DNA of 64,000 nt, taken from positions 1 through 64,000 of the forward strand of contig JALSGP010000012.1 of assembly GCA_026982705.1 (NCBI GenBank), given 5' to 3'. Numbering within the stretch: the first letter of the stretch is position 1; each line of letters opens with the position of its first letter. The DNA is from Alphaproteobacteria bacterium. Lineage in GTDB: Bacteria > Pseudomonadota > Alphaproteobacteria > Geminicoccales > Geminicoccaceae. This document shows positions 1 through 64,000 of the stretch, piece after piece. The position numbers were made by a program, and so were the translations under genes. The notes under the pieces were generated by a model, which was not told the DNA's origin, did not search any database, and saw only the letters and a list, made by a program, of their open reading frames with translations.

Positions 1-813
1 CTCACCTGCGTGTTCGTCGACACCGGGCTCCTGCGCAAGGGCGAGGCGGAGGAGGTGGTCTCGCTGTTCCGCGGGCACTTCAACATCCCGCTGGTGCACG
101 TGCGCGCCGGCGAGATCTTCTTCGAGCGTCTGCGCGGCGTCACCGATCCGGAGCGCAAGCGGCGCATCGTCGGCGAGACCTTCGTCGAGCTGTTCGAGCG
201 CGAGGCGGAACGGCTGGGCGGCGCGGACTTCCTCGCCCAGGGCACCCTCTATCCGGACGTGATCGAGAGCGTCTCCTTCCGCGGGCCGTCGGCCACCATC
301 AAGACCCACCACAATGTGGGCGGCCTGCCCGAGCGCATGCGCATGCGGCTGGTGGAGCCGCTGCGCGAGCTGTTCAAGGACGAGGTGCGCGAGCTCGGGC
401 GCGAGATGGGCCTGCCGGAACGGTTCGTCGGCCGCCATCCGTTCCCCGGGCCGGGGCTGGCGGTGCGCATCCTCGGCGAGGTGACGCCGGAGCGGGTGGC
501 GGTGCTGCAGGAGGCGGACCGGATCTTCCTCGAGGAGATCCGCGCCGCCGGCCTGTACGATTCCATCTGGCAGGCCTTCGCCGTGCTGCTGCCGGTGCGC
601 ACCGTCGGCGTGATGGGCGACGCGCGCACCTATGAGATGGCCTGCGCCCTCAGGGCGGTGGTGAGCGAGGACGGCATGACCGCCGACGTCTTCGGCTTCG
701 ACCTGGACTTCCTCGCCCGCGTCGCCACCCGCATCGTCAACGAGGTGCGCGGCATCAACCGGGTGGTCTACGACGTCACCAGCAAGCCCCCCGGTACCAT
801 CGAGTGGGAGTAG
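1..813 (+). CDS. guaA: GMP synthase (glutamine-hydrolysing), C-terminal part
   Basis: Last 270 residues of GMP synthase, the cytoplasmic enzyme that aminates XMP to GMP using glutamine and ATP. The reading frame is already open at base 1, so the glutamine amidotransferase domain and the ATP-pyrophosphatase P-loop lie outside the window. Visible are the late synthetase segment ([32 protein letters not shown]) and the dimerisation domain with [12 protein letters not shown] and the terminal KPPGTIEWE that closes most GuaA proteins. The stop is TAG at 811-813. No defect is visible in the part present. A CBS-domain gene follows after 89 bp and probably has its own promoter. Confidence 0.97.
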
Positions 814-840
814 CCCCGCCGCTCGCCCGCGGGGCGAGGC

Positions 841-869
841 TTGACCGCGCCGCGCGCGATGCGCATGCT
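841..869 (+). promoter_or_regulatory. Putative promoter of the CBS-domain gene
   Basis: TTGACC at 841-846 and CATGCT at 864-869 are separated by 17 bp, a good sigma-70 type spacing. The start codon of the CBS gene is at 903, leaving a short leader with a purine-rich ribosome site just before it. The match is by eye only. Confidence 0.4.
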
Positions 870-902
870 GTCCCATCATCACCACGAGGTCGGGGAAGGC
901 CC

Positions 903-1358
903 ATGCAGCGGCGCATCGTACCGCACATCGTCGACGGTCGCAGACCGGTCGTGTCCATCGCATCCGGGGCGAGCACGCGGGAGGCGGCCCGCCGCATGCG
1001 GGAGCGGCGGGTGGCCGCCCTGCTGGTGATGGAGGGCGCGCGCCTCGCGGGCATCGTCACCGAGCGCGACATCGTCTTCCGCGTGGTGGCGGAGGGCCGC
1101 GATCCCGCCACCGTGACGGTCGCGGAGATCATGACCCGCGAGCCCGTGACCGCCCGTCCCGACGAGCGGGCCCTGGACGCCCTGGTCAAGATGCGCGAGG
1201 GGCACTTCCGCCACCTGCCGGTGGTGGACCGGGACGGCCGGGTGGTGGCCGTGGTCTCCATCCGCGATCTCTACGAGGCGGTGTGCCGCGGTCTCGAGGA
1301 GGACCTCCACGAGGCGGAGAGCTACATCCACGGCGAGCCCTACGGCATCGCCGGCTGA
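903..1358 (+). CDS. CBS-domain pair protein
   Basis: Protein of 151 residues made almost entirely of two CBS motifs (about residues 8-66 and 75-130), a Bateman module. The repeats show the usual VTERDIVFRV and VVSIRDLYEAV endings. Such modules bind adenine nucleotides and regulate partner proteins; no catalytic domain is attached, so the partner cannot be told from the sequence. The ATG at 903 was chosen because it follows a purine-rich site (GGGGAAGG) and starts right before the first CBS repeat, although the frame is open further upstream. The last 19 bp overlap the 3' end of the convergent oxidoreductase gene. The domain is certain, the role unknown. Confidence 0.9.
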   Translation: MQRRIVPHIVDGRRPVVSIASGASTREAARRMRERRVAALLVMEGARLAGIVTERDIVFRVVAEGRDPATVTVAEIMTREPVTARPDERALDALVKMREGHFRHLPVVDRDGRVVAVVSIRDLYEAVCRGLEEDLHEAESYIHGEPYGIAG

Positions 1359-3007
1359 GGCCGCCCACCGCCGGTCGCCGTCGCCACCGCCGCCGGCGCG
1401 AGCCTGCGGGCGAGATGGTCGGCCAGACGGAGGGTGAGGGCCAGCAGGGTGAGGGTGGGATTGGCGTGGCCGCCGGTGGGAAAGACGGCGCTGGAGGCCA
1501 CGTAGAGATTGGCCACCGACCACACCCGCAGCTCCGGATCCACCACGCCCTCGCGCGGCGTCGCGCCCATGCGGGTGGTGCCCAGATGGTGGGAGGCGTC
1601 GGTGTAGCGGGGAATCCCCTCCCCCGGCTCCAGCTCGCCCAGACCCGTCGTGCGGAGGGCGCGGGCGAGATGGTCCTGCAGCCGCCACAGGCTCTCGTGG
1701 ACCGGATCGGGAATGCGCCAGTCGAGGCGGATTCTGGGAAGACCCAGGGCGTCGCGGGAGTCGTCGAGGGTGACGCGGCTCTCGGCCGACGGCGGCTGCT
1801 CGCAGAAGTAGACCACCACGTAGCGCCGCGCCCGCCTCCGCGTTTCGAGACGGCTCCTCGTGACGCGCCAGGCCCGCCACAGCGGGAAGGGGAGGATCTC
1901 CTTGGGCGGCAGCAGATAGATGAGGGAGTCGAGCCGTGCCGCCCGGCGGATGCGCCCGAGATCGAGGCGGCTCCCGGCATGCCCCCGCCGCAGCAGCACC
2001 TTGCCCGCCTCGACGGCGGTGCGGTAGGTCCGCTCCGTGTAGGCCGAGTGCTCCTCCTCCAGCGTGGCGTAGTGGTGGAGCAGCCCCTCGCGCGCCTGGA
2101 GATCCGGCGGCAGGGCGAAGCCGAGCTGCACCCGGCCGTCGGCGAGCGGCCAGCCGCGGGTGAGGGGCAGCGCCACCCCGGCCCGCACCGTCACCCGGCC
2201 GTAGGCGGTGCGGGGATGATCCATGAAGAAGCGGCCCACCAGATCGTGCTCGTTGCCGAGGCCGTGGGGTCGGGCGCGGCGCGAGAGCAGCAGCAGGCGC
2301 GGCACCTCGAGTCCGCCGCAGGCCAGCACCACCACCTCCGCCACCACCCGCAGCTCGCGGCCGGAGAGACTGCGGGCGCGTACCGCCACCACCCGGCTCC
2401 CCTCGGCGTCGGTCTCGAGCTCGGTGGCATTGGCGTGCAGCACCACGGTGATGCGGCGGGAGGCGGCGAGTTCGCGGCGGTGGGCGCGGGCGAAGCGACG
2501 CGGGCGCCGCGCCCACAGGGAGAGGATCGGCGCGAAGGGGCCGGCCGCCAACAGCCGCCGCTCGTCGGCCGACACGCGTCCGCCGTGGGCCGCGAGGTCG
2601 AAGTGGACGGGATCCGGCAGTCCCAGCAGCCGCGCCGCCTCCCGAAGCCAGGGCGCCAGCGTCTCCCAGCCGAAGGGCCAGCCCACCTCCGCCACCCACG
2701 GCCGCCGTTCCAGATCGAAGGGCGTGAGGCGCATGCAGCGGCCGGCCCAGAGATTGCAGCTGCCGCCGAACTCGCGGGCACGGTTGACGTGACCGGGCCG
2801 CAGCGGATAGCCCACCGGCACCAGATCGTGCAGGGCCTGGGTGGCCGCCTCCGGTCGCGATCCGCCGCCCTCCAGCACCACCACTTCGAGCCCGCGGGCG
2901 GCCAGTGCCCGGGCGAGGGTGATGCCGGCGGCCCCGGCCCCCACCACCGCCACGCGAGCGCGCAGCTCGCGCCCGGATTCGAGGTCTTCCAGATCGAGGA
3001 CGGTCAC
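1340..3007 (-). CDS. GMC family FAD-dependent oxidoreductase
   Basis: Flavoprotein of about 555 residues. The N-terminus carries the dinucleotide-binding motif VVGAGAAGITLARAL followed by the acidic VVLEGG that holds the FAD ribose. The C-terminal GMC_oxred_C region has HHLGTTRMG and GGHANPT, which supply the active-site His and Asn/His pair of the glucose-methanol-choline family. These enzymes oxidise alcohols or sugars; the substrate is not evident. I place the start at GTG 3007, just before TVLDLEDLESG; an in-frame ATG at 3040 adds 11 unconvincing residues and has no ribosome site. No signal peptide is seen. The gene stands alone, divergent from plsC. Confidence 0.88.
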   Translation of the reverse strand: MTVLDLEDLESGRELRARVAVVGAGAAGITLARALAARGLEVVVLEGGGSRPEAATQALHDLVPVGYPLRPGHVNRAREFGGSCNLWAGRCMRLTPFDLERRPWVAEVGWPFGWETLAPWLREAARLLGLPDPVHFDLAAHGGRVSADERRLLAAGPFAPILSLWARRPRRFARAHRRELAASRRITVVLHANATELETDAEGSRVVAVRARSLSGRELRVVAEVVVLACGGLEVPRLLLLSRRARPHGLGNEHDLVGRFFMDHPRTAYGRVTVRAGVALPLTRGWPLADGRVQLGFALPPDLQAREGLLHHYATLEEEHSAYTERTYRTAVEAGKVLLRRGHAGSRLDLGRIRRAARLDSLIYLLPPKEILPFPLWRAWRVTRSRLETRRRARRYVVVYFCEQPPSAESRVTLDDSRDALGLPRIRLDWRIPDPVHESLWRLQDHLARALRTTGLGELEPGEGIPRYTDASHHLGTTRMGATPREGVVDPELRVWSVANLYVASSAVFPTGGHANPTLTLLALTLRLADHLARRLAPAAVATATGGGRPQPAMP

Positions 3008-3147
3008 GGCGCCACATCCCGCCGGGCTCCTCCCCCACATAGGCGGGCGGTGGGTGGGGCGGAAGCGGCGCGAGGGTGGGGGCCGTCCCGGCGTGCGCTT
3101 TCTTCGGGGACGGGATCGTCCTATCTCGCCCCCGTGCGGAGGAGACC

Positions 3148-3936
3148 ATGCGGATCACGGCCGGTCCTCTGATCCGGGCCACCGCCTTCAACCTCGCCTT
3201 CTACGCCTGGACGGCCCTGCTGGCGGTGGCCGGTCTGCCCTTCCTGCCCTTCTGGGACGAGGCCCGCACCCGCGCCTATGCCCGCTTCTGGGAGCGCGGC
3301 ATCCACCGGCTGCTGCGGTGGCTGGTGGGTCTCGAACACGAGGTGCGGGGTCTCCACCATCTGCCGGCGGGCCCGGCCATCCTCGCCAGCAAGCACCAGT
3401 CGGCCTGGGAGACGCTGGCCTTCCATCTCATCGTCCCGAACCTGGTGGTGGGACTGAAACGCGAGCTGCTGCGGATCCCCCTCTTCGGCCTCTACCTGCG
3501 TCGTGCCGGCAGCATCGCCATCGAGCGGGGGAGTCCGCAGCGGGCGATCCGCTCGCTGGTGGAAGGGGCGAAGCGGGCGGTGGCCCGCGGCGACCACGTG
3601 CTGATCTTCCCCGAGGGGACGCGGCGGCCGCCGGATGCCCCGCCCGACTACAAGCCGGGTGTGGTGGCCCTCTATCGCGCCCTCGGCGTGCCCTGCGTGC
3701 CGGTGGCCCTCAACTCGGGCCTGTTCTGGGGGCGACGGAGCTGGCTCAAGCGGCCGGGACGCATCGTGGTGGAGTTCCTGGAGCCGATCCCGCCGGGCCT
3801 GGACCGGACCACCTTCCTGCGGCAGTTGGAGCGACGCATCGAGGGCGCGACCCGGCGACTGGTGGCGGAGGCCCGTGGCACGCCTCAGCCCACGGCGCCG
3901 CCTCCGGTGGCGGCCCGCAGCCGGGCGCGGAGCTGA
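3148..3936 (+). CDS. plsC: 1-acyl-sn-glycerol-3-phosphate acyltransferase
   Basis: Lysophosphatidic acid acyltransferase of 262 residues, the second acylation of phospholipid synthesis at the inner membrane. A hydrophobic helix (about residues 12-32) anchors the N-terminus. The catalytic HX4D motif appears as H83-QSAW-E88, an acidic variant with Glu, and the phosphate-binding motif is FPEGTRR (154-160). A GPLFGLYLRR-like segment lies between, as expected for PlsC. The ATG at 3148 follows GGAGGAG and starts just before the membrane helix. The C-terminus is Ala/Pro-rich and overlaps the convergent acetyltransferase gene by 52 bp. Confidence 0.9.
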   Translation: MRITAGPLIRATAFNLAFYAWTALLAVAGLPFLPFWDEARTRAYARFWERGIHRLLRWLVGLEHEVRGLHHLPAGPAILASKHQSAWETLAFHLIVPNLVVGLKRELLRIPLFGLYLRRAGSIAIERGSPQRAIRSLVEGAKRAVARGDHVLIFPEGTRRPPDAPPDYKPGVVALYRALGVPCVPVALNSGLFWGRRSWLKRPGRIVVEFLEPIPPGLDRTTFLRQLERRIEGATRRLVAEARGTPQPTAPPPVAARSRARS

Positions 3937-4997
3937 CGGAGGGCGTGCTCCAGCCGCAGCGGCGCCGTCGCCCGGGCGAGGACGCGGTGGACGATGTCGG
4001 GGCCGGGCGCGGCCAGCTCGGCCTTGTAGGGTTCGCTGCCGGCGCCGAGATCGTAGACCCGGAAGCCCTCCGCCCGCAGCCGCGCCACCGCCAGGGCGTG
4101 GGCGACGAGACCGGGCTTGAGGCGGTTGTCGGCCGGGAAGTCGAAGCCGCCGGCGTAGAAGAAGGCGTGGTCGCGCCAGCACAGCAGATAGAGGAACCCC
4201 AGCGGCGTGCCGCCGGCATCGAGCCGGAAGAGACGCCCCACCTCGGGCGCACCGGCCACGAGGCGGCGGTGGAAGGTGCGGAAATCCTCCCGCGCGAAGG
4301 CGCTCGGCCGTCCCCGTCGCCGCCAGCGGGCGACGTGGAGGGCGGCGAGGGCGTCGAGCCAGGCGAGGGCGGTCGCGGCATCCGGCGCCGGTCGCAGCCG
4401 CAGCGGTCCGTGCATCCGCTCGTAGAGTCGCATCGACCGCCGCAGCCGCCGGCGGACGCCGGGGCGCAGCCCCGCGAGATAGTCCTCGCCGACGGCGTCG
4501 AGGCGGATCCGGGCGGAGGGCCTGCGGGCGTGGAGCCGCTCGATGCCGCCCGCGACCGTCCAGCCTGCGGTGGCGGCCGCCAACCCCGGCAGATGGAGTT
4601 CCGCACAGGGCGGTCCCGACCACCGGCGATCGAGCAGGACCGTCGCCACCGCCCGCCGGGCCGCCACCGCCTCTTCCGGCCGGGCCAGCAGATCGTTGTA
4701 CTCGACGGTGACGGCGTCGCGGACCGGATCGCCGGTGGCATGGAGGTGGAGGGTCCGCACCGCGAGGAGCCCGTGCCGGCGCAGTCGCCGCGGGCATACC
4801 ACGGCCAGGGCCACCACATCGCCGCCCCGCCGCACCTCCACCAGCCACGGATCGACGGCGAGGGTGGCGAGCCAGCTTCCGATCCAGGCCCAGGCCGTGA
4901 AGGCGGTGGCGGCCGCCTCTCCCTCGAGGGCGCGCCAGCGACGGGTGAGGGTCTCCGGATCACGCAGGGGCGTCGGATGGACGCGCAGCTCCGCCAT
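3885..4997 (-). CDS. GNAT acetyltransferase, CelD/BcsL-like
   Basis: Protein of 370 residues resembling the CelD-type acetyltransferases (Acetyltransf_6/FemAB-like GNAT fold), often linked to exopolysaccharide or cell-envelope synthesis. The second half has the diagnostic run: FHRRLVAGAPEVGRLFRLD, then GGTPLGFLYLL, then FFYAGGFDF and the final KPGLVAHALAVARLRAEG, followed by YDLGAGSEPYKAELA. No signal peptide or membrane span is visible. The start at 4997 lies inside the upstream deacetylase gene (38 bp overlap), so the two are probably cotranscribed; that gene is a polysaccharide deacetylase, which suggests a shared role in modifying a surface polysaccharide. The acceptor is unknown. Confidence 0.8.
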   Translation of the reverse strand: MAELRVHPTPLRDPETLTRRWRALEGEAAATAFTAWAWIGSWLATLAVDPWLVEVRRGGDVVALAVVCPRRLRRHGLLAVRTLHLHATGDPVRDAVTVEYNDLLARPEEAVAARRAVATVLLDRRWSGPPCAELHLPGLAAATAGWTVAGGIERLHARRPSARIRLDAVGEDYLAGLRPGVRRRLRRSMRLYERMHGPLRLRPAPDAATALAWLDALAALHVARWRRRGRPSAFAREDFRTFHRRLVAGAPEVGRLFRLDAGGTPLGFLYLLCWRDHAFFYAGGFDFPADNRLKPGLVAHALAVARLRAEGFRVYDLGAGSEPYKAELAAPGPDIVHRVLARATAPLRLEHALRQLRARLRAATGGGAVG

Positions 4998-6075
4998 CGC
5001 CCACCTCTCCAGCGCCGGTGAGCCGCCCCAGGATCTCCACCGGCCGGGCCAGCACCAGTCCGGCCCGGTGGCGGGCCCAGTCCAGGAAGGCGTCGAGGGT
5101 GGCGAGCAGCCGGTCGCGGTCGGCCCGATCGCGCACGTAGGGGGTCCAGCCCGGGGCCAAGGAGGGACTGTGGAGGGTCACGACGAGACAGCCGACACCG
5201 TGGGCCAGGAGGCTGCGGGCGAGAGCGGTCATCTCCGCCGCCCCGTGTCCCTCCGGCGACAGGCGCAGGCGCCGCACCATCCGTCCTTTCTGGGCCACGG
5301 CCCGCGCCAGGAGACGACGACGGTGTTCGTCGAAGAGGGCGGGTCCGAGCCGGGCGAGGGGACCGACGAAACCGCCGCTCGCCGGCAGGGCGACGACGGC
5401 GCTGCCGTCGGCGCCCACCAGCCGCGCCGGCCCAGGCGGGGCCCGGCGGAAGTCGGGGCCGCCCAGATGACGGTAGTCGAAGCCGGGCGAGGGACTGAGG
5501 TCGAGGGGCACGGCGAGACGGCGGAGCGCCCGCGGCGTCCATGGTCCGAGACCGTAGCGACCGGCCTTGTGCAGATGCGGCGGGCGGCCGAAGCGCTCGC
5601 GGAAGAGGGCGGCGAGTTCCCCGAGCTTGGCCTCCTCCAGTTCCGCCGGCAAGGCCCCCTGGAAGCCGCGCGCCTCCAGCTCCGGTGCCACGAAGGGCGG
5701 CGTGGTCCACACGTGGAGATGGAGGCCCGCCGCGCCGCCGGCGGCGGTCAGATCCTCCAGCACCCGGGCGGCGCGATCGTCGGCCAGCACCGGCCAGGTG
5801 ACCACGTAGCAGGGGAGGAGGTCGTGGGCGAGGGCCAGCTCGTGCAGCCGCGGCAGCTCGCCGACGGCGGCCACGTCGTGGCCGTCGCGGCGGAGCGGCG
5901 CATTCCAGTCGAACCCCTCCTCGGTGTCCACCACCAGCAGCAGCCGCGGCGGCTCGCTCGCCGGCCAGGACAGCGGCCGGAGGCGGAAGTCCGCCCTGTG
6001 GCCGTCCTCCCGCGCGCGGTCGACCGCCGCGGGACGCGGGATCGGAAAGGGGAGACGGCTCGACGCTGGGTGCAT
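4960..6075 (-). CDS. WalW-like polysaccharide deacetylase-fold protein
   Basis: Protein of 371 residues similar in layout to WalW-type polysaccharide deacetylases (NodB fold). The N-terminal strand carries LLLVVDTEEGFDW with the metal-binding acidic residues, then GLHLHVWTTPP (His motif), and near the end TLHSPSLAPGWTPYV. These positions fit a metal-dependent carbohydrate esterase, but the typical TFDDG motif is modified, as is usual in this subgroup. The start chosen is ATG 6075, 39 bp from the divergent ThDP-enzyme gene; the frame stays open well beyond, but those residues look non-coding. It overlaps the acetyltransferase gene downstream. Probably part of an envelope-polysaccharide operon. 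Confidence 0.75.
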   Translation of the reverse strand: MHPASSRLPFPIPRPAAVDRAREDGHRADFRLRPLSWPASEPPRLLLVVDTEEGFDWNAPLRRDGHDVAAVGELPRLHELALAHDLLPCYVVTWPVLADDRAARVLEDLTAAGGAAGLHLHVWTTPPFVAPELEARGFQGALPAELEEAKLGELAALFRERFGRPPHLHKAGRYGLGPWTPRALRRLAVPLDLSPSPGFDYRHLGGPDFRRAPPGPARLVGADGSAVVALPASGGFVGPLARLGPALFDEHRRRLLARAVAQKGRMVRRLRLSPEGHGAAEMTALARSLLAHGVGCLVVTLHSPSLAPGWTPYVRDRADRDRLLATLDAFLDWARHRAGLVLARPVEILGRLTGAGEVGDGGAARPSDAPA

Positions 6076-6114
6076 CTCGGCGTATCCACTCCGGGGGAGG
6101 CGGGAGTGCGACCG

Positions 6115-7671
6115 ATGGCCACGGATCGGCGCGACGGAGCCCGGGCGGCGCTGGAGGCCGCAGCGGCCGCGGGCGTGGCGGTCTGCTTCGCCAATCCCGG
6201 CACCACCGAACTCCCCCTCGTGAGGGCCCTCGACCGGGTGCCGGCCATCCGCCCGGTCCTCTGCCTCCACGAGAACGTCGCCACCGGCGCGGCCGACGGC
6301 TACGGGCGCCTCGCCGAACGGCCGGCGCTGGCGCTCCTGCACACCGGCCCCGGTCTCGCCAACGGCATGGCCAATCTCCACAACGCCCGCAAGGGCCGGA
6401 GTCCCGTGGTCACCCTCGTGGGCGACCATGCGAGCTGGCACCGGCCGGCCGATCCGCCGCTGGCCATGGCGGTGGAGGCGGCGGCGCGGACCGTGGCCGA
6501 TGCGGTGCTGACGGTGCGGCGGGCGGAGGACGCCCCCTTCTGGATGGCGGAGGCGGTGGCGCTGGCCCGCGGCGCCGGGGGTCGGGTGGTGGCGGTGGTC
6601 TTCCCCCACGACCATCAGCTCGCCGCGACCGACGCCACCGCCGACCCACGGCCGCCGGAGCCCCTGCGGCCGGTGCGGGAGGAGCCGGTGGCGCGGGCGG
6701 CCGCGGCCCTGCGGGCGGCCCGGCGACCGCTGCTGCTGCTGGACGGCGCGGGTCTCCACGGCGCCGGCCTCGCCGCCGCCGGCCGGGTGGCCGCCGCCAC
6801 CGGGGCCACTCTCGCCGCCCCCACCGGCTTCCGCCGTCTGCGGACGGGTCGCGGCCTGCCGCCGCTGGTGCGGGTGCCGTATTTCCCCGAGCGTGCACAG
6901 GAATTCTTCGACGCCTTCGACCTGGTGGTGCTGGCCGGCGCCCGCGATCCCGTCGCCTTCTTCGGCCTGCCGGACCGGCCCAGCCGTTTCCTCGCGAGCC
7001 ATCCGGGACGGCTGCCGCTGGCCGCCCCCGGCGACGACGTGACGGCGGCGCTGGAGGCGCTGGCCGACGCGCTGGCGGCCCCGCCGGCGGTCGCCGCACC
7101 CGCGGTGGAACCGCCGCCGGCGCCCACCGGTTCCCTCGATCCCGAGCGCCTCGCCGCCGCCTGCGCGCGGGCGGTGGCCGCGGAGGGGGTGGTGGTCCTG
7201 ACCGCCGTCTCGAGCAGCTGGCCCTTCTCCCGCCTCGCCGCCGCGGCCGCGCCCCACGAGGAGATCGCCCTCACCGGCGGCGTGGTGGGGGCCGGCAGTG
7301 CGCTGGCGGTGGGAGCCGCCCTGGCACGGCCGGGGGTGCGGGTGCTGCACCTCGAGGCCGACGGCAGTCTCGCCTATCTGCCGGCGGCGCTGTGGACCCA
7401 GGCGCGCGAGGGGCTCCCCGTCACCACCGTGGTCTGCGCCAACCGCCGCTATCGCATCCTCGAGCTGGAGCTGGCCCGCGCCGGCACCTCACCGGGGCCG
7501 GCCACCCGCGCCCTCACCCGCCTCGAGGATCCGGCGCCGGACTGGGTGGCGGTGGCCCGCGGCTTCGGCGTCCCGGGGGTCCGGGTGGAGACGGCGGAGG
7601 ATCTCGCCGCCGCGCTGGCGCGAGCCGCCGCCGACGACGGTCCCTTCCTGATCGAGGCGCTACTGCCCTGA
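6115..7671 (+). CDS. Thiamine-diphosphate enzyme, acetolactate synthase-like
   Basis: ThDP-dependent enzyme of 518 residues with the three domains of the acetolactate synthase/benzoylformate decarboxylase family. The N-terminal Pyr domain has FANPGTTELPLV and the catalytic-Glu motif CLHENVATGAADGYGRL; the C-terminal PP domain has EADGSLAYLPAALW and CANRRYRILELE for diphosphate/Mg binding, with Ala replacing the first Gly of the usual GDG. It is shorter than IlvB (about 570), matching the small stand-alone catalytic subunit type whose substrate is uncertain. No regulatory subunit is nearby. ATG 6115 follows a GGGAGGCGGGAG site. It ends 12 bp inside the convergent znuA gene. Confidence 0.85.
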   Translation: MATDRRDGARAALEAAAAAGVAVCFANPGTTELPLVRALDRVPAIRPVLCLHENVATGAADGYGRLAERPALALLHTGPGLANGMANLHNARKGRSPVVTLVGDHASWHRPADPPLAMAVEAAARTVADAVLTVRRAEDAPFWMAEAVALARGAGGRVVAVVFPHDHQLAATDATADPRPPEPLRPVREEPVARAAAALRAARRPLLLLDGAGLHGAGLAAAGRVAAATGATLAAPTGFRRLRTGRGLPPLVRVPYFPERAQEFFDAFDLVVLAGARDPVAFFGLPDRPSRFLASHPGRLPLAAPGDDVTAALEALADALAAPPAVAAPAVEPPPAPTGSLDPERLAAACARAVAAEGVVVLTAVSSSWPFSRLAAAAAPHEEIALTGGVVGAGSALAVGAALARPGVRVLHLEADGSLAYLPAALWTQAREGLPVTTVVCANRRYRILELELARAGTSPGPATRALTRLEDPAPDWVAVARGFGVPGVRVETAEDLAAALARAAADDGPFLIEALLP

Positions 7672-8550
7672 GACGGCGAGACAGGCGCGGACCGACTCCC
7701 CCACCCGCCGCAGCAGTTCCGGATAGAAGTCGGGCCCGGGCGCGATGTCGCGGCCGAGGGGATCGACGGTGCCGATGCGGGCACCCAGTCGTTCGGCGAG
7801 GCGCTCGACCCGTCTCCGGTCGAGCTGGGGTTCGGCGAAGACGCAGACCACGCCGGCGCCGCGGGCGCGGGCGAGGAGTTCGAGGAGGCCGCGGGCACCC
7901 GGCGGCAGCTCCGGCGAGACGCTCACGGCGCCGAGGCCGGCGAGGCCGAAGGCCCGCTCGAAGTACTGCAGGGAATCGTGGGCGAGGAGGAAGGGCCGGT
8001 CGCGCACCGGTGCCAGCCGCGCCCGCAGTTGGGCCACCACCGCATCCAACCGCGCCTCGAAACGGGCGAGATTGCGCCGGTAGATCTCCGCACCGGCGGG
8101 ATCGCGACGGACGAGGCGTTCGGCGAGCGCGCGGGCGATGCGACGGCCGTTGTCGGGATCGAGCCACAGATGGGGATCGAGACCGGCCCGTGCCGCATCC
8201 TGGTGGCCGACCCGCCGCGGCAGCCGCCGCAGACCCGGGAGTTCCGCCACCGTCACCACCTCGGCGCCGGCGGCGAGACGCGGAAGCGCCCGTGCCAGCG
8301 CCGTCTCCAGCATCGGACCGATCCATACCACCAGCTCCGCCGCCGCGAGCCGCCGGGCCTCGCTCGGGCGGAGCGCGTGGAGGTGGGGCGAGCGGTCCGG
8401 CGGAAACAGGCGCGCCACCTCCGCCCGTCCGGCGCCGACGGCGGCGGCGATCCCGTGGAGCGGCGCGATGGAGGCCAGGAGACGCGGCGGGCCGGCGAGG
8501 GCCGGGACCACCGTGAGCCACGTCAGCAGCAGCAGGCCGAGCCGGGACAC
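7660..8550 (-). CDS. znuA: Zinc ABC transporter, periplasmic binding protein
   Basis: Cluster A-I (ZnuA/TroA-type) metal-binding lipid-free periplasmic protein of 296 residues. A signal peptide (LGLLLLTWLTVVPALA) is followed by the mature fold with metal ligands expected at SPHLHALRP, DPHLWLDP, LAHDSLQYF and the late FAEPQLD. The usual His-rich loop of many ZnuA proteins is absent. GTG 8550 is the start: it has a strong AGGAGGG ribosome site 6-7 bases upstream and opens directly on the signal peptide. It is divergent from znuC (36 bp between start codons), so one short region controls both halves of the transporter. Zinc rather than manganese is inferred from the family, not proven. Confidence 0.9.
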   Translation of the reverse strand: MSRLGLLLLTWLTVVPALAGPPRLLASIAPLHGIAAAVGAGRAEVARLFPPDRSPHLHALRPSEARRLAAAELVVWIGPMLETALARALPRLAAGAEVVTVAELPGLRRLPRRVGHQDAARAGLDPHLWLDPDNGRRIARALAERLVRRDPAGAEIYRRNLARFEARLDAVVAQLRARLAPVRDRPFLLAHDSLQYFERAFGLAGLGAVSVSPELPPGARGLLELLARARGAGVVCVFAEPQLDRRRVERLAERLGARIGTVDPLGRDIAPGPDFYPELLRRVGESVRACLAVSGQ

Positions 8551-8586
8551 TTTCCGCCCTCCTCTCCCCGGTCTAAGTCTCGCGTC

Positions 8587-9363
8587 ATGGACGCACCGGC
8601 AGCGGAGATCACCGGCCGCGAAACCGCGCGGGCGGCGGAGGCGACGGCCGAGACCCTGATCGCGGCCGAGGGCATCCTCGTGCGCCGCGGCCGCGAGACC
8701 GTTCTGGAGGACGTGGACCTCGCCGTCCACCGCGGCGAGATCGTGACCCTGGTGGGGCCCAACGGCGCCGGCAAGACCACCCTGGTGCGGGTGCTGCTGG
8801 GACTGCTGTGGCCCGATCGCGGTCGCGTGCGGCGCCGGCCGGGGCTGGTGGTGGGCTACTGTCCCCAGCGCCTCGCCCTCGATCCGGTGCTGCCGCTGAG
8901 TGCCCGCCGCTTCCTGGAACTGGCCGGCCGGAGCACGGCGACGCGCATCGCGGCGGTGGCGCGGGAGGTGGGGTTGGCCGGCCGGCTGGAGCGGCCGGTG
9001 CACCATCTCTCCGGCGGCGAGTTCCGACGGCTGCTGCTGGCGCGGGCGCTGCTGCGTGCGCCGGAACTGCTGGTCCTGGACGAGCCGCTCTCCGGCGTCG
9101 ACCAGAGCGGTCAGCTGGAGCTCTACCGGCTGGTGCGGGCGGTGCGCGACCGCTACGGTTGCGGGGTGCTGCTGGTGAGCCACGATCTCCATCTCGTCTT
9201 CGCCGCCACCGACCGGGTGGTCTGCCTCGACCGCACGCTGCGCTGCGTGGGCGCGCCACGGGACGTGGCCCGTGATCCCGCCTTCCGCCGCCTGTTCGGG
9301 GCGCGGGTGGCGGAGGCCTTCGCCCCCTACGTCCACCGCCACGAGCCGGATGGGGCGCCGTGA
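8587..9363 (+). CDS. znuC: Zinc ABC transporter, ATP-binding protein
   Basis: ATPase subunit of 258 residues. It shows Walker A (GPNGAGKTT), a Q-loop near YCPQRLALD, the signature LSGGEFRRLLLARAL, Walker B (LLVLDEPLSG) and the switch His (LVSHDLHLVF), all in the order of ZnuC/MntB proteins. About 25 extra residues precede the ATPase core. ATG 8587 is the first start after the divergent znuA promoter region. Its stop overlaps the start of znuB, so the permease is translationally coupled. Confidence 0.93.
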   Translation: MDAPAAEITGRETARAAEATAETLIAAEGILVRRGRETVLEDVDLAVHRGEIVTLVGPNGAGKTTLVRVLLGLLWPDRGRVRRRPGLVVGYCPQRLALDPVLPLSARRFLELAGRSTATRIAAVAREVGLAGRLERPVHHLSGGEFRRLLLARALLRAPELLVLDEPLSGVDQSGQLELYRLVRAVRDRYGCGVLLVSHDLHLVFAATDRVVCLDRTLRCVGAPRDVARDPAFRRLFGARVAEAFAPYVHRHEPDGAP

Positions 9364-10175
9364 CGATGGAGCCGCTGCTGCTGCGGGCGCTGCTCGCCGC
9401 CGTGCTGCTGGCGGCCACCGCCGCTCCTCTCGGCGCCTTCGTGGTGTGGCGGCGGATGGCCTATTTCGGCGAGACCCTGGCCCATGCGGTGCTGCCGGGG
9501 GCGGCGCTGGCGGTGTGGTGGGATCTGGCGCCGGAGACCACGCTGCCGCCCTTCGTGCTGGGACTTGCGGGCCTGCTGCTGGTGCTGGAACGGCGGAGCC
9601 GACTTCCCGCCGACACCCTGCTCGCCATCCTCGCCCACGGGGCGCTGGCCGCCGGTCTCCTGGGCCTCGCCCTCGCCGGCGGCTATCGCACCGATCTCCT
9701 CGCCTATCTCTTCGGCGACGTGCTGGCGGTGGGGACGGTGGACCTGGGTCTGCTGGCGGCGGCGGCGGTGGCGGTGGCCCTGTGGCTGGGGGCCAGCTGG
9801 CGCGGGCTGGTGTCGGCGACGGTGAGCGCCGAACTCGCGGCGGTGGAGGGCGTGGCGGTGGGGCGGTTGCGGCTGCTGCTGGTGATGGCGCTGGCGCTGG
9901 TGGTGGCGCTGGGGATGCGGGTGGTGGGGATGCTGCTGGTGATGGCGCTGCTGATCGTGCCGCCGGCGGCGGTGCGGCCGTGGGTCCGGGAGCCGGAGGG
10001 CATGGCGCTGGGCGGACTCGCCTTCGCCGTGGGTGCGGCGGCCCTGGGCCTCGCCGTCGCCTTCCGCTGGGATCTGCCGGCGGGACCGGCCATGGCGGCG
10101 GTGGCGGTGGCCGGCTTCTTCGCCAGCACGGCGCTGGCGCGGCTGGTGCGCCGGGAGGGGGGAACGGAGCCGTGA
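9360..10175 (+). CDS. znuB: Zinc ABC transporter, permease
   Basis: Polytopic membrane protein of 271 residues of the ABC-3 permease family, with about eight hydrophobic helices and the family signature AYFGETLAHAVLPGAAL near the N-terminus. It forms the transmembrane channel with ZnuC and receives metal from ZnuA. The start is GTG 9360 overlapping the znuC stop (an ATG two codons later is also possible). Its stop overlaps the GTG of ubiX in a GTGA arrangement. Confidence 0.92.
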   Translation: MTMEPLLLRALLAAVLLAATAAPLGAFVVWRRMAYFGETLAHAVLPGAALAVWWDLAPETTLPPFVLGLAGLLLVLERRSRLPADTLLAILAHGALAAGLLGLALAGGYRTDLLAYLFGDVLAVGTVDLGLLAAAAVAVALWLGASWRGLVSATVSAELAAVEGVAVGRLRLLLVMALALVVALGMRVVGMLLVMALLIVPPAAVRPWVREPEGMALGGLAFAVGAAALGLAVAFRWDLPAGPAMAAVAVAGFFASTALARLVRREGGTEP

Positions 10176-10750
10176 GCGGCAGGCCACGCCTCGTGGTGGG
10201 GATCACCGGCGCCACCGGCGTCGTCTACGGCGTGCGGCTGCTGGAGGTGCTGCGCGGGCTCGGGGTGGAGACCCATCTGGTGATGACACGGCCGGCGGCG
10301 CTCACCATCGGCTACGAGCTGGAGCGGACGCCGGCCGAGGTGAAGGCGCTGGCGGACCGGGTGCATTCCGTCCACGACGTGGGCTCGCCCCTGGCGAGCG
10401 GGAGCTTCCGCTGTCTCGGCATGGTGGTGGCGCCCTGCTCCATGCGCACGCTGGCGGCCGTGGCCCACGGCCTCGCCGACAATCTGCTGACCCGCGCCGC
10501 CGACGTGATGCTGAAGGAGCGGCGGCGCCTCGTGCTGCTGGTGCGGGAGACGCCGCTGTCGCTGGTGCACATCGAGAACATGGCGGCGGCGACGCGTGCG
10601 GGGGCGGTGATCATGCCCCCGCTGCCGGCCTTCTACGCGCGTCCGCGGACGCTGGCGGAGATGGTGGACCACACCGTGGGACGGGTGCTGGACCTGTTCG
10701 GCCTCGCCAACGATCTGGCGCCACGCTGGCGCGATCCGGGCGGCGGGTGA
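10172..10750 (+). CDS. ubiX: Flavin prenyltransferase UbiX
   Basis: Protein of 192 residues that joins dimethylallyl phosphate to FMN, making the prenylated flavin cofactor of UbiD decarboxylases (ubiquinone synthesis and others). Typical motifs are GITGATGVVYGVRLLE at the N-terminus (FMN site), VVAPCSMRTLAAVAHGLADN in the middle, and LVLLVRETPLS then MPPLPAFYARP near the C-terminus. Length and motif order match the family fully. GTG 10172 overlaps the znuB stop, so it rides on the zinc-transport transcript although the functions are unrelated. No ubiD is present here. About 250 bp without a gene follow. Confidence 0.95.
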   Translation: MSGRPRLVVGITGATGVVYGVRLLEVLRGLGVETHLVMTRPAALTIGYELERTPAEVKALADRVHSVHDVGSPLASGSFRCLGMVVAPCSMRTLAAVAHGLADNLLTRAADVMLKERRRLVLLVRETPLSLVHIENMAAATRAGAVIMPPLPAFYARPRTLAEMVDHTVGRVLDLFGLANDLAPRWRDPGGG

Positions 10751-11000
10751 TCCGTCCGCGGCCACGCCCGCCTCGGTCCACCCGGCCGCGGCGCCCGTTC
10801 ATCCCACCGTCGGGCGCTCGCCGGACGGAGACCCGGATCGTCCGCACCCAGGCCCGCCTCCTCTCCGCGGCGCGAGATCCACGCCGGGGCGGGCGGCGCG
10901 TCCCGGGCTCATGCGTCCGTGCCGCTCCCCCGGCCCGGTCCGGGGCCGTGTCCAGGGCCGCGGGCATTCCGTCGCGGGCGACGGATCGACGTCGACGGGT

Positions 11001-11243
11001 TCACCCCACATTGCCGTCATTGTCGGCACCCGGACCCTCGCCGCCATCCCCACCGTCCTGTCCGGCAGGATGGTCCGCGGCGGGATCCTGCACGATCCAG
11101 TCCGGATCCCGACTCGCCTCGTCGTCGTAATCGGGTCCGGCGATCTCGTCGTTCCCGCCGACATTCGGAGCCATGGAGAGATCCGGACCGACGAGGATCG
11201 CCGCCAGGATGAACATCCCCACGATGACCGCGTGAATGACCAT
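11001..11243 (-). CDS. Small membrane protein with acidic tail (hypothetical)
   Basis: Unrecognised protein of 80 residues. Residues 1-20 form one hydrophobic helix (HAVIVGMFILAAILVG); the rest is rich in Asp, Gly, Pro and Asn and strongly acidic, so a single-span inner-membrane protein with a soluble acidic tail is likely. I regard it as real because ATG 11243 is preceded by a clear GGAGGGG ribosome site at 5-6 bases and, further up, by a perfect TTGACA box in an unusually AT-rich patch, whereas the surrounding 900 bp lack coding character. The neighbours are ubiX and a histidine kinase, neither suggesting a role. Confidence 0.6.
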   Translation of the reverse strand: MVIHAVIVGMFILAAILVGPDLSMAPNVGGNDEIAGPDYDDEASRDPDWIVQDPAADHPAGQDGGDGGEGPGADNDGNVG

Positions 11244-11280
11244 TCCGCCCCTCCGATTTCGAACAACCCTCTCTCGATAT

Positions 11281-11309
11281 CGGATTCGGCCGAGCCACGA
11301 TCGTGTCAA
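11281..11309 (-). promoter_or_regulatory. Putative promoter of the small membrane protein gene
   Basis: On the minus strand a consensus -35 box TTGACA lies at 11304-11309, followed after 17 bp by AATCCG at 11281-11286, a weak -10; one or two bases further on lies the GATATC stretch. The block is the most AT-rich part of this region and points at the small gene starting at 11243. Confidence 0.45.
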
Positions 11310-11907
11310 ACCCCTCCTTGTTCCAATGTTTTTCGTATTTTCGGCGAATCCGTCCGACCGCCCGCGGCCCTCCTTCCCGTCGCGGCCCCGGATCGCCGCG
11401 CCCCGCGTGTGCGGGTGCGTCGTCGGGATGGGTCGGCCCGGGCGGCATCCCACGGTCCATGCGCGGCTTCCGGGGTCCCCCGCCCGGATGCCGCCGCCGG
11501 AGACGTGCACCGGCCCGCGGACAAGCGGCCGCGGACACCTTCGCGGGTCGGGGAACGGCGGCTCTGGGATCGCCGGGCCGTCCGCCCGCCTCCGGAGCCG
11601 GACACCGCGCCCGTCGGACACGGGAATCCCCGGAGACCGCATCGCTCCCGGACCCATCCGGGCCGTCCCGATCCCCCGTGCGTGCGGCGAAGGGACCGCG
11701 ACGCCCGTCGGGAGAAACCGTTCGCGACGCCGTCTCGGCTTCGATCCCCCGCTCCCGGAGCAGGATGCACGAGCGAAGCGTGGCCCCGGTGCCGCGGGCC
11801 GTGCGGTGCCGGCGGGCCGCGACCCGACCGCCTTCCCCCGATCCCCGGCACGCCGCCGCGGGACGCCCGACCCCGGCCGGATCGCGCCCCGCGTCACCCC
11901 TCCCGAC
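11310..11907. other. Gene-free stretch of about 600 bp
   Basis: Between the promoter of the small membrane protein and the 3' end of the histidine kinase gene I see no convincing coding frame. Frames that stay open here translate into Arg/Pro/Ser/Gly-rich low-complexity sequence with no motif and no ribosome site. There is no clear tRNA-like fold. It could be a long untranslated region or decayed sequence. Confidence 0.5.
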
Positions 11908-13020
11908 TCAGCGGGCGGCGGTTCCTTCGTCGGCGCGGGGGAGACGGACGGTGAAGACGGCGCCGCGGCCGGGCGCCGACTCCACCGCGATGCCGCCGCC
12001 GTGGCGCTCGACGATGCGTCGGCAGATGGCGAGGCCGGCGCCGGTGCCGGGGATCTCGTCGCGGCTGTGGAGACGCTGGAAGATGCGGAAGATGCGCTCG
12101 TGGAACTCGGGCGGGATGCCGATGCCGGCATCCCGCACGGCGATCTCGGCGAAGGTGCCGGCCCCGTGTCCCGAGACGGTGATGCGGGGCGGGGCCTCGC
12201 CGCGATAGCGCACCGCATTGTCCAGCAGTTCCCGGAACAGGCGGGCGAGCTGGGGCGGATCGCCCCGCACCGCCGGCAGCGGCCCGATCTCCAGCGTCCC
12301 GCCGAGTTCGGCCACCAGCGGCCGGAAGCCCTCCGCCACCTCCGCCACCAGCGGCCCGAGGGCCACCGGCACCAGCGGCCCGCCTCGCGTCTCCACCCGC
12401 GAGAAGTCGAGGAGCGCGCGCAGCAGCGCCTGCATGCGGCGGGCGCCGTCCACGGCGAAGTCGATGAAGGTGTCGGCATCGGCATCGAGGCGGCCGCGGT
12501 AGCGGCGGCGCAGAAGCTCGCAGAAGCCGGCCACCGTCCTGAGTGGCTCCTGCAGATCGTGGGAGGCGGCATAGGCGAACTGCTGCAGCTCCTCGCGCGC
12601 ACGCGCGAGATCCCGTTCCAGCCGGGCGGCGCGCCCCACCTCGCGGAGCTGAACCGGCCGTCCGCCGGCATCGTCCACCGGCCCCACCACGAGCTCCACC
12701 ACACCCGCCTCCGTCTCCACCAGAAGGCGCCGGCAGCCGCCCCCGGCTCCCGCCGGTTCCGCCTCCGAGACGAGGCGCGCGAGCCCCTCGGCCAGCGGTC
12801 CGGGCAGCGCCTCCGCCACCATCACCTCACCGGGCCCGGCCACCATCTCCGGCGGACTCTCGGGCCCGCGGGCCAGCACCCGGAGCGGCCCCGCCGGAGT
12901 CCGGTACAGCAGGAGCCCCGGCGCGAAGGCCACCGGCAGGGAGAGGATCGCATCGCCGGCCACGGCCGGTCCTTCCACCACGCACGCGCACACCGTGCCG
13001 CCTCCGTCGCGCACCGGCAC
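11908..13020 (-). CDS. Sensor histidine kinase (phytochrome-type HisKA)
   Basis: Histidine kinase of about 370 residues. The phosphoacceptor region reads [18 protein letters not shown] with His154, a form typical of bacteriophytochrome-like and PAS-type soluble kinases, followed by the N box ([12 protein letters not shown]), DAGIGIP, and [18 protein letters not shown] of the ATPase domain. The N-terminal 130 residues have no domain I recognise, no GAF motif and no membrane helix, so the sensor input is unknown and the protein is probably cytoplasmic. GTG 13020 follows an AAAGGAG site; longer upstream frames look non-coding. No response regulator is adjacent. It ends next to the gene-free stretch. 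Confidence 0.82.
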
Positions 13021-13064
13021 CAGCCTGCCACTCCTTTCCCAACATCCGGTTAACGGGCGCGGCC

Positions 13065-13640
13065 TCAGGGCTCCAGTTCCACGTCCCAGTACAGGAAGTC
13101 GCGCCAGCTCTCGTGGAGGTAGTTGGGCGGGAAGTGGCGGCCCTTGCGGCGCAGCTCGTGGAGGGTGGGCACCCGCGGGCGGCTCTTCGGATACATGCCG
13201 CATTCGTCGGGCAGGCGGCTGCCCTTGCGGAGATTGCAGTCGCTGCAGGCGGTGACGATGTTGGTCCAGCAGGTGCGCCCGCCGCGCGAGCGCGGCACCA
13301 GATGGTCGAAGGTGAGCTCCTGCGCCGGCAGCCGCCGCCCGCAGTACTGGCAGGTGAACATGTCGCGCAGGAAGACGTTGAAGCGGGTGAAGGGCGGGCG
13401 GCGGTCCTGGGGCACGTACTCGCGCAGCGCCACCACGCTGGGCAGGCGCATCTCCGTGCCGGGCGAGCGGATCACCCGGTCGTACCAGGACAGCACGTCG
13501 ACGCGGTCGAGGAAGATGGCCTTGACCGCCTCCTGCCAGTTCCAGACGGAGAGGGGGAAGTAGCTGAGGGGCTGATAGTCGGCGTTGAGCACCAGGGCCG
13601 GACAGGCGGAAAGGGGCAGGGCGGCGTCCGGCCTCGCCAT
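13065..13640 (-). CDS. HNH endonuclease family protein
   Basis: Protein of 191 residues common in alphaproteobacterial chromosomes. The N-terminus has [19 protein letters not shown], the middle a zinc-type pair TCQYCGRR, then the HNH core [29 protein letters not shown]. This is a DNA nuclease fold; the housekeeping copies of this type have no known partner. ATG 13640 has a strong GAGGAGG site; 40 further upstream codons in the frame are Arg/Gly-rich and unlikely. The gene is on the same strand as the kinase, 44 bp before its start, so they may be cotranscribed. Confidence 0.88.
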
Positions 13641-13868
13641 CACCGCCTCCTCACCCGTCCGTGCGGGTCCCCGAACGCGCGCACCGGCTCCTTCCCGCTC
13701 ACCCCGGGGGGATCCCGGCCCCACCGCGGAACTGGCCCGGCGCCGGCGGGTTTTCAAGACGCCGGCCACGGAAGGTCTCCCCCATCCCCGCGTACGCCGC
13801 CGTCCTCTGGTGCGCGGCGGGCGCCGTCGCTAGGATGGCCGGTGTCGAGCCACGCGGGGAGGACTGCC

Positions 13869-14279
13869 TTGGCCGGGCGGGTGCGCAAGTCGGATGCGGA
13901 ATGGCGGCGGGAGCTGCCGCCGGAGGTCTATCGGGTGACCCGGCTCGGGGGCACCGAGCCGCCCTTCACCGGGGCCTACTGGGCGACCAAGACCCCCGGT
14001 ACCTACCTGTGCCGCTGCTGCGGGGCGCCGCTGTTCTCCAGCGAGGCCAAGTTCGACAGCGGCACCGGCTGGCCCTCCTTCACGGCGCCCATCACGCCGG
14101 ACGCCGTGGCCACCCGCGAGGACCGCAGTCTCGGCATGGTGCGCACCGAGGTCCTGTGCGCGCGCTGCGACGCCCATCTCGGCCACGTCTTCCCCGACGG
14201 CCCGCCGCCCACGGGCCTGCGCTACTGCATCAATTCGCTGGCGCTGCGGCTGGCCCCGCGGCGGGAGGGCGGCGCATGA
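13869..14279 (+). CDS. msrB: Peptide-methionine (R)-S-oxide reductase
   Basis: Protein of 136 residues that reduces methionine-R-sulfoxide in oxidised proteins. It shows the N-terminal [19 protein letters not shown], two zinc CxxC pairs (CRCC and CARC), SGTGWPSF, and the catalytic region [11 protein letters not shown] with the active-site Cys. There is no signal peptide, so it acts in the cytoplasm. I chose TTG 13869 because GGGGAGGA lies 6 bases upstream and the length then matches the family; a GTG four codons later is the alternative. A TAGGAT box at 13831-13836 may be its -10. The stop overlaps the start of the next lipoprotein gene. Confidence 0.93.
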
Positions 14280-14821
14280 GGGCGTGGCGCGGTCTCGGCC
14301 TCGCCGTCTCGGCGGTGGTGCTGCTGGCCGCCTGCGCCGCCGGCCCGCGACCGCCGCGCGACCGGCTGGTGGTGCGGCCGGGACCGGTGGCGGAGCCGGT
14401 CCGGGACCGGCAATGGCGGCTGTGGCGGCTGGCCGACCGCGGGGATTTCCTGCGCTGCCGGCTGGAGGACGGACGCATCCGCATGGGCGGCGACTGGCGG
14501 CGCTACCAGCCGGAGGTGTTCTTCGTCCTGCGCGGCCAGACCCGACGGCTCCGGGTGCTGCGGGCCGACGGCAAGGCGGGGCGCTGGCTGTGGGTCCGCT
14601 ATCGCGGCGACGGCCGTCGCCTGAAGCTCTGCACGGTGCCGGTGGAGGACGCGCCGCGCTCGCGCTGCATCCGCCTCGCGGTGGACCACCGCCGGGACTT
14701 CCGCCACGGCGTCTCGGGAGTGCGCTCGGCACGGCGTGCCTTCCGCACCGTGACCCTCAGCTGTCGCTGGCCGCGCCGCAAGCCGCCCTTCGACCTCGTC
14801 TTCGGTCCCGATCCCCACTGA
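14276..14821 (+). CDS. Putative lipoprotein, unknown function
   Basis: Protein of 181 residues I do not recognise. The N-terminus is a lipoprotein signal with the lipobox LLAAC around residue 20, so it should be lipidated and held at a membrane. The mature part is Arg-rich with several Trp, four further Cys, and strands such as [20 protein letters not shown]; there are no transmembrane helices. It overlaps the msrB stop by 4 bp (ATGA), so the pair is translated from one message and a role in envelope redox or stress is conceivable, but this rests only on position. Confidence 0.65.
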
Positions 14822-14833
14822 CCACCGCGCCGC

Positions 14834-14862
14834 TTGTGGGCCGGACGCGCCTCGGCTAGGAG
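14834..14862 (+). promoter_or_regulatory. Putative promoter of gapR
   Basis: TTGTGG at 14834-14839 and TAGGAG at 14857-14862 are 17 bp apart, and the gapR ATG follows 34 bp further on. Both boxes deviate from consensus at two or three positions. Confidence 0.45.
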
Positions 14863-14896
14863 GGCGGCCGCGGGATCGGACGTGGAGGTGCGGGCC

Positions 14897-15139
14897 ATGA
14901 GCGCGGCCGGCTTCGCCGCCGACAAGCTGCGGCGATTCGTCGAACGCATCGAGCGCCTCGAGGACGAGAAGCGGGAACTGCAGGAACAGATCCGCGAGGT
15001 CTACGCCGAGGCCAGGGCCGAGGGCTTCGACGTCAAGGTGATGCGCCAGCTGATCCGCCTGCGGCGGATGAAGCCCCACGAGCGCGGCGAGCTCGAGGAG
15101 CTGCTGGAGACCTACAAGGCCGCCCTCGGCATGGTGTGA
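14897..15139 (+). CDS. gapR: GapR family nucleoid-associated protein (DUF2312)
   Basis: Protein of 80 residues, the usual size of GapR. It is almost wholly alpha-helical: a long coiled-coil (RFVERIERLEDEKRELQEQ) followed by the conserved VYAEARAEGFDVKVMRQ and a terminal LLETYKAAL. In Caulobacter GapR binds overtwisted DNA ahead of replication and transcription and stimulates topoisomerases; the family is characteristic of alphaproteobacteria. ATG 14897 comes 34 bp after a plausible promoter. Its 3' end overlaps by 28 bp the convergent primase-polymerase gene, so two DNA-replication-related genes face each other. Confidence 0.93.
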   Translation: MSAAGFAADKLRRFVERIERLEDEKRELQEQIREVYAEARAEGFDVKVMRQLIRLRRMKPHERGELEELLETYKAALGMV

Positions 15140-15948
15140 GGTCCGGACGCCGCCGGCGGTCCCTCCCTTCCCGTCCGCCCCGACCGGCGCCGGTGGGTGC
15201 GGAGGATGCTGACCACCACCCGCCGCACCTCGGTGGCCGGCAGCGGCGGCCGGCAGCGGACCCGGTTCCAGCACTGCAGCAGCTCCTCCACCACCGCCGG
15301 ATCCACGCCCCGCCGGAGCAGATGGCCGGCCAGCGAGGCGAGGGTCGTGTTGCGCGTCCCCTCGTCCACGCCCTCCACCACCAGCCGCCGCCAGTGGGCC
15401 ATCGGACGGCCCGTGCGCGCGCCCGCACCGGTCGCGAGCCGGAACAGCCAGGCGGGAAGCGGTGCCGGCTCGCGGTCGGTGAGGTCGTGGTCCACCTCGA
15501 AGACATAGGGGCGACCGTTGGGGTGGAGGGAGGGCGGCACCACCACCAGCGCCCCCTCGCCCCGCAGATCGAGCCCCGGCCGCAACCCCACCCGGGTGGG
15601 CACGGCAAGGCCGGGATGGCGGAACCAGAGATGCCGTCCGCCACCGCCCGTCTCCACCTCCACCGTCTCCGGCAGCGGACCGAACTCGGCCTCGAGCGCC
15701 GCCAGCGCCTCGTCGCCGCCGTGACGGGGATCCACGTCCAGCACCACCAGTCCCGAGACGGCCCCGGTCACCACCCCGAGATTGGCCTCGGGCCAGCGCG
15801 CGAGCCAGCGCCGCACCCGCAGCGGCGACGGCCGCTCCCGCTGGAAGCGCCGCCAGGGGACCAGCGGGACCTTGTCCCGCGGCCGCAGCGGCACCACCGC
15901 GAGACCGCGGCGCAGATAGGCGAGGGCATGGGCGAGCCGACCCCACAT
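15112..15948 (-). CDS. Stand-alone bifunctional DNA primase/polymerase (Prim-Pol, AEP superfamily)
   Basis: Protein of 278 residues with the archaeo-eukaryotic primase fold found in replicases of plasmids and phages. Catalytic motifs are LVVLDVDPRHGG (Asp71, Asp73), GGGRHLWFR (His106) and PGLDLRGEG (Asp127), all intact. Residues about 185-250 (GTRNTTLASLAGHLL...ILRTHRR) form the helical PriCT-like cap. There is no helicase domain, unlike the mobile-element versions, and no phage or plasmid gene nearby. ATG 15948 lies only a few bases from an exact GTTC-N7-GTTC box, so the gene should be under LexA control. A role in repriming or synthesis at damaged forks is an inference. The 3' end overlaps gapR. 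Confidence 0.85.
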   Translation of the reverse strand: MWGRLAHALAYLRRGLAVVPLRPRDKVPLVPWRRFQRERPSPLRVRRWLARWPEANLGVVTGAVSGLVVLDVDPRHGGDEALAALEAEFGPLPETVEVETGGGGRHLWFRHPGLAVPTRVGLRPGLDLRGEGALVVVPPSLHPNGRPYVFEVDHDLTDREPAPLPAWLFRLATGAGARTGRPMAHWRRLVVEGVDEGTRNTTLASLAGHLLRRGVDPAVVEELLQCWNRVRCRPPLPATEVRRVVVSILRTHRRRSGRTGREGPPAASGPHTMPRAAL

Positions 15949-15953
15949 GGATG

Positions 15954-15968
15954 GAACATTCCAAGAAC
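15954..15968 (-). promoter_or_regulatory. LexA (SOS) box of the primase-polymerase gene
   Basis: On the minus strand the sequence is GTTC-TTGGAAT-GTTC, an exact match to the alphaproteobacterial LexA consensus GTTC-N7-GTTC. It lies 6-20 bp upstream of the start codon at 15948 and just downstream of the likely -10 box, where a bound repressor would block transcription. Confidence 0.7.
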
Positions 15969-15974
15969 ATTTCC

Positions 15975-16003
15975 CCTATGGCACGGCGTCCGGCTCTTGT
16001 CAG
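15975..16003 (-). promoter_or_regulatory. Putative promoter of the primase-polymerase gene
   Basis: Minus-strand CTGACA at 15998-16003 and CATAGG at 15975-15980, 17 bp apart. The predicted transcription start falls in or at the edge of the LexA box. CTGACA also appears as the -35 in two other promoters in this window. Confidence 0.45.
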
Positions 16004-16100
16004 CAGGGACAGGCGCCCGATAATTCCCCTCGCCACGGGTCACGGGCCGCGGGTGCGGATCGGCCGGGGTGCCGCCTCCCGACGGAGGGAGGAACGAGCC

Positions 16101-16490
16101 GTGACGCACGAGGTCCCACGCGACATCGAGACCGGCTTCCACCCGCGCATCCTCGTCTGGATGGCGGCGACCGTGGTGTGGGTGGTGGTCGCCGCCTGGT
16201 TGTGGTTCGCGGTCGACACCTACGCCGCCATCATGCTTGCGGTGGTGGCGCTGGCCGCCCTCGGCTTCCTCGCCGTACCCCTCGTCTTCTGGCTGCTCTC
16301 CGGTCATCCCTCGCCGACCGGACGGCCCGAAGCCTTCGACGAATGGGTGCGACGCCGGCTCGACACCGCCACCGGCCCCCTCGCCTCCGGCGAGGCGGCG
16401 CTCACCGCCCTCATCGCGCCGCTGGCGGCGGCGGTGACCATCACCGTGGTGGGCGGCATCGCCTGGTACATCGGCAGCACCGCTCCCTGA
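16101..16490 (+). CDS. Hypothetical three-span membrane protein
   Basis: Unrecognised protein of 129 residues. Hydrophobic segments occur at about 20-42 (WMAATVVWVVVAAWLWFAV), 45-67 (IMLAVVALAALGFLAV...) and 103-124 (LIAPLAAAVTITVVGGIAW), separated by a charged loop containing EAFDEWVRRRLDT. GTG 16101 is the start: GGAGGGAGGAACGAG precedes it, and the frame further upstream is Arg-rich and non-coding in character. It stands 152 bp from the start codon of the divergent primase-polymerase gene and 80 bp before the FkbM gene. The LexA box is too far upstream to assign to it with confidence. Confidence 0.7.
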   Translation: MTHEVPRDIETGFHPRILVWMAATVVWVVVAAWLWFAVDTYAAIMLAVVALAALGFLAVPLVFWLLSGHPSPTGRPEAFDEWVRRRLDTATGPLASGEAALTALIAPLAAAVTITVVGGIAWYIGSTAP

Positions 16491-16570
16491 GCCGGCCGGC
16501 GGCCGCCCCCGGCGGTCGCCGCCTCCGGCCCGCCGCCTATATCGGGGGCGGAGGGCCGGAGGGACTCGCC

Positions 16571-17281
16571 ATCGCCGCCACGCCGCCACGCAAGCCCCGC
16601 CACGTCTGGGATCAGCTCGTCCGCACCCTCGAGGCCTTCGGGATCGAGGCGGTGCTGGACGTGGGCGCCAACCGGGGGCAGTACGCCCGCCGGCTGCGCC
16701 GTCACGGCTGGCGGGGTCCCGTCGTCTCCTTCGAACCCCTGCCCGACGTCCACGCCGAGCTCGCCGCCGCCGCGGCCGACGATCCCCTCTGGTTCGTGCC
16801 GCCGCCCCTGGCCCTGGCCGAGCGGGACGGCACCGTCCTCCTCGAACGTTCGGCCGAGGACGACATGAGCTCGCTCCTGCCCCAGAACGCGACGCTCCGG
16901 GCCATCTCCCCCAGCTCGCGGGTGGTGGCGCGGGTGGAGGTGCCGGTGGCCCGCCTCGAGAACGTGGCGCTGCCCGATCCCCGCTGGCGGCGGCTGTTCC
17001 TCAAGCTGGACGTGCAGGGCGCCGAGGCCCGGGTGCTGGAGGGCGTCGGCCGGCTGTGGCCGCGCGTCGTCGGGGTGCAGCTGGAAATGGGACTGGTGCC
17101 GCTTTATGAAGGCGAGTGTGACTTCGCGCGGATGCTGGCGGCGATGCAGGCGCGCGGCTACGACCTCCATCTGCTGATCCCCGGCTATTTCGAGCCCAAG
17201 CTGGCGCGTCAGCTCCAGGTGGACGGCGTCTTCTACCGGCGCGAGGTGGCGCCGGCGGCGGCCGGGGCGGGGCAGCCGTGA
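16571..17281 (+). CDS. FkbM family methyltransferase
   Basis: SAM-dependent methyltransferase of about 236 residues. SAM motif I is [15 protein letters not shown], followed by [15 protein letters not shown], a middle [12 protein letters not shown], and [17 protein letters not shown], the hallmark order of FkbM proteins, which methylate hydroxyls of sugars or natural products. No ATG, GTG or TTG lies in frame between the preceding gene and the SAM motif. The only place with a ribosome site (GGAGGG at 16558-16563) is followed 7 bases later by ATC at 16571, taken here as a tentative non-standard start. It overlaps psd by 4 bp and heads a phospholipid operon, so a lipid-linked substrate is possible. 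Confidence 0.8.
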
Positions 17282-18003
17282 GCACGGAGCTCCACCGGGA
17301 GGGCGAGGCGCCGCCGCTCGCGGCCCGGGTGCTGGTCCCCGTCCGCCGCGAGGGCTGGCCCTTCGTCGCCCTGTTCCTGCTGCTGGCCCTGGCGCTGGGG
17401 ATGCTGTGGACGCCGCTCGGCTGGGCCGGGCTCCTGGCCGCCGCTTGGTGTGCCTGGTTCTTCCGTGATCCGCCGCGGGTCACGCCGCTGGATCCCCGCC
17501 TCGTGGTGAGCCCGGCCGACGGCATCGTCCAGGCGGTGCGGCCGCGGGTGCCGCCGCCGGAGCTCGGACTCGGCGACCGACCGCTGCCCTGCGTCAGCGT
17601 CTTCATGAACGTCCTCGACGTCCACGTGAACCGCACGCCGCTGCCGGGGCGGGTGCTGCGCCGGGCCTACCGGCCGGGGCGGTTCCTCAACGCCTCGCTC
17701 GACAAGGCCAGCGAGGACAACGAACGCTTGTGCTGGCTGGTGGAGGGCGAGGACGGGACGCGGGTGGGGGTCGTGCAGATCGCCGGTCTCGTGGCCCGCC
17801 GCATCGTCCCCTTCGTCGAGGAGGGCGCGCGTCTCCCCGCCGGGGCCCGCATCGGCCTCATCCGCTTCGGCAGCCGTTGTGACGTCTATCTGCCCGCGGG
17901 TACCGTCCCGTGCGTGCTGGTGGGCCAGCGGGCCGTCGCCGGCGAGACCCTCCTCGCCGATCTCGCCGGCCGCATCCGGGTGGAAGGAGGACGCCGATCA
18001 TGA
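17278..18003 (+). CDS. psd: Phosphatidylserine decarboxylase proenzyme
   Basis: Short-type phosphatidylserine decarboxylase of 241 residues, which makes phosphatidylethanolamine. Two N-terminal hydrophobic helices (about 27-62) anchor it. Conserved blocks are [22 protein letters not shown] and the self-cleavage site IRFGSR, where Gly198-Ser199 is cut and Ser becomes the pyruvoyl group. GTG 17278 overlaps the FkbM stop, and its stop overlaps the ATG of pssA, so substrate-making and substrate-using enzymes are translationally coupled. Complete and ordinary. Confidence 0.95.
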
Positions 18004-18911
18004 AGGGCCTCGGACGGGAGATCCTGCGCGAGCGGCGCCGGCGCCTGCGGGAGCGGCCGCTCCTCCATCTGGTGCCCCATCTCTTCACCATCCTCGGCCT
18101 CGGCGCCGGCATGACGGGCATGCGCTACGCCTTCGACGACCGCTGGGAGCTGGCGGTGGCCTTGGTGGGTCTCGCCGCCGTCTTCGACGGTCTCGACGGC
18201 CGTTCCGCCCGGATCCTGCGCATCGAGAGCAAGCTCGGCGCCCAGCTCGACTCCCTCGCCGATTTCATGAGCTTCGGCGTGGCGCCGGCGGTGATCGTCT
18301 ATCTGTGGAGCCTCCACGACGTGCGCGGCGTCGGCTGGGCGCTGGCCATGCTCTTCGCCACCTGCTGCGCCCTGCGCCTCGCCCGCTTCAACGTGGAGCT
18401 GGAGGAGCCGGAGGTCCCGCGCTGGCGGCTCTGGTTCTTCCAGGGAATCCCGGCGCCGGCCGCCGCCGGGCTCGCGCTGCTGCCCCTGGTGGCCTGGCTC
18501 GCCACCGGCGCCGGCTGGCTGCGGAGCTGGCCCCTCAATGCGGCCATGGCCCTCTTCGTGGCCGTCATGATGGTGAGCCGGGTGCCCACCTTCTCCATCA
18601 AGCGCGTCCGGGTGCCGCCCGACTATGTGGTCCCGGTGCTGGTGGGCGCCATGCTGGTGGTGGTGTTCCTGGTCACCGAACCCTGGGCCACCCTCACCCT
18701 GCTGGGCCTCGCCTATCTGGCGAGTCTGCCGGCGAGCGTGGTGGCGGCCCGCCGCATGCGCGAGCGCGAGGCGGTGGCGCGCCGGCTCGCCCGTACCGCG
18801 CCGGAAGGGACCACGGCGGCAGCCTCCGCGGCGCCGACTTCGCCGGCGCCCCACGACGACGGTGGCGGCGCGCGGGTGGTGCGACTCGAACGTGGACGGG
18901 GCGGCGAGTGA
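18000..18911 (+). CDS. pssA: CDP-diacylglycerol-serine O-phosphatidyltransferase
   Basis: Membrane enzyme of 303 residues that joins CDP-diacylglycerol and serine. The CDP-alcohol transferase signature is present as [18 protein letters not shown] followed by QLDSLAD, with all Asp residues in place. About eight hydrophobic helices follow [14 protein letters not shown]. The C-terminal 50 residues are an Ala/Pro/Arg-rich soluble tail, longer than in many PssA proteins. ATG 18000 has GGAAGGAGG upstream and overlaps the psd stop. Confidence 0.95.
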
Positions 18912-19539
18912 ACCGGTGCTGGACGCGCCCGTCCGTCGTCGGCTCGACCCCTGGCTGGATGCCGTCGGCCGCCGTCTCGCCGCGGCCGGCGTCTCCGCCG
19001 ACGCCCTGACCCTCGCGGGCTTTCTCGCCGGCCTCGCCGCCGTCGCCGCCGTCGCCCTCGGCGCCTACCGCGGCGGCCTCGCCCTGTTCCTGCTGGGCCG
19101 GCTGCTGGACGGGCTCGACGGCGCGGTGGCCCGCGCCCGCGGCATCACCGACCGCGGCGGCTTCCTCGACATCGTCCTCGACTTCCTGGTCTATGCCGGC
19201 ATGGCCTTCGCCTTCGCCCTGGCCGATCCCGCCGTGAACGCCCTCGCCGCCGCCTTCCTGCTCTTCGCCTTCATGGGCACCGGCAGCACCTTCCTCGCCT
19301 TCGCGGCCATGGCCGCCCGCCGCGGGCTCGAGACCCGCGCCCGCGGTCGCAAGTCCCTCTACTATCTGGGCGGGCTCACCGAGGGGACCGAGACCATCCT
19401 GTTCTTCACCGCCGCCTGCCTGTGGCCGGCCCATTTCGTGCCCCTCGCCCTCACCTTCGCCGGCCTCTGCTGGATCACCACCGCCGCCCGCATCCTCGTC
19501 GGCTGCCGTCTCCTGGGCGATGCCGGAGGGCGGCGGTGA
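18892..19539 (+). CDS. CDP-alcohol phosphatidyltransferase family protein
   Basis: Second enzyme of the CDP-alcohol transferase family in this operon, 215 residues. It has the full signature DGLDGAVARARGITDRGG followed by FLDIVLD, and about five membrane helices. It is not PgsA or PssA by its surroundings or length, and the alcohol it uses cannot be told from the sequence; a membrane lipid head group is likely because it is coupled to pssA. Two GTG starts are possible: 18892, overlapping pssA by 20 bp, and 18916 just after its stop; neither has a strong ribosome site. The stop overlaps the next gene. Confidence 0.85.
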   Translation: MDGAASEPVLDAPVRRRLDPWLDAVGRRLAAAGVSADALTLAGFLAGLAAVAAVALGAYRGGLALFLLGRLLDGLDGAVARARGITDRGGFLDIVLDFLVYAGMAFAFALADPAVNALAAAFLLFAFMGTGSTFLAFAAMAARRGLETRARGRKSLYYLGGLTEGTETILFFTAACLWPAHFVPLALTFAGLCWITTAARILVGCRLLGDAGGRR

Positions 19540-20123
19540 GCGCCCCCCTTCCCGATCGCGCCATCCTGCGGCGCCGGCTGCTGGCGGCCCGGGACCGTCT
19601 CGCGCCGTCGGAGCGCCGTGCCGCCGCCGCCGCCATCACCGCCCGCCTCCACGGCCGCCTGCGGACCACCACCGGCGCCATCGCCCTCTACTGGCCCATC
19701 CGCGGCGAACCCGATCTGCGTCCCCTCGCCGCCGTCCTCGCCGCCGAGGGGCGCACCCTCGCCCTGCCGGTGATCGTGGCGCGCCGGGCGCCCATGGTGT
19801 TCCGGCGCTGGCGGGTGGGTCGTCCCCTCGTCCGTGGCGTCTGGGACATCCCGATCCCGCCCGCCGACGAAGCGGAGCTGGATCCGGAGGTGGTGGTGGT
19901 GCCGGTGGTGGGCGTGGGGCCGGCCGGTCATCGGCTCGGCTACGGCGGCGGCTACTACGACCGCACCCTCGCCCGCCGGCGGCCGCGGCTGGTGGTGGGC
20001 GTCGGCCATCGCGGCGCGCGCCTCGCCCGCTTCGCCGCCGCCCCCCACGACCGTCCCCTCGACCTCTTCGTCCATCCCGGCGGCATCGTCAGTTTCCGCG
20101 ACGGGCGCGCCCCAGCTCCGTGA
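19536..20123 (+). CDS. fau: 5-formyltetrahydrofolate cyclo-ligase
   Basis: Protein of 195 residues that converts 5-formyl-THF to 5,10-methenyl-THF with ATP. The ATP/Mg-binding motif GYGGGYYDRTLARR is intact, preceded by VVVPVVGVGPAGHRLG; the N-terminus has the usual ILRRRLLAARDRL helix with basic residues. GTG 19536 overlaps the preceding stop and has GGAGGG upstream. It is the fifth gene of a tightly overlapped operon. In many proteobacteria this gene lies beside 6S RNA (ssrS); I see no such RNA here because the convergent gene overlaps its 3' end by 35 bp. Confidence 0.92.
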   Translation: MSAPLPDRAILRRRLLAARDRLAPSERRAAAAAITARLHGRLRTTTGAIALYWPIRGEPDLRPLAAVLAAEGRTLALPVIVARRAPMVFRRWRVGRPLVRGVWDIPIPPADEAELDPEVVVVPVVGVGPAGHRLGYGGGYYDRTLARRRPRLVVGVGHRGARLARFAAAPHDRPLDLFVHPGGIVSFRDGRAPAP

Positions 20124-20484
20124 GCAGACCCAGGAGCAGCGCCAGCAGCAGTGCCTCTGCCGGCCGCCGCCGCGCCGTCTCCGCCAGCAGCCTCGTCACC
20201 TCGCCGCCCGCGGCGTCGGCGGCGGGCGGGGCCGCCGCCCGTCCCCGCGCCAGCAGTCCCAGGACCAGCGCCACCAGCGCGTAGATCACGCCCAGGATCA
20301 GCGCCGCCAAGGGCGCCCCCACGCCGGCCGCGAGGCCGAGGAAGAGGGCGACGGTGAGGAAGCCCGTCGCCACCAAGGCGGCGAGGGCGGCGGCCAGCCA
20401 CAGGCCGCCCGCGCCCGCGAGCCGCGCCGCCCGCCCCCGCAGATCGGCGAGGCCCGCGAGCGCCGCCAGCAGCCGCCCCGCCAT
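20089..20484 (-). CDS. Phage-holin-like/DUF1469-type membrane protein
   Basis: Small protein of 131 residues with two adjacent hydrophobic helices (about 27-50 and 56-79) between basic amphipathic ends, resembling the holin-X (PF07332-like) family of chromosomal membrane proteins, usually found beside DUF883 proteins. No lysis role is implied. It starts with ATG 20484, just 2 bp after the stop of the upstream DUF883-like gene, so the two form an operon. The last 35 bp overlap fau. Confidence 0.65.
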   Translation of the reverse strand: MAGRLLAALAGLADLRGRAARLAGAGGLWLAAALAALVATGFLTVALFLGLAAGVGAPLAALILGVIYALVALVLGLLARGRAAAPPAADAAGGEVTRLLAETARRRPAEALLLALLLGLLTELGRARRGN

Positions 20485-20486
20485 GG

Positions 20487-20834
20487 TCAGCGCCCGAGCA
20501 GACGGCCGATCAGCACGCCCACGCCGAAGGCGGCGAGCAGGCTCACCAGCGGCTGTTCCCGCACCGTCTCCTCCAGCCCGGCGGTGGCACGCCGGCGCGC
20601 GGCCTCCGCCTCCCGGCGCAGCTCCGCCAGCGCCCGCTCCAGCTCCCGCAGCTTCTCCTCCGCCACCTCCCGCACGCGCCCGGCCCGCGCCATGCCCTCC
20701 TCGCCGAGATGCTCGGCGAGCCGGCGCAGATCCTCCCGCAGCCGGGCCACGTCCTCGGCCAGCCGGTCGACCCGGCTGCCGCCGTCACCCCCCGTCGCCT
20801 CCGGCGCCGTCCGCGCTGCCGTCTCCTCCGCCAT
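20487..20834 (-). CDS. DUF883/ElaB-YqjD-like protein
   Basis: Protein of 115 residues: a charged N-terminal coiled-coil (RLAEDVARLREDLRRLAEHL ... AELRREAEAARRR) and a C-terminal hydrophobic anchor ending in FGVGVLIGRLLGR, the classic end of ElaB/YqjD proteins that tether to the inner membrane and, in Escherichia coli, bind stationary-phase ribosomes. ATG 20834 follows AAGGGAGG. It is the first gene of a two-gene unit with the holin-like protein, divergent from the large DUF2339 gene. Confidence 0.78.
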   Translation of the reverse strand: MAEETAARTAPEATGGDGGSRVDRLAEDVARLREDLRRLAEHLGEEGMARAGRVREVAEEKLRELERALAELRREAEAARRRATAGLEETVREQPLVSLLAAFGVGVLIGRLLGR

Positions 20835-20911
20835 GGCCTGCCTCCCTTCGGAACCGTCCCATCCTGGGCTATGGGGATCGCGCGGGCGCACCGCAAGGTC
20901 CCTCCGGGAGC

Positions 20912-23548
20912 ATGGTCGGCATGTGGGATTCCTTCACGGCCCTGGTCGGTCTGCTGCTGATGGCCGTGGCCGGCGGCCTCCTGGGCCCCGTCCTGGGCAT
21001 CGTCAGTCTGATCCGCCAGTCGGAGGTGAAGGGCCGGCTGCTGCGCCTGGAACGGGAGGTGGCCGAGCTGCGCGAAGCCCTCGCCCGGGAGGTGACCGCG
21101 CCGGCCTCGCCCGCGATGCCCGGCACCGCCGCGAGACCGGCCACCGATGCGACCGGATCGGCGGGAGCGGAGGGGCATCGGCCCGCCACGGCGGAGGCCG
21201 GCGCCGGTTCCGTCTCTCCCCCGCCGCCCCGGGCTCGCACCCCCACCGGCCAGCCCCTGGTCTGGATCGGCGGTATCGCCCTCGCGCTCGCGGGACTCCT
21301 CGCGGTGGTCCAGGCGGTGGAGCAGGGACGCATCGGACCGGGCTTCTGGCTCTCGGGGCTGGCCCTCCTCGGTCTCGGCGCCTTCGCCGCCGCCCTCGCC
21401 CTCCATCGCCGGGGGGAGGGGGGCGCCGTCCCGCAGGCCCTGGCCGGAGCGGGGCTCGTCACCCTCTTCGCCACCCTCCACGCCGCCGGCAACCTCTTCG
21501 CCCTGATCCCGCCCGCCCTCGCCTTCGCCCTCGGGGTCCTCACGATCCTCGCCGCCCTCGCCGCCGGCCTCGCCCTCGGCACGCCCGTTCTGCTGCTGGG
21601 GGCGGTCGGCGCCTACGCCGCCCCGCTGCTGGGGGACTACGGTGCGACGAGTCCCCTGCCGTTCTGGGCCTATCTCGGCTTCGTCACCCTGCTGATCGGA
21701 ACCCTGGCCTGGGCACGCGGATCGGTCTGGCTGTCGTGGATCCCGCCCCTCGGTCTGCAGCCCTGGTTCGCGCTCTCGCTGCTCGCGATCCCGTGGTCGC
21801 TGGCCGACCGGCCGGTCGTGGTGACGGGACCGACGGCGTGGTCCTGGGACGTCGCCCTCTTCGGTCTCCTCGCCACCCGTCCGGAGCTGTGGGCGATGCT
21901 CCGGGCCGGCATCGGTCCCCGTTCCTTCGCCCAGCGCCTCGCGCATCATCTGCTCCACCTCGCGGTGGCGGTGGTGCTGCTGGCGGGCTGGCTCGCCGCC
22001 CAGCCCGGCGTCGATCCGCCGCTCCTCGCCGTCCTCGCCGTCGGCGCGCCGCTGTCCCTCGCGGCCGCCGCCGGCGGGGCCGGCTCCGCCGCGGTGCTGC
22101 CGGCCGCGCTGGTCGCCGTGGCGGCCACCTGGACCGTCGACATCCGATCCTTCCGGCTCGCGGAGCTGCTCCCCGATCCGGCCGTCGGCCTCGATCCCCT
22201 CCTGTGGGTGCCGCCGGGCGGCCGGCGGGTCCTCGTCACCGCCCTCGTCCTCGCCGTCGCCTTCGCCACCAGCGGTCACCTCCTCGCCCGCTCCGGCCGC
22301 GACCGGCCGGTGGCGGCGGCGGCCGCCGCCCTGGTCCCTCTGCTGCTGCTGATCGTGACCCGCGGGCGCCTCCAGGAGACCATGGGCGACGGGCCCTTCG
22401 CGGCGACCGCCCTCGCGCTCGCCGCCCTCGCCACGGCCGGCACGGCCGACCTGCTGGTCCGCGGCCGGCCCCGCGCCGCCGGTCTCGAGGCCCTCGCCGC
22501 CTTCGCCGCCGTCGCCACCGGCGCCGCCTTCCACCTCCCCACCGCCGAACTGCCGGTGGCCCTCGCGGTGGTCCCGCTGGGCGGAGCCCTGATCGCGCGG
22601 CGTCTGCCGCTGCCGGAGGTGACCCTCGCCACCGGCCTCGTGGGCATCGCCGCCCTGCTCGCCCTTCTGCGCGAGGCGCTGCGACTCACGGCGGCGGAGA
22701 GTCTCGATCACGCGCTGCTAGCCTACGCGCTGCCGGCGCTGGTGCTGACGGTGACGGTGCAGGGACCGGTGCGGGGACGGCCGGTGCCGGCGGAGGTGCT
22801 CGCGGCCGTCCGCGACGGCGCGGCGTTCACCACCCTCGCGGCGCTGGTGCTGGTGGCCAACGGCACCGCCCCGACCCTCGCCGCCGACCCGATCCTGGCC
22901 CCGGGGCTCGCCCTCGCCCTCTGGCTCCGCTTCACCCACGCCCTCCTCCGCCTCGCGCCGCACCTGCCCTCCCCGGCCCACCGGAGCTGGATCCTGCCGG
23001 CCACCGCGGCGTTCTGGCCGGCCCTCGCCCTCCTGGTCGGCGAGGCCTCGCCGCTGCGGTGGCCGTGGGACGTGGGAGTCCTGCCCCTGTGGGATTCGCT
23101 GCTGGTGGCCGCCCTCCTGCCCACCCTGCAACTGGCCCTCCTCGCCCGTGATCTCGCCCGCGGGGGAAGGCGGGAGGCCGCCGGCGCCGTCGCCGCCCTC
23201 GCCCTCGCCGGGCTGCTCTGGTGGCTGCTCCTGGAGATCCGCCATCTGTTCCACGGCCCGATCCTCGGCCCGGAGGTCCCCTGGACCGCGGCCGAACATC
23301 TCACCCTCACCCTCGCCTGGACGGCGGTGGCGGTGATCCTCGCCGTCGTCGCCCGCCAGTGGGGCCGCTCCGAGGCCCGGGCGGGGGCGGTCGCCGTGGG
23401 CGCGCTGGTGGCGGTGAAGCTCTTCTGGGTGGACGTGGCCGAGCTCGGCGGTACGATCCGCGTCCTCGCCCTGGCCGGTGCGGGGGCCGGTCTGCTGCTC
23501 CTGGGCTGGCTGGTGCGGGGTGGCCGCTCAACCGATGCGGCCGAGTGA
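20912..23548 (+). CDS. DUF2339 multi-span membrane protein
   Basis: Protein of 878 residues of the DUF2339 family. It starts with one membrane helix (LVGLLLMAVAGGLLGPVLG), then a short coiled coil (RLLRLEREVAELREALARE), an Ala/Pro/Thr-rich linker to about residue 115, and about 25 hydrophobic helices to the end. The family has no established function; its polytopic form and position suggest an inner-membrane role. ATG 20912 and ATG 20921 are both possible; the GGGAG upstream is better spaced for the second. It ends 21 bp inside the convergent ccdA-type gene. No frameshift seen. Confidence 0.82.
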   Translation: MVGMWDSFTALVGLLLMAVAGGLLGPVLGIVSLIRQSEVKGRLLRLEREVAELREALAREVTAPASPAMPGTAARPATDATGSAGAEGHRPATAEAGAGSVSPPPPRARTPTGQPLVWIGGIALALAGLLAVVQAVEQGRIGPGFWLSGLALLGLGAFAAALALHRRGEGGAVPQALAGAGLVTLFATLHAAGNLFALIPPALAFALGVLTILAALAAGLALGTPVLLLGAVGAYAAPLLGDYGATSPLPFWAYLGFVTLLIGTLAWARGSVWLSWIPPLGLQPWFALSLLAIPWSLADRPVVVTGPTAWSWDVALFGLLATRPELWAMLRAGIGPRSFAQRLAHHLLHLAVAVVLLAGWLAAQPGVDPPLLAVLAVGAPLSLAAAAGGAGSAAVLPAALVAVAATWTVDIRSFRLAELLPDPAVGLDPLLWVPPGGRRVLVTALVLAVAFATSGHLLARSGRDRPVAAAAAALVPLLLLIVTRGRLQETMGDGPFAATALALAALATAGTADLLVRGRPRAAGLEALAAFAAVATGAAFHLPTAELPVALAVVPLGGALIARRLPLPEVTLATGLVGIAALLALLREALRLTAAESLDHALLAYALPALVLTVTVQGPVRGRPVPAEVLAAVRDGAAFTTLAALVLVANGTAPTLAADPILAPGLALALWLRFTHALLRLAPHLPSPAHRSWILPATAAFWPALALLVGEASPLRWPWDVGVLPLWDSLLVAALLPTLQLALLARDLARGGRREAAGAVAALALAGLLWWLLLEIRHLFHGPILGPEVPWTAAEHLTLTLAWTAVAVILAVVARQWGRSEARAGAVAVGALVAVKLFWVDVAELGGTIRVLALAGAGAGLLLLGWLVRGGRSTDAAE

Positions 23549-24265
23549 GGGGAAGGTCTCCAGCAGGAAGAAGCCGATCCGGTTCATGGTGCCGGTGACG
23601 AAGAGCAGCCCCGCCGCGATCAGCAGCACGCCCATCGCCTGCTCCACCCGCCGGGCATGGCGGCGGAAGCGCTGGAGGAAGCGGAGGAAGGGGCGCACCG
23701 CCGCCGCCGCCGCCAGGAAGGGGACGGCGAGACCGGCCGAGTAGGTGAAGAGCAACGCGGCCCCGCGCCAGACGTTCTCCTCGCTGCCGGCCACGAACAG
23801 GATCGCCGCCAGCACCGGTCCCACGCACGGGGTCCAGCCGAAGGCGAAGGCCATGCCCACCAGGAAGGAGCCCGCGAGGCCGGCCGGCCTCTCCACCTCC
23901 AGCCGGGCCTCGCGCATGAGCAGCGGGATGCGGAGCACGCCGAGGAAATGGAGGCCGAAGACGATGAGCAGCAGCCCGGCCATCACCGCCAGCGTGTCGG
24001 CGTGTTCGGCGAGGAGCTGGCCCACGGCGGTCGCGGTGGCCCCCATGGCCACGAAGACCGCCGTGAAGCCGGCGACGAACAGGAGCGCGGCGGCGAAGAC
24101 CCGCCGCGCCACCTGCGGGGACGCCTCCTCGGCGGCCAGCTGGTCGAAGGTGAGTCCGCCCAGATAGCAGAGATAGGGCGGCACCAGCGGCAGCACGCAG
24201 GGGCTGAGGAAGCTCAGCAGTCCGCCCAGGAAGGCGCCCAGATAGCCGACCTCGAAGCCGCTCAC
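23528..24265 (-). CDS. soxV: CcdA/DsbD-type thiol reductant transporter, SoxV-like
   Basis: Membrane protein of 245 residues with six helices and the two conserved Cys sites of CcdA proteins: LSPCVLPLVPPYLCYLGG in the first span and GWTPCVGPVLAAILF in the fourth. It passes electrons from cytoplasmic thioredoxin to periplasmic thiol proteins. It lies 4 bp after soxB, last in the sox operon, which makes SoxV (the donor to a periplasmic Sox thioredoxin) more likely than general cytochrome c maturation. ATG 24265 is used. The 3' end overlaps the DUF2339 gene by 21 bp. Confidence 0.85.
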   Translation of the reverse strand: MSGFEVGYLGAFLGGLLSFLSPCVLPLVPPYLCYLGGLTFDQLAAEEASPQVARRVFAAALLFVAGFTAVFVAMGATATAVGQLLAEHADTLAVMAGLLLIVFGLHFLGVLRIPLLMREARLEVERPAGLAGSFLVGMAFAFGWTPCVGPVLAAILFVAGSEENVWRGAALLFTYSAGLAVPFLAAAAAVRPFLRFLQRFRRHARRVEQAMGVLLIAAGLLFVTGTMNRIGFFLLETFPSLGRIG

Positions 24266-24269
24266 CGCC

Positions 24270-25964
24270 TCAGCCGCGCACCAGTTCCACCCGGCTCACC
24301 TTCTCGCCGCCGAGCACCCTGCGGTCGCGGATGTAGTCCAGCACCAGCTCCCACACGGGCGGCCCCTCCACGTCCGGATTCACCGAGGCCCAACCGGCGA
24401 CCACGTACTTGCGGTCGGGGTCGACGGGCTCGCCGGTGGCCAGCAGCGTCATGTCGATGATGCGACGTCCCATGGGGGCGGTGGGGTCGATGCGGTAGCC
24501 CATGCCGCCCACGCGGACCATGTCGCCGCCCTGCTGATAGTAGGGATCCGGGTTGAAGAGATTGTCGGCCACGTCCTCCATGACGGTCTTGAGCTGCGCC
24601 CCGGTCATCTCGATCCGGTAGACCTGCGGATAGGTCATGGCCGTGTGGGTGTAGACGAACTCCCGGTCGATGGGCGCTCCCGAGGGCAGCGAGGCGCCCC
24701 AGCGGAAACCGGGCGAGAGGGCGATCTCGGCCTCCCGCCGTTCCAGCAGCGCGGCGAGGATGACGTCGTCCATGGTGCCGTTGAAGTTGCCGCGGCGGTA
24801 GAGGGTGATCTCCGTCTCCCCCACCACCTCCGACAGTTCCGCCGCATAGGGCGCCCTGAGCTCGGTCACCGTCTTCGCCATCTCCGGATGGGGGACGATG
24901 GCGTCCGCCAGCACCGGCATGAGCTTGTAGGCGTAGTCCACCACGCGCCCGCCCTCGACGCGGAGATCGAGGCGGGAGACGAACTTGCCGTGGGAGCCGG
25001 TGGCCACCAGCAGGGTGTTCCCCACCTTCATGGGTCGGGGCATGGCGTCGTGGGTGTGACCGGTGAGGATGACGTCGATCCCCTCCACCCGCGAGGCGAG
25101 CTTGTGATCCACGTCGAATCCGTTGTGGGAGAGGAGCACCACCAGCTCGGCCCCCTCCTGCTCGCGGGCCTCGCGGACCAGGGCCTGCAGCTCCTCCTCG
25201 CGGATGCCGAAGCTCCACTGAGGGATCATCCAGCGCGGATTGGCCACCGGCGTGTAGGGGAAGGCCTGGCCGATCACCGCCACCTTGACGCCGCCCCTCT
25301 CGAAATAGGCGACGCCGTCGAAGACCGGCTCCTCCCAGTCGGTGTCGCGCACGTTCTGGGCGAGGAAGGGGAACTCCAGCATCCCGATGAGTTCCTCCAC
25401 CCGCTCCGCCCCGTAGGTGAATTCCCAGTGGGCGGTCATGGCGTCGGGCCGCAGCAGGTTCATGGCCCGCACCATGTCCTCGCCGCGGGTCCGGAGCGCG
25501 GTCCAGGAGCCCTGCCAGGTGTCGCCGCCGTCGAGGAGGAGCACGCGGTCCTCACCACGCTCGGCCCGCACCGCCTCCACCAGCGTGGCGATGCGGTCGA
25601 GGCCGCCCACCTTGCCGTAGGCACGGGCGAGGGCATCGAAGTCCTCGCTGGTGAGCATGTAGGCCTCGGGCGAGCCCGCCTCGAGACCGAAATGGGCGAG
25701 GAAGTCCCTGCCGGTGAGATGGGGGGGCCGCCCCGCCGCCTCGCCGACGCCGATGTTGACCGAGGGCTCGCGGAAGTAGAGGGGCACCAGCTGGGCGTGG
25801 ATGTCGGTGATGTGGAGGATGGTGACCTGGCCCAGGGGTTCGAACCGCAGGATGTCCTCCTGGCCGAGCCGCTGGCGGGCGAGGGCCCGGGTGACGTTGC
25901 CGAAGCCGACGAGGAGCGGCGCCGCGGCCACGGCCACCTGGAGGAGTTCACGGCGGGTGAGCAT
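24270..25964 (-). CDS. soxB: Thiosulfohydrolase SoxB
   Basis: Periplasmic dimanganese hydrolase of 564 residues that releases sulfate from the sulfonate group on the SoxY carrier. The N-terminus has a twin-arginine type signal (TRRELLQVAVAAAPLLV). The 5'-nucleotidase-like metal sites are seen as TILHITDIHAQ, LLDGGDTWQGS, MTAHWEFTYG, VVLLSHNGFDVD and ILTGHTHDAMPRP. A C-terminal domain ends normally. ATG 25964 follows GGAGAAGGG. Cotranscribed with soxXYZA upstream, although a GC-rich hairpin separates soxA from soxB and may lower soxB expression. Length matches SoxB fully. Confidence 0.96.
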   Translation of the reverse strand: MLTRRELLQVAVAAAPLLVGFGNVTRALARQRLGQEDILRFEPLGQVTILHITDIHAQLVPLYFREPSVNIGVGEAAGRPPHLTGRDFLAHFGLEAGSPEAYMLTSEDFDALARAYGKVGGLDRIATLVEAVRAERGEDRVLLLDGGDTWQGSWTALRTRGEDMVRAMNLLRPDAMTAHWEFTYGAERVEELIGMLEFPFLAQNVRDTDWEEPVFDGVAYFERGGVKVAVIGQAFPYTPVANPRWMIPQWSFGIREEELQALVREAREQEGAELVVLLSHNGFDVDHKLASRVEGIDVILTGHTHDAMPRPMKVGNTLLVATGSHGKFVSRLDLRVEGGRVVDYAYKLMPVLADAIVPHPEMAKTVTELRAPYAAELSEVVGETEITLYRRGNFNGTMDDVILAALLERREAEIALSPGFRWGASLPSGAPIDREFVYTHTAMTYPQVYRIEMTGAQLKTVMEDVADNLFNPDPYYQQGGDMVRVGGMGYRIDPTAPMGRRIIDMTLLATGEPVDPDRKYVVAGWASVNPDVEGPPVWELVLDYIRDRRVLGGEKVSRVELVRG

Positions 25965-26015
25965 CGGCGTCCCTTCTCCGACAGTTGAACACATTCTCAC
26001 CTAAAGGCGGCGAAA

Positions 26016-26039
26016 GGGGCGGCCCCCGAGGGCCGCCCC
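26016..26039 (-). terminator. Hairpin between soxA and soxB
   Basis: Perfect 10-bp inverted repeat (GGGGCGGCCC with a CCGA loop), followed on the minus strand by TTTCG rather than a long T run. It lies in the 91-bp gap between soxA and soxB and looks like an attenuating terminator or an mRNA-processing/stabilising stem inside the operon. Confidence 0.55.
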
Positions 26040-26055
26040 CCGGCGCCGCGCGGAC

Positions 26056-26898
26056 TCACTGCCGCACGGCGGGCGTCTCGACCGGCAGGCCCATGCCGCG
26101 CCAGGCGAGGTACACCTCGAGAGCGATGTACTCGTCGTCCCCGTAGGGATTGGGCGTGGCGCGGATCTGCTTGTTGCAGCCGCGGAAGCGGCGATGGAGG
26201 GAGCCGATCTTCTGCCACTTGAGACGGTATGTGGGGAAGCCGTTGATCTGGCCCTGGCTCAGAGTGTCGGCGCGGATCTTGTGGCCGTAGTAACCTTCGT
26301 GGCAGTTGGCACACGACATGTCGAGCTGGCCGCGGCGCTGATAGTATTCCTTCTTCCCGCGCTCCCACCATTCCTTCATGGGGCCGGAAATATCGATGTT
26401 CATCGGCATCCCGCGAGACTGATACTTGATATAGGTCGTCATCGCGAGAAGCTCTTCCGACTCCCACTTCCAAGGCTTGGCCTTCTGATTGTTTTCCCGG
26501 CAGATGTTGATGCGCTGTTCGAGGTTGACCGGCTTGCCGAGAGGCTCGAACCACTTCGGATAGCTGGCGCCGACGCCCTTCATGCTCTCCTCGGCCGCGC
26601 CATGGCAGTCGGCGCAGGACTTGTTGGCCTCACCGTCCTTGGTGTTCCACAGCTCTTCGCCGCGCTCGACCCACAGGAAGCCGGGATTCTCGAAGTCGTC
26701 GTCCTGCAGGGCCCGCACCTCCGCGGTGCGGAACCAGTAGCCCGAGATGAGCTCCGGCAGCGGATTGCCCTCCTGCGGCTGGACCGACTTGTACCCCGGC
26801 ACCGGCCACTGTTCGTGCTCGGTCGCCGAGACCGCGGTCGCCAGGCCGGCGACCGCGATCGCGGCGACGAACACCACGCCCCAGCGTGTCTTGGACAT
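26056..26898 (-). CDS. soxA: SoxA, diheme c-type cytochrome of the SoxAX complex
   Basis: Catalytic subunit of 280 residues that, with SoxX, oxidatively couples thiosulfate to the SoxY Cys. After a signal peptide (to about residue 25) come two heme-binding sites, C95-ADCH and C196-ANCH, so this is the diheme type. The persulfide heme-ligand Cys is present in RGCNKQIRATP (Cys241). Codon use here is less GC-biased than in most neighbours (many AAG, AAT and GAG). ATG 26898 follows a GGGAGGGA-type site. Placed between soxZ and soxB as in many alphaproteobacteria. Confidence 0.95.
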   Translation of the reverse strand: MSKTRWGVVFVAAIAVAGLATAVSATEHEQWPVPGYKSVQPQEGNPLPELISGYWFRTAEVRALQDDDFENPGFLWVERGEELWNTKDGEANKSCADCHGAAEESMKGVGASYPKWFEPLGKPVNLEQRINICRENNQKAKPWKWESEELLAMTTYIKYQSRGMPMNIDISGPMKEWWERGKKEYYQRRGQLDMSCANCHEGYYGHKIRADTLSQGQINGFPTYRLKWQKIGSLHRRFRGCNKQIRATPNPYGDDEYIALEVYLAWRGMGLPVETPAVRQ

Positions 26899-26928
26899 CG
26901 ACCGAATCCCTCCCGATGACCGGACGCG

Positions 26929-27261
26929 TCAGCTCGCGACCTTGATCTTGGCCTTCTTGGTGTACACGGAACCGTCGTCGTCGACCCACTTGAAGGCAAG
27001 TTCACCCGCCTCGTCGACCCGAAGGTTGAAGGCGATGTACGGATTGGCGGAGATCGCCGGGTGCAGATCCATGGCGAAGACGAGCTCGCCGTTGTAGGTG
27101 GCCTCGAAGCGATTGATGATCTTGCGCGGGATGACGTTACCCTTCTTGTCCTTGCGCTGACCCGACTCCATCGGATGCGAGATCAGCGTCTTGACGGTGA
27201 TCACCTCGCCCTTGGGCACGGGCTTGCGGGGAACACGCACGCGAGGCTTGGGCTTGGCCAT
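26929..27261 (-). CDS. soxZ: SoxZ, subunit of the SoxYZ sulfur carrier
   Basis: Protein of 110 residues with the immunoglobulin-like SoxZ fold. Recognisable blocks are VKTLISHPMESGQRKDKKG, RFEATYNGELVFAMDL and ISANPYIAFNL. It has no signal peptide and is exported bound to SoxY through the Tat signal of its partner, as known for the family. ATG 27261 has a GGGAGAGAAGAG site. It lies 17 bp downstream of soxY. Confidence 0.96.
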   Translation of the reverse strand: MAKPKPRVRVPRKPVPKGEVITVKTLISHPMESGQRKDKKGNVIPRKIINRFEATYNGELVFAMDLHPAISANPYIAFNLRVDEAGELAFKWVDDDGSVYTKKAKIKVAS

Positions 27262-27278
27262 GTCTCTTCTCTCCCGAA

Positions 27279-27743
27279 TCAGCCGCCGCAGCCGCCGATG
27301 GTCACCTTGACCTCACGGCTGGTCAGGTACACCGAGCCGTCGCTCATCTCCGCCAGCGCATACACCTTCTGCGTCTTGGCCAGGCGGATGCGGGTACTGG
27401 CCCAGGCCTCGCCGTTCTTCGGCGTGAAGTGGAAGGTGCACACGTCCGGACGCGGATTGCCGTCGGCGAACACGTGGACGCGCTGCACGTGGTCGTCGGC
27501 GGTCATGGGGCTGTCCACCGAGACGGAGACCGGCACGGTGTTGCCGTTCTCGGCGATCTCCGGCGCGTCCAGGGTGATCCGCCCCTCCTGGACGGTGCGA
27601 TCGCCGACGATCTCCTTGATCTTGGCCTCGACGGCCGCCGCATCGGCGCGGGCCGATCCGCCGGCGAGGCCCGCGAGGCCGAGGCCTGCCACCACTCCAC
27701 CGGTGCCGAACAGCAGCCGGCGACGTCCGATCCTGGTCTGCAT
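27279..27743 (-). CDS. soxY: SoxY, sulfur-carrying subunit
   Basis: Protein of 154 residues that carries pathway intermediates on its C-terminal Cys. The twin-arginine signal (GRRRLLFGTGG) spans about the first 33 residues. The C-terminus ends in VTIGGCGG, the swinging-arm motif with the carrier Cys. ATG 27743 is followed at once by the signal. It lies 35 bp downstream of soxX. Confidence 0.96.
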   Translation of the reverse strand: MQTRIGRRRLLFGTGGVVAGLGLAGLAGGSARADAAAVEAKIKEIVGDRTVQEGRITLDAPEIAENGNTVPVSVSVDSPMTADDHVQRVHVFADGNPRPDVCTFHFTPKNGEAWASTRIRLAKTQKVYALAEMSDGSVYLTSREVKVTIGGCGG

Positions 27744-27778
27744 CGCTTACTCCTTCTGCGACTCCACGGTTGCCCGGC

Positions 27779-28249
27779 TCACTGGAGCGTCTTGAGGAAG
27801 GCGATCACGTCCTCGACCTGTTCGGCGGTGAGGATCGTCTTGCCCCGGAACTTCTCGAGCACGTCGTGCAGGCCCGTCGACCGGAAGAAGGCCGGCATGA
27901 TCGTGTCCGGATTGACCACCTTGGGATCGACGATCCGCAACCGCATCTCGCCCTCGCTCAGACGCGAGGCGACACCGTCCAGCGACGGCCCCACGTTGCC
28001 GTGGTAGGGCTCGTCGGCCAGTGCCGACACCTGGTGGCACGCGAGGCAGTTGCCGAGCTTGCGGTTGACGAACACCTTGCGCCCCTTCTCCGGATCGCCC
28101 GGCTTGCCCGTGAGCGATTCCGGAATCGCGTGCTCGTCGACGATGGTATAGGTGATCCCCTGCTCGGTCACCTGCCGCTCGGCGGCGATGGCCGCGCCCC
28201 CGATCACGGCGGAGACGGCCAAGGCCGCCACCATCACCCCTGTTCGCAT
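27779..28249 (-). CDS. soxX: SoxX, monoheme cytochrome c
   Basis: Small subunit (156 residues) of the SoxAX cytochrome. A signal peptide (MVAALAVSAVIGGAAIAA) precedes the heme site C68-LACH; NPDTIMPAFF supplies the distal Met ligand. The frame is open for 34 codons upstream, but ATG 28249 begins the signal peptide and has an AGAGGGA site, so it is the start. First gene of the soxXYZAB-soxV unit, with an AT-rich promoter region before it. Confidence 0.94.
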   Translation of the reverse strand: MRTGVMVAALAVSAVIGGAAIAAERQVTEQGITYTIVDEHAIPESLTGKPGDPEKGRKVFVNRKLGNCLACHQVSALADEPYHGNVGPSLDGVASRLSEGEMRLRIVDPKVVNPDTIMPAFFRSTGLHDVLEKFRGKTILTAEQVEDVIAFLKTLQ

Positions 28250-28331
28250 GGACGTGGAGCTCCCTCTCTTCTCTCTCGCTGGCCCGATGGTGCCGACATG
28301 CCTGCGCACGCCCGCCACCATGTGGCGGCGA

Positions 28332-28354
28332 TCATATTCGCGCTTTTTCATATC
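28332..28354 (-). promoter_or_regulatory. Direct repeat in the sox promoter region
   Basis: TCATATT at 28332-28338 and TCATATC at 28348-28354 (plus-strand reading) repeat with a 16-bp period inside a rare AT-rich patch about 85-105 bp upstream of soxX. Possible binding sites for a regulator of the sox genes; no soxR gene is in the window. Confidence 0.3.
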
Positions 28355-28436
28355 GCAAGACGCCGCGACGCTCCCGGCGTGCCGCCGAGTGTCGCACGGG
28401 GACGCGTGGGACGGGCAATTCTACCGCAGGTCTGTA

Positions 28437-28826
28437 TCAATCGGTCGCGGCGTGCGCCGCCACCTCCTCCCCGTGGGGCGGCAGGCGCGCCAGCAACTCC
28501 GCCAGCAGCGGCCAGAAGAAGTCCTCGCCGGGATAGCCGGTGATGCGGCCGATCTCCCGCCCGTTCTCGACGAGCACGAAGGTGGGCGTGTAGCGGATGC
28601 CCTTGACGAAGGCCAGATCCGGCGGTCGCGGCCCGTCCACGTCCACCCGTCTAAGGGGGGCGATCCGCGCTTCCGGGGTCCTGGGATAGATGGGCCCGAT
28701 CTCCTCGTGCCAGCGCTCGCACCACTCGCAGTACGCGCTCTCGAACATGACCAGCTGCGCCGCCCATGCCCTCGCCGCCACCACCAGCAGCGGCAGCGCC
28801 AGCACGATCGAGAGGATCCGACGCAT
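28437..28826 (-). CDS. soxS: SoxS-like periplasmic thioredoxin
   Basis: Thioredoxin-fold protein of 129 residues. An N-terminal signal peptide (ILSIVLALPLLVVAARAWA) is followed by LVMFESAYCEWCERWHEEIG with the CEWC active site, YPRTPEARIAPLRRVD, and the cis-Pro region RYTPTFVLVENGREIGRI. This matches SoxS of Paracoccus-type sox loci, which keeps the SoxY Cys reduced and active. ATG 28826 has GAGGGAG about 9 bases upstream. The frame continues upstream without a stop into another ORF, so a longer fusion product cannot be excluded. Read in the same direction as soxX, 187 bp before it. Confidence 0.88.
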   Translation of the reverse strand: MRRILSIVLALPLLVVAARAWAAQLVMFESAYCEWCERWHEEIGPIYPRTPEARIAPLRRVDVDGPRPPDLAFVKGIRYTPTFVLVENGREIGRITGYPGEDFFWPLLAELLARLPPHGEEVAAHAATD

Positions 28827-29348
28827 GGGGCGATCTCCCTCGCATCCGCCGCGGAAACGACGGACTTCGCCGGGGGGCACCCGGCGCCGCCAGCCGTCTC
28901 CGGCGACCATATAGCCCAGCTGATCGGCGGGACCATCGAGGGCGCGGCCGAGACGCGGATCGACCAGGGCGCGGTACGGGATCCACAGCTCGCGTTCGTC
29001 GGGGCCCGTGACCACCGCCGCCATCGCCGCGAACAGCGGGCGGGCGACGGTGCCGCTGCGCGCCGGCTCGACGAGCCACAGGCGGGGAACGGTGAAGAGG
29101 ACCGGTCGATCCGGTGGCGGCGGATCCAGCAGGAACCCGGCCCACAGCGGTCCGTCGTCGCGGCCGAGGCCGAAGACCCGCCGCCCGGCCCGCGCCCGCA
29201 GCCAATCCTCGATCCGGTGGCAGAACTCGGATGGCGCCTGCGCCTCGCCGTTGGCCGCGGCGATCGGCCACAACAGGCGGCAGTGTCCGATCCCGAGTTC
29301 CTGCAGCCACCAGCGCCCGGCCGTCGGCGTGTCCCTCGCTCCGTCCAT
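28827..29348 (-). CDS. ORF of 174 codons running in frame into soxS (possible GNAT-like domain)
   Basis: From ATG 29348, with a GGAGGA ribosome site, a frame of 174 codons runs without any stop straight into the soxS start. Its sequence looks protein-like: WLQELGIGHCRLLWP, FGLGRDDGPLWAGFLLD, VPRLWLVEPARSGTVARPLFAAM, LGYMVAGDGWRRR. The strand and helix order hints at a degenerate GNAT acetyltransferase fold, but I cannot claim the family. Either it is a 303-residue fusion with SoxS, odd because a signal peptide would then be internal, or the stop was lost by mutation or sequencing error. Confidence 0.45.
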
Positions 29349-29400
29349 CGCCGAGGCTCCTCCATCGGACCCCGCCTATCGACCCCGACCCGATGCCACA

Positions 29401-29414
29401 TTGACCCATCTCAA
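29401..29414. promoter_or_regulatory. FNR-type box between the soxS-side ORF and the Fnr-family gene
   Basis: TTGAC-CCAT-CTCAA keeps the outer TTGA...TCAA arms and the 14-bp length of the FNR/FnrL site TTGAT-N4-ATCAA. It is 50 bp upstream of the TTG start of the Fnr-family regulator and 53 bp upstream of the divergent ORF, so it could serve autoregulation and the soxS side. Confidence 0.5.
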
Positions 29415-29463
29415 ACTTTGTCCCACTAAGGCGGGTGATACTGGAACGGCGGGAGGACTTCCC

Positions 29464-30183
29464 TTGGCCGCCGTCGTCGACGACCGGGCCGTCTGCTGCG
29501 GACACCACCGGGTGTGCGAGAGTTGCGAGGTGCGCGACCTCGCCGTCTGCCGCGTCCTCTCGCCGGAGGAGCTGCGCCGCTTCGCCGCCCTCGCCCGTCA
29601 CGTGACGCTGGAGAGCGGCGCGACCCTGTTCCACGAGGGCGATCCCGCCACCCACGTCTATTCCCTGACCCGCGGCTATCTGCGCCTGTGCAAACTGCTG
29701 GCCGACGGCCGCCGCCAGATCACCGGCTTCCTGGTGCCGGGCGACTTCATCGGCCTCGCCTTCGCCGACACCTACGTCTATTCGGCCGAGGCCCTGGGGC
29801 CCACGAGACTCTGCGCCTTCGCCAGGACCGCCTTCCAGGACTGGCTCGCCCGCACCCCCCACCTCGAACACGAACTGCTGGGCCGGGCCCGCGGCGAGCT
29901 CGCCGCCGCCCAGGAACAGATGCTGCTGCTGGGCCGCAAGAGCGCCCGCGAGCGGGTGGCGAGCTTCCTGCTCGCCTTCGCCCGCAGGCTCGGCCGCGAG
30001 CCCGGCGAGACGGTGCCGCTGCCCATGACCCGCACCGACATCGCCGACTATCTCGGCCTCACCATCGAGACGGTGAGCCGCACCCTCTCGGGCCTGCGGC
30101 GCGAGGGACTGATCGAACTGGTGGGCAAGAACGGCTATCGCATCCGCCACGCGGCGGCGCTGGAAGCGGTGGCGGCGCTCTGA
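29464..30183 (+). CDS. Crp/Fnr family regulator, oxygen-sensing FnrL type
   Basis: Regulator of 239 residues. The N-terminal Cys cluster CESCEVRDLAVC (Cys18, Cys21, Cys29) plus central Cys117 (TRLCAF) matches the [4Fe-4S] ligands of FnrL-type proteins. The cyclic-nucleotide-like beta roll covers about 35-150, and the HTH at the end reads TRTDIADYLGLTIETVSRTL with the E-SR contacts for TTGA half sites. TTG 29464 follows GGGAGGA at 6 bases and gives the expected N-terminus. The FNR-like box upstream suggests autoregulation. Lying beside the sox genes, it may tune them or respiration to oxygen. Confidence 0.88.
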   Translation: MAAVVDDRAVCCGHHRVCESCEVRDLAVCRVLSPEELRRFAALARHVTLESGATLFHEGDPATHVYSLTRGYLRLCKLLADGRRQITGFLVPGDFIGLAFADTYVYSAEALGPTRLCAFARTAFQDWLARTPHLEHELLGRARGELAAAQEQMLLLGRKSARERVASFLLAFARRLGREPGETVPLPMTRTDIADYLGLTIETVSRTLSGLRREGLIELVGKNGYRIRHAAALEAVAAL

Positions 30184-30228
30184 CGCCCTCGCACGACCGT
30201 GACCGTCCGCGGCACCCCCTGCGATCCG

Positions 30229-30251
30229 CCCCTCCGTCCGGTAGGGAGGGG
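30229..30251 (+). terminator. Hairpin after the Fnr-family gene
   Basis: CCCCTCC (30229-30235) and GGAGGGG (30245-30251) form a 7-bp stem with a 9-nt loop 46 bp after the stop. There is no T tract, so its terminator role is tentative. The rest of the 294-bp gap up to the pilin gene shows nothing else I can name. Confidence 0.35.
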
Positions 30252-30477
30252 ACGCCCGCACGGGTCGGGTGAGCCGCGCGGGACGCGGGGCCGCCATCGA
30301 TCCGCACCGGTCTCCGCGATCCCGGGATCCCCTCGGAAAAGACGGCGATCGCGGCGATCCCCGGTGCGGACGTCGCTCCGTGCGGTCCTCGTCCGCCGGT
30401 GCACGGGCGGGCCCGTCCGACGCGCCCGTCGCATCGGGAGACGGCGGGCCGGGGAGCACCGCCCGCCCCGGCGCGGC

Positions 30478-30663
30478 TCACCCCCCGCCCAGCACCGCCA
30501 CGATGGCCGCGCCGATGGTCTCCCACAGACGGCCGGCACTGTCGGCGAAGGCCACGTAGCCACCCACCGCCGCCACCGCCACCAGCGAGGCCACCAGGGC
30601 GTACTCCACCGCCGTGGCCCCGCGCTCGTCGGCGGTGAGCCGGCATCCACCTGGAACGCGCAT
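30478..30663 (-). CDS. Flp-type pilin
   Basis: Small prepilin of 61 residues. After a short basic leader (CRLTADERG) comes the cleavage site and mature start ATAVEYALVASLVAVAAVG, with Glu at +5 and Tyr at +6 as in Flp/Fap pilins of type IVb tad systems, followed by a short tail. ATG 30663 has GGAG 6 bases upstream; a second ATG at 30678 is less well placed. No tad, cpa or prepilin peptidase gene is in the window, so it is an orphan here. Confidence 0.75.
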   Translation of the reverse strand: MRVPGGCRLTADERGATAVEYALVASLVAVAAVGGYVAFADSAGRLWETIGAAIVAVLGGG

Positions 30664-30706
30664 CCCGGGCTCCGGCATCGTCCACCGCCGCCAGCATGCG
30701 GGGAGA

Positions 30707-31738
30707 TCATGAAGAAGTCGTGAACGGCACCGCCTCCTCCGGGTCCCGCACCGCCGCCCAGGCCTCCAGCAGCACCCGCGGCGGCACCTCCCGGCCGCGG
30801 GCGCCCTCGGAGAGGAGGCGGCGGAAGCGGCGGGCACCGGGAAGACCGTTGGCGAGGCCCAGCATGTGCCGGGCGACCGCGTAGAGCGGGACTCCCTCGG
30901 CGGCGACGCGGGCGGCGTACGCGGCCATGGCCGCCACCACCGTCCGGCGGCGGGGCCGGAAGTCGGGGTCGAAGAGGGCCCGCTCGAAGGCCACGAGCCG
31001 CCACGGCTCGCGATAGGCGGTGCGGCCCACCATCACCCCGTCCAGGTGGGCGAGATGGGCGCGCGCCTCCTCGGGGGAGGTGATGCCGCCGTTGTAGACC
31101 ACCGTGAGCTCGGGGAAGGTCTCCTTGAGGCGGTAGACCCGCTCCGGCCGCAGCGGTGGGATCTCGCGGTTCTCCTTGGGCGACAGGCCCCGCAGCCAGG
31201 CCTTGCGGGCGTGCACCAGGAACACGCGGCAGCCGGCCCCGGCCACCCGCTCCACGAAGCGGGCGAGGAAGGCGAAGTCGTCGTCCTCGTCCACGCCGAT
31301 CCGGCACTTGACGGTGACCGGCAGCGAGGTGGCCGCCCGCATGGCCCGCACGCAGGCCGCGACCCTGGCCGGCTCGCGCATCAGCACCACGCCGAAGGCC
31401 CCCTCCCGCACCCGCGGCGAGGGACAGCCGCAGTTGAGGTCGACCTCGTCGTAGCCCCAGGCCTCCGCCAGCTCGGCACAGCGGGCGAGGGCCGCGGGAT
31501 CGCTGCCGCCGAACTGGACCGCGAGGGGCCGTTCGGCCGGATCGTGGGCGAGATGGCGGACCGGATCGCCGTGGAGCACGGCCCCCGCGGCGATCATCTC
31601 GGTATAGAGACGCGCGTGCGGGGCGAGCTGCCGGTGGAAGTAGCGGCAGTGGCGATCGGTCCAGTCCATCATGGGCGCCACGCAGAGGCGCCAGGGGGAC
31701 GCACCTTCGTCGCGGGGTCCCGTGAGGTGCCGGCTCAT
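30707..31738 (-). CDS. dusA: tRNA-dihydrouridine(20/20a) synthase
   Basis: FMN enzyme of 343 residues reducing U20/U20a in the tRNA D-loop. DusA marks: CVAPMMDWTDRHCRYFHRQ at the N-terminus, EVDLNCGCPSPRV with the catalytic Cys, VKCRIGVDEDDDF, FLVHARKAWLRGLSPKENR and VYNGGITS. The C-terminal helical domain is complete. ATG 31738 is used. It lies 54 bp downstream of rnd on the same strand and may be cotranscribed, both acting on tRNA. Confidence 0.95.
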   Translation of the reverse strand: MSRHLTGPRDEGASPWRLCVAPMMDWTDRHCRYFHRQLAPHARLYTEMIAAGAVLHGDPVRHLAHDPAERPLAVQFGGSDPAALARCAELAEAWGYDEVDLNCGCPSPRVREGAFGVVLMREPARVAACVRAMRAATSLPVTVKCRIGVDEDDDFAFLARFVERVAGAGCRVFLVHARKAWLRGLSPKENREIPPLRPERVYRLKETFPELTVVYNGGITSPEEARAHLAHLDGVMVGRTAYREPWRLVAFERALFDPDFRPRRRTVVAAMAAYAARVAAEGVPLYAVARHMLGLANGLPGARRFRRLLSEGARGREVPPRVLLEAWAAVRDPEEAVPFTTSS

Positions 31739-31792
31739 GAGGATGCGCGCTCTCCGTCCCTTCCGTCGCCACGCGTCCCGGAGGCCGCCGGA

Positions 31793-32962
31793 TCACGCAC
31801 CGGCCCGCGGTCCCGCCGGTTCCAGTTCGAGGAGACGGATGCGGCGACCGGCCACGGCCAGCGCGAGGCGCCCGTGCTTGAGGGCCAGCGCCCGCTCGCC
31901 GAACACCTGCCGGCGCCACCCCCGGAGCGCCGGCACCTCGGCCCGGTCGTCACGGGCGATGCGCTCGAGATCGGCGGCGCCGGCGATCAGCCGCTGGGCC
32001 ACCTCGTGCTCCTCGGCGCAGTATTTGAGCAGCACCCTGAGCAGATCCACCACCGGCCCGAGTCCCGGCGGCGGTCGTTCCGGCCGCGGCAGGCGCGGCA
32101 GCTCCGATTCGGGACGCGCCATCACCTCCCGCACGATCTCCAACACCGCCCGCCGCTGCGGGGCATCGAGGGCGATGCGCCGCAGCCGGGCCAGCGCCTC
32201 GGCGGTGGTGGGTCGGGCGGCGGCCAGCTCCAGCAGCAGATCGTCGCGGAGGACGCGGTTGCGGGGCACGTCGCGGGCCTGCGCCTCCCGCTCCCGCCAG
32301 GCGGCCAGCGCCTGCACCAGCGCCACGAAGCGCGGCTCGCGCGAGCGCAGCTTGAGCCGCCGCCAGGCCTCCTCGGGCCGCTGGACGTAGAGTTCCGGAT
32401 CCAGCAGCCGGGCCAGCTCCTCGTGCACCCACTCGAGCCGCCCCATGGCCAGCACCCGCGCCCTGAGCCTCTCGTAGAGGTCGCAGAGATGGATCACGTC
32501 GGCGAGGGCATAGCGCAGCTGCGCCTCGTCCAGCGGCCGCCGCGCCCAGTCGAGGAAGCGATGGGACTTGTCGAGGCGCACGCCCAGGAGCCGCGCCACC
32601 AGCTGGTCGTAGGAGACCTCCTCGCCGAGGCCGCAGACCATGGCCGCCACCTGGGTGTCGAAGACCGGCGCCGGCAGGCGCCCGCCCAGCCGCCGGTGGA
32701 AGATCTCCAGGTCCTGCCGGCAGGCGTGGAAGACCTTGGTGACGGCGGGATCGAGCAGGAGTTCCGCGAGCGGCGCGAGGTCGAGGCCGGGGGCGAGGGG
32801 ATCGACGGCCACCGCCGTGCCCGGCCAGCCGAGCTGCACCAGGCACAGCCGGGGCCAGTAGGTGCGATCGCGCATGAACTCGGTGTCGACGGCCACGTAC
32901 TCGCGCCGGCGCGCCTCGGCGACGAGGCGGGCGAGGGCTTCGGTGCTGGTGACGACGGTCAT
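31793..32962 (-). CDS. rnd: Ribonuclease D
   Basis: 3'-5' exoribonuclease of 389 residues involved in trimming tRNA ends. The DEDDy active-site motifs are VAVDTEFMRD, FHACRQDLEIF and RYALADVIHLCDLYE. An HRDC domain covers about residues 205-290, and a second helical region completes the protein. ATG 32962 is the natural start. It is divergent from aspS, with a TTGACA-containing gap between them. Confidence 0.95.
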   Translation of the reverse strand: MTVVTSTEALARLVAEARRREYVAVDTEFMRDRTYWPRLCLVQLGWPGTAVAVDPLAPGLDLAPLAELLLDPAVTKVFHACRQDLEIFHRRLGGRLPAPVFDTQVAAMVCGLGEEVSYDQLVARLLGVRLDKSHRFLDWARRPLDEAQLRYALADVIHLCDLYERLRARVLAMGRLEWVHEELARLLDPELYVQRPEEAWRRLKLRSREPRFVALVQALAAWREREAQARDVPRNRVLRDDLLLELAAARPTTAEALARLRRIALDAPQRRAVLEIVREVMARPESELPRLPRPERPPPGLGPVVDLLRVLLKYCAEEHEVAQRLIAGAADLERIARDDRAEVPALRGWRRQVFGERALALKHGRLALAVAGRRIRLLELEPAGPRAGA

Positions 32963-32994
32963 GGTCTCCCACGGGAAGGGGTGCGAGGGCGGCC

Positions 32995-33024
32995 TTGACA
33001 GCGGCCGGGCGGGGATGACCTTAA
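32995..33024 (+). promoter_or_regulatory. Putative promoter of aspS
   Basis: Consensus TTGACA at 32995-33000 followed after 17-18 bp by ACCTTAA (33018-33024). The expected transcription start near 33031 is upstream of both candidate aspS starts. Confidence 0.5.
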
Positions 33025-33084
33025 CGCGCGGCCGGCCGCCGGGCCAGCCGTCCCCGGATGTCCTCCCCCAAGGCGAGCGCGCCC

Positions 33085-34959
33085 ATGCATCCCTATCGCA
33101 CCCACAGCTGTGGCCAACTGCGCAAGCACCACGTCGGCGAGACGGTGCGGCTTTCGGGCTGGGTCCACCGCAAGCGCGACCACGGCCAGCTCCTGTTCGT
33201 GGACCTTCGCGACCACACCGGCATCACCCAGGTGGTCTTCCACCCGGACCGGCCCTTCTTCGCCGAGGCGGAACGGGTGCGCCTCGAGAGCGTCGTCACG
33301 GTGACCGGCCGGGTGGTGGCGCGCCAGCCGGAGACGGTCAATCCCAACATCCCCACCGGCGAGGTGGAGCTGGTGGCCGACGCCTTCCATCTGGAATCGG
33401 CCGCCCTCACCCCGCTGCCGCTGCAGGTCAATTCGGACCGCGACTATGCCGAGGAGGTGCGGCTGCGCTACCGCTATCTCGACCTCCGGCGGGAGAAGAT
33501 GCAGCGTCGCATCCGCCTGCGCAGCGCCGTCGTCGCCTCCATCCGCCGGCGCATGCAGGAACAGGGCTTCGTCGAGATCCACACCCCCATCCTCACCGCC
33601 AGCTCGCCCGAGGGCGCCCGCGACTTCCTCGTCCCCTCGCGCCTGCATCCGGGCCGCTTCTACGCCCTCCCCCAGGCGCCGCAGATCTACAAGCAGCTCC
33701 TCATGATCGCCGGCTTCGACCGCTACTTCCAGATCGCCCCTTGCTTCCGGGACGAGGACGCCCGCGCCGACCGCAGTCCGGGCGAGTTCTACCAGCTCGA
33801 CCTGGAGATGGCCTTCGTCACCCAGGAGGACGTGTTCGCCGCGGTGGAGCCGGTGCTCCACGGCGTCTTCACCGAATTCTCCGAGCGCTCGGTCACCGAG
33901 CCGCCCTTCCCGCGGATCCCCTGGCGGGAGGCGATGCTGAAGTACGGCACCGACAAGCCGGATCTCCGGATCCCCATCCACATCGCCGACGTGACCCACG
34001 TCTTCCGCGGTTCGGAGTTCCGCATCTTCGCCCGGGCGGTGGAGAAGGGCGCGGTGGTGCGGGCGATCCCGGCGCCGGGCGCGGCGGCGCGGCCGCGCTC
34101 CTTCTTCGACCAGATGATCGCCTTCGCCCAGGAGCAGGGCGCGCCCGGGCTCGGCTACATCGTCTTCGCGGGCGGCGAGGCCCGGGGACCGGTGGCCAAG
34201 TTCCTGGATCCGGTGCGCCTCGACCGGCTGCGGCAGGCGGCGGAGCTGGACGAGGGGGACGCGGTGTTCTTCGTCTGCGAGAAGGAGAAGGCCGCCGCCC
34301 GCCTCGCCGGTCTCGTGCGGGTGGAGCTGGGCCGGCGCCTCGATCTGGTGGCGCAGGACACCTTCCGCTTCTGCTGGATCGTCGACTTCCCCATGTACGA
34401 GTGGGACGAGGAGGAAGGGCGCATCGTCTTCTCCCACAATCCCTTCTCCATGCCCCAGGGGGGCCTCGAGGCGCTGGAGACCCGGGATCCCCTCGAGATC
34501 CTCGCCTGGCAGTACGACATCGTGTGCAACGGGGTGGAGCTCTCCTCCGGGGCCATCCGCAACCATCGTCCCGAGATCATGGAGAAGGCCTTCGAGATCG
34601 CCGGCTACGACCGCACCGAGCTGGAACGCCGCTTCGGTGGCCTCTATCGCGCCCTGCAGTACGGGGCACCGCCCCACGGCGGCCTGGCGCCGGGCATCGA
34701 GCGCATCGTCATGCTGCTGGCCGACGTGCCCAACATCCGCGAGGTGACGCCCTTCCCCCTCGACCAGCGGGCGCGGGAGCTGATGCTGGGCGCTCCCTCG
34801 CCGGTGAGCGAGCGGCAGCTCCGCGAGCTCCACATCCGCCTCGCGCCGGAGGCGCGGCGGGCGCTGGAGACGGAGGCCGTCCGCGGCGCTCCGGAAGCCG
34901 ACTCCACCGCGGCGGCCACGGAGGACGCGGGCGGGGGATCGGCCGCGGCCGCCTCCTGA
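33085..34959 (+). CDS. aspS: Aspartyl-tRNA synthetase
   Basis: Class II synthetase of 624 residues charging tRNA-Asp (the bacterial large type with GAD insertion). The N-terminal OB fold begins [11 protein letters not shown]; motif 1 lies near [18 protein letters not shown], motif 2 is [18 protein letters not shown], and motif 3 is [15 protein letters not shown] 33085 is chosen since HPYRTH is the canonical beginning and AAGGCGAG precedes it; ATG 33058 would add nine residues. The last 35 residues are an extra Ala/Gly/Glu-rich tail. It ends 3 bp from the convergent anti-sigma gene. Confidence 0.96.
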
Positions 34960-34962
34960 GTC

Positions 34963-35622
34963 TCAGTCGCCGCCGAGACGCCGTCTCTCCTCCCCGGGAT
35001 CCAGCACCCGCGCGCCCAGCCGCGCCAGCAGCGCCTCCATCGGCCCGCGGGCGTCGCCGCCGGCGGGCGCGTAGGTGGCGGGAGCGGGATCGCCGTACCA
35101 CAGCACCACCCGCCAGTCGCCGTCCGCCCCGCGGCAGGCCAGCCCCTCGCCGCCCTCCGCCTCCAGGCGGTAGCGCCGGCACAGCCGCCCGTCGGCGGTG
35201 ACCACGGTGAGCAGCGGGCGGATCCCCTCCGCCTCGGTGCCGCTGGGGACCGTTCCGAGCACCCGCGCGAGCCGCGCCGCCGGATCCGGATGCAGCGTCC
35301 ACCAGCCCCCCACCAGCAGCAGGGCGGCGAGACCGGCGGCGATGGCCGCCGCCAGCGGGCGCGGACGGATCCGCCGCGGGAAGGGCGGGATGCGCGCACC
35401 GGCCCCCGTCGCCGCCCGCACCAGTCGCTCCGGCACCGGCTCCGTGAGGGTGTCGGCGAAGGCGGCTCGGGCCAGGGCCGCGGTCTCCAGATAGAGACGC
35501 AGCCGCGCCCGCGCCTCCGGATCCCGGGCGAGCAGCGCCTCCACCGCCCGCGCCTCGGCGGCATCCAGCTCGCCGTCGGCGTAGGCCATGATCCTCTCGT
35601 CGCGATCGCGTTCCGACGTCAT
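34963..35622 (-). CDS. Anti-sigma factor, single-span
   Basis: Protein of 219 residues. The N-terminal part (DERIMAYADGELDAAEARAVEALLARDPEAR) has the helical anti-sigma domain layout without the zinc-binding HxxxCxxC motif. One transmembrane helix follows (about 106-126, AAAIAAGLAALLLVGGWWTL), then a periplasmic C-terminal domain of about 90 residues with two Cys. It would hold the ECF sigma factor at the membrane and sense the periplasm. ATG 35622 overlaps the sigma stop (ATGA), typical of coupled sigma/anti-sigma pairs. Confidence 0.85.
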   Translation of the reverse strand: MTSERDRDERIMAYADGELDAAEARAVEALLARDPEARARLRLYLETAALARAAFADTLTEPVPERLVRAATGAGARIPPFPRRIRPRPLAAAIAAGLAALLLVGGWWTLHPDPAARLARVLGTVPSGTEAEGIRPLLTVVTADGRLCRRYRLEAEGGEGLACRGADGDWRVVLWYGDPAPATYAPAGGDARGPMEALLARLGARVLDPGEERRRLGGD

Positions 35623-36130
35623 GCCGTCTCTCCCGTCGCGGCGGCATCCGCATCCGACAGTCCCACCCGCTCCGCCAGGCGCCGACGGGCCCTTCCCAGC
35701 CGGCTCATGAGAGTCCCGAGCGGTACCCCCATGCGCGCGGCCGCCTCGCGGTACGGCAGCCCCTCGATGCACACCAGCACCAGCGCGAGGCGCTGCCCTC
35801 CGGCAGGGCACGGATGGCCTCGCGCACCCGCCCCAGGGTGAGCCGCATCTCGCCGTCGCGGCGGCCGTCGGATCCGGGCAGATGATGCACGGTCTCCAGC
35901 TCCACCGTCGGGCCCCGCCGTCTGCGGCGGCGGCAGTCGTCGAGCCAGAGATTCTGCATGATGCGGTGCATCCAGGAGTCGAGGCGGGTGCCCGGCCGGA
36001 ACCGGTGGCGGTTGGCCAGCGCCCGCTCGACGGCCCGCTGCACCAGCTCGTCGGCCTCCTCCTCGTCGCGGCACAGGGCCCGCGCCATCCGGCGCAACCG
36101 GGGCAGGAGATCGACGAGCTCCGCGTCCAT
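35619..36130 (-). pseudogene. ECF RNA polymerase sigma factor, interrupted by a one-base frameshift
   Basis: Sigma-70 family ECF factor split between two frames. The first frame, from ATG 36130 (strong GAGGAGG site), encodes region 2: LLPRLRRMARALCRDEEEA, GTRLDSWMHRIMQNLWLDD, ending at AIRALPEG. The second frame resumes with QRLALVLVCIEGLPYREAA and MGVPLGTLMSRLGRARRRL (region 4 HTH) and ends at 35619. The join is near 35795, within a small hairpin, where one C appears to be missing. With it restored the protein would be about 170 residues, normal for ECF factors. The intact anti-sigma gene and promoter suggest a recent mutation or a sequence error rather than old decay. Confidence 0.75.
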
Positions 36131-36159
36131 GCCGCCTCCTCGGCAGGGGTCCCTTCCGA

Positions 36160-36186
36160 CAACGTCCGGCCGGCGCCTTTCATCCC
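36160..36186 (-). promoter_or_regulatory. Putative ECF-type promoter of the sigma/anti-sigma operon
   Basis: Minus-strand GGGATGAAA (36178-36186), 13 bp, CGTTG (36160-36164), 30 bp upstream of the sigma start. The identical motif with identical spacing is found on the plus strand 24 bp away, which suggests both are read by the encoded ECF factor. Confidence 0.65.
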
Positions 36187-36209
36187 GCCGGCCGGGCGGG
36201 GACGGGACC

Positions 36210-36236
36210 GGGATGAAACGTCTCCCGCCGTCGTTG
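36210..36236 (+). promoter_or_regulatory. Putative ECF-type promoter of the Gly-rich protein/protease operon
   Basis: Plus-strand GGGATGAAA (36210-36218), 13 bp, CGTTG (36232-36236), 57 bp upstream of the Gly-rich protein gene. It is the twin of the motif facing the sigma gene; the 13-bp spacers are unrelated in sequence, so only the boxes are conserved. Confidence 0.65.
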
Positions 36237-36292
36237 GCGGGGGTGGCGGGCGCGGCGGTCGCGCCCGTGGACATCCCGGAGGATAGGAGATC

Positions 36293-36937
36293 ATGATCAC
36301 GAGGCGAACGACTTGTCCGGCGACCCTGTGCCGGAGCGTCTCCGCGCTGGCCCTGGGTCTCGTCCTCGCCACCGCGTCAGTGGGACCGGCCTTTGCCCGC
36401 GGCCACGGCGGCGGCATGGGGGGCGGTGGCGGTATGGGCATGGGTGGCGGCATGGGCGGCGCGCCCGCCGATCACGACGTCGGTCCGGACCGCGCCGACG
36501 GGCCCGGCGACCAGGATGCCGGCGGGGGCGGCACCGGTGGCGGTCCGTCCGGCCCGGGGGCGCCCGGCGACGCGGACCACGGCCCCGGTGAAGACCGGCC
36601 CGGTGGTGCGGACGGCGGCATGGGTGGCCCCGGTGGCTTCGGCGGTGGAGCGGGGATGGCCGGCGACGGCGCCGCCACCGCCCACGACGGCGGGACGCTC
36701 GACGACGGAACGGACCACGGAGGTTCGGGACCGGGTATGGACAGGGATCCCGGCTCCGGCCGTGGTCATGCCGGCTCCGGCCTCGATCGCGCCGCCGGCA
36801 TGGCCCCGGTGGCGGTACCGAACGGGGGCGAGGCCGCGGGCGACCGTCCGCGGCGGATGGGACCGCCGGCGGGAGCCGGCCGCCCGGTCGACCGGCCCAC
36901 GCTGTTCCAGTATCTGTTCGGCCGGTCCGACGGCTGA
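36293..36937 (+). CDS. Secreted Gly/Asp-rich low-complexity protein
   Basis: Unrecognised protein of 214 residues. A signal peptide (SALALGLVLATASVGPAFA, to about 35) precedes a mature chain beginning RGHGGGMGGGGG and rich in Gly, Asp, Pro, Met and His. There is no Cys after the signal peptide and no obvious domain; the C-terminus RPTLFQYLFGRSDG is more structured. The start of the mature chain is nearly the same as that of the protease encoded next. ATG 36293 has GGAGGATAGGAG upstream. It probably belongs to the ECF regulon and may be a stress-exposed envelope protein or protease substrate, which is inference. Confidence 0.7.
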   Translation: MITRRTTCPATLCRSVSALALGLVLATASVGPAFARGHGGGMGGGGGMGMGGGMGGAPADHDVGPDRADGPGDQDAGGGGTGGGPSGPGAPGDADHGPGEDRPGGADGGMGGPGGFGGGAGMAGDGAATAHDGGTLDDGTDHGGSGPGMDRDPGSGRGHAGSGLDRAAGMAPVAVPNGGEAAGDRPRRMGPPAGAGRPVDRPTLFQYLFGRSDG

Positions 36938-36946
36938 CACGGGACC

Positions 36947-38359
36947 GTGATCGTCCGCCCGCTCCTCGCCCTGCTCGCCGCACTGGCGCTGGTCCTGACC
37001 GCCCCGGGCGTCCCCGCCCGGGGCCACGGCGGCGGCATGGGCGGGGGCGGCGGCGATCACGGCGGTCCGCCGGACGGGATGGGGCCCGGTGCCGCTGCGG
37101 GGTCGGGACACGGAACCGGCGCCGAGGATCGCGGCCCACCCGACGGCGCGCGGGCGCGCGGGGAACCGGGCATCGGCCCCCCATCGCCCGCGGCCACGGG
37201 CCGGGGATCGATGCGGGGGGCGGCCATGCCCGCGAGGACGGGGGTCGGACCCGGTGCCGGATCCGAGAACGATCGCTTCGGACCCGCCCTGCTCGCGAGC
37301 GGTCTCGATGCGGACGCGCTGGAGGCGGCCCTCGCCCTGGGCTTCCGGCTGCGCTCCCGCGAGCGGCTGGCGGCGCTGGATCTCCAGCTCGTCACCCTGG
37401 AACCGCCCCTCGGGGTCGATCCGGAGCGGGCGGCGCGCATGCTGACGGCGCGCTTTCCCGGCGTGGTGGTGGACTTCGACCATGCCTACGCCCCCCAGGG
37501 CACCGCCTCCCTGGAGACCTGCGACGACTGCTGGCCGCGGCGGCTGGTGGCCTGGCCGCCGGCACCGCGCTGTCGGGCCTCCGGCCCCCTGGCCCTGCTC
37601 GACGGCGCACCCCGCGTCGATCATCCCGCCCTCGCCGGCGCCCGTCTCACCGTCCACCGCCTCGCCGACGCCCCCGCCACCGAGCACGCCACCGCCCTCG
37701 CCCTGCTGCTGGTGGGCCGCGGCATCGGCCTCGTGCCGGAGGCGGCACTGCACGCCGTCGCCGTCTACCGGTCGACGCCGTGGGGCCCGCGGGCCGGCGT
37801 CCGCGATCTGGTGCGCGGTCTCGATCTCGCCCTCCGCCACCGGGTGCGGGTGGCGCTGATGCCGCTCGCCGGTCCGCCCAACCGGCTGCTCGCCCTCGCC
37901 CTGCGGCGCGCCCGCGCACGCGGCCTCCTCGCGGTGGCGGCGGCCGGCAATGGCGGTCCCTACGCGCCCCCGGCCCATCCGGCGGCACTGCCGGAGACGG
38001 TGGCCGTCACCGCCGTCGACCGCCGCCTCGCGCCCTGGCCCGCCGCCGGCCGCGGACCGCATCTGGACTTCGCCGCCCCCGGCGTGGCCCTGCCGCTTTC
38101 CGGTGCCGACGGGCGCCCCTTCCGCGCCAGCGGCACCTCCTTCGCCACCCCCTTCGTCGCCGCCGCCCTCGCCCTGGGTCCGGCCGCAGGCTTCCCGCGA
38201 CCGGACGCGCTGCTGGCGGAACTGGCGCGTCAGGCGGTGGATCTGGGCGCACCCGGGCGCGATCCCGTCTTCGGCCACGGGCTGGTCCGCCCGCCCGGCC
38301 CGTGCCGTCGTTCGCCCGCGACCGCACCGCCCGTTGCCTCCTCCACCGCGGCGCCCTAA
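36947..38359 (+). CDS. Secreted subtilisin-like serine protease (S8 family)
   Basis: Protein of 470 residues. The signal peptide ends near ARGHGG, followed by a Gly/Pro-rich stretch to about residue 105, a pro-region-like domain, and an S8 catalytic domain. The triad is Asp219 (LALLDGAP), His247 (ATEHATALAL) and Ser398 (ASGTSFATPFVAA), with oxyanion Asn335 (AAAGNGGP). The Asp and His motifs are shorter than in classic subtilisins. GTG 36947 lies 9 bp after the Gly-rich gene. Position downstream of an ECF promoter suggests envelope quality control or processing of the Gly-rich partner. The C-terminus is Ala/Pro-rich and has no membrane anchor. Confidence 0.82.
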   Translation: MIVRPLLALLAALALVLTAPGVPARGHGGGMGGGGGDHGGPPDGMGPGAAAGSGHGTGAEDRGPPDGARARGEPGIGPPSPAATGRGSMRGAAMPARTGVGPGAGSENDRFGPALLASGLDADALEAALALGFRLRSRERLAALDLQLVTLEPPLGVDPERAARMLTARFPGVVVDFDHAYAPQGTASLETCDDCWPRRLVAWPPAPRCRASGPLALLDGAPRVDHPALAGARLTVHRLADAPATEHATALALLLVGRGIGLVPEAALHAVAVYRSTPWGPRAGVRDLVRGLDLALRHRVRVALMPLAGPPNRLLALALRRARARGLLAVAAAGNGGPYAPPAHPAALPETVAVTAVDRRLAPWPAAGRGPHLDFAAPGVALPLSGADGRPFRASGTSFATPFVAAALALGPAAGFPRPDALLAELARQAVDLGAPGRDPVFGHGLVRPPGPCRRSPATAPPVASSTAAP

Positions 38360-38390
38360 GGCTGCCGGGGAGCCGTGGGGGAGGCGGACC

Positions 38391-39749
38391 GTGCGCATGC
38401 GCGTGGTGGACCAGCTCTGGGTGTCGCTGGCGGAGGCCGGGCGCGAGCTGCTGCGGCTCGGACGCGGCAATCGCCGGCGCGATGTCCTCGACCTCTGCCG
38501 CGACCTCCTCTCCACCCGCGGCGAGGCCTCGGGTACCGCCCTCGCCCGCGAGGTGGTGGAGGCGTGGCTGGCCATGGACGAGGACGCCCGTCTCCGCTTC
38601 TTCCTCCAGCTCCTCCACGAGTTCGGCGTCGACCAGGAGGCGGTGGAGCGGGCGCTGGAGTCCTACCGCCGCCACCCCGACGCCCGCACCCTCGCGCGCC
38701 TGCGGACGGCGGCCGAGCCGCGCCGGCAGGAACTGTTCCGGCGCATGAACATGGCGCCGGACGGCACCCGCCATCTCGTGGCCATGCGGGCCGAGCTGCT
38801 GCGCCATCTCGCCGCCCATCCGGAGCTGGCGGAGGTGGACGAGGACCTGCGCCAGCTCCTCTCCGGCTGGTTCAATCCGGGCTTCCTCACCCTCCAGCGC
38901 ATCGACTGGCACAGCCCCGCGGCCCTGCTGGAGAAGATCAAGACCTACGAGAAGGTCCACCGCATCCCCGATCTCGAATCCCTCAAGCGGCGCCTCGCCG
39001 CCGATCGCCGCTGCTACGCCTATTTCCACCCGGCACTGCCGGACGAACCGCTGATCTTCGTGGAGGTGGCGCTGGTGGCGGGCATGGCCGAGCACATCGC
39101 GCCCCTCATCGATCCGGAAGCGCCGGTCTTCGACCCGACCCGCGCCGACACGGCCATCTTCTACTCCATCAACAACTGCCAGGAGGGGCTCCGGGGCGTC
39201 ACCCTCGGCAATTTCCTCATCAAGCTGGTGGTGGAGGACCTGGGCCGGGAGCTGCCGCAACTGCGCACCTTCGCCACCCTCTCGCCGGTGCCGGGTTTCC
39301 GCTACTGGCTGGAACACGCCGAACAGGGCGAGGATCCGGTGATCGGCGAGGCGGAGCGGGCGGCGCTGGCGGTGGTGCGCGAGCCCGACTGGTGGCGGGA
39401 TCCCGCCCGCGCCGAGGAGGCGCGCGGGCCGCTCATGGCCCTCTGCGCCCACTATCTGGTGCGGGTGAAGGACGAGCGGGGCCGGCCCCGCGATCCGGTG
39501 GCGCGCTTCCATCTCCGGAACGGCGCCCGGCTCGAGCGCGTCGACTGGCTCGCCGACACCTCGCCCAAGGGGCTGCGCGAGAGCTTCGGCATCATGGTCA
39601 ACTATCTCTACGATCCGGCCCGCATCGTGCGGAACCACGAACGCTACGTGGCCAGCGGCGAGGTGACCCACTCGCCGGCGGTGCGGACGCTGCTGCGCGG
39701 CCTCGAGACGGGCGCCCGCCTGCCCGCCCGCGCCGGCGGTGCTTCTTGA
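38391..39749 (+). CDS. Malonyl-CoA decarboxylase
   Basis: Protein of 452 residues of the MLYCD/MatA family, converting malonyl-CoA to acetyl-CoA and CO2. Family blocks are [66 protein letters not shown], and near the end [19 protein letters not shown] 38391 is preferred because GGGGGAGG lies 6 bases upstream; ATG two codons later is the alternative. No malonyl-CoA synthetase or malonate transporter is adjacent, so a role in malonate use is not shown. Confidence 0.9.
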
Positions 39750-39773
39750 CCCGCCGCCCCCGTACCCGCACAT
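39745..39773 (+). promoter_or_regulatory. Possible heat-shock (RpoH) promoter of hslVU
   Basis: CTTGACC at 39745-39751 and CCCGCACAT at 39765-39773, 13 bp apart, resemble the sigma-32 boxes CTTGAA and CCCCAT-T, 26 bp upstream of hslV. The -35 overlaps the stop of the decarboxylase gene. Confidence 0.35.
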
Positions 39774-39798
39774 GCGCGGGCGGACGGAGGAGACGGCG

Positions 39799-40350
39799 AT
39801 GGCACAGGGGTCCGTGCTGCACGGCACCACCATCCTCTCGGTGCGCAAGGGAAGCCAGGTGGTGGTGGCGGGCGACGGCCAGGTCACCCTCGAACACACG
39901 GTGGTCAAGGGCAACGCCCGCAAGGTGCGCCGCATCGGTCAGGGCGACGTGCTGGTGGGCTTCGCCGGCTCCACCGCCGACGCCTTCACGCTCCTGGAAC
40001 GGCTGGAGGCCAAGCTGGAACGCCATCCCCACCAGCTCGCCCGCGCCTGCGTCGAGCTGGCCAAGGAATGGCGGACCGACCGGTATCTGCGCCGCCTCGA
40101 GGCGATGCTGGCGGTGGCGGACCGCGAGATCTCGCTGCTGGTGACCGGCGCCGGCGACGTGCTGGAGCCGGAGGACGGCCTCATCGCCATCGGCTCCGGG
40201 GGGCCCTACGCCTTGGCGGCGGCGCGGGCGCTGCTCGACGTGGAGGGCCTCACCGCCGCACAGATCGCCCGCAGGGCGCTGACCATCGCCGCCGACATCT
40301 GCGTCTACACCAACCACGCCATCGTGCTCGAGACGCTGGAGGCCGGATGA
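39799..40350 (+). CDS. hslV: ATP-dependent protease subunit HslV
   Basis: Peptidase subunit of 183 residues of the HslUV (ClpYQ) protease. A nine-residue leader ends before the mature catalytic Thr in [16 protein letters not shown], a form usual in alphaproteobacteria. [21 protein letters not shown] and [20 protein letters not shown] are standard. ATG 39799 has GGAGGAGA upstream. The stop overlaps the hslU start. Confidence 0.97.
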
Positions 40351-41654
40351 CCGCCCTCACCCCCCGCGAGATCGTCGGCGAACTGGACCGCTTCATCGTC
40401 GGCCAGCGGGCGGCCAAGCGGGCCGTCGCCATCGCGCTGCGCAACCGCTGGCGGCGCCGGCAGCTCGACGAGAGCCTGCGCGAGGAGGTGCTGCCCAAGA
40501 ACATCCTCATGATCGGCCCCACCGGCTGCGGCAAGACGGAGATCGCCCGCCGCCTCGCCCGCCTCGCCCAGGCCCCCTTCCTCAAGGTGGAGGCCACCAA
40601 GTTCACCGAGGTGGGCTATGTGGGCCGCGACGTGGAGAGCATCGTCCGCGACCTCGTGGAGGTGGCGGTGAAGATGACCCGCGAGCGGCTGCGGCGCGAG
40701 GTGTGGATCCAGGCCGAACGCCAGGCCGAGGAGCGGGTGCTGGACGCCCTCGTGGGTCCCACCGCCTCGCGGGAGACCCGCGAGAAGTTCCGCCGCATGC
40801 TGCGCGCCGGCCAGCTCGCCGACCGCGAGATCGAGGTGGAGGTGCTGGAGACGCCCCAGGGACTGCCGCTGTTCGAGATCCCGGGCATGCCCGGCGCCCA
40901 GATGGGGATGATCAACCTCCAGGACCTGCTGGGCCGCGCCTTCGGCCAGCGCACCCGCCGCCGCCGCATGACCGTCGCCGAGTCCCACGCGGTGCTGGTG
41001 GCGGAGGAGGCGGACAAGCTGGTGGACCAGGACCGGGTGGTGCGCGAGGCGATCGAGGCGGCGGAGCAGAACGGCATCGTCTTCCTCGACGAGATCGACA
41101 AGATCACCGCCCGTGAGGGCCGGATGGGTGCCGACGTCAGCCGCGAGGGGGTCCAGCGCGACCTGCTGCCGCTGGTGGAGGGCACCACCGTGGCCACCAA
41201 ATACGGACCGGTGCGCACCGACCACATCCTCTTCATCGCCTCCGGCGCCTTCCATCTCGCCAAGCCGTCGGATCTGCTGCCGGAGCTGCAGGGCCGTCTG
41301 CCCATCCGGGTGGAGCTGGAGCCGCTGGGGCGGCGGGAACTGCGCCGTATCCTGGTGGAACCCGAGGCGAGCCTCGTGCGCCAGTACACGGCCCTGCTGG
41401 CCACCGAGGGCGTGACGCTGGAGTTCACGGAGGAGGCCCTCGACGAGATCGCCGCCCTCGCCCACGAGATCAACACGAGGGTGGAGAACATCGGCGCCCG
41501 CCGGCTCCAGACGGTGATGGAGAAACTGGTGGAGGAGATCAGTTTCACCGCCCCCGACCGCGCCGGCGAGCGGGTGGTCGTCGACCGCGACTATGTGCGC
41601 CGGCAGGTGGGCGAGCTGGTGGCCGGCGCCGATCTCTCCCGCTTCATCCTGTGA
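40347..41654 (+). CDS. hslU: ATP-dependent protease ATPase subunit HslU
   Basis: AAA+ unfoldase of 435 residues paired with HslV. It shows [16 protein letters not shown] at the start, Walker [10 protein letters not shown] (Cys where Val is usual), the pore motif near GYVGRDVES, an I domain at about 110-230, Walker [12 protein letters not shown], sensor regions, and the C-terminal RFIL that inserts into HslV. ATG 40347 overlaps the hslV stop by 4 bp. The 3' end overlaps the TerC gene by 11 bp. Confidence 0.97.
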
Positions 41655-42300
41655 GGGACGGGAGGACGCCGGCCGCCTCGAGGCCGTGCCACACCTCCAG
41701 CCCGCCCTCCCAGATCATGTCGAGGGCCACGTAGAGGACGATGGCGATGCCGACATAGGCGATCCAGCGGTGGCGCTCGACGAGACGGGCGATGAAACCG
41801 GCGGCGACGGCCATCAGGGCCACCGACAGCACCAGGCCGAAGGCCATGATGTAGGGATGCTCGCGGGCGGCCCCGGCCACCGCCAGGACGTTGTCGAGGG
41901 ACATGGAGACGTCGGCGACGGTGACTTGGGCCACCGCCGAGGCGAAGGTCTTGCCGCCGGCGCCGACGACCGCCGTGGCGGCGTTCGCCGCCTCCCCGTC
42001 CGTCCCGTCCGCGGGATGGAGCTCGCGCCACATCTTCCAGGCCACCCACAGCAGCAGCAGGCCGCCCGCCAGCACCAGTCCGAAGACGCTGAGGAGCTGC
42101 ACCGCGACGAGCGCGAAGAGGACGCGCAGCACCAGCGCCAGGGAGGCACCGAGGGCGATCACGCGCCGCTGCTGACGCGGCGGCAGTCCGGCGGCGGCGG
42201 TGCCCACCACCACCGCATTGTCGCCGGCCAGCACGATGTCGATGAGGACCACCGACACGAAGGCCTGGATCTGGCTCGCCAGCAGCGGATCGATCACCAT
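41644..42300 (-). CDS. TerC family membrane protein
   Basis: Integral membrane protein of 218 residues with about seven helices and the acidic TerC motifs [11 protein letters not shown] in the first span and [10 protein letters not shown] in the fourth. Family members such as MeeF/MeeY and YjbE export Mn2+, often for metallation of exported proteins; that function is inferred. ATG 42300 is the start. A short Asp/Gly/Ala loop ([15 protein letters not shown]) separates the two halves. Convergent with hslU. Confidence 0.88.
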
Positions 42301-42450
42301 CGCCGCCTCTCCGGCACCCCGGCGGAGGCTTAGAGCAGTGCGCGGCGCTTGACCATGGTGGAGGGGGACGGACGGCCGCGGTCCGCTTCCGCCGGGGCCC
42401 GCCGCGTGCTAGCGGGAGCCGCGACCGGTCCGGAGCGGAGGGACGCGGCG

Positions 42451-43983
<1,533 letters not shown>

Positions 43984-44038
43984 ACCCGCTCCGGGCCGAC
44001 GCCCGCGGATCGCCGCGGACGCCGGCCCCTCCGCGGGC

Positions 44039-44665
44039 TCAGTCGGGCACGCGGCGCCAGCCGCCGGTGCGGCGGTCGATCTCGAACTTGTCCACGACGA
44101 CACCCCCTTCCCGGGTCACCAGTTCGGCGACGATGGTGTCCTCGTCCTTCTCCTCGACGCGCCCGACGGTGATGCGCGGGTTGCCGTGCATGGCGAGCCA
44201 GCGCTCCAGCCAGGCCTTCACGTCCCCGGTATCGAGGGGGCGGCTCGGGGTGACGCGTCCGGGAGCGCCGTCCCAGCCCCCGCCCCAGCCGGGCATCGCC
44301 CAGCCGCGACCCATCATCCCTGGGCCCATCATCATGCCCCCCATCATGCCCATGCCGGGTCCCATCATGCCCATGCCGGGCCCCATCGTGCCCGGGCCCG
44401 GCATGCCGCCGCCGGGGGCCGCGGGGGCACAGGGACCGGCCGGCGCCTGCCCCGGCTTGCCGGGCATCGCCGGCCCCCGGCCCGCCATCCCCGCGCCCGG
44501 GCCCATCATCCCGGGGCCCATCATCCCCGGCCCCATCGGGCCGACGGTTCCGGGCGTTCCGCCGCCGTGGGCCCAGGCGCCCGCCGCACCGGCCAGCAGC
44601 GCGCCCGCGGCCGCCGCCGCCAGCAGTCGTCGCGGGGCACGACCCCATCCGCTCCTCGTCGTCAT
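44039..44665 (-). CDS. Secreted Met-rich protein with PepSY-like C-terminus
   Basis: Protein of 208 residues. A signal peptide (LLAAAAAGALLAGAAGAWA) is followed by HGGG and then about 100 residues of repeats of the type GPGMMGPGM and GMGMMGPGMGMMGG, giving over 25 Met. The last 65 residues (DVKAWLERWLAMHGNPR ... FEIDRRTGGWRRVPD) look like a PepSY-type domain. Met-rich repeats of this type bind Cu(I) in known copper proteins. A CueR-like operator lies upstream, which makes a periplasmic copper-handling role plausible but unproven. ATG 44665 has GGAGGCGGAG before it. Confidence 0.75.
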   Translation of the reverse strand: MTTRSGWGRAPRRLLAAAAAGALLAGAAGAWAHGGGTPGTVGPMGPGMMGPGMMGPGAGMAGRGPAMPGKPGQAPAGPCAPAAPGGGMPGPGTMGPGMGMMGPGMGMMGGMMMGPGMMGRGWAMPGWGGGWDGAPGRVTPSRPLDTGDVKAWLERWLAMHGNPRITVGRVEEKDEDTIVAELVTREGGVVVDKFEIDRRTGGWRRVPD

Positions 44666-44725
44666 CTCCGCCTCCGTTCTCTCGCGGACGCGGCTCCGCG
44701 CCCGCCGGTTCGGACTTCGAGCTGG

Positions 44726-44749
44726 GCATTCCCCCTGCCGGAAGGTCAA
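44726..44749 (-). promoter_or_regulatory. CueR/MerR-like operator-promoter of the Met-rich protein gene
   Basis: Plus-strand reading GCATTCC-CCCTGCC-GGAAGGT (44726-44746): one perfect and one 5/7 half site of the CueR dyad ACCTTCC-N7-GGAAGGT. The minus-strand -35 TTGACC (44744-44749) overlaps it, and the -10 must be 19 bp away, the long spacing typical of MerR-family promoters. No cueR gene is in the window. Confidence 0.5.
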
Positions 44750-44844
44750 GGCGGCGGAGATGAAGCTTCCGTCACGAACGGACGGCGCCGGAGCCCGCGG
44801 CTCCGGCGCCGCCCCTCGTCGCCGTGGGGCGACGGGCCGTCTTC

Positions 44845-45207
44845 TCAGGCGGTCTGCGGCTCGTGCCGGGCCCGCCAGGCGCTCCAGACGGCGAGGGCCA
44901 GGGTCACCAGCCCCACCACCACGTGGTTCCACACCGCCGCCGTCACCGCCGCATAGCCCACGAGCCAGGGCGAGACCACCAGCCACAGGCCCAGCAGGGC
45001 ATTCACCCACTCCTCCCACTCGTGGAAGGCGGTGAGCGCGGCGATGGCCGCCACGGCGACGATCACGCCCGGAATCCAGGCGTTCCACGCCGCCGCCGTC
45101 TCGCCGGCGTAACCCAGGAGCCAGGGCGAGATCACGAGCCACAGACCGAGCACGGCGTTGACGGCATCCTGCCACTGCCGCGCGATCCGTTCGCCGAAGG
45201 TCGCCAT
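44845..45207 (-). CDS. SPW-repeat membrane protein
   Basis: Protein of 120 residues made of two SPW repeats: NAVLGLWLVISPWLLGYA and NALLGLWLVVSPWLVGYA, each a pair of membrane helices with the SPW turn. Function of the family is unknown. ATG 45207 is preceded by GGGGAGG. It stands alone between the copper-type promoter region and a SpoU methyltransferase gene. Confidence 0.88.
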   Translation of the reverse strand: MATFGERIARQWQDAVNAVLGLWLVISPWLLGYAGETAAAWNAWIPGVIVAVAAIAALTAFHEWEEWVNALLGLWLVVSPWLVGYAAVTAAVWNHVVVGLVTLALAVWSAWRARHEPQTA

Positions 45208-45261
45208 GGCTCACCTCCCCGATCGAATCCGCGACCCGGCACTTCGCTTTTCGGAACGAAT

Positions 45262-46041
45262 CTAGGTTCCGTCGCCCTCGCCGCGCAAGAGGGGACCGCA
45301 GAGGCGCAGCACGTAGAGGACCGCCGCCACCGCCGTGGCCAGATTGAGGCTGGAGACGCCCGCGCGCATGGGCAGGCGGAAGCGGCCTCGGGCCCGCGCC
45401 CGCAGCTCCGCCGACAGACCGCGCCGCTCCGAACCGAAGGCCAGCACCGCATCCGCCGGGATCCGGCGAGGGTCCAGCGGCGCGCCCTCCGGATCGAGGG
45501 CGTAGAGGGGACGGTCCAGGACCGGCGGCGCCTCGCACCCCACCACCGGCAGCGCGAAGTGGAGCCCCGCCGCCGTGCGCAGGGCCGTGCCATGCCAGGG
45601 ATCGTAGGGGCCGGTGGTGACGACGCCGGCACAGTCCGCCGCCGCCGCCACCCGGATCACCGCCCCCACATTGCCGAGATGGGCGGGCCGTTCCAGCAGC
45701 ACCACCGGCCGGTCGCGGGCGAGATCGGCGAGGGTGGCGCGGGGCCGCGCCGCCACCGCCAACACCCCGGTCTCCGGCGGCCGCGGCCACAGCCGGGCGA
45801 AGACCTCCGCGCCCACCTCCTCCGGGACGCGCGCGAACCAGTCCGCGAGATCGGGCGCGAGGGTGCGGGCGAGAGTCACCACCTGAGACCGATCGGCCAC
45901 GACGGCGAGACGGATGTCGGCGCCGAAGCGCAGGGCGTGCTTGACGGCGTGGAAACCTTCCAGCACCACTCGGTCTCCCCGGGTCGCGGCCTCGCGCAGA
46001 CGTGCGGCGAGGACGGCGCGGTGGCGACGGTCCGTCGTCAC
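45262..46041 (-). CDS. SpoU/TrmH family RNA 2'-O-methyltransferase
   Basis: Protein of 259 residues. The N-terminal part (VLEGFHAVKHALRFGADIRL) is the usual substrate-binding segment; the SPOUT domain has RPAHLGNVGAVIRVAAAADCAGVV, then the knot motifs VLAFGSERRGLS and FRLPMRAGVSSLNLATAVAAVLY. It methylates a ribose in tRNA or rRNA; the target is not evident. GTG 46041 has GGAGGGCGGG upstream. Divergent from the SDR gene. Confidence 0.88.
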   Translation of the reverse strand: MTTDRRHRAVLAARLREAATRGDRVVLEGFHAVKHALRFGADIRLAVVADRSQVVTLARTLAPDLADWFARVPEEVGAEVFARLWPRPPETGVLAVAARPRATLADLARDRPVVLLERPAHLGNVGAVIRVAAAADCAGVVTTGPYDPWHGTALRTAAGLHFALPVVGCEAPPVLDRPLYALDPEGAPLDPRRIPADAVLAFGSERRGLSAELRARARGRFRLPMRAGVSSLNLATAVAAVLYVLRLCGPLLRGEGDGT

Positions 46042-46104
46042 GGCCCCGCCCTCCGCCGGCCGTGATCCGGGCAAGGAAGAGGAAACGCCGGGAGAGACGG
46101 GATC

Positions 46105-46884
46105 ATGAGGGGGCTCCGGGACAAGCGGGTGGTGGTCACCGCCGCCGCCGCCGGCATCGGCCGGGTGACCGCCGAGGCCTTCGCCGCGGCCGGCGCACGC
46201 GTGTTCGTCTGCGACATCGACGACGCCGCCCTCGCCGATTTCGCCGCCGCGAACCCGACCATCGGCACCACCCGGGCCGACGTGGCCGAACCTGGGGAGG
46301 TGGCGCGGCTGTTCGACGAGGCTCTCGCCTTCCTGGGCGGGCTCGACGTGTTGGTCAACAACGCCGGCATCAAGGGCCCCACCGGACCGGTGGAGACCTT
46401 GGACCCGGCGGAGTTCCGCCGCTGTCTCGCCGTCAACGTGGAGGGCATGTTCCTCTGCACGCGACGGGCGGTACCGGCCCTCCGCGAAGCGGGCGGCGGC
46501 GTCATCGTCAACCTCGCCTCCACCGCCGGCCTCTTCGGCTTTCCCAACCGCACGCCCTATGCCGCCTCCAAATGGGCGGTGATCGGCATGACCCGCACCT
46601 GGGCCATGGAGCTCGGGCCGGAGGGCATCCGGGTCAACGCCGTCTGTCCGGGACCGGTGGCGGGACCGCGCATCGAGCGGGTGATCGAGGCGGATGCCGC
46701 CGTCACCGGCCGGCCGGTGGCGGAGGTGCGGGCGCGCTATCTGCGCACCAACAGCCTGCGCACCTTCGTCGACGCCCGGGACGTGGCCGAGCTGATCCTG
46801 TTCCTCTGCTCCGACCACGCCCGTCGCATCCACGGGCAGGCCATCGCCGTCGACGGCCACACCGAGACGCTGCGGACGGGATGA
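46105..46884 (+). CDS. Short-chain dehydrogenase/reductase
   Basis: NAD(P)-dependent SDR of 259 residues. The nucleotide-binding TGxxxGIG is altered to TAAAAGIG, with Ala for two Gly, followed by DIDDAAL, VNNAGIKGP, VNLASTAGLFGFP (catalytic Ser) and YAASK (Tyr/Lys). The C-terminus has HGQAIAVDGHTETL. The substrate is unknown. First of a short run with the cyclophilin-like and psuG genes; only 3 bp separate it from the next gene. Confidence 0.9.
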   Translation: MRGLRDKRVVVTAAAAGIGRVTAEAFAAAGARVFVCDIDDAALADFAAANPTIGTTRADVAEPGEVARLFDEALAFLGGLDVLVNNAGIKGPTGPVETLDPAEFRRCLAVNVEGMFLCTRRAVPALREAGGGVIVNLASTAGLFGFPNRTPYAASKWAVIGMTRTWAMELGPEGIRVNAVCPGPVAGPRIERVIEADAAVTGRPVAEVRARYLRTNSLRTFVDARDVAELILFLCSDHARRIHGQAIAVDGHTETLRTG

Positions 46885-46887
46885 GCC

Positions 46888-47277
46888 ATGGACGGAACGA
46901 CAGCCTTGCTGCGGATCGTGGTGGGGCCGGTGGTGCTGGAGGTGGAGCCCCTGGACACGCCCACCGCCCGCGCCGTGCTGGCGGCGGTGCCCTTCGAGGC
47001 GGTGGCCCATCGCTGGGGTGAGGAGGTCTGGTTCGAGACCCCGGTGGTGGCGGCGCGCGAGGCCGGCGCACGGGAGGTGGTGGAGCCGGGCGAGATCGCC
47101 TTCTGGCCGGAGGGACGGGCCATCGCCATCGCCTTCGGTCCGACGCCGGTCTCGCGGGCGGGCGAACCGCGGCTGGTGAGCCCCTGCAACGTGTGGGCCC
47201 GCGCCCGCGGCGACGTGCGGCGCCTCGCGGGGGTGGCGGAGGGGGCGCCGGTGCGGGTCGAGCGCCTCGGGACGTGA
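46888..47277 (+). CDS. Cyclophilin-like fold protein
   Basis: Protein of 129 residues of the small bacterial cyclophilin-like (TM1367/DUF3830-type) family: [52 protein letters not shown] and [14 protein letters not shown]. Peptidyl-prolyl isomerase activity is not established for this type. ATG 46888 is 3 bp after the SDR stop, and psuG starts inside its stop, so the three genes form an operon. Confidence 0.82.
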
Positions 47278-48182
47278 GCGTGCTCGCCGTCTCCCCCGAG
47301 GTGGCGGCGGCCCTCGCCACCGGCCGGCCGGTGGTGGCCCTCGAGAGCGCCATCACCACCCACGGGCTGCCGCCGCCGCATCATCTGGAGACGGCGCGGG
47401 CGATGGAGACGGCGGTGCGGGAGGCGGGGGCGGTCCCCGCCACCGTCGCGATCCTCGACGGCGTGGCGCGGGTGGGTCTCTCCGCCGACCAGCTCCGTCG
47501 CCTCGCCGACCATCCGGCCCGCGAGAAGGCGTCGGTGCGCGATCTCGCCCGACTCGTCGCCCTCGGCGGCACCGCCGGCACCACCGTGGCGGCGACGCTG
47601 CGCATCGCCCACCGCGCCGGCATCCGGGTGATGGCGACCGGCGGCATCGGCGGCGTCCACCGGGGGGCCGCGGGCGACCTCGACATCTCCGCCGATCTCG
47701 CGGAACTGGTGCGCAGTCCCCTCGTGGTGGTGTGCAGCGGCATCAAGGCGGTGCTGGACGTGCCGCGCACGCTGGAGCTGCTGGAGACGCTGGGGATCCC
47801 GGTCCTCGGCCTCGGCACCGACCGCCTGCCGGGCTTCTATCTGCGGGCCCTGCCCCATCCGGTCCCCCGCCTCGCCGATCCGGCTGCGGCGGTGCGGCTG
47901 GTGCGGGCCCAGGCGGCCTGGGGCTGGCCCACCGGCCTCCTCCTCACCGTCCCGCCGCCGGCGGACCTCGCCCTGGATCCCGCCGAGTTCGAGGCGCTGC
48001 TGGCGGCGGCCCTCGCCGAGGCGCGTCGGTGCGGCGTGCGGGGACCGGAGGAGACGCCCTTCCTCCTCGCGCAGCTGGCCTCCGCCAGCGGCGGCCGCAC
48101 CGTCGCGCTCAACCGCGCCCTCGCCGTGGCCAATGCCCGCATCGCCGGCACCCTCGCCGCGGCCCTCGCCGTCGCCCCTTAA
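47274..48182 (+). CDS. psuG: Pseudouridine-5'-phosphate glycosidase
   Basis: Enzyme of 302 residues that cleaves pseudouridine 5'-phosphate to uracil and ribose 5-phosphate. Diagnostic blocks are [57 protein letters not shown], and [24 protein letters not shown] 47274 overlaps the preceding stop; GTG 47280 is possible too. The kinase PsuK that normally feeds it is not in the window; the upstream SDR and cyclophilin-like genes do not suggest a substrate link. Confidence 0.93.
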
Positions 48183-48239
48183 AGGGGCCGCGCGCCATGC
48201 GCATATGCGGGGAAAGGGGGACCGGAAGGGGAGTGCGCC

Positions 48240-48533
48240 ATGCCCACCTACGTCCAGCTCGTCGACTACACCGAGAAGGGCATCATGCACGTCAAGGAGT
48301 CGCCCCACCGCCTCGATGCGGCCAAGGCCATGATCGAGGACATGGGCGGACGGATCCTCGCCTTCTATCTGACCATGGGCCCCCACGACGCGGTGGTGGT
48401 CTTCGAGGCGCCCGACGACGAGACGGCGGCGCTCTTCTCGCTGCGGGTGGGGGCGCTCGGCAACGTCCGCACCACCACCATGCGCGCCTTCGGCGAGGGG
48501 GAGTTCCGCCGCATCGCCGCCCGCCTGCCCTGA
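48240..48533 (+). CDS. GYD domain protein
   Basis: Protein of 97 residues with the GYD ferredoxin-like fold: PTYVQLVDYTEKGIMHV at the start, ILAFYLTMGPHDAVVVFEAPDD in the middle and NVRTTTMRAFGEGEF at the end. Family members are small dimeric cytoplasmic proteins of unknown function. ATG 48240 has GGAAGGGGAG upstream. A two-way hairpin separates it from glnA. Confidence 0.9.
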   Translation: MPTYVQLVDYTEKGIMHVKESPHRLDAAKAMIEDMGGRILAFYLTMGPHDAVVVFEAPDDETAALFSLRVGALGNVRTTTMRAFGEGEFRRIAARLP

Positions 48534-48565
48534 GCGGGGATCGCCCGGCACGACGTGCGAAAGGA

Positions 48566-48592
48566 GGAAGGCGGCCCATGGGGCCGCCTTCC
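48566..48592. terminator. Bidirectional hairpin between the GYD gene and glnA
   Basis: Perfect 12-bp stem with a 3-nt loop: GGAAGGCGGCCC at 48566-48577 and GGGCCGCCTTCC at 48581-48592. On the minus strand it is followed by TCCTTTCG. It lies between convergent ends (48533 and 48637) and probably stops both transcripts. Confidence 0.65.
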
Positions 48593-48636
48593 CTCGCGCG
48601 ACGTTCCCTTCCGGCCTTCCCGCGGGCCGTGGGCGC

Positions 48637-50067
48637 TCAGACGTCGTAATAGAGCACGAACTCGTACGGATGCGGCCGCAGCCGGATCGGATCGAGTTCG
48701 TTGGAGCGCTTGTAGTCGATATAGGCCTCGATGAAATCGGCTGTGAAGACGTCGCCCTCCATCAGGAAGTCGTGATCCCTTTCGAGGGCGTCGATGGCCT
48801 CGGAGAGCTGCCCCGGAACCTTGCCGATGGCGGCGGCCTCCTCCGGCGGCAGGTCGTAGATGTTCTTGTCCACCGGCTCGCCCGGATCGATGCGGTTGCG
48901 GATGCCGTCGAGGCCGGCCATCAGCATGGCGGCGAAGGCCAGATAGGGGTTGGAGGAGGCGTCGGGGCAGCGGAACTCCACCCGCTTGGCCTTCGGGCTC
49001 TCCGAATACATGGGGATGCGGCAGGCGGCCGAACGGTTGCGCATGGACCAGGCGAGATTGACCGGCGCCTCGAAGCCCGGCACCAGCCGCCGGTAGGAGT
49101 TGGTGGTGGGCGCCGCGAAGGCGAGGATGGCCGGCGCGTGTTTGAGCAGGCCCCCGATGTACCAGCGCGCCACGTCGGAGAGGCCGGCATAGCCGCCCTC
49201 GCCGGCGAAGGTGGGCTGGCCGTCCTTCCAGATGGACTGGTGGGTGTGCATGCCGGAGCCGTTGTCGCCGTAGAGCGGCTTCGGCATGAAGGTGGCGGTG
49301 AGGCCGCGCTTGCGGGCGACGTTCTTCACCACGTACTTGTACATCATCACATTGTCGGCCATGCGCAGCAGCGTGTCGAAGCGCATGTCGATCTCGCACT
49401 GGCCGGCCGTCGCCACCTCGTGGTGATGGCACTCGACGGGAATGCCGAGGGTCTCCATCACCCGCACCATCTCGCTGCGCACGTCCTGCAGCGTGTCGGA
49501 GGGAGGCACCGGGAAATAGCCCTCCTTGGGACGGATCTTGTAGGCGAGATTGGGCCCTTCCTCGGCATCGGTGTTCCAGTGTCCCTCCACGGAGTCGACC
49601 CGATAGAGGGAATAGTTGACGTCGGATCCGTAGCGCACGTCGTTGAAGACGAAGAACTCCGGCTCCGGTCCGAAGTAGGCCGTGTCACCGATGCCGGTCG
49701 ACTTCAGGTAGGCCTCGGCCTTCTTGGCGATGCCCCGCGGATCACGGCCGTAGAATTCCTTGGTGACCGGATCCTTGACATCGCAGATCATCACGAGCGT
49801 CTTGTGCTCGAAGAAGGGATCGAGGAAGGCCGTCGTCGGATCCGGCACCAGCAGCATGTCGGACTCCTGGATCTGCTGGAAGCCGCGGATCGACGAGCCG
49901 TCGAAGCCCAGTCCCTCGACGATGGCGTCCTCGTCGAAGGTCGAGGCCCCGAAGGAGGTGTGCTGCCAGGTGCCGGGCACGTCCGTGAAGCGCAGGTCGA
50001 CGATCTCGACCCCGTGCTCGCGGATCGCCCGGATGACGTCGGCGGGTGTCTTGCAGTCCAGTTTCAT
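48637..50067 (-). CDS. glnA: Glutamine synthetase, type I
   Basis: GSI-beta type enzyme of 476 residues making glutamine from glutamate and ammonia. Visible are [32 protein letters not shown], the ATP/glutamate region [25 protein letters not shown], and the adenylylation loop NIYDLPPEE with Tyr404, so the enzyme is controlled by GlnE. The C-terminus is complete. Read after glnB in one operon (47 bp gap). Confidence 0.97.
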
Positions 50068-50114
50068 GGGCTCCCTCTCGTGCTCCGTGGACGGGACATG
50101 GGGCCGCCGCCGCC

Positions 50115-51144
<1,030 letters not shown>

Positions 51145-51152
51145 GGCGACCG

Positions 51153-51181
51153 CTGACAACGTCCGGACGGCCCGCTAGACT
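51153..51181 (+). promoter_or_regulatory. Putative promoter of the 65-residue protein gene
   Basis: CTGACA (51153-51158), 17 bp, TAGACT (51176-51181), 30 bp upstream of the GTG start. The same type of -35 occurs before the cytochrome gene downstream. Confidence 0.55.
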
Positions 51182-51210
51182 TGCTCCGTCCGGGCGGTCG
51201 GAGATCCGTC

Positions 51211-51408
51211 GTGTGGATCGTGCTCACCTTCCTCGCCTGCCTTTCCGGCAGTGACCCGCGCGAGTGCCGCGAGGTCCGGATCCCCTGGCAAGGCACGGTG
51301 ATGCAGTGCATGGTGCAGGGCCAGGCGCGCATCGCCCGCTGGGAGCGGGAGCATCCGGGCTACCGGCGCACCGGCCCCTTCGCCTGCGGCGACGAGCGGG
51401 GGAGCTGA
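51211..51408 (+). CDS. Small conserved Cys-containing protein, unknown function
   Basis: Protein of 65 residues from GTG 51211, with GGAG 8 bases upstream. It starts with a short hydrophobic segment (IVLTFLACLS), then DPRECREVRIPWQG, VMQCMVQGQARIARWEREHPG and PFACGDE, giving four Cys. This pattern is shared by small alphaproteobacterial proteins without assigned function. A periplasmic or membrane location is possible. It lies upstream of the XoxG-type cytochrome gene and has its own promoter. Confidence 0.7.
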   Translation: MWIVLTFLACLSGSDPRECREVRIPWQGTVMQCMVQGQARIARWEREHPGYRRTGPFACGDERGS

Positions 51409-51454
51409 ACCGGTAGGCCGGATGCGACGATTCGCCTCTCCCGCGACCGGGGGC

Positions 51455-51483
51455 CTGACAGACGTGCCGTCGCGCTCTATAGC
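51455..51483 (+). promoter_or_regulatory. Putative promoter of the XoxG-like cytochrome operon
   Basis: CTGACA (51455-51460), 17 bp, TATAGC (51478-51483), 41 bp before the ATG of the cytochrome gene. One of the clearest sigma-70 type matches in the window. Confidence 0.6.
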
Positions 51484-51523
51484 GGGAGCACCAGAACGAA
51501 CGGATCAGGGAGGTCGCGACGCG

Positions 51524-51979
51524 ATGCCGCCTTACCTGCGCCTTGTGCTCGCCGCGCTGCTGCTCGCGGGTTCCGTCACCGTGGCCGGGGCCGCCGAGGA
51601 CGGGGGCGAGCCCAGCGAGGACGAGCTGTACGAACGCCCCTACATCGGCCAGATCTGCGGCGACAATGTGGTCTCGAAACAGCTCTACAACGGCGCCCGG
51701 CGTTACGGCAACTTCTGCCACCGCTGCCACGGCGAGGCCGGTCTCGGCAGCTCCTTCGCGCCGTCGCTGGTGGAGTCCCTGAAGCGTCTGTCGCGGGACG
51801 AGTTCAACGAGGTGGTGGTCAACGGCCGCGAGAATCTCGCCGCGGGCCAGGAAAAGGTCATGCCCTCCTTCGGCCACGTCACCGACGTGATGCTCTATCT
51901 CGAGGACATCTACATGTACCTCAAGGCCGTCTCCGACGGCAAGGTGAAGCCTGGTCCCCTCGAGCGGTGTCCGTCGTGA
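51524..51979 (+). CDS. XoxG/MxaG-like cytochrome c
   Basis: Secreted monoheme cytochrome of 151 residues. The signal peptide (LVLAALLLAGSVTVAGAAE) is followed by the acidic EDGGEPSEDELYERPY, the heme site C65-HRCHG, and later VMPSFGHVTDVMLYLEDIY with the likely Met ligand. This resembles the cytochrome c that accepts electrons from PQQ/lanthanide methanol dehydrogenase. The next gene is XoxJ-like, supporting the assignment, but the dehydrogenase itself is not in the window. ATG 51524 is chosen for the signal peptide. The 3' end overlaps the next gene. Confidence 0.8.
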   Translation: MPPYLRLVLAALLLAGSVTVAGAAEDGGEPSEDELYERPYIGQICGDNVVSKQLYNGARRYGNFCHRCHGEAGLGSSFAPSLVESLKRLSRDEFNEVVVNGRENLAAGQEKVMPSFGHVTDVMLYLEDIYMYLKAVSDGKVKPGPLERCPS

Positions 51980-53352
51980 TCACGAGACGTCTCTTCGCCT
52001 CTCTCCTCCCGCTGGCCGGTGCGCTCGCCCTGGTGCTGGCTCCGTGGGCCGCCACGGCCCAGGAGCGCAGCCAGGGCGAGCTGCGCACGCGCGCATTCCT
52101 CCGCGTGTGTGCCGATCCCGACAATCTCCCCTTCTCCAATCGCGCCGGTGAGGGCTTCGAGAATCGGATCGCCGAGCTCCTCGCCGCCGATCTCGGGGCC
52201 GAACTCCGCTATACTTGGCATCCCCAGGTGATCGGCTTCATCCGCAACACCCTCGCCGCCCACCGGTGCGACCTGGTGATGGGGATCACGGCCGGCCACG
52301 AGCTGGTCTCCAATACGCGGAGCTACTATCGCTCCGTCTATGTGCTCGTCTATCGGGCGGCCGACCGCGACAAATTCTCGAGCCTCGATTCGCCGCTGGC
52401 CCGGATCGCCCGCATCGGCGCCGTCGCCAACACGCCCCCCGTGCAACTGATCCGCTGGAAGGGGCTGGAGGACAATCTCGTCCCCTACGAACTGCAGGTG
52501 GACACCCGGATCACCCACCCCGCCCGCCAGGCGGTGATGGACGTGGCCGCGGGCCGTCTGGACATGGCGCTGGTCTGGGGGCCCATCGGCGCCTATTGGG
52601 CGAAGCGCGCCGAGGTGGCGCTGGAATGGGTGCCGCTCGAGGGCGATCGTCGTCGCGGTCTGCCCATGGATTTCCGCATCTCCATGGGCGTGCGCTACGG
52701 CGAGAAGGAGTGGCTGGATACCGTCAACCGCTTCGTCCGCAAGCGCCGCCGCGAGATCGAGGCCATCCTCCGCGACTACGGCGTGCCCCTGCTGGACCGC
52801 CGCGGGCGCCTGATCAATCCGCCTCCCTGGCTGGCCGAGCCCGAGCGGAAGTCGCAGGCGCCGGCGGATGCCGCCTCCGTCGTCGCCGCCTCCGGGCCGG
52901 CACCGGAGGATGTGACGGTGCTGGACACGCCGGCGCTCGTGCGTCTGCTCGAGGGTGCGGCGCCGCTCGTGATCGACGTCTATCCCGGCGCCCGCGAGCC
53001 GCCGCCCGAACGCGGCCCCGGTCGCCTGTGGCTGCCGCCGGAGAGGGCCACCCTGCCGGGTGCCGTGTGGCTGCCCAATGTGGGCGCCGAGGTTCTCCCC
53101 GCCGACCTTCACGACTATTTCGTCCGCGCCCTCGCCGTCCTCACGGGCGGCCGGCAGGAACATCCTCTCGTGTTCCTGTGCGATCGTGATTGTCCATTCT
53201 CGCGCCGGGCCGCCGTCCGGGCGGTGCGGGAGCTGGGCTACCGTCGCGTCCACTGGTATCCTGAGGGGGTGGACGGCTGGCGGGAGGCGGGGCGGCCGCT
53301 GGTACGGGTCCGGCCCTTCGATCCCGCCACCGCCGATCGGGAGGCCAGTTGA
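51967..53352 (+). CDS. XoxJ-like periplasmic binding protein fused to a rhodanese-like (CXXCW-type) domain
   Basis: Protein of 461 residues. The signal peptide (LLPLAGALALVLAPWAATA) leads into a type 2 solute-binding fold: RTRAFLRVCADPDNLPFSN, RCDLVMGITAGHELV, YRSVYVLVYRA, LDMALVWGPIGAYWAK, as in proteins accompanying quinoprotein dehydrogenases. From about residue 315 a rhodanese-like domain follows (LVIDVYPGAREPPPE, CDRDCPFSRRAAVRAVRELG, VHWYPEGVDGW), similar to the PQQ-linked CXXCW proteins but with Pro in place of the Trp. Usually the two are separate genes. GTG 51967 overlaps the cytochrome gene; GTG 51976 (GTGA overlap) is equally possible. Confidence 0.8.
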   Translation: MSVVITRRLFASLLPLAGALALVLAPWAATAQERSQGELRTRAFLRVCADPDNLPFSNRAGEGFENRIAELLAADLGAELRYTWHPQVIGFIRNTLAAHRCDLVMGITAGHELVSNTRSYYRSVYVLVYRAADRDKFSSLDSPLARIARIGAVANTPPVQLIRWKGLEDNLVPYELQVDTRITHPARQAVMDVAAGRLDMALVWGPIGAYWAKRAEVALEWVPLEGDRRRGLPMDFRISMGVRYGEKEWLDTVNRFVRKRRREIEAILRDYGVPLLDRRGRLINPPPWLAEPERKSQAPADAASVVAASGPAPEDVTVLDTPALVRLLEGAAPLVIDVYPGAREPPPERGPGRLWLPPERATLPGAVWLPNVGAEVLPADLHDYFVRALAVLTGGRQEHPLVFLCDRDCPFSRRAAVRAVRELGYRRVHWYPEGVDGWREAGRPLVRVRPFDPATADREAS

Positions 53353-53353
53353 G

Positions 53354-54178
53354 ATGACCCTCGTTCCACGACGCAGTTTCCTGCGGGACCTGGGCCGCCG
53401 CCTCGGTGGCATCGTCGCCCTCGCGGCGGTCGCGCGGAATGCCCGGGGCCAGGGCATGGACATGATGATGCGGGGTCTCGATCTCGACTCGCCCCGCATG
53501 ACCGAGGCGGAGCTGGATCGTGCCGCCGTCGAGGCCATGATCCATCGCGGCGGACCGGTCGATCTGCGGGGGCGCGGCCTCAACGGCCTCGATCTCGCGG
53601 GGCTGGATCTGCGGGAGGCCGATCTCACCGGCGCGCGCCTCAACCGTTCCCGCCTCGCCGGAGCGCGGCTGGACGGGGCGAAGCTCGCGCAGGTGTGGGC
53701 CATCGAGGCGGACTTCTCCGAGGCGTCGCTGCGCGGCGCCGATCTGTTCCAGGGCCAGTTCCCGCGTGCCCGCTTCGACCGGGCCGACCTCACCGGGGCC
53801 CGCCTCATCGGCAATTTCACCGGGGCCCGCTTCCGGAAGGCGGTGCTGCGCGAGCTGCGCGGCGGCGCGGATCTCACCAATCAGAGCATGGGTCTGATCC
53901 GTGCGGTGCTGCGCTCGGCCGATCTCGAGGGTGCGGACCTGCGCGACGCCGATCTCACCCTCGCCGACATGGAGTACGTGCGGCTCCGCGGCGCCGACCT
54001 CCGCGGTGCGAGGCTGGTGAAGGCCATGCTGGGCGGGGCCGATCTCACCGGCGCGCGGGTGGACGGGCTGGACCTCGCCGAGGCCGACATCGCCAGCGCC
54101 GTGCTGCGCGATCTCGTGGGCCGCGAGGGGCTGAAGGGTCTCGAGCGGGCCCGCAACCGCGACCGCGCCTTCTTCTGA
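53354..54178 (+). CDS. Pentapeptide-repeat protein, exported
   Basis: Protein of 274 residues. The N-terminus has a basic RRSFLRDLGRRLGG and a hydrophobic stretch, resembling a twin-arginine signal, then a Met-rich GMDMMMRG. From about residue 75 on come some 30 A(D/N)LxG-type repeats (GLDLREADLTGARLNRSRL, GADLRGARLVKAMLGGADL) that fold into a right-handed beta helix. ATG 53354 follows GGGAGG and lies directly after the XoxJ-like gene, so it belongs to the same operon. Its role there is unknown. Confidence 0.85.
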   Translation: MTLVPRRSFLRDLGRRLGGIVALAAVARNARGQGMDMMMRGLDLDSPRMTEAELDRAAVEAMIHRGGPVDLRGRGLNGLDLAGLDLREADLTGARLNRSRLAGARLDGAKLAQVWAIEADFSEASLRGADLFQGQFPRARFDRADLTGARLIGNFTGARFRKAVLRELRGGADLTNQSMGLIRAVLRSADLEGADLRDADLTLADMEYVRLRGADLRGARLVKAMLGGADLTGARVDGLDLAEADIASAVLRDLVGREGLKGLERARNRDRAFF

Positions 54179-54277
54179 GCCGCCGGGACGACGCGTCGGG
54201 ACGATCCCTCCGTACGTCTCGACCATGCCCGCCCTTGCCCCGTCGTCCCCGGCGCGGCAGGGGAGGGCGTGGGGGAC

Positions 54278-55204
54278 GTGGCCGTGTTCTACCGCATCCG
54301 CCGCGCTGTGGGCTATGCCCTGTTCCGCCGCATCGCCGGCGAGGTCCTGCGCACGCCGCCGCTCCGCATCGTCGATTCGCCGGTCCGTATCGTCACCCAG
54401 CTCCACCCCCGCGACCTCCTCCTCTATCTGGTGGCGGCCAAGACCTTCTATCCCCGCCTCGGCCACGGCCGCTTCGTGCTGCTGCTGGACCCGGACCTGG
54501 ACCCCGCCGGACGCGCGCTCCTCGTGCGGCACCTGGGCGGCGCCGTCGTCTTCCGACGGGTGGCGGAGGTGGACACCGGACGCTGTCGGCGGGGCGGGAC
54601 GTGGGAGCGGCTCGTCACCTGCCTCGACCTCGCCCGCGACCATTACGTGATCCAGCTCGACGCCGACACCCTGACGCTGGGCGAGCTGCCGGAGGTGTGC
54701 GAGGCCGTCGCCACCAATCGCCCCTTCCTGCTGGGCGAGGGGGAGCCCGTGGTCTCCTGCGCCGAGGCGGCGCGGGGTCCCGCCGTCACCGCGTCCGATG
54801 CCACCCACGTGGTGGACGTGGCCCAGCGGGTCCTCGGCGATCTGCCCGATGCCGAACGGCTGCGCTACGTCCGGGCCTCCTCCGGCTTCGCCGGCTTCGA
54901 CCGCGCCGGTGGAGCCGGAGGGCGCTGGCTCCTGGAGTGGTTCCACGGAGAGATGACGGCGCGTCTGGGCCGGCGCTTCGCCGAATGGGGGAGCGAGCAG
55001 GTCGCCTCCGCCTTCGTGCTCGCCAACCGGCCGGAGCCGGCCGTGCTGCCCTGGCCCGACTACGCCACCGTCACGCCGGCGGTGCCGCTGGCGCGGGTGC
55101 GCTTCGCCCATTTCATCGGCACCTGGCGTTTCCGCCGGCTGGCCTACCCCCGTCTCGCCCGCCGCACCCTGCGCCGGCTCCACGTCCCCGCTGCCGTCCC
55201 GTGA
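54278..55204 (+). CDS. Probable glycosyltransferase (DxD motif)
   Basis: Protein of about 308 residues I cannot assign to a named family. The middle carries YVIQLDADTLTLGELPEV, a DxD motif of nucleotide-sugar transferases, with TQLHPRDLLLYLVAAKTF before it and ASSGFAGFDRAGG, WGSEQVASAFVLAN after. This is reminiscent of GT-A fold transferases. GTG 54278 has GGGAGGG at 10 bases; GTG 54269 and GTG 54284 are alternatives. No membrane helix. Convergent with ndk. Confidence 0.6.
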   Translation: MAVFYRIRRAVGYALFRRIAGEVLRTPPLRIVDSPVRIVTQLHPRDLLLYLVAAKTFYPRLGHGRFVLLLDPDLDPAGRALLVRHLGGAVVFRRVAEVDTGRCRRGGTWERLVTCLDLARDHYVIQLDADTLTLGELPEVCEAVATNRPFLLGEGEPVVSCAEAARGPAVTASDATHVVDVAQRVLGDLPDAERLRYVRASSGFAGFDRAGGAGGRWLLEWFHGEMTARLGRRFAEWGSEQVASAFVLANRPEPAVLPWPDYATVTPAVPLARVRFAHFIGTWRFRRLAYPRLARRTLRRLHVPAAVP

Positions 55205-55231
55205 CGACGCCGCACCGGACCCGGACGGTCC

Positions 55232-55654
55232 TCAGCCGACGATCTCCACCTCGGCGAAGAAGAAGGACACCTCGCGGGCCGCCGTCTCCGGCGCGTCGGA
55301 GCCGTGGACCGAATTGGCCTCGATGGACTCGGCGAAATCGGCGCGGATGGTCCCCGGCGCCGCCTTCGCCGGATCGGTGGCGCCCATGAGCTCCCGCCAG
55401 CGGCGGACGGCGTCCTCGCCCTCCAGCACCATCACCACCACCGGCCCCGAGGTCATGAAGGTGCAGAGGGAGTCGAAGAAGGGCCGCTCGCGGTGGACGG
55501 CGTAGAAGGCCTCGGCCTGTTCGCGGGTCAGGCGCAGGCGTTTCATGGCGACGATGGCGAGCCCGGCCTGCTCGATCCGCTGGACGATGGCGCCCACCAG
55601 CCGTCGGCGGGTGGCGTCGGGCTTGACGATGGCGAGGGTACGTTCGACGGCCAT
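55232..55654 (-). CDS. ndk: Nucleoside-diphosphate kinase
   Basis: Enzyme of 140 residues moving phosphate from ATP to other NDPs. It begins [15 protein letters not shown] and has [22 protein letters not shown] and the phospho-His motif [15 protein letters not shown] 55654 has GGAGGAG upstream. It follows ilvE on the same strand, but a hairpin separates them. Confidence 0.97.
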
Positions 55655-55672
55655 GCGTCTCCTCCGTGAACG

Positions 55673-55696
55673 GGCCGGCACCCGCGGGTGCCGGCC
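55673..55696 (-). terminator. Palindromic hairpin between ilvE and ndk
   Basis: A 24-bp perfect palindrome (arms GGCCGGCACC and GGTGCCGGCC around CGCG). It lies between the ilvE stop and the ndk ribosome site, and probably ends or attenuates the ilvE message. No T run follows. Confidence 0.5.
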
Positions 55697-55720
55697 GGGG
55701 TTGCGGACGGACGGTCCGGA

Positions 55721-56590
55721 TCAGAGTTCCAGCTCGCCCCGGGTCAGCGCCCGGAAGTCGTCGAGGAGCTGGAGGGTGACGGGCCCGGCCTGGAACTCCC
55801 GGTCCTCGATGGCCAAGACGGGCGTGATCTCGGCGGCGGTGCCGGTGACGAAGATCTCCTGCGCGTCCCGGATCTCTTCCGGCATGATGTGGCGTTCCAC
55901 CACCGGGATGCCGCGCCGTTCGGCGAGACGGATCACCGTCCGGCGGGTGATGCCGTTGAGGAAGCAGTCGGGAATGGGGGTGTGGAGCTGCCCGTTCATC
56001 ACGAGGAAGATGTTGGCGCCGGTGGTCTCGGCCAGATAGCCGCGCCAGTCGAGCATGAGGGCGTCGCCGTAGCCCTTGGCCTCGGCCGCGTGTTTGGCGA
56101 GGGTGCAGATCATGTAGAGGCCGGCGGCCTTGGCGTGGACGGGGGCCGTCTCCGGCGACGGGCGGCGGTAGATGGCCCAGGCGAGGCGCAGGTCCTCGTA
56201 GTAGGCCCCCCATTCCCAGGCGGCGATGGCGAGGTGGATCCGGGTCCGCTGGGCGGAGACACCCATCTGCTCGCTGCCGCGCCAGGCCACCGGCCGCACG
56301 TAGCAGTCGGCGAGCCCGTTCTTCTCCACCGTCGCCACCGACGCCCGCTCGATCTCCTCCAGCGACCAGGGAATCTCGAAGTCGAGCATTCGGGCACTGT
56401 CGATCAGCCGCTGGCTGTGCTCGCGCAGCTTGAAGATCCGTCCCCCGTACGCCCGCTCGCCCTCGAAGACGCAGCTCGCGTAGTGGAGACCGTGGGAGAG
56501 CACGTGCAGCCGCGCCTCCCGCCACGGCACGAACTCGCCGTCCAGCCAGATCCAGCCGTCGCGGGCGTCGTAGGGGACGGGGTCGGCCAT
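55721..56590 (-). CDS. ilvE: Branched-chain amino acid aminotransferase
   Basis: PLP fold-type IV transaminase of 289 residues for Leu, Ile and Val. It shows VPWREARLHVLSHGLHYASCVFEGERAY, the Lys motif HAKAAGLYMI, GDALMLDWRGYLAETTGANIF and LNGITRRTVIRLA. ATG 56590 follows GGAGG and gives the normal start; an extra 23 codons are open upstream. Divergent from the MarR regulator. Confidence 0.93.
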   Translation of the reverse strand: MADPVPYDARDGWIWLDGEFVPWREARLHVLSHGLHYASCVFEGERAYGGRIFKLREHSQRLIDSARMLDFEIPWSLEEIERASVATVEKNGLADCYVRPVAWRGSEQMGVSAQRTRIHLAIAAWEWGAYYEDLRLAWAIYRRPSPETAPVHAKAAGLYMICTLAKHAAEAKGYGDALMLDWRGYLAETTGANIFLVMNGQLHTPIPDCFLNGITRRTVIRLAERRGIPVVERHIMPEEIRDAQEIFVTGTAAEITPVLAIEDREFQAGPVTLQLLDDFRALTRGELEL

Positions 56591-56704
56591 CTCGGCGCCT
56601 CCGACTCGCAGCGAATCCGGATTGTGTGGGTTGCCCCGGGCGAGCGCGACGCGTATCACCCGGGGACAGAGGTGTCAACGAACCCCCGCGTCGCGGAGGA
56701 CGCC

Positions 56705-57193
56705 ATGGCGTCCGTGAGCCCCCTCTATCTGCGGGACGAAGAGCTCACGCGGGCCCTGTACCTGTTCTGGCTGGCCGAACTCGAACTGGTCCGCCCCGGT
56801 CTCCGGCGGCTGGCCGACCGCGATCTCATGCTCAAGGACTATCTGATCCTGCTCTTCGTCGCCGCCCGCCCCGACACCACGGTGGCCGCCCTCACCCAGC
56901 TCCTCGGCAGCTCGAAGCAGGCCCTCTCCCGCCACGTGATCCGCATGCGCGCGCAGGGGCTGCTCACCGAGGGGGAGCGCGGCCGCGACCGCCGCTGCCG
57001 GCCGCTGCGCATCACCGAGCGGGGCGCGGCCCTGCTGGAGGAGCTGGTGAGTCTGCAGAAGCGGGCGCTGCGGCGCGGTTTCGGCCAGGCCGGCCCCGAG
57101 GCGGTCGGCGGTTTCCTCGGTGTGCTCGCGCATCTCGTTCCGGAGCGCGGACGGCCGTTCCTGCCGCCGTCGGGGACCGCCGGCGAACCGTGA
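56705..57193 (+). CDS. MarR family regulator, PetP-like
   Basis: Winged-helix protein of 162 residues. Early helices read LYLRDEELTRALYLFWLAELEL; the HTH is TTVAALTQLLGSSKQALSRHVIRM and the wing GERGRDRRCRPLRITERG. Its order directly before an OmpR-type regulator, with overlapping codons, matches petP-petR of Rhodobacter, where both are needed for cytochrome bc1 expression; that role here is inferred. ATG 56705 follows GGAGGA. Confidence 0.85.
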   Translation: MASVSPLYLRDEELTRALYLFWLAELELVRPGLRRLADRDLMLKDYLILLFVAARPDTTVAALTQLLGSSKQALSRHVIRMRAQGLLTEGERGRDRRCRPLRITERGAALLEELVSLQKRALRRGFGQAGPEAVGGFLGVLAHLVPERGRPFLPPSGTAGEP

Positions 57194-57891
57194 GCGATCT
57201 CCTTTCCCACATCCTCGTCGTCGACGACGATGCCCGTCTCGCGCGGCTGCTGGAACGCTTCCTGCGCACCCACGGCTTCGCCGTCACGGTGGCCGCCGAC
57301 GCGACGGTGGCCCGCGCGCGACTCGCCCAGTTCGCCTTCGATCTGGTGGTGCTGGACGTGATGCTGCCGGGCGACGACGGCGTCACCCTCGCCCGCGAGA
57401 TCCGCGCCCGCAGCGATCTGCCCATCCTCATGCTCACCGCCCGCGGCGAGATCGAGGATCGCATCGCCGGTCTCGAGGCGGGCGCCGACGACTATCTGCC
57501 CAAGCCCTTCGAGCCGCGGGAGCTGCTGCTGCGCATCCGCGCGCTCCTGCGCCGCAGCGGGCACGTGCCGGCCCCGCTGCCGCGCGAGCTCCACTTCGGC
57601 CCCTTCGTCTTCGACGCCGGGCGCGGCGAACTGCGGCGGGCGGGGGAGCGGGTCCGCCTCACCCCGTCCGAGCGGGCGCTGCTGGACGCCCTGGCGCGCA
57701 CGCCCGGACGTCCCATATCGCGGGCGGAGCTGGCCGCGCGTGCCGGCATCCGCGGCAGCGACCGGGCGGTGGACGTGCAGATCACGCGTCTGCGCCGCAA
57801 GCTGGAGGAGGATCCGCGCCATCCCCGTCACCTGGTGACGGTGCGCGGCGAGGGCTACGCCCTCCTCGTCGATGCGCCGGACGGGCCATGA
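57190..57891 (+). CDS. OmpR-family response regulator, PetR-like
   Basis: Regulator of 233 residues: receiver domain with HILVVDDDARLARLL, phosphorylation site Asp56 (LVVLDVMLPG) and Lys in YLPKPFEPRELLLRI, then a winged-helix output domain (VRLTPSERALLDALA, DVQITRLRRKLEEDP, TVRGEGYAL). GTG 57190 overlaps the MarR stop and its own stop overlaps the kinase ATG, so three genes are coupled. Confidence 0.92.
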   Translation: MSDLLSHILVVDDDARLARLLERFLRTHGFAVTVAADATVARARLAQFAFDLVVLDVMLPGDDGVTLAREIRARSDLPILMLTARGEIEDRIAGLEAGADDYLPKPFEPRELLLRIRALLRRSGHVPAPLPRELHFGPFVFDAGRGELRRAGERVRLTPSERALLDALARTPGRPISRAELAARAGIRGSDRAVDVQITRLRRKLEEDPRHPRHLVTVRGEGYALLVDAPDGP

Positions 57892-59246
57892 GATTCGGCC
57901 CCTTCCTCGCCCGCCGCCTGCGCCGGGTGCTGCCCCGCACCCTCTGGTGGCGGGCGATGCTGATCGTCATCCTGCCGCTGGTGCTGCTGCAGGTGATCCT
58001 CACCCTGGTCTTCTACAACCGTCACTGGGACACGGTCACGAGCTGGCTCGCCGCCGGCGTCGCCGGCGAGGTGGCCATGGCGGTGGAGGAGCTGGAGGCC
58101 CTCGAGGATCCGCGGGCCCGCGCCGCGGTGCTGGAACGCATGCGGCGCCATCTGGATCTCCGGGTGTCGCTGGAGCCCCAGGGCCGGCTCGAGGAGCTCG
58201 TGGCCCGCATCGCCCGCACCACGGGCCCCTTCAGCCGCATCGACGCGAAGATCCTCGAGGCGTTCGAACGCAAGCTCGACGTCCCCTTCGCCGTGGATCT
58301 GCGGCCGGGCCAGCCGGGACGGGTGGCGGTCTACGTGCAGCTCTCCGATGGTCTCCTCACGGTGCTGGCGCCGCGCAAGCGGGTAACCAGCACCACCACC
58401 GGCATCCTCCTCGCCTGGATGGTGGGCGCGAGCCTGGTGCTGCTGCTGCTGGCCGTGCACTTCATGAACCTGCAGATCCGCCCCATCCGCCGCCTCGCCC
58501 GCGCCATGGACGCCTTCGGCAAGGGCGGCGAGGTGGGCGAGGTGCCGGTCAAGGGGCCCCTTGAGATCCGCAAGGCGGCGCGCGCCTTCAACAGCATGCG
58601 CCGGCGCATCGAGCGCTTCGTCCAGCAGCGCACGGAGATGCTGGCGGCGGTGAGCCACGATCTGCGCACGCCCCTGACCCGCATGCGCCTCGAGCTGGAA
58701 CTGCTGGAAGGGGGCGATCCGGAGACGGTGGCCGGCCTGCGCCAGGACCTGGACTCCATGCAGCGCATCGTCGAGAGTTATCTCGACTTCGCCCGCGGCG
58801 AGGGACGGGAGCGGCCGCGGCCGGCGCGCCTCGACCGCATGCTGGACGAGCTCCTCGCGCGCAGCGGCCGCGACGGGGTGCGCATCGAGACCCGCATCGA
58901 GGCCGGCCTCCACCTGCCGCTGCGCCCCCTCGCCTTCCGCCGCTGCCTCGCCAATCTGCTGGACAACGCCCTCCGCCACGCCCGCCGTCTCGTGCGCGTC
59001 TCGGCGCGGCGCCGCCGCGACCGGTTCGAGGTGGTGATCGAGGACGACGGCCCGGGCATCCCGCCGTCGGAGCGGGAGCGGGTCTTCCGCCCCTTCTACC
59101 GGCTGGAGCGGGCGCGCGGCGGCGCCGGCGGCAGCGGTCTCGGCCTCGCCATCGCCCGCGACATCGTCCTCGCCCACGGCGGCGAGATCACTCTCGAAGA
59201 CTCGGAGCTGGGCGGTCTCGCCGTCCGCCTCACCCTGCCGGCCTGA
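57888..59246 (+). CDS. Sensor histidine kinase, partner of the OmpR-type regulator
   Basis: Inner-membrane kinase of 452 residues. Two spans (about 23-43 and 173-193) enclose a periplasmic domain of 130 residues; HAMP follows (IRPIRRLARAMDAFGKG), then LAAVSHDLRTPLTRMRLEL with phospho-His257, the N box LANLLDNALRH, VIEDDGPGIPPSER and GGSGLGLAIARDIVLAHGG. An EnvZ-like organisation. ATG 57888 overlaps the regulator stop. The last 17 bp overlap the convergent phosphatase gene. Confidence 0.93.
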   Translation: MRFGPFLARRLRRVLPRTLWWRAMLIVILPLVLLQVILTLVFYNRHWDTVTSWLAAGVAGEVAMAVEELEALEDPRARAAVLERMRRHLDLRVSLEPQGRLEELVARIARTTGPFSRIDAKILEAFERKLDVPFAVDLRPGQPGRVAVYVQLSDGLLTVLAPRKRVTSTTTGILLAWMVGASLVLLLLAVHFMNLQIRPIRRLARAMDAFGKGGEVGEVPVKGPLEIRKAARAFNSMRRRIERFVQQRTEMLAAVSHDLRTPLTRMRLELELLEGGDPETVAGLRQDLDSMQRIVESYLDFARGEGRERPRPARLDRMLDELLARSGRDGVRIETRIEAGLHLPLRPLAFRRCLANLLDNALRHARRLVRVSARRRRDRFEVVIEDDGPGIPPSERERVFRPFYRLERARGGAGGSGLGLAIARDIVLAHGGEITLEDSELGGLAVRLTLPA

Positions 59247-60027
59247 GGATGGTGCGGACCAGCGCCAGCACCTCGGCGTGGACGCGCGCGTCACCCGCCG
59301 CCACCACCTCGCCGGCCGAAGCCGGTCCCAGCGGCGCGCCGGCGAGATCGGTGACGAGGCCGCCCGCCTCCTCCACCAGCGGTACCAGCGGCAGGAAGTC
59401 GTGGGGCGCCAGCTCCCGTTCCACCACCAGATCGGCGAAGCCCGCCGCCAGCAGGGCGTAGCCGATGCAGTCGCCGCCGTAGACGAAGAAGCGCACCCGC
59501 CGACGCAGCGCGTGGTAGAGGCCCTCCCACGGCGAATCGAGGAACATCTCCGGCGAGGTGGTGGAGGCCACCGCCGCCGCGAGCCGCGGACAGGGGCGGG
59601 TGCGCGCCGGGACTCCGCGGAAGCGGCAGCCGCGCCCGCGGACGGCGATCCAGCGATCGCCGGTGATGGGCTGGTCCACCAGCCCCAGGACCGGCCGTCC
59701 CTTCTCGAGCAGGGCGAGGGCGATGCCGAAGGTGGGACGGCCGGCGAGAAAGGCCCGGGTCCCGTCCAGGGGATCGAGCACCCACACCGGCCGGTCCTCC
59801 GGGAAGGTGCCGCCGAACTCCTCCCCCACCACGGCATGATCCGGCAGCACCCGCGCGAGATGGGCGCGCATGGCCCGCTCCGCCTCCCGGTCGGCGCGGC
59901 TCACGGGGCTCCGGTCGGCCTTGCTCTCCACCGCGAGGGATGTGCGGAAGTGGCGCCGCAGCACCGCGCCGGCGAGATCGGCGAGCTCGCCGGCCACCTC
60001 GGCGCAGCGGTCGAGGTCGAGGCTCAC
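59230..60027 (-). CDS. Inositol monophosphatase family phosphatase (HisN-like)
   Basis: Mg-dependent phosphatase of 265 residues. Metal sites are VVGEEFGGT, VWVLDPLDGTRAFLAGRP (DPLDGT) and, late, PHDFLPLVPLVEEAGG, in which an Asp of WDxxA is replaced by the HD pair, as in several histidinol-phosphatase type members. It could be HisN, CysQ-like or a sugar phosphatase; the sequence does not decide. GTG 60027 overlaps the stop of the cytochrome gene upstream. Confidence 0.82.
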   Translation of the reverse strand: MSLDLDRCAEVAGELADLAGAVLRRHFRTSLAVESKADRSPVSRADREAERAMRAHLARVLPDHAVVGEEFGGTFPEDRPVWVLDPLDGTRAFLAGRPTFGIALALLEKGRPVLGLVDQPITGDRWIAVRGRGCRFRGVPARTRPCPRLAAAVASTTSPEMFLDSPWEGLYHALRRRVRFFVYGGDCIGYALLAAGFADLVVERELAPHDFLPLVPLVEEAGGLVTDLAGAPLGPASAGEVVAAGDARVHAEVLALVRTILRPAG

Positions 60028-61064
60028 GGCAGCGGTGCCGGCTCGTCGGCGAGGGTGCGCAGATAGGCGAGCAGATCCGCCAGATCGCCGGGCCTGCGGA
60101 TGCCGGCGAAACTCATGCGGGTGCCGGGGACGGTGCCCCGCGGATCCTCGAGGAAGCGGGCGAGCCGGTCCCAGCTCCACGCACCGCCGAATTCCCGCAG
60201 CGCGGGCGAATAGCGGAAGCCCTCGACGCCCGCCACCGGCCGGCCGACGATGCCCCAGAGATTGGGCCCCACCTTGTTCGGCCCGCCCTTCTCGAGGGTG
60301 TGACACGCCTTGCAGGTGCGGGCCACCTTCTCGCCGCGACCGGAATCGGCACCGGCCAGGAGGGCGAGAACGGGATGTCCGGCCCCGGCCGCCTCCTCCG
60401 CCGCCGGCCCCTCTTCCGCGGGCGTCGCCGCGGCCGCCGTGTCCGCCGTCGCCGCTTCGGCGGCGCCCTCCGCCGCTCCCGTCTCCATCCCGGCGTCCCC
60501 GGCGGCCTCCGTCTCCGTCGCGGCCGCCGGCAGGGGGACCGGCGCGTCGGCCTGCTGCGCCATCCAGGCGAGCAGATTCGCCCGATCCTCCGGCTTCCGG
60601 AGACCGGCGAAGGCCATCTTGGTGCCGGGGGCGAAGCCCTTGGGATCGGCGAGGAAGGCGTCGAGCCGCTCGAAGGTCCAGGTGCCGCCGAGGGCCCTCA
60701 GGGCTTCGGAGTAGGCGAAGCCCTCGGCGCCCGCCACCGGCCGGCCGACGACGCCCCAGAGGTTGGGGCCCACCTTGTCCGGACCGCCCTTCTCGAAACC
60801 GTGGCAGCCGGCACATTTCTTCGCCACCTTGCGACCGAGCTCCGGATCCGCCGCCGCCAGCCGCTCGGGCAGCGAGCGGGGGGCCGCCGCCTCCTCTCCG
60901 GCGACCGCGGTCTCTTCCGCCGCGGCGGCCTCGACGCGGATCAGCGGCTCCTCCATCTTCTCCTCCGGATAGAGGATGCGGGCGAGATTGCCGGAGGCCG
61001 AGGCGGCGATCATGGCGGTCAGAATGGCCCCGACGATCTTGTTGTGCTCCATGGTATAGGGCAT
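60024..61064 (-). CDS. Membrane-anchored cytochrome c with two class I domains
   Basis: Protein of 346 residues. One N-terminal helix (NKIVGAILTAMIAASASGNLA) anchors it; two cytochrome c domains follow, with CAGCH and CKACH and Met ligands in TKMAFAGLRKPED and TRMSFAGIRRPGD. The domains are close repeats of each other (both have KVGPNLWG followed by VVGRPVAG or IVGRPVAG) and are joined by a 65-residue Ala/Glu/Thr linker. Anchored single-domain forms (CycM-like) shuttle electrons from bc1 to oxidase; the doubled form is less usual. ATG 61064 has GGGGAG upstream; ATG 61052 is an alternative. Confidence 0.88.
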   Translation of the reverse strand: MPYTMEHNKIVGAILTAMIAASASGNLARILYPEEKMEEPLIRVEAAAAEETAVAGEEAAAPRSLPERLAAADPELGRKVAKKCAGCHGFEKGGPDKVGPNLWGVVGRPVAGAEGFAYSEALRALGGTWTFERLDAFLADPKGFAPGTKMAFAGLRKPEDRANLLAWMAQQADAPVPLPAAATETEAAGDAGMETGAAEGAAEAATADTAAAATPAEEGPAAEEAAGAGHPVLALLAGADSGRGEKVARTCKACHTLEKGGPNKVGPNLWGIVGRPVAGVEGFRYSPALREFGGAWSWDRLARFLEDPRGTVPGTRMSFAGIRRPGDLADLLAYLRTLADEPAPLP

Positions 61065-61201
61065 GGGTGCTCCCCGTCCTGGTCGAAGCGGCGTCCGGCA
61101 CGGTCGTGTGCGCGTCCGTCGGTATCCCGCGCCCCCGGACCGGTCAAGGCGACGCCGTGCCGCCCGGACGACGGCCGCATCGGCATCGGAGTGAGGATCC
61201 C

Positions 61202-61969
61202 GTGAGCGCGACGGCTGCCGATCCCGCGACGGTGGTGGTGATCCCGGTCCGCATGAGGGCGACGCGGCTGCCGGGCAAGCCGCTCGCCGACATCCACGGC
61301 ACGCCCATGGTGCTCCACGTCTGGCGGCGGGCGGTGGCGGCCGGGGTGGGGCCCGTGTACGTGGCGAGCGGCGATGCCGAGATCCTGGAGGTGGTGGAGC
61401 GGGCCGGGGGCCGGACCGTCCCGACCGATCCGGATCTGCCCTCGGGCACCGACCGGGTGCGGGCGGCGGTGGCGGCGCTGGATCCGCAACGGCGCATCCG
61501 GCGGGTGGTCAATCTGCAGGGGGACCTGCCCACCATCGATCCCGCCGCCGTCGCCCGGGTGCTGGAGCCGCTGGCCCTGCCGGGCACCGACATGGCGACG
61601 CTGGTGGCGCCCACCCACGATCCCTTCGAGCGGGAGGATCCCCACGTGGTGAAGGCGGTGGTGGCCTTCGATCCGGCCCGTCCGGGCTTCGGCCGGGCCC
61701 TCTATTTCACGCGCGCCCCCGCCCCCTGGGGAGAGGGGCCGGTGTGGCACCACATCGGCATCTACGCCTTCACCCGCGACGCGCTGGAGCGCTTCGCCGC
61801 GCTGCCGCCCAGTCCGCTGGAGCGGCGGGAACGGCTGGAACAGCTGCGCGCCCTCGAACACGGGCTCACCATCGGCGTCGCCACGGTGGACAGCGTGCCC
61901 TTCGGGGTGGACACCCCCGAGGATCTGCGCCGCGCCCGCGAACTGCTGGAGGGAGAACCGCGGCCGTGA
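61202..61969 (+). CDS. kdsB: 3-deoxy-manno-octulosonate cytidylyltransferase
   Basis: Enzyme of 255 residues activating Kdo as CMP-Kdo for LPS synthesis. Motifs are VVIPVRMRATRLPGKPLADI, VYVASGD, SGTDRVRAAV, VVNLQGDLPTIDP and HHIGIYAFTRDALERF. GTG 61202 follows GTGAGGAT. The presence of kdsB shows the cell makes Kdo-containing lipopolysaccharide. Its stop overlaps the pheA start. Confidence 0.95.
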   Translation: MSATAADPATVVVIPVRMRATRLPGKPLADIHGTPMVLHVWRRAVAAGVGPVYVASGDAEILEVVERAGGRTVPTDPDLPSGTDRVRAAVAALDPQRRIRRVVNLQGDLPTIDPAAVARVLEPLALPGTDMATLVAPTHDPFEREDPHVVKAVVAFDPARPGFGRALYFTRAPAPWGEGPVWHHIGIYAFTRDALERFAALPPSPLERRERLEQLRALEHGLTIGVATVDSVPFGVDTPEDLRRARELLEGEPRP

Positions 61970-62850
61970 ACACCGCCCCGGCGCGATCGGATCCGGCCCG
62001 CACCATCGCCTTCCAGGGCCATCCCGGCGCCTATTCCCATCTCGCCTGCCGCCGCATGTTCCCGGAGTTCGCGGTGCTGCCCTGCGAGTCCTTCGAGGAC
62101 GCCTTCGCGGCGGTCCGCGAGCGACGCGCCCGCTATGCCATGATCCCGGTGGAGAACACCGTCGCGGGGCGGGTCGCCGACGTCCACCACCTGCTGCCGC
62201 GGGGGGGCCTCCACATCGTGGCGGAGCACTTCCTGCGGGTGAACCACCATCTGTTGGTGCTGCCGGGCACGCGCCTCGAACAGGTGGAGACGGTGCTCTC
62301 CCACGTCCACGCCCTCGGCCAGTGCCGCGCCTTCATCCGGCGCCACGGTCTCAGGCCGCGGGCGGTGGCGGATACCGCCGGGGCGGCGGCGGAGGTGGCG
62401 GAACGGCGGGATCCGCGCCTCGCCGCCATCGCCTCCTCCCTCGCCGCCGAGATCTACGGTCTCGACGTGCTGGCGGGCGACATCGAGGACGCCGAGCACA
62501 ACACCACCCGCTTCCTGGTGCTGGCCCGCGAGCCCCGCTATCCGGGCCCGCGGGACGGTCCGGTGGTGACCACCTTCGTCTTCCGGGTGCGCAACGTCCC
62601 CGCGGCCCTCTACAAGGCACTGGGCGGCTTCGCCACCAACGGCGTCAACATGACCAAGCTGGAGAGCTACATCGACGGCAGCTTCACCCAGGCCCAGTTC
62701 TACGCCGACATCCTCGGCCACCCCGAGGAGGAGCGGGTGCGGCTCGCCTTCGAGGAGCTGCGCTTCTTCGCCCACCACGTGGAGATCCTCGGCGTCTATC
62801 CCGCCGATCCCTTCCGCGAAAGGGTGGCCTCAGCGGCGGAGGGCCCGTAG
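61966..62850 (+). CDS. pheA: Prephenate dehydratase
   Basis: Monofunctional enzyme of 294 residues turning prephenate into phenylpyruvate. It shows IAFQGHPGAYSHLACRRMFP, the MIPVENTVAGRV segment, EHNTTRFLVLAREP with the catalytic Thr, and an ACT regulatory domain (TTFVFRVRNVPAALYKALGGFA, NMTKLESYIDG) for phenylalanine feedback. GTG 61966 overlaps kdsB (GTGA). The end overlaps dsbB by 21 bp. Confidence 0.95.
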   Translation: MNTAPARSDPARTIAFQGHPGAYSHLACRRMFPEFAVLPCESFEDAFAAVRERRARYAMIPVENTVAGRVADVHHLLPRGGLHIVAEHFLRVNHHLLVLPGTRLEQVETVLSHVHALGQCRAFIRRHGLRPRAVADTAGAAAEVAERRDPRLAAIASSLAAEIYGLDVLAGDIEDAEHNTTRFLVLAREPRYPGPRDGPVVTTFVFRVRNVPAALYKALGGFATNGVNMTKLESYIDGSFTQAQFYADILGHPEEERVRLAFEELRFFAHHVEILGVYPADPFRERVASAAEGP

Positions 62851-63321
62851 TCCCGCCGCCGTCACCAGTGTGAGGGCGAGGGCGAAGAGGGCGTTCCAGG
62901 CGGCGAGGGTGAGGCCGAGGAAGAAGAACTCCGGCCGGTCGCAGCGCGGCACCGTCTCCAGCACCAGCCGCTTCAGCTCCTCCAGCGTCTCCGCCCGACC
63001 GGCGGCGGCGCAGCTCTCGGGCAGGGTCAGGATCCCCTGCTCCACCCCCACGTGGTAGAGGGCGATACTCAGATCCCCCAGGTAGAGCAGCAGGGCCACC
63101 ACCAACGCCGGCCGCGGCCGGCCCAGGATCGCGCCCACCGCCAGCACCGGCACCGCCGCATAGTAGGGATAGCGCTGGTAGAGACAGAGGGGACAGGGGG
63201 CGAAGCCGGCCGCCTCCAGCCCGTGGGCGATGGCGAGGGCCAGGGCCGTGACGGCCGCCAGCGCCCAGGCGAGACGGACGGGATCGGCGAGGAGACGGGC
63301 GGGAAGACTCGGCTCAGACAT
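62830..63321 (-). CDS. dsbB: Disulfide bond formation protein B
   Basis: Four-span membrane protein of 163 residues that reoxidises DsbA with quinone. It has the first Cys pair C43-PLC46 and a second pair in ESCAAAG and VPRCDRP within the periplasmic loop. ATG 63321 overlaps the DedA-family gene by 8 bp. No dsbA is in the window. Confidence 0.9.
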   Translation of the reverse strand: MSEPSLPARLLADPVRLAWALAAVTALALAIAHGLEAAGFAPCPLCLYQRYPYYAAVPVLAVGAILGRPRPALVVALLLYLGDLSIALYHVGVEQGILTLPESCAAAGRAETLEELKRLVLETVPRCDRPEFFFLGLTLAAWNALFALALTLVTAAGLRALRR

Positions 63322-63892
63322 GGCGCAGCACCAGGAAGCCGCCCACCAGCAGGGCGACGAAGAGGAGGGTGAGGAGACCGAGGCGGCGTTCCACGAAGTC
63401 GCGCACCGCCTCGCCGAAGGCCCGGAGCAGCGCCGCCACCAGGAAGAAGCGGCCGGCGCGGCTCACCGCCGAGGCCAGCAGGAAGGGCAGGACCGGAAAG
63501 CCCACCACCCCGCTCGCGATGGTCACCACCTTGTAGGGGAAGGGGGTGAAGCCGGCGACGGCGACGATCCACAGCCCCCAATCGGCATAGAGGGCCCGCA
63601 GGCGGGCGAATTCGGCCTCGTAGCCGTAGAAGGCGACGATGGCCCGTCCCACCGTCTCCCAGAGGGCGAGGCCGATGGCGTAGCCCAGAAGGCCGCCCGC
63701 GACGCTCGCCACGGTGGCGAGGAGGGCGAGGCGGAAGGCGGCGCGCGGGCGCGCCAGGACCATGGGGATCAGGAGGGCGTCCGGCGGGATCGGGAACACC
63801 GAACTCTCGGCGAAGGCCACCGCCCCCAGCACCCAGCCGGCGTGCCGGTGGGCGGCGAGGGCCATGATGCGGTCGTAGAGCCAGCGCAGCAT
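63314..63892 (-). CDS. YqaA/DedA (SNARE-associated) family membrane protein
   Basis: Membrane protein of 192 residues with about five helices. The DedA-type core reads AFAESSVFPIPPDALLIPMVL, then GGLLGYAIGLALWETVG, GLWIVAVAGFTPFPYKVVTIASG. DedA proteins move undecaprenyl phosphate or other lipids; this subgroup (YqaA) is uncharacterised. ATG 63892 precedes LRWLYDRIMALA; 18 more codons are open upstream. Confidence 0.88.
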   Translation of the reverse strand: MLRWLYDRIMALAAHRHAGWVLGAVAFAESSVFPIPPDALLIPMVLARPRAAFRLALLATVASVAGGLLGYAIGLALWETVGRAIVAFYGYEAEFARLRALYADWGLWIVAVAGFTPFPYKVVTIASGVVGFPVLPFLLASAVSRAGRFFLVAALLRAFGEAVRDFVERRLGLLTLLFVALLVGGFLVLRHV

Positions 63893-63949
63893 CGGGCTGA
63901 TCCCGCCGTCCGTCGGGGAGGGTGGGGACGCGGGCGCCGCCGGCAAGTC

Positions 63950-64000
63950 TCAGAACGTCCCCGGATAGGCGCCGCCGTCCACCAGGATGTTCTGCCCCAC
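63950..64000 (-). CDS. Short-chain dehydrogenase, last codons only
   Basis: The final 16 residues (GQNILVDGGAYPGTF preceded by Val) of an SDR whose body lies beyond the window. The GQNILVDGG end is typical for SDR enzymes of the 3-oxoacyl-ACP reductase type. Stop at 63950-63952. Confidence 0.7.
   Translation of the reverse strand: MGQNILVDGGAYPGTF

Follow-up and report, generated by a model that had tools for sequence, protein, structure and literature searches.

A GNAT-like gene beside an fnr-type gene runs without a stop into soxS: a probable local overlap of two genes at the front of a sox cluster

SoxS of Paracoccus pantotrophus is a periplasmic thiol-disulfide oxidoreductase with a thioredoxin-like domain, a CxxC motif, a signal sequence and a place in the sox cluster. 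SoxR is a regulator of the ArsR type. According to the accessible part of PMC10451225, SoxS reduces mixed disulfides and thereby maintains SoxYZ in its active state, and SoxR, which appears there in a gene list together with SoxS, is a repressor of sulfur oxidation. Nested in-frame starts have also been described, for example in cheA(S) and infB (accessible part of PMC12350097). As at the locus studied here, the second start of these genes lies inside a longer frame; whereas their products are isoforms of one protein, the frame described below joins two unrelated domains that are encoded by separate genes in relatives.

The present locus has the domain, motif, signal sequence and cluster position of the Paracoccus protein in common; in contrast, its soxS frame extends upstream into another gene, and the pair formed by that gene and an FNR-type regulator gene adjoins it. 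In the window, which is the whole 64,000-nt stretch of DNA that was analysed, a single open frame on the minus strand runs from an ATG at 29348 to a stop at 28437-28439, covering 303 codons with no internal stop. Codons 1-174 form the upstream gene, here called UP, and codons 175-303 (129 codons) form soxS, whose ATG lies at 28826-28824. The sequence-only reading, which gives no strand, had described a GNAT-like 174-codon frame that is continuous with SoxS, and this continuity is borne out. The features of the region are listed below.

29464..30183, plus strand: FNR-type regulator gene, divergent from UP, with a putative TTG start and a Cys-rich N-terminus.
29401..29414, no strand assigned: presumed FNR/FixK-type box TTGACCCATCTCAA, TTGA-N6-TCAA, in the spacer between UP and the regulator gene.
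29357..29363, minus strand: UP ribosome site GGAGGAG, from its sequence and an anti-SD duplex of -9.3 kcal/mol.
28827..29348, minus strand: UP, 174 codons from the ATG at 29348 with no stop ahead of soxS; FNR's usual neighbour, with profile homologues and a GNAT-like fold model.
28835..28840, minus strand: soxS ribosome site AGGGAG, within the UP frame, from its sequence and an anti-SD duplex of -8.5 kcal/mol.
28437..28826, minus strand: soxS, encoding a 129-residue thioredoxin-like protein with a CEWC motif and a signal sequence, in frame with UP.
27779..28255, minus strand: soxX, TIGR04485 over its cut-off; the ATG at 28255 is the putative start, and another start, at 28351, would also fit the open frame.
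27279..27743, minus strand: soxY, TIGR04488 at 158 bits (cut-off 125).
26929..27261, minus strand: soxZ, TIGR04490 over its cut-off.
26056..26898, minus strand: soxA, TIGR04484 over its cut-off.
24270..26000, minus strand: soxB, TIGR04486 over its cut-off.
23528..24265, minus strand: gene for a CcdA/DsbD-type membrane protein, matched by DsbD-type profiles, all under cut-off.

Both starts have ribosome sites of their own, as had been claimed, each located 8 nt before its ATG. Since the start and the site of soxS lie within a longer frame, soxS has the layout of an in-frame nested gene. Along UP, 2.8% of 502 20-mers pair as well as the soxS site or better, and some of these contain that site. 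The signal peptide that had been proposed at the soxS ATG agrees with both inspection and hydropathy; no 15-mer of the whole frame is more hydrophobic than the segment that follows this ATG (mean Kyte-Doolittle value of 2.91), which leads into AWA-A.

The identity of SoxS is indicated by its relation to a solved SoxS, by its CxxC motif (CEWC) together with the predicted export signal, and by its place in a sox cluster. In particular, its best solved relatives are PDB 3d4t/3dml (phmmer E of 3.1e-27 over residues 198-291 of the fusion), which we take to be the SoxS of Paracoccus pantotrophus and which a table title names 'Putative uncharacterized protein'; a Thioredoxin_2 match (E of 2.1e-5) is under its curated cut-off. 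Among plasmid records, 11 match the fusion over residues 201-279, within the SoxS part alone; 7 of the 11 are from Paracoccus, and 1 of the 10 that were listed is annotated as SoxS. Downstream, soxX, soxY, soxZ, soxA and soxB, and then the CcdA/DsbD-type gene, follow on the same strand, and the position of the last (23528..24265) suggests that it is perhaps SoxV. The SoxY protein (27282-27743) has a tail that reads IGGCGG, and its score is slightly better against the SoxY-related 'AACIE arm' profile (160.5 bits, not reaching the cut-off of 172) than against the true SoxY profile (158 bits, passing the cut-off of 125).

The junction looks different in relatives. UP is followed by soxS in 4 of 17 UP places: in the window itself, in G003 from the same genus, in G016, and on contig C246 of G024. 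In the last three, UP and soxS are separate overlapping genes, with UP in the +1 frame relative to soxS and with a UP stop that begins 25 nt (G003), 79 nt (G016) or 1 nt (G024) past the beginning of the soxS start; a common frame is present in one of the four genomes that have the pair. The soxS ribosome site is strong in all four (duplexes of -8.5 to -10.8 kcal/mol). Between the window and G003, SoxS is far better conserved than the fast-changing UP, with 80% identity over 116 residues for SoxS and 39% over 109 for UP. The stop codon check in relatives refutes a conserved fusion, since UP ends separately in all three, and it leaves the shared frame of this genome standing. The proposal that a stop was lost is a fair description of the difference from relatives, with the qualification that their UP stop sits in another frame. 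Most likely, the fused frame is a local overlap, and neither a conserved fusion nor a new fused machine. The overlap of the UP end with the soxS start in another frame, as found in relatives, suits translational coupling. G024 has two UP copies, one with soxS (C246) and one without (C413), and a genome contamination of 8%; its sox-linked copy may be foreign.

At the 73% G+C of the 64-kb window, a missing stop is weak evidence by itself. Most of the UP-soxS stretch is open in four of the six frames; a plus-strand frame of 425 codons spans it entirely, and the remaining two minus-strand frames are likewise open across the junction, to 28421 and 28651. Among named soxS loci (the best 80 of at least 436), SoxS is preceded by 174 or more open codons in two, L078 and L022, and the frames before SoxS in L078, L032 and L037 were read as a background of open frames. 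L078 was rejected as a second fusion, with most of its 339 open codons antisense to a ccdA-type gene; in L022 (HRbin39, same genus) the open stretch does not share the frame of UP and lies in part antisense to FNR. By reasoning, an abutting gene pair on the same strand would have a common frame by chance about one third of the time. As judged from the sequence, the coding status of the first half of the fusion frame rests on homology in that frame. In codon-position G+C, UP (0.79/0.59/0.86) departs further from the typical pattern than SoxS does (0.71/0.49/0.92), and the final 66 nt of UP before soxS lack a coding look (0.86/0.73/0.73), as would be expected of a variable tail.

The description of UP as GNAT-like is upheld by a fold model and by remote profile links, and not by the curated families: a Pfam and NCBIfam scan of the first 174 residues, with E up to 10, gave no match. 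When the 17 close UP homologues were scanned singly against Pfam, no GNAT family was matched, and the chance-like matches were EAD2 (E of 0.017) and Inovirus_G7P_1 (E of 0.82), in one member each; against NCBIfam, one member matched the AAC(6')-Iak acetyltransferase (E of 0.012) and one an adhesin (E of 1.5). Acetyltransf_1 appeared in 3 of 10 distant members, under its cut-off (E of 0.0079-0.25). By curated GNAT profiles, the UP family, with 17 close and 10 distant members considered, falls outside the assigned GNATs.

A model of UP from two sequences (the window and L022) reached a pLDDT of 67.7 and a pTM of 0.65, compared to pLDDTs of 38.3-45.2 for four other models, and its strands and helices follow the GNAT order. 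Foldseek on this model gave a best E of 8.1e-4, and the titles that name a family are acetyl- or acyltransferases. VIA-align, whose 50 rows re-align Foldseek's own matches and so are no survey of other folds, gave its highest Z of 11.6 to the acetyltransferase 3exn (137 aligned, rmsd of 3.3), with acyl- or acetyltransferases in nearly all family-naming titles and 1z4e titled as a transcriptional regulator. Against PDB sequences, the UP profile ranks a GNAT first at an E of 0.032, closely followed by unrelated chains, among them seed globulins and beta-lactamases. The modelled fold, of middling quality, indicates that UP likely has the GNAT fold, and UP resembles GNAT acetyltransferases in this fold and in the order of strands and helices. 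The acetyl-CoA loop of GNATs carries the motif [QR]xxGx[GA]. By contrast with these enzymes, none of the 17 UP members has it at the expected place, in the loop after strand 4; a regular expression finds three matches among the 17, all beyond that place, within the next helix or past it. Its sequence makes an enzymatic activity of UP doubtful.

A profile search, with a profile built from 7 sequences that are all among the places found, located UP homologues at 17 places in 16 of the 31 genomes of the family, the present genome included. Conserved Trp, Pro and Glu positions run through these homologues, and an FNR-type regulator gene adjoins UP at all 17 places (L102-L118); at 13 of them SoxS is absent from the fetched DNA. 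By its homologues, UP is a real gene and a family of its own. Within the genus, G001 has UP beside FNR without a soxS match, and G002 (89% complete) has neither UP nor soxS.

A wider search sampled 385 genomes from the class, with at most 9 candidates scored per genome, and found UP profile matches in 30 of them, 4 of these from the same family; the weakest of the class-wide matches are ordinary GNATs by sequence. Further, 26 loci outside the family were fetched and sorted by reading, into 20 UP-like loci, 5 ordinary GNATs (L143, L145-L148) and 1 locus without a matching open frame (L142). FNR is present in the fetched DNA of 15 of the 20 UP-like loci and absent from that of L124, L128, L135, L138 and L141; in L123, L127 and L130, UP is in tandem with FNR and not divergent from it. 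A plasmid search returned no annotated UP relative and, for a distant member, a single Rhizobium place that carries no annotation; a literature search returned no paper on a GNAT family divergently transcribed from FNR in Alphaproteobacteria.

The FNR-type regulator of the window matches NCBIfam FnrL with an E of 8.7e-55 and 185.6 bits, under the 300-bit cut-off. The TTGA-N6-TCAA sequence, which we take to be an FNR/FixK type of box, is present in the promoter region, the UP/FNR spacer, of all 17 loci, with no occurrence in 200 dinucleotide shuffles per spacer. From the box and the neighbourhood, FNR would be predicted to control sox. The sox genes follow immediately on the downstream side of the promoter region between FNR and UP (23528-30183), a position that suggests oxygen-responsive control of sulfur oxidation. 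In the fetched DNA of the named soxS loci (the best 80 of at least 436), 54 have an ArsR-type regulator, 1 has FNR (HRbin39, same genus) and 25 have neither; the FNR/UP pair occupies the place where an ArsR-type gene stands at other soxS loci. Two ArsR-type genes of the present genome score over the cut-off, and each lies on a contig other than that of the sox cluster. On contig C9 (L150, 1291-1758, minus strand) there is an ArsR-type regulator with cysteines, whose places presumably resemble those of the SoxR/SqrR persulfide sensors, and this gene may be an unlinked, real sox regulator.

Several explanations of the shared frame compete with that of two genes. It is hardly credible that UP is not a gene, with a frame that is open merely through high G+C; the lack of a Pfam or NCBIfam match, the opening of four of six frames over most of the stretch and the weak codon pattern in the last 66 nt of UP point that way, but this is already disfavoured by the constant place beside FNR, the GNAT-like fold and the homologues that the profile located in 16 of the 31 family genomes, in which Trp, Pro and Glu positions are conserved. 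A functional 303-residue fusion, in which a cytoplasmic GNAT domain would be tethered via a signal anchor to periplasmic SoxS, beside or instead of free SoxS, is rather unlikely. Its frame is open with homology on either side of the junction, UP has a good ribosome site of its own, and the Arg-rich flank ahead of the hydrophobic stretch suits an N-in/C-out insertion; however, only one of the four genomes with the pair has the common frame, and the 13 UP genes without SoxS in their fetched DNA also count against it. A single-sequence model of the whole fusion is too poor to judge by (pLDDT of 39.7).

The shared frame would instead be an artefact if a sequencing or assembly error had removed the UP stop, which we regard as improbable. 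The assembly is a draft of one genome in 48 contigs, the same-genus G003 has a UP stop, and one substitution would suffice; against this, the assembly has a completeness of 99.66% and a contamination of 0.16%, and none of the three minus-strand frames meets a stop between UP and a point at least 173 nt inside soxS. With every one of these frames still open past the junction, an insertion or deletion of one base is disfavoured in particular, since it would not reproduce the short overlap of the relatives. A substitution error or a strain oddity is possible, as the shared frame is known from a single genome. A more far-reaching proposal is that the sox operon was captured by an oxygen-sensing fnr locus, with SoxS in two forms, one free and one a membrane-spanning tether to a cytoplasmic GNAT-fold protein, which would link the protein partnered with FNR to periplasmic thiol control; we consider this very unlikely.

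Overall, the locus probably consists of two genes on a single sox transcript with an FNR-type box at its head, with SoxS made from its own start and the 303-residue product a possible by-product. Of the two outcomes offered by the sequence-only reading, two proteins from nested starts are favoured by these comparisons, because the soxS ribosome site is strong in four of four genomes and UP ends separately in the other three. Under this two-gene reading, UP and soxS would adjoin each other head to tail as the first two genes of a transcript UP-soxS-soxX-Y-Z-A-B-ccdA, from a promoter with an FNR-type box that would be common to the UP side and the divergent fnr gene. The variable tail of UP would lie in the soxS frame and be stop-free there, leaving UP without an end of its own. 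SoxS would still be made from its own ATG and ribosome site, be exported by its own signal sequence and serve SoxYZ as it does in other organisms. Ribosomes initiating at UP would yield a 303-residue protein with a cytoplasmic GNAT domain and with the SoxS signal sequence as an internal anchor or a cleavable signal. The single transcript, both translation starts and the membrane insertion are steps that we infer, and the fusion could be the main form in which SoxS is produced.

In ToxR/CadC-type proteins, a cytoplasmic domain, Arg-Arg and a hydrophobic stretch form the layout of an N-in signal anchor. The earlier statement that a fusion would bury the signal peptide is too strong, as the predicted product also fits this layout. 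By this analogy, the 303-residue product need not be harmful, since its Arg-Arg, with the hydrophobic stretch and the thioredoxin domain that come next, could serve as an N-in signal anchor.

The case illustrates how, in DNA very rich in G+C, two genes can come to overlap without a stop between them; an automatic caller may then report one fused protein in place of the two found in relatives and conceal the soxS start. The fusion deserves less attention than two other features of the locus, the GNAT-fold family linked to FNR and the sox operon that an FNR-type box precedes. The former is a likely GNAT-fold family that has no curated profile, that lacks the usual acetyl-CoA loop and that stands beside FNR behind a conserved FNR-type box. 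Moreover, the presence of soxS after UP in four places makes oxygen control of sulfur oxidation directly testable.
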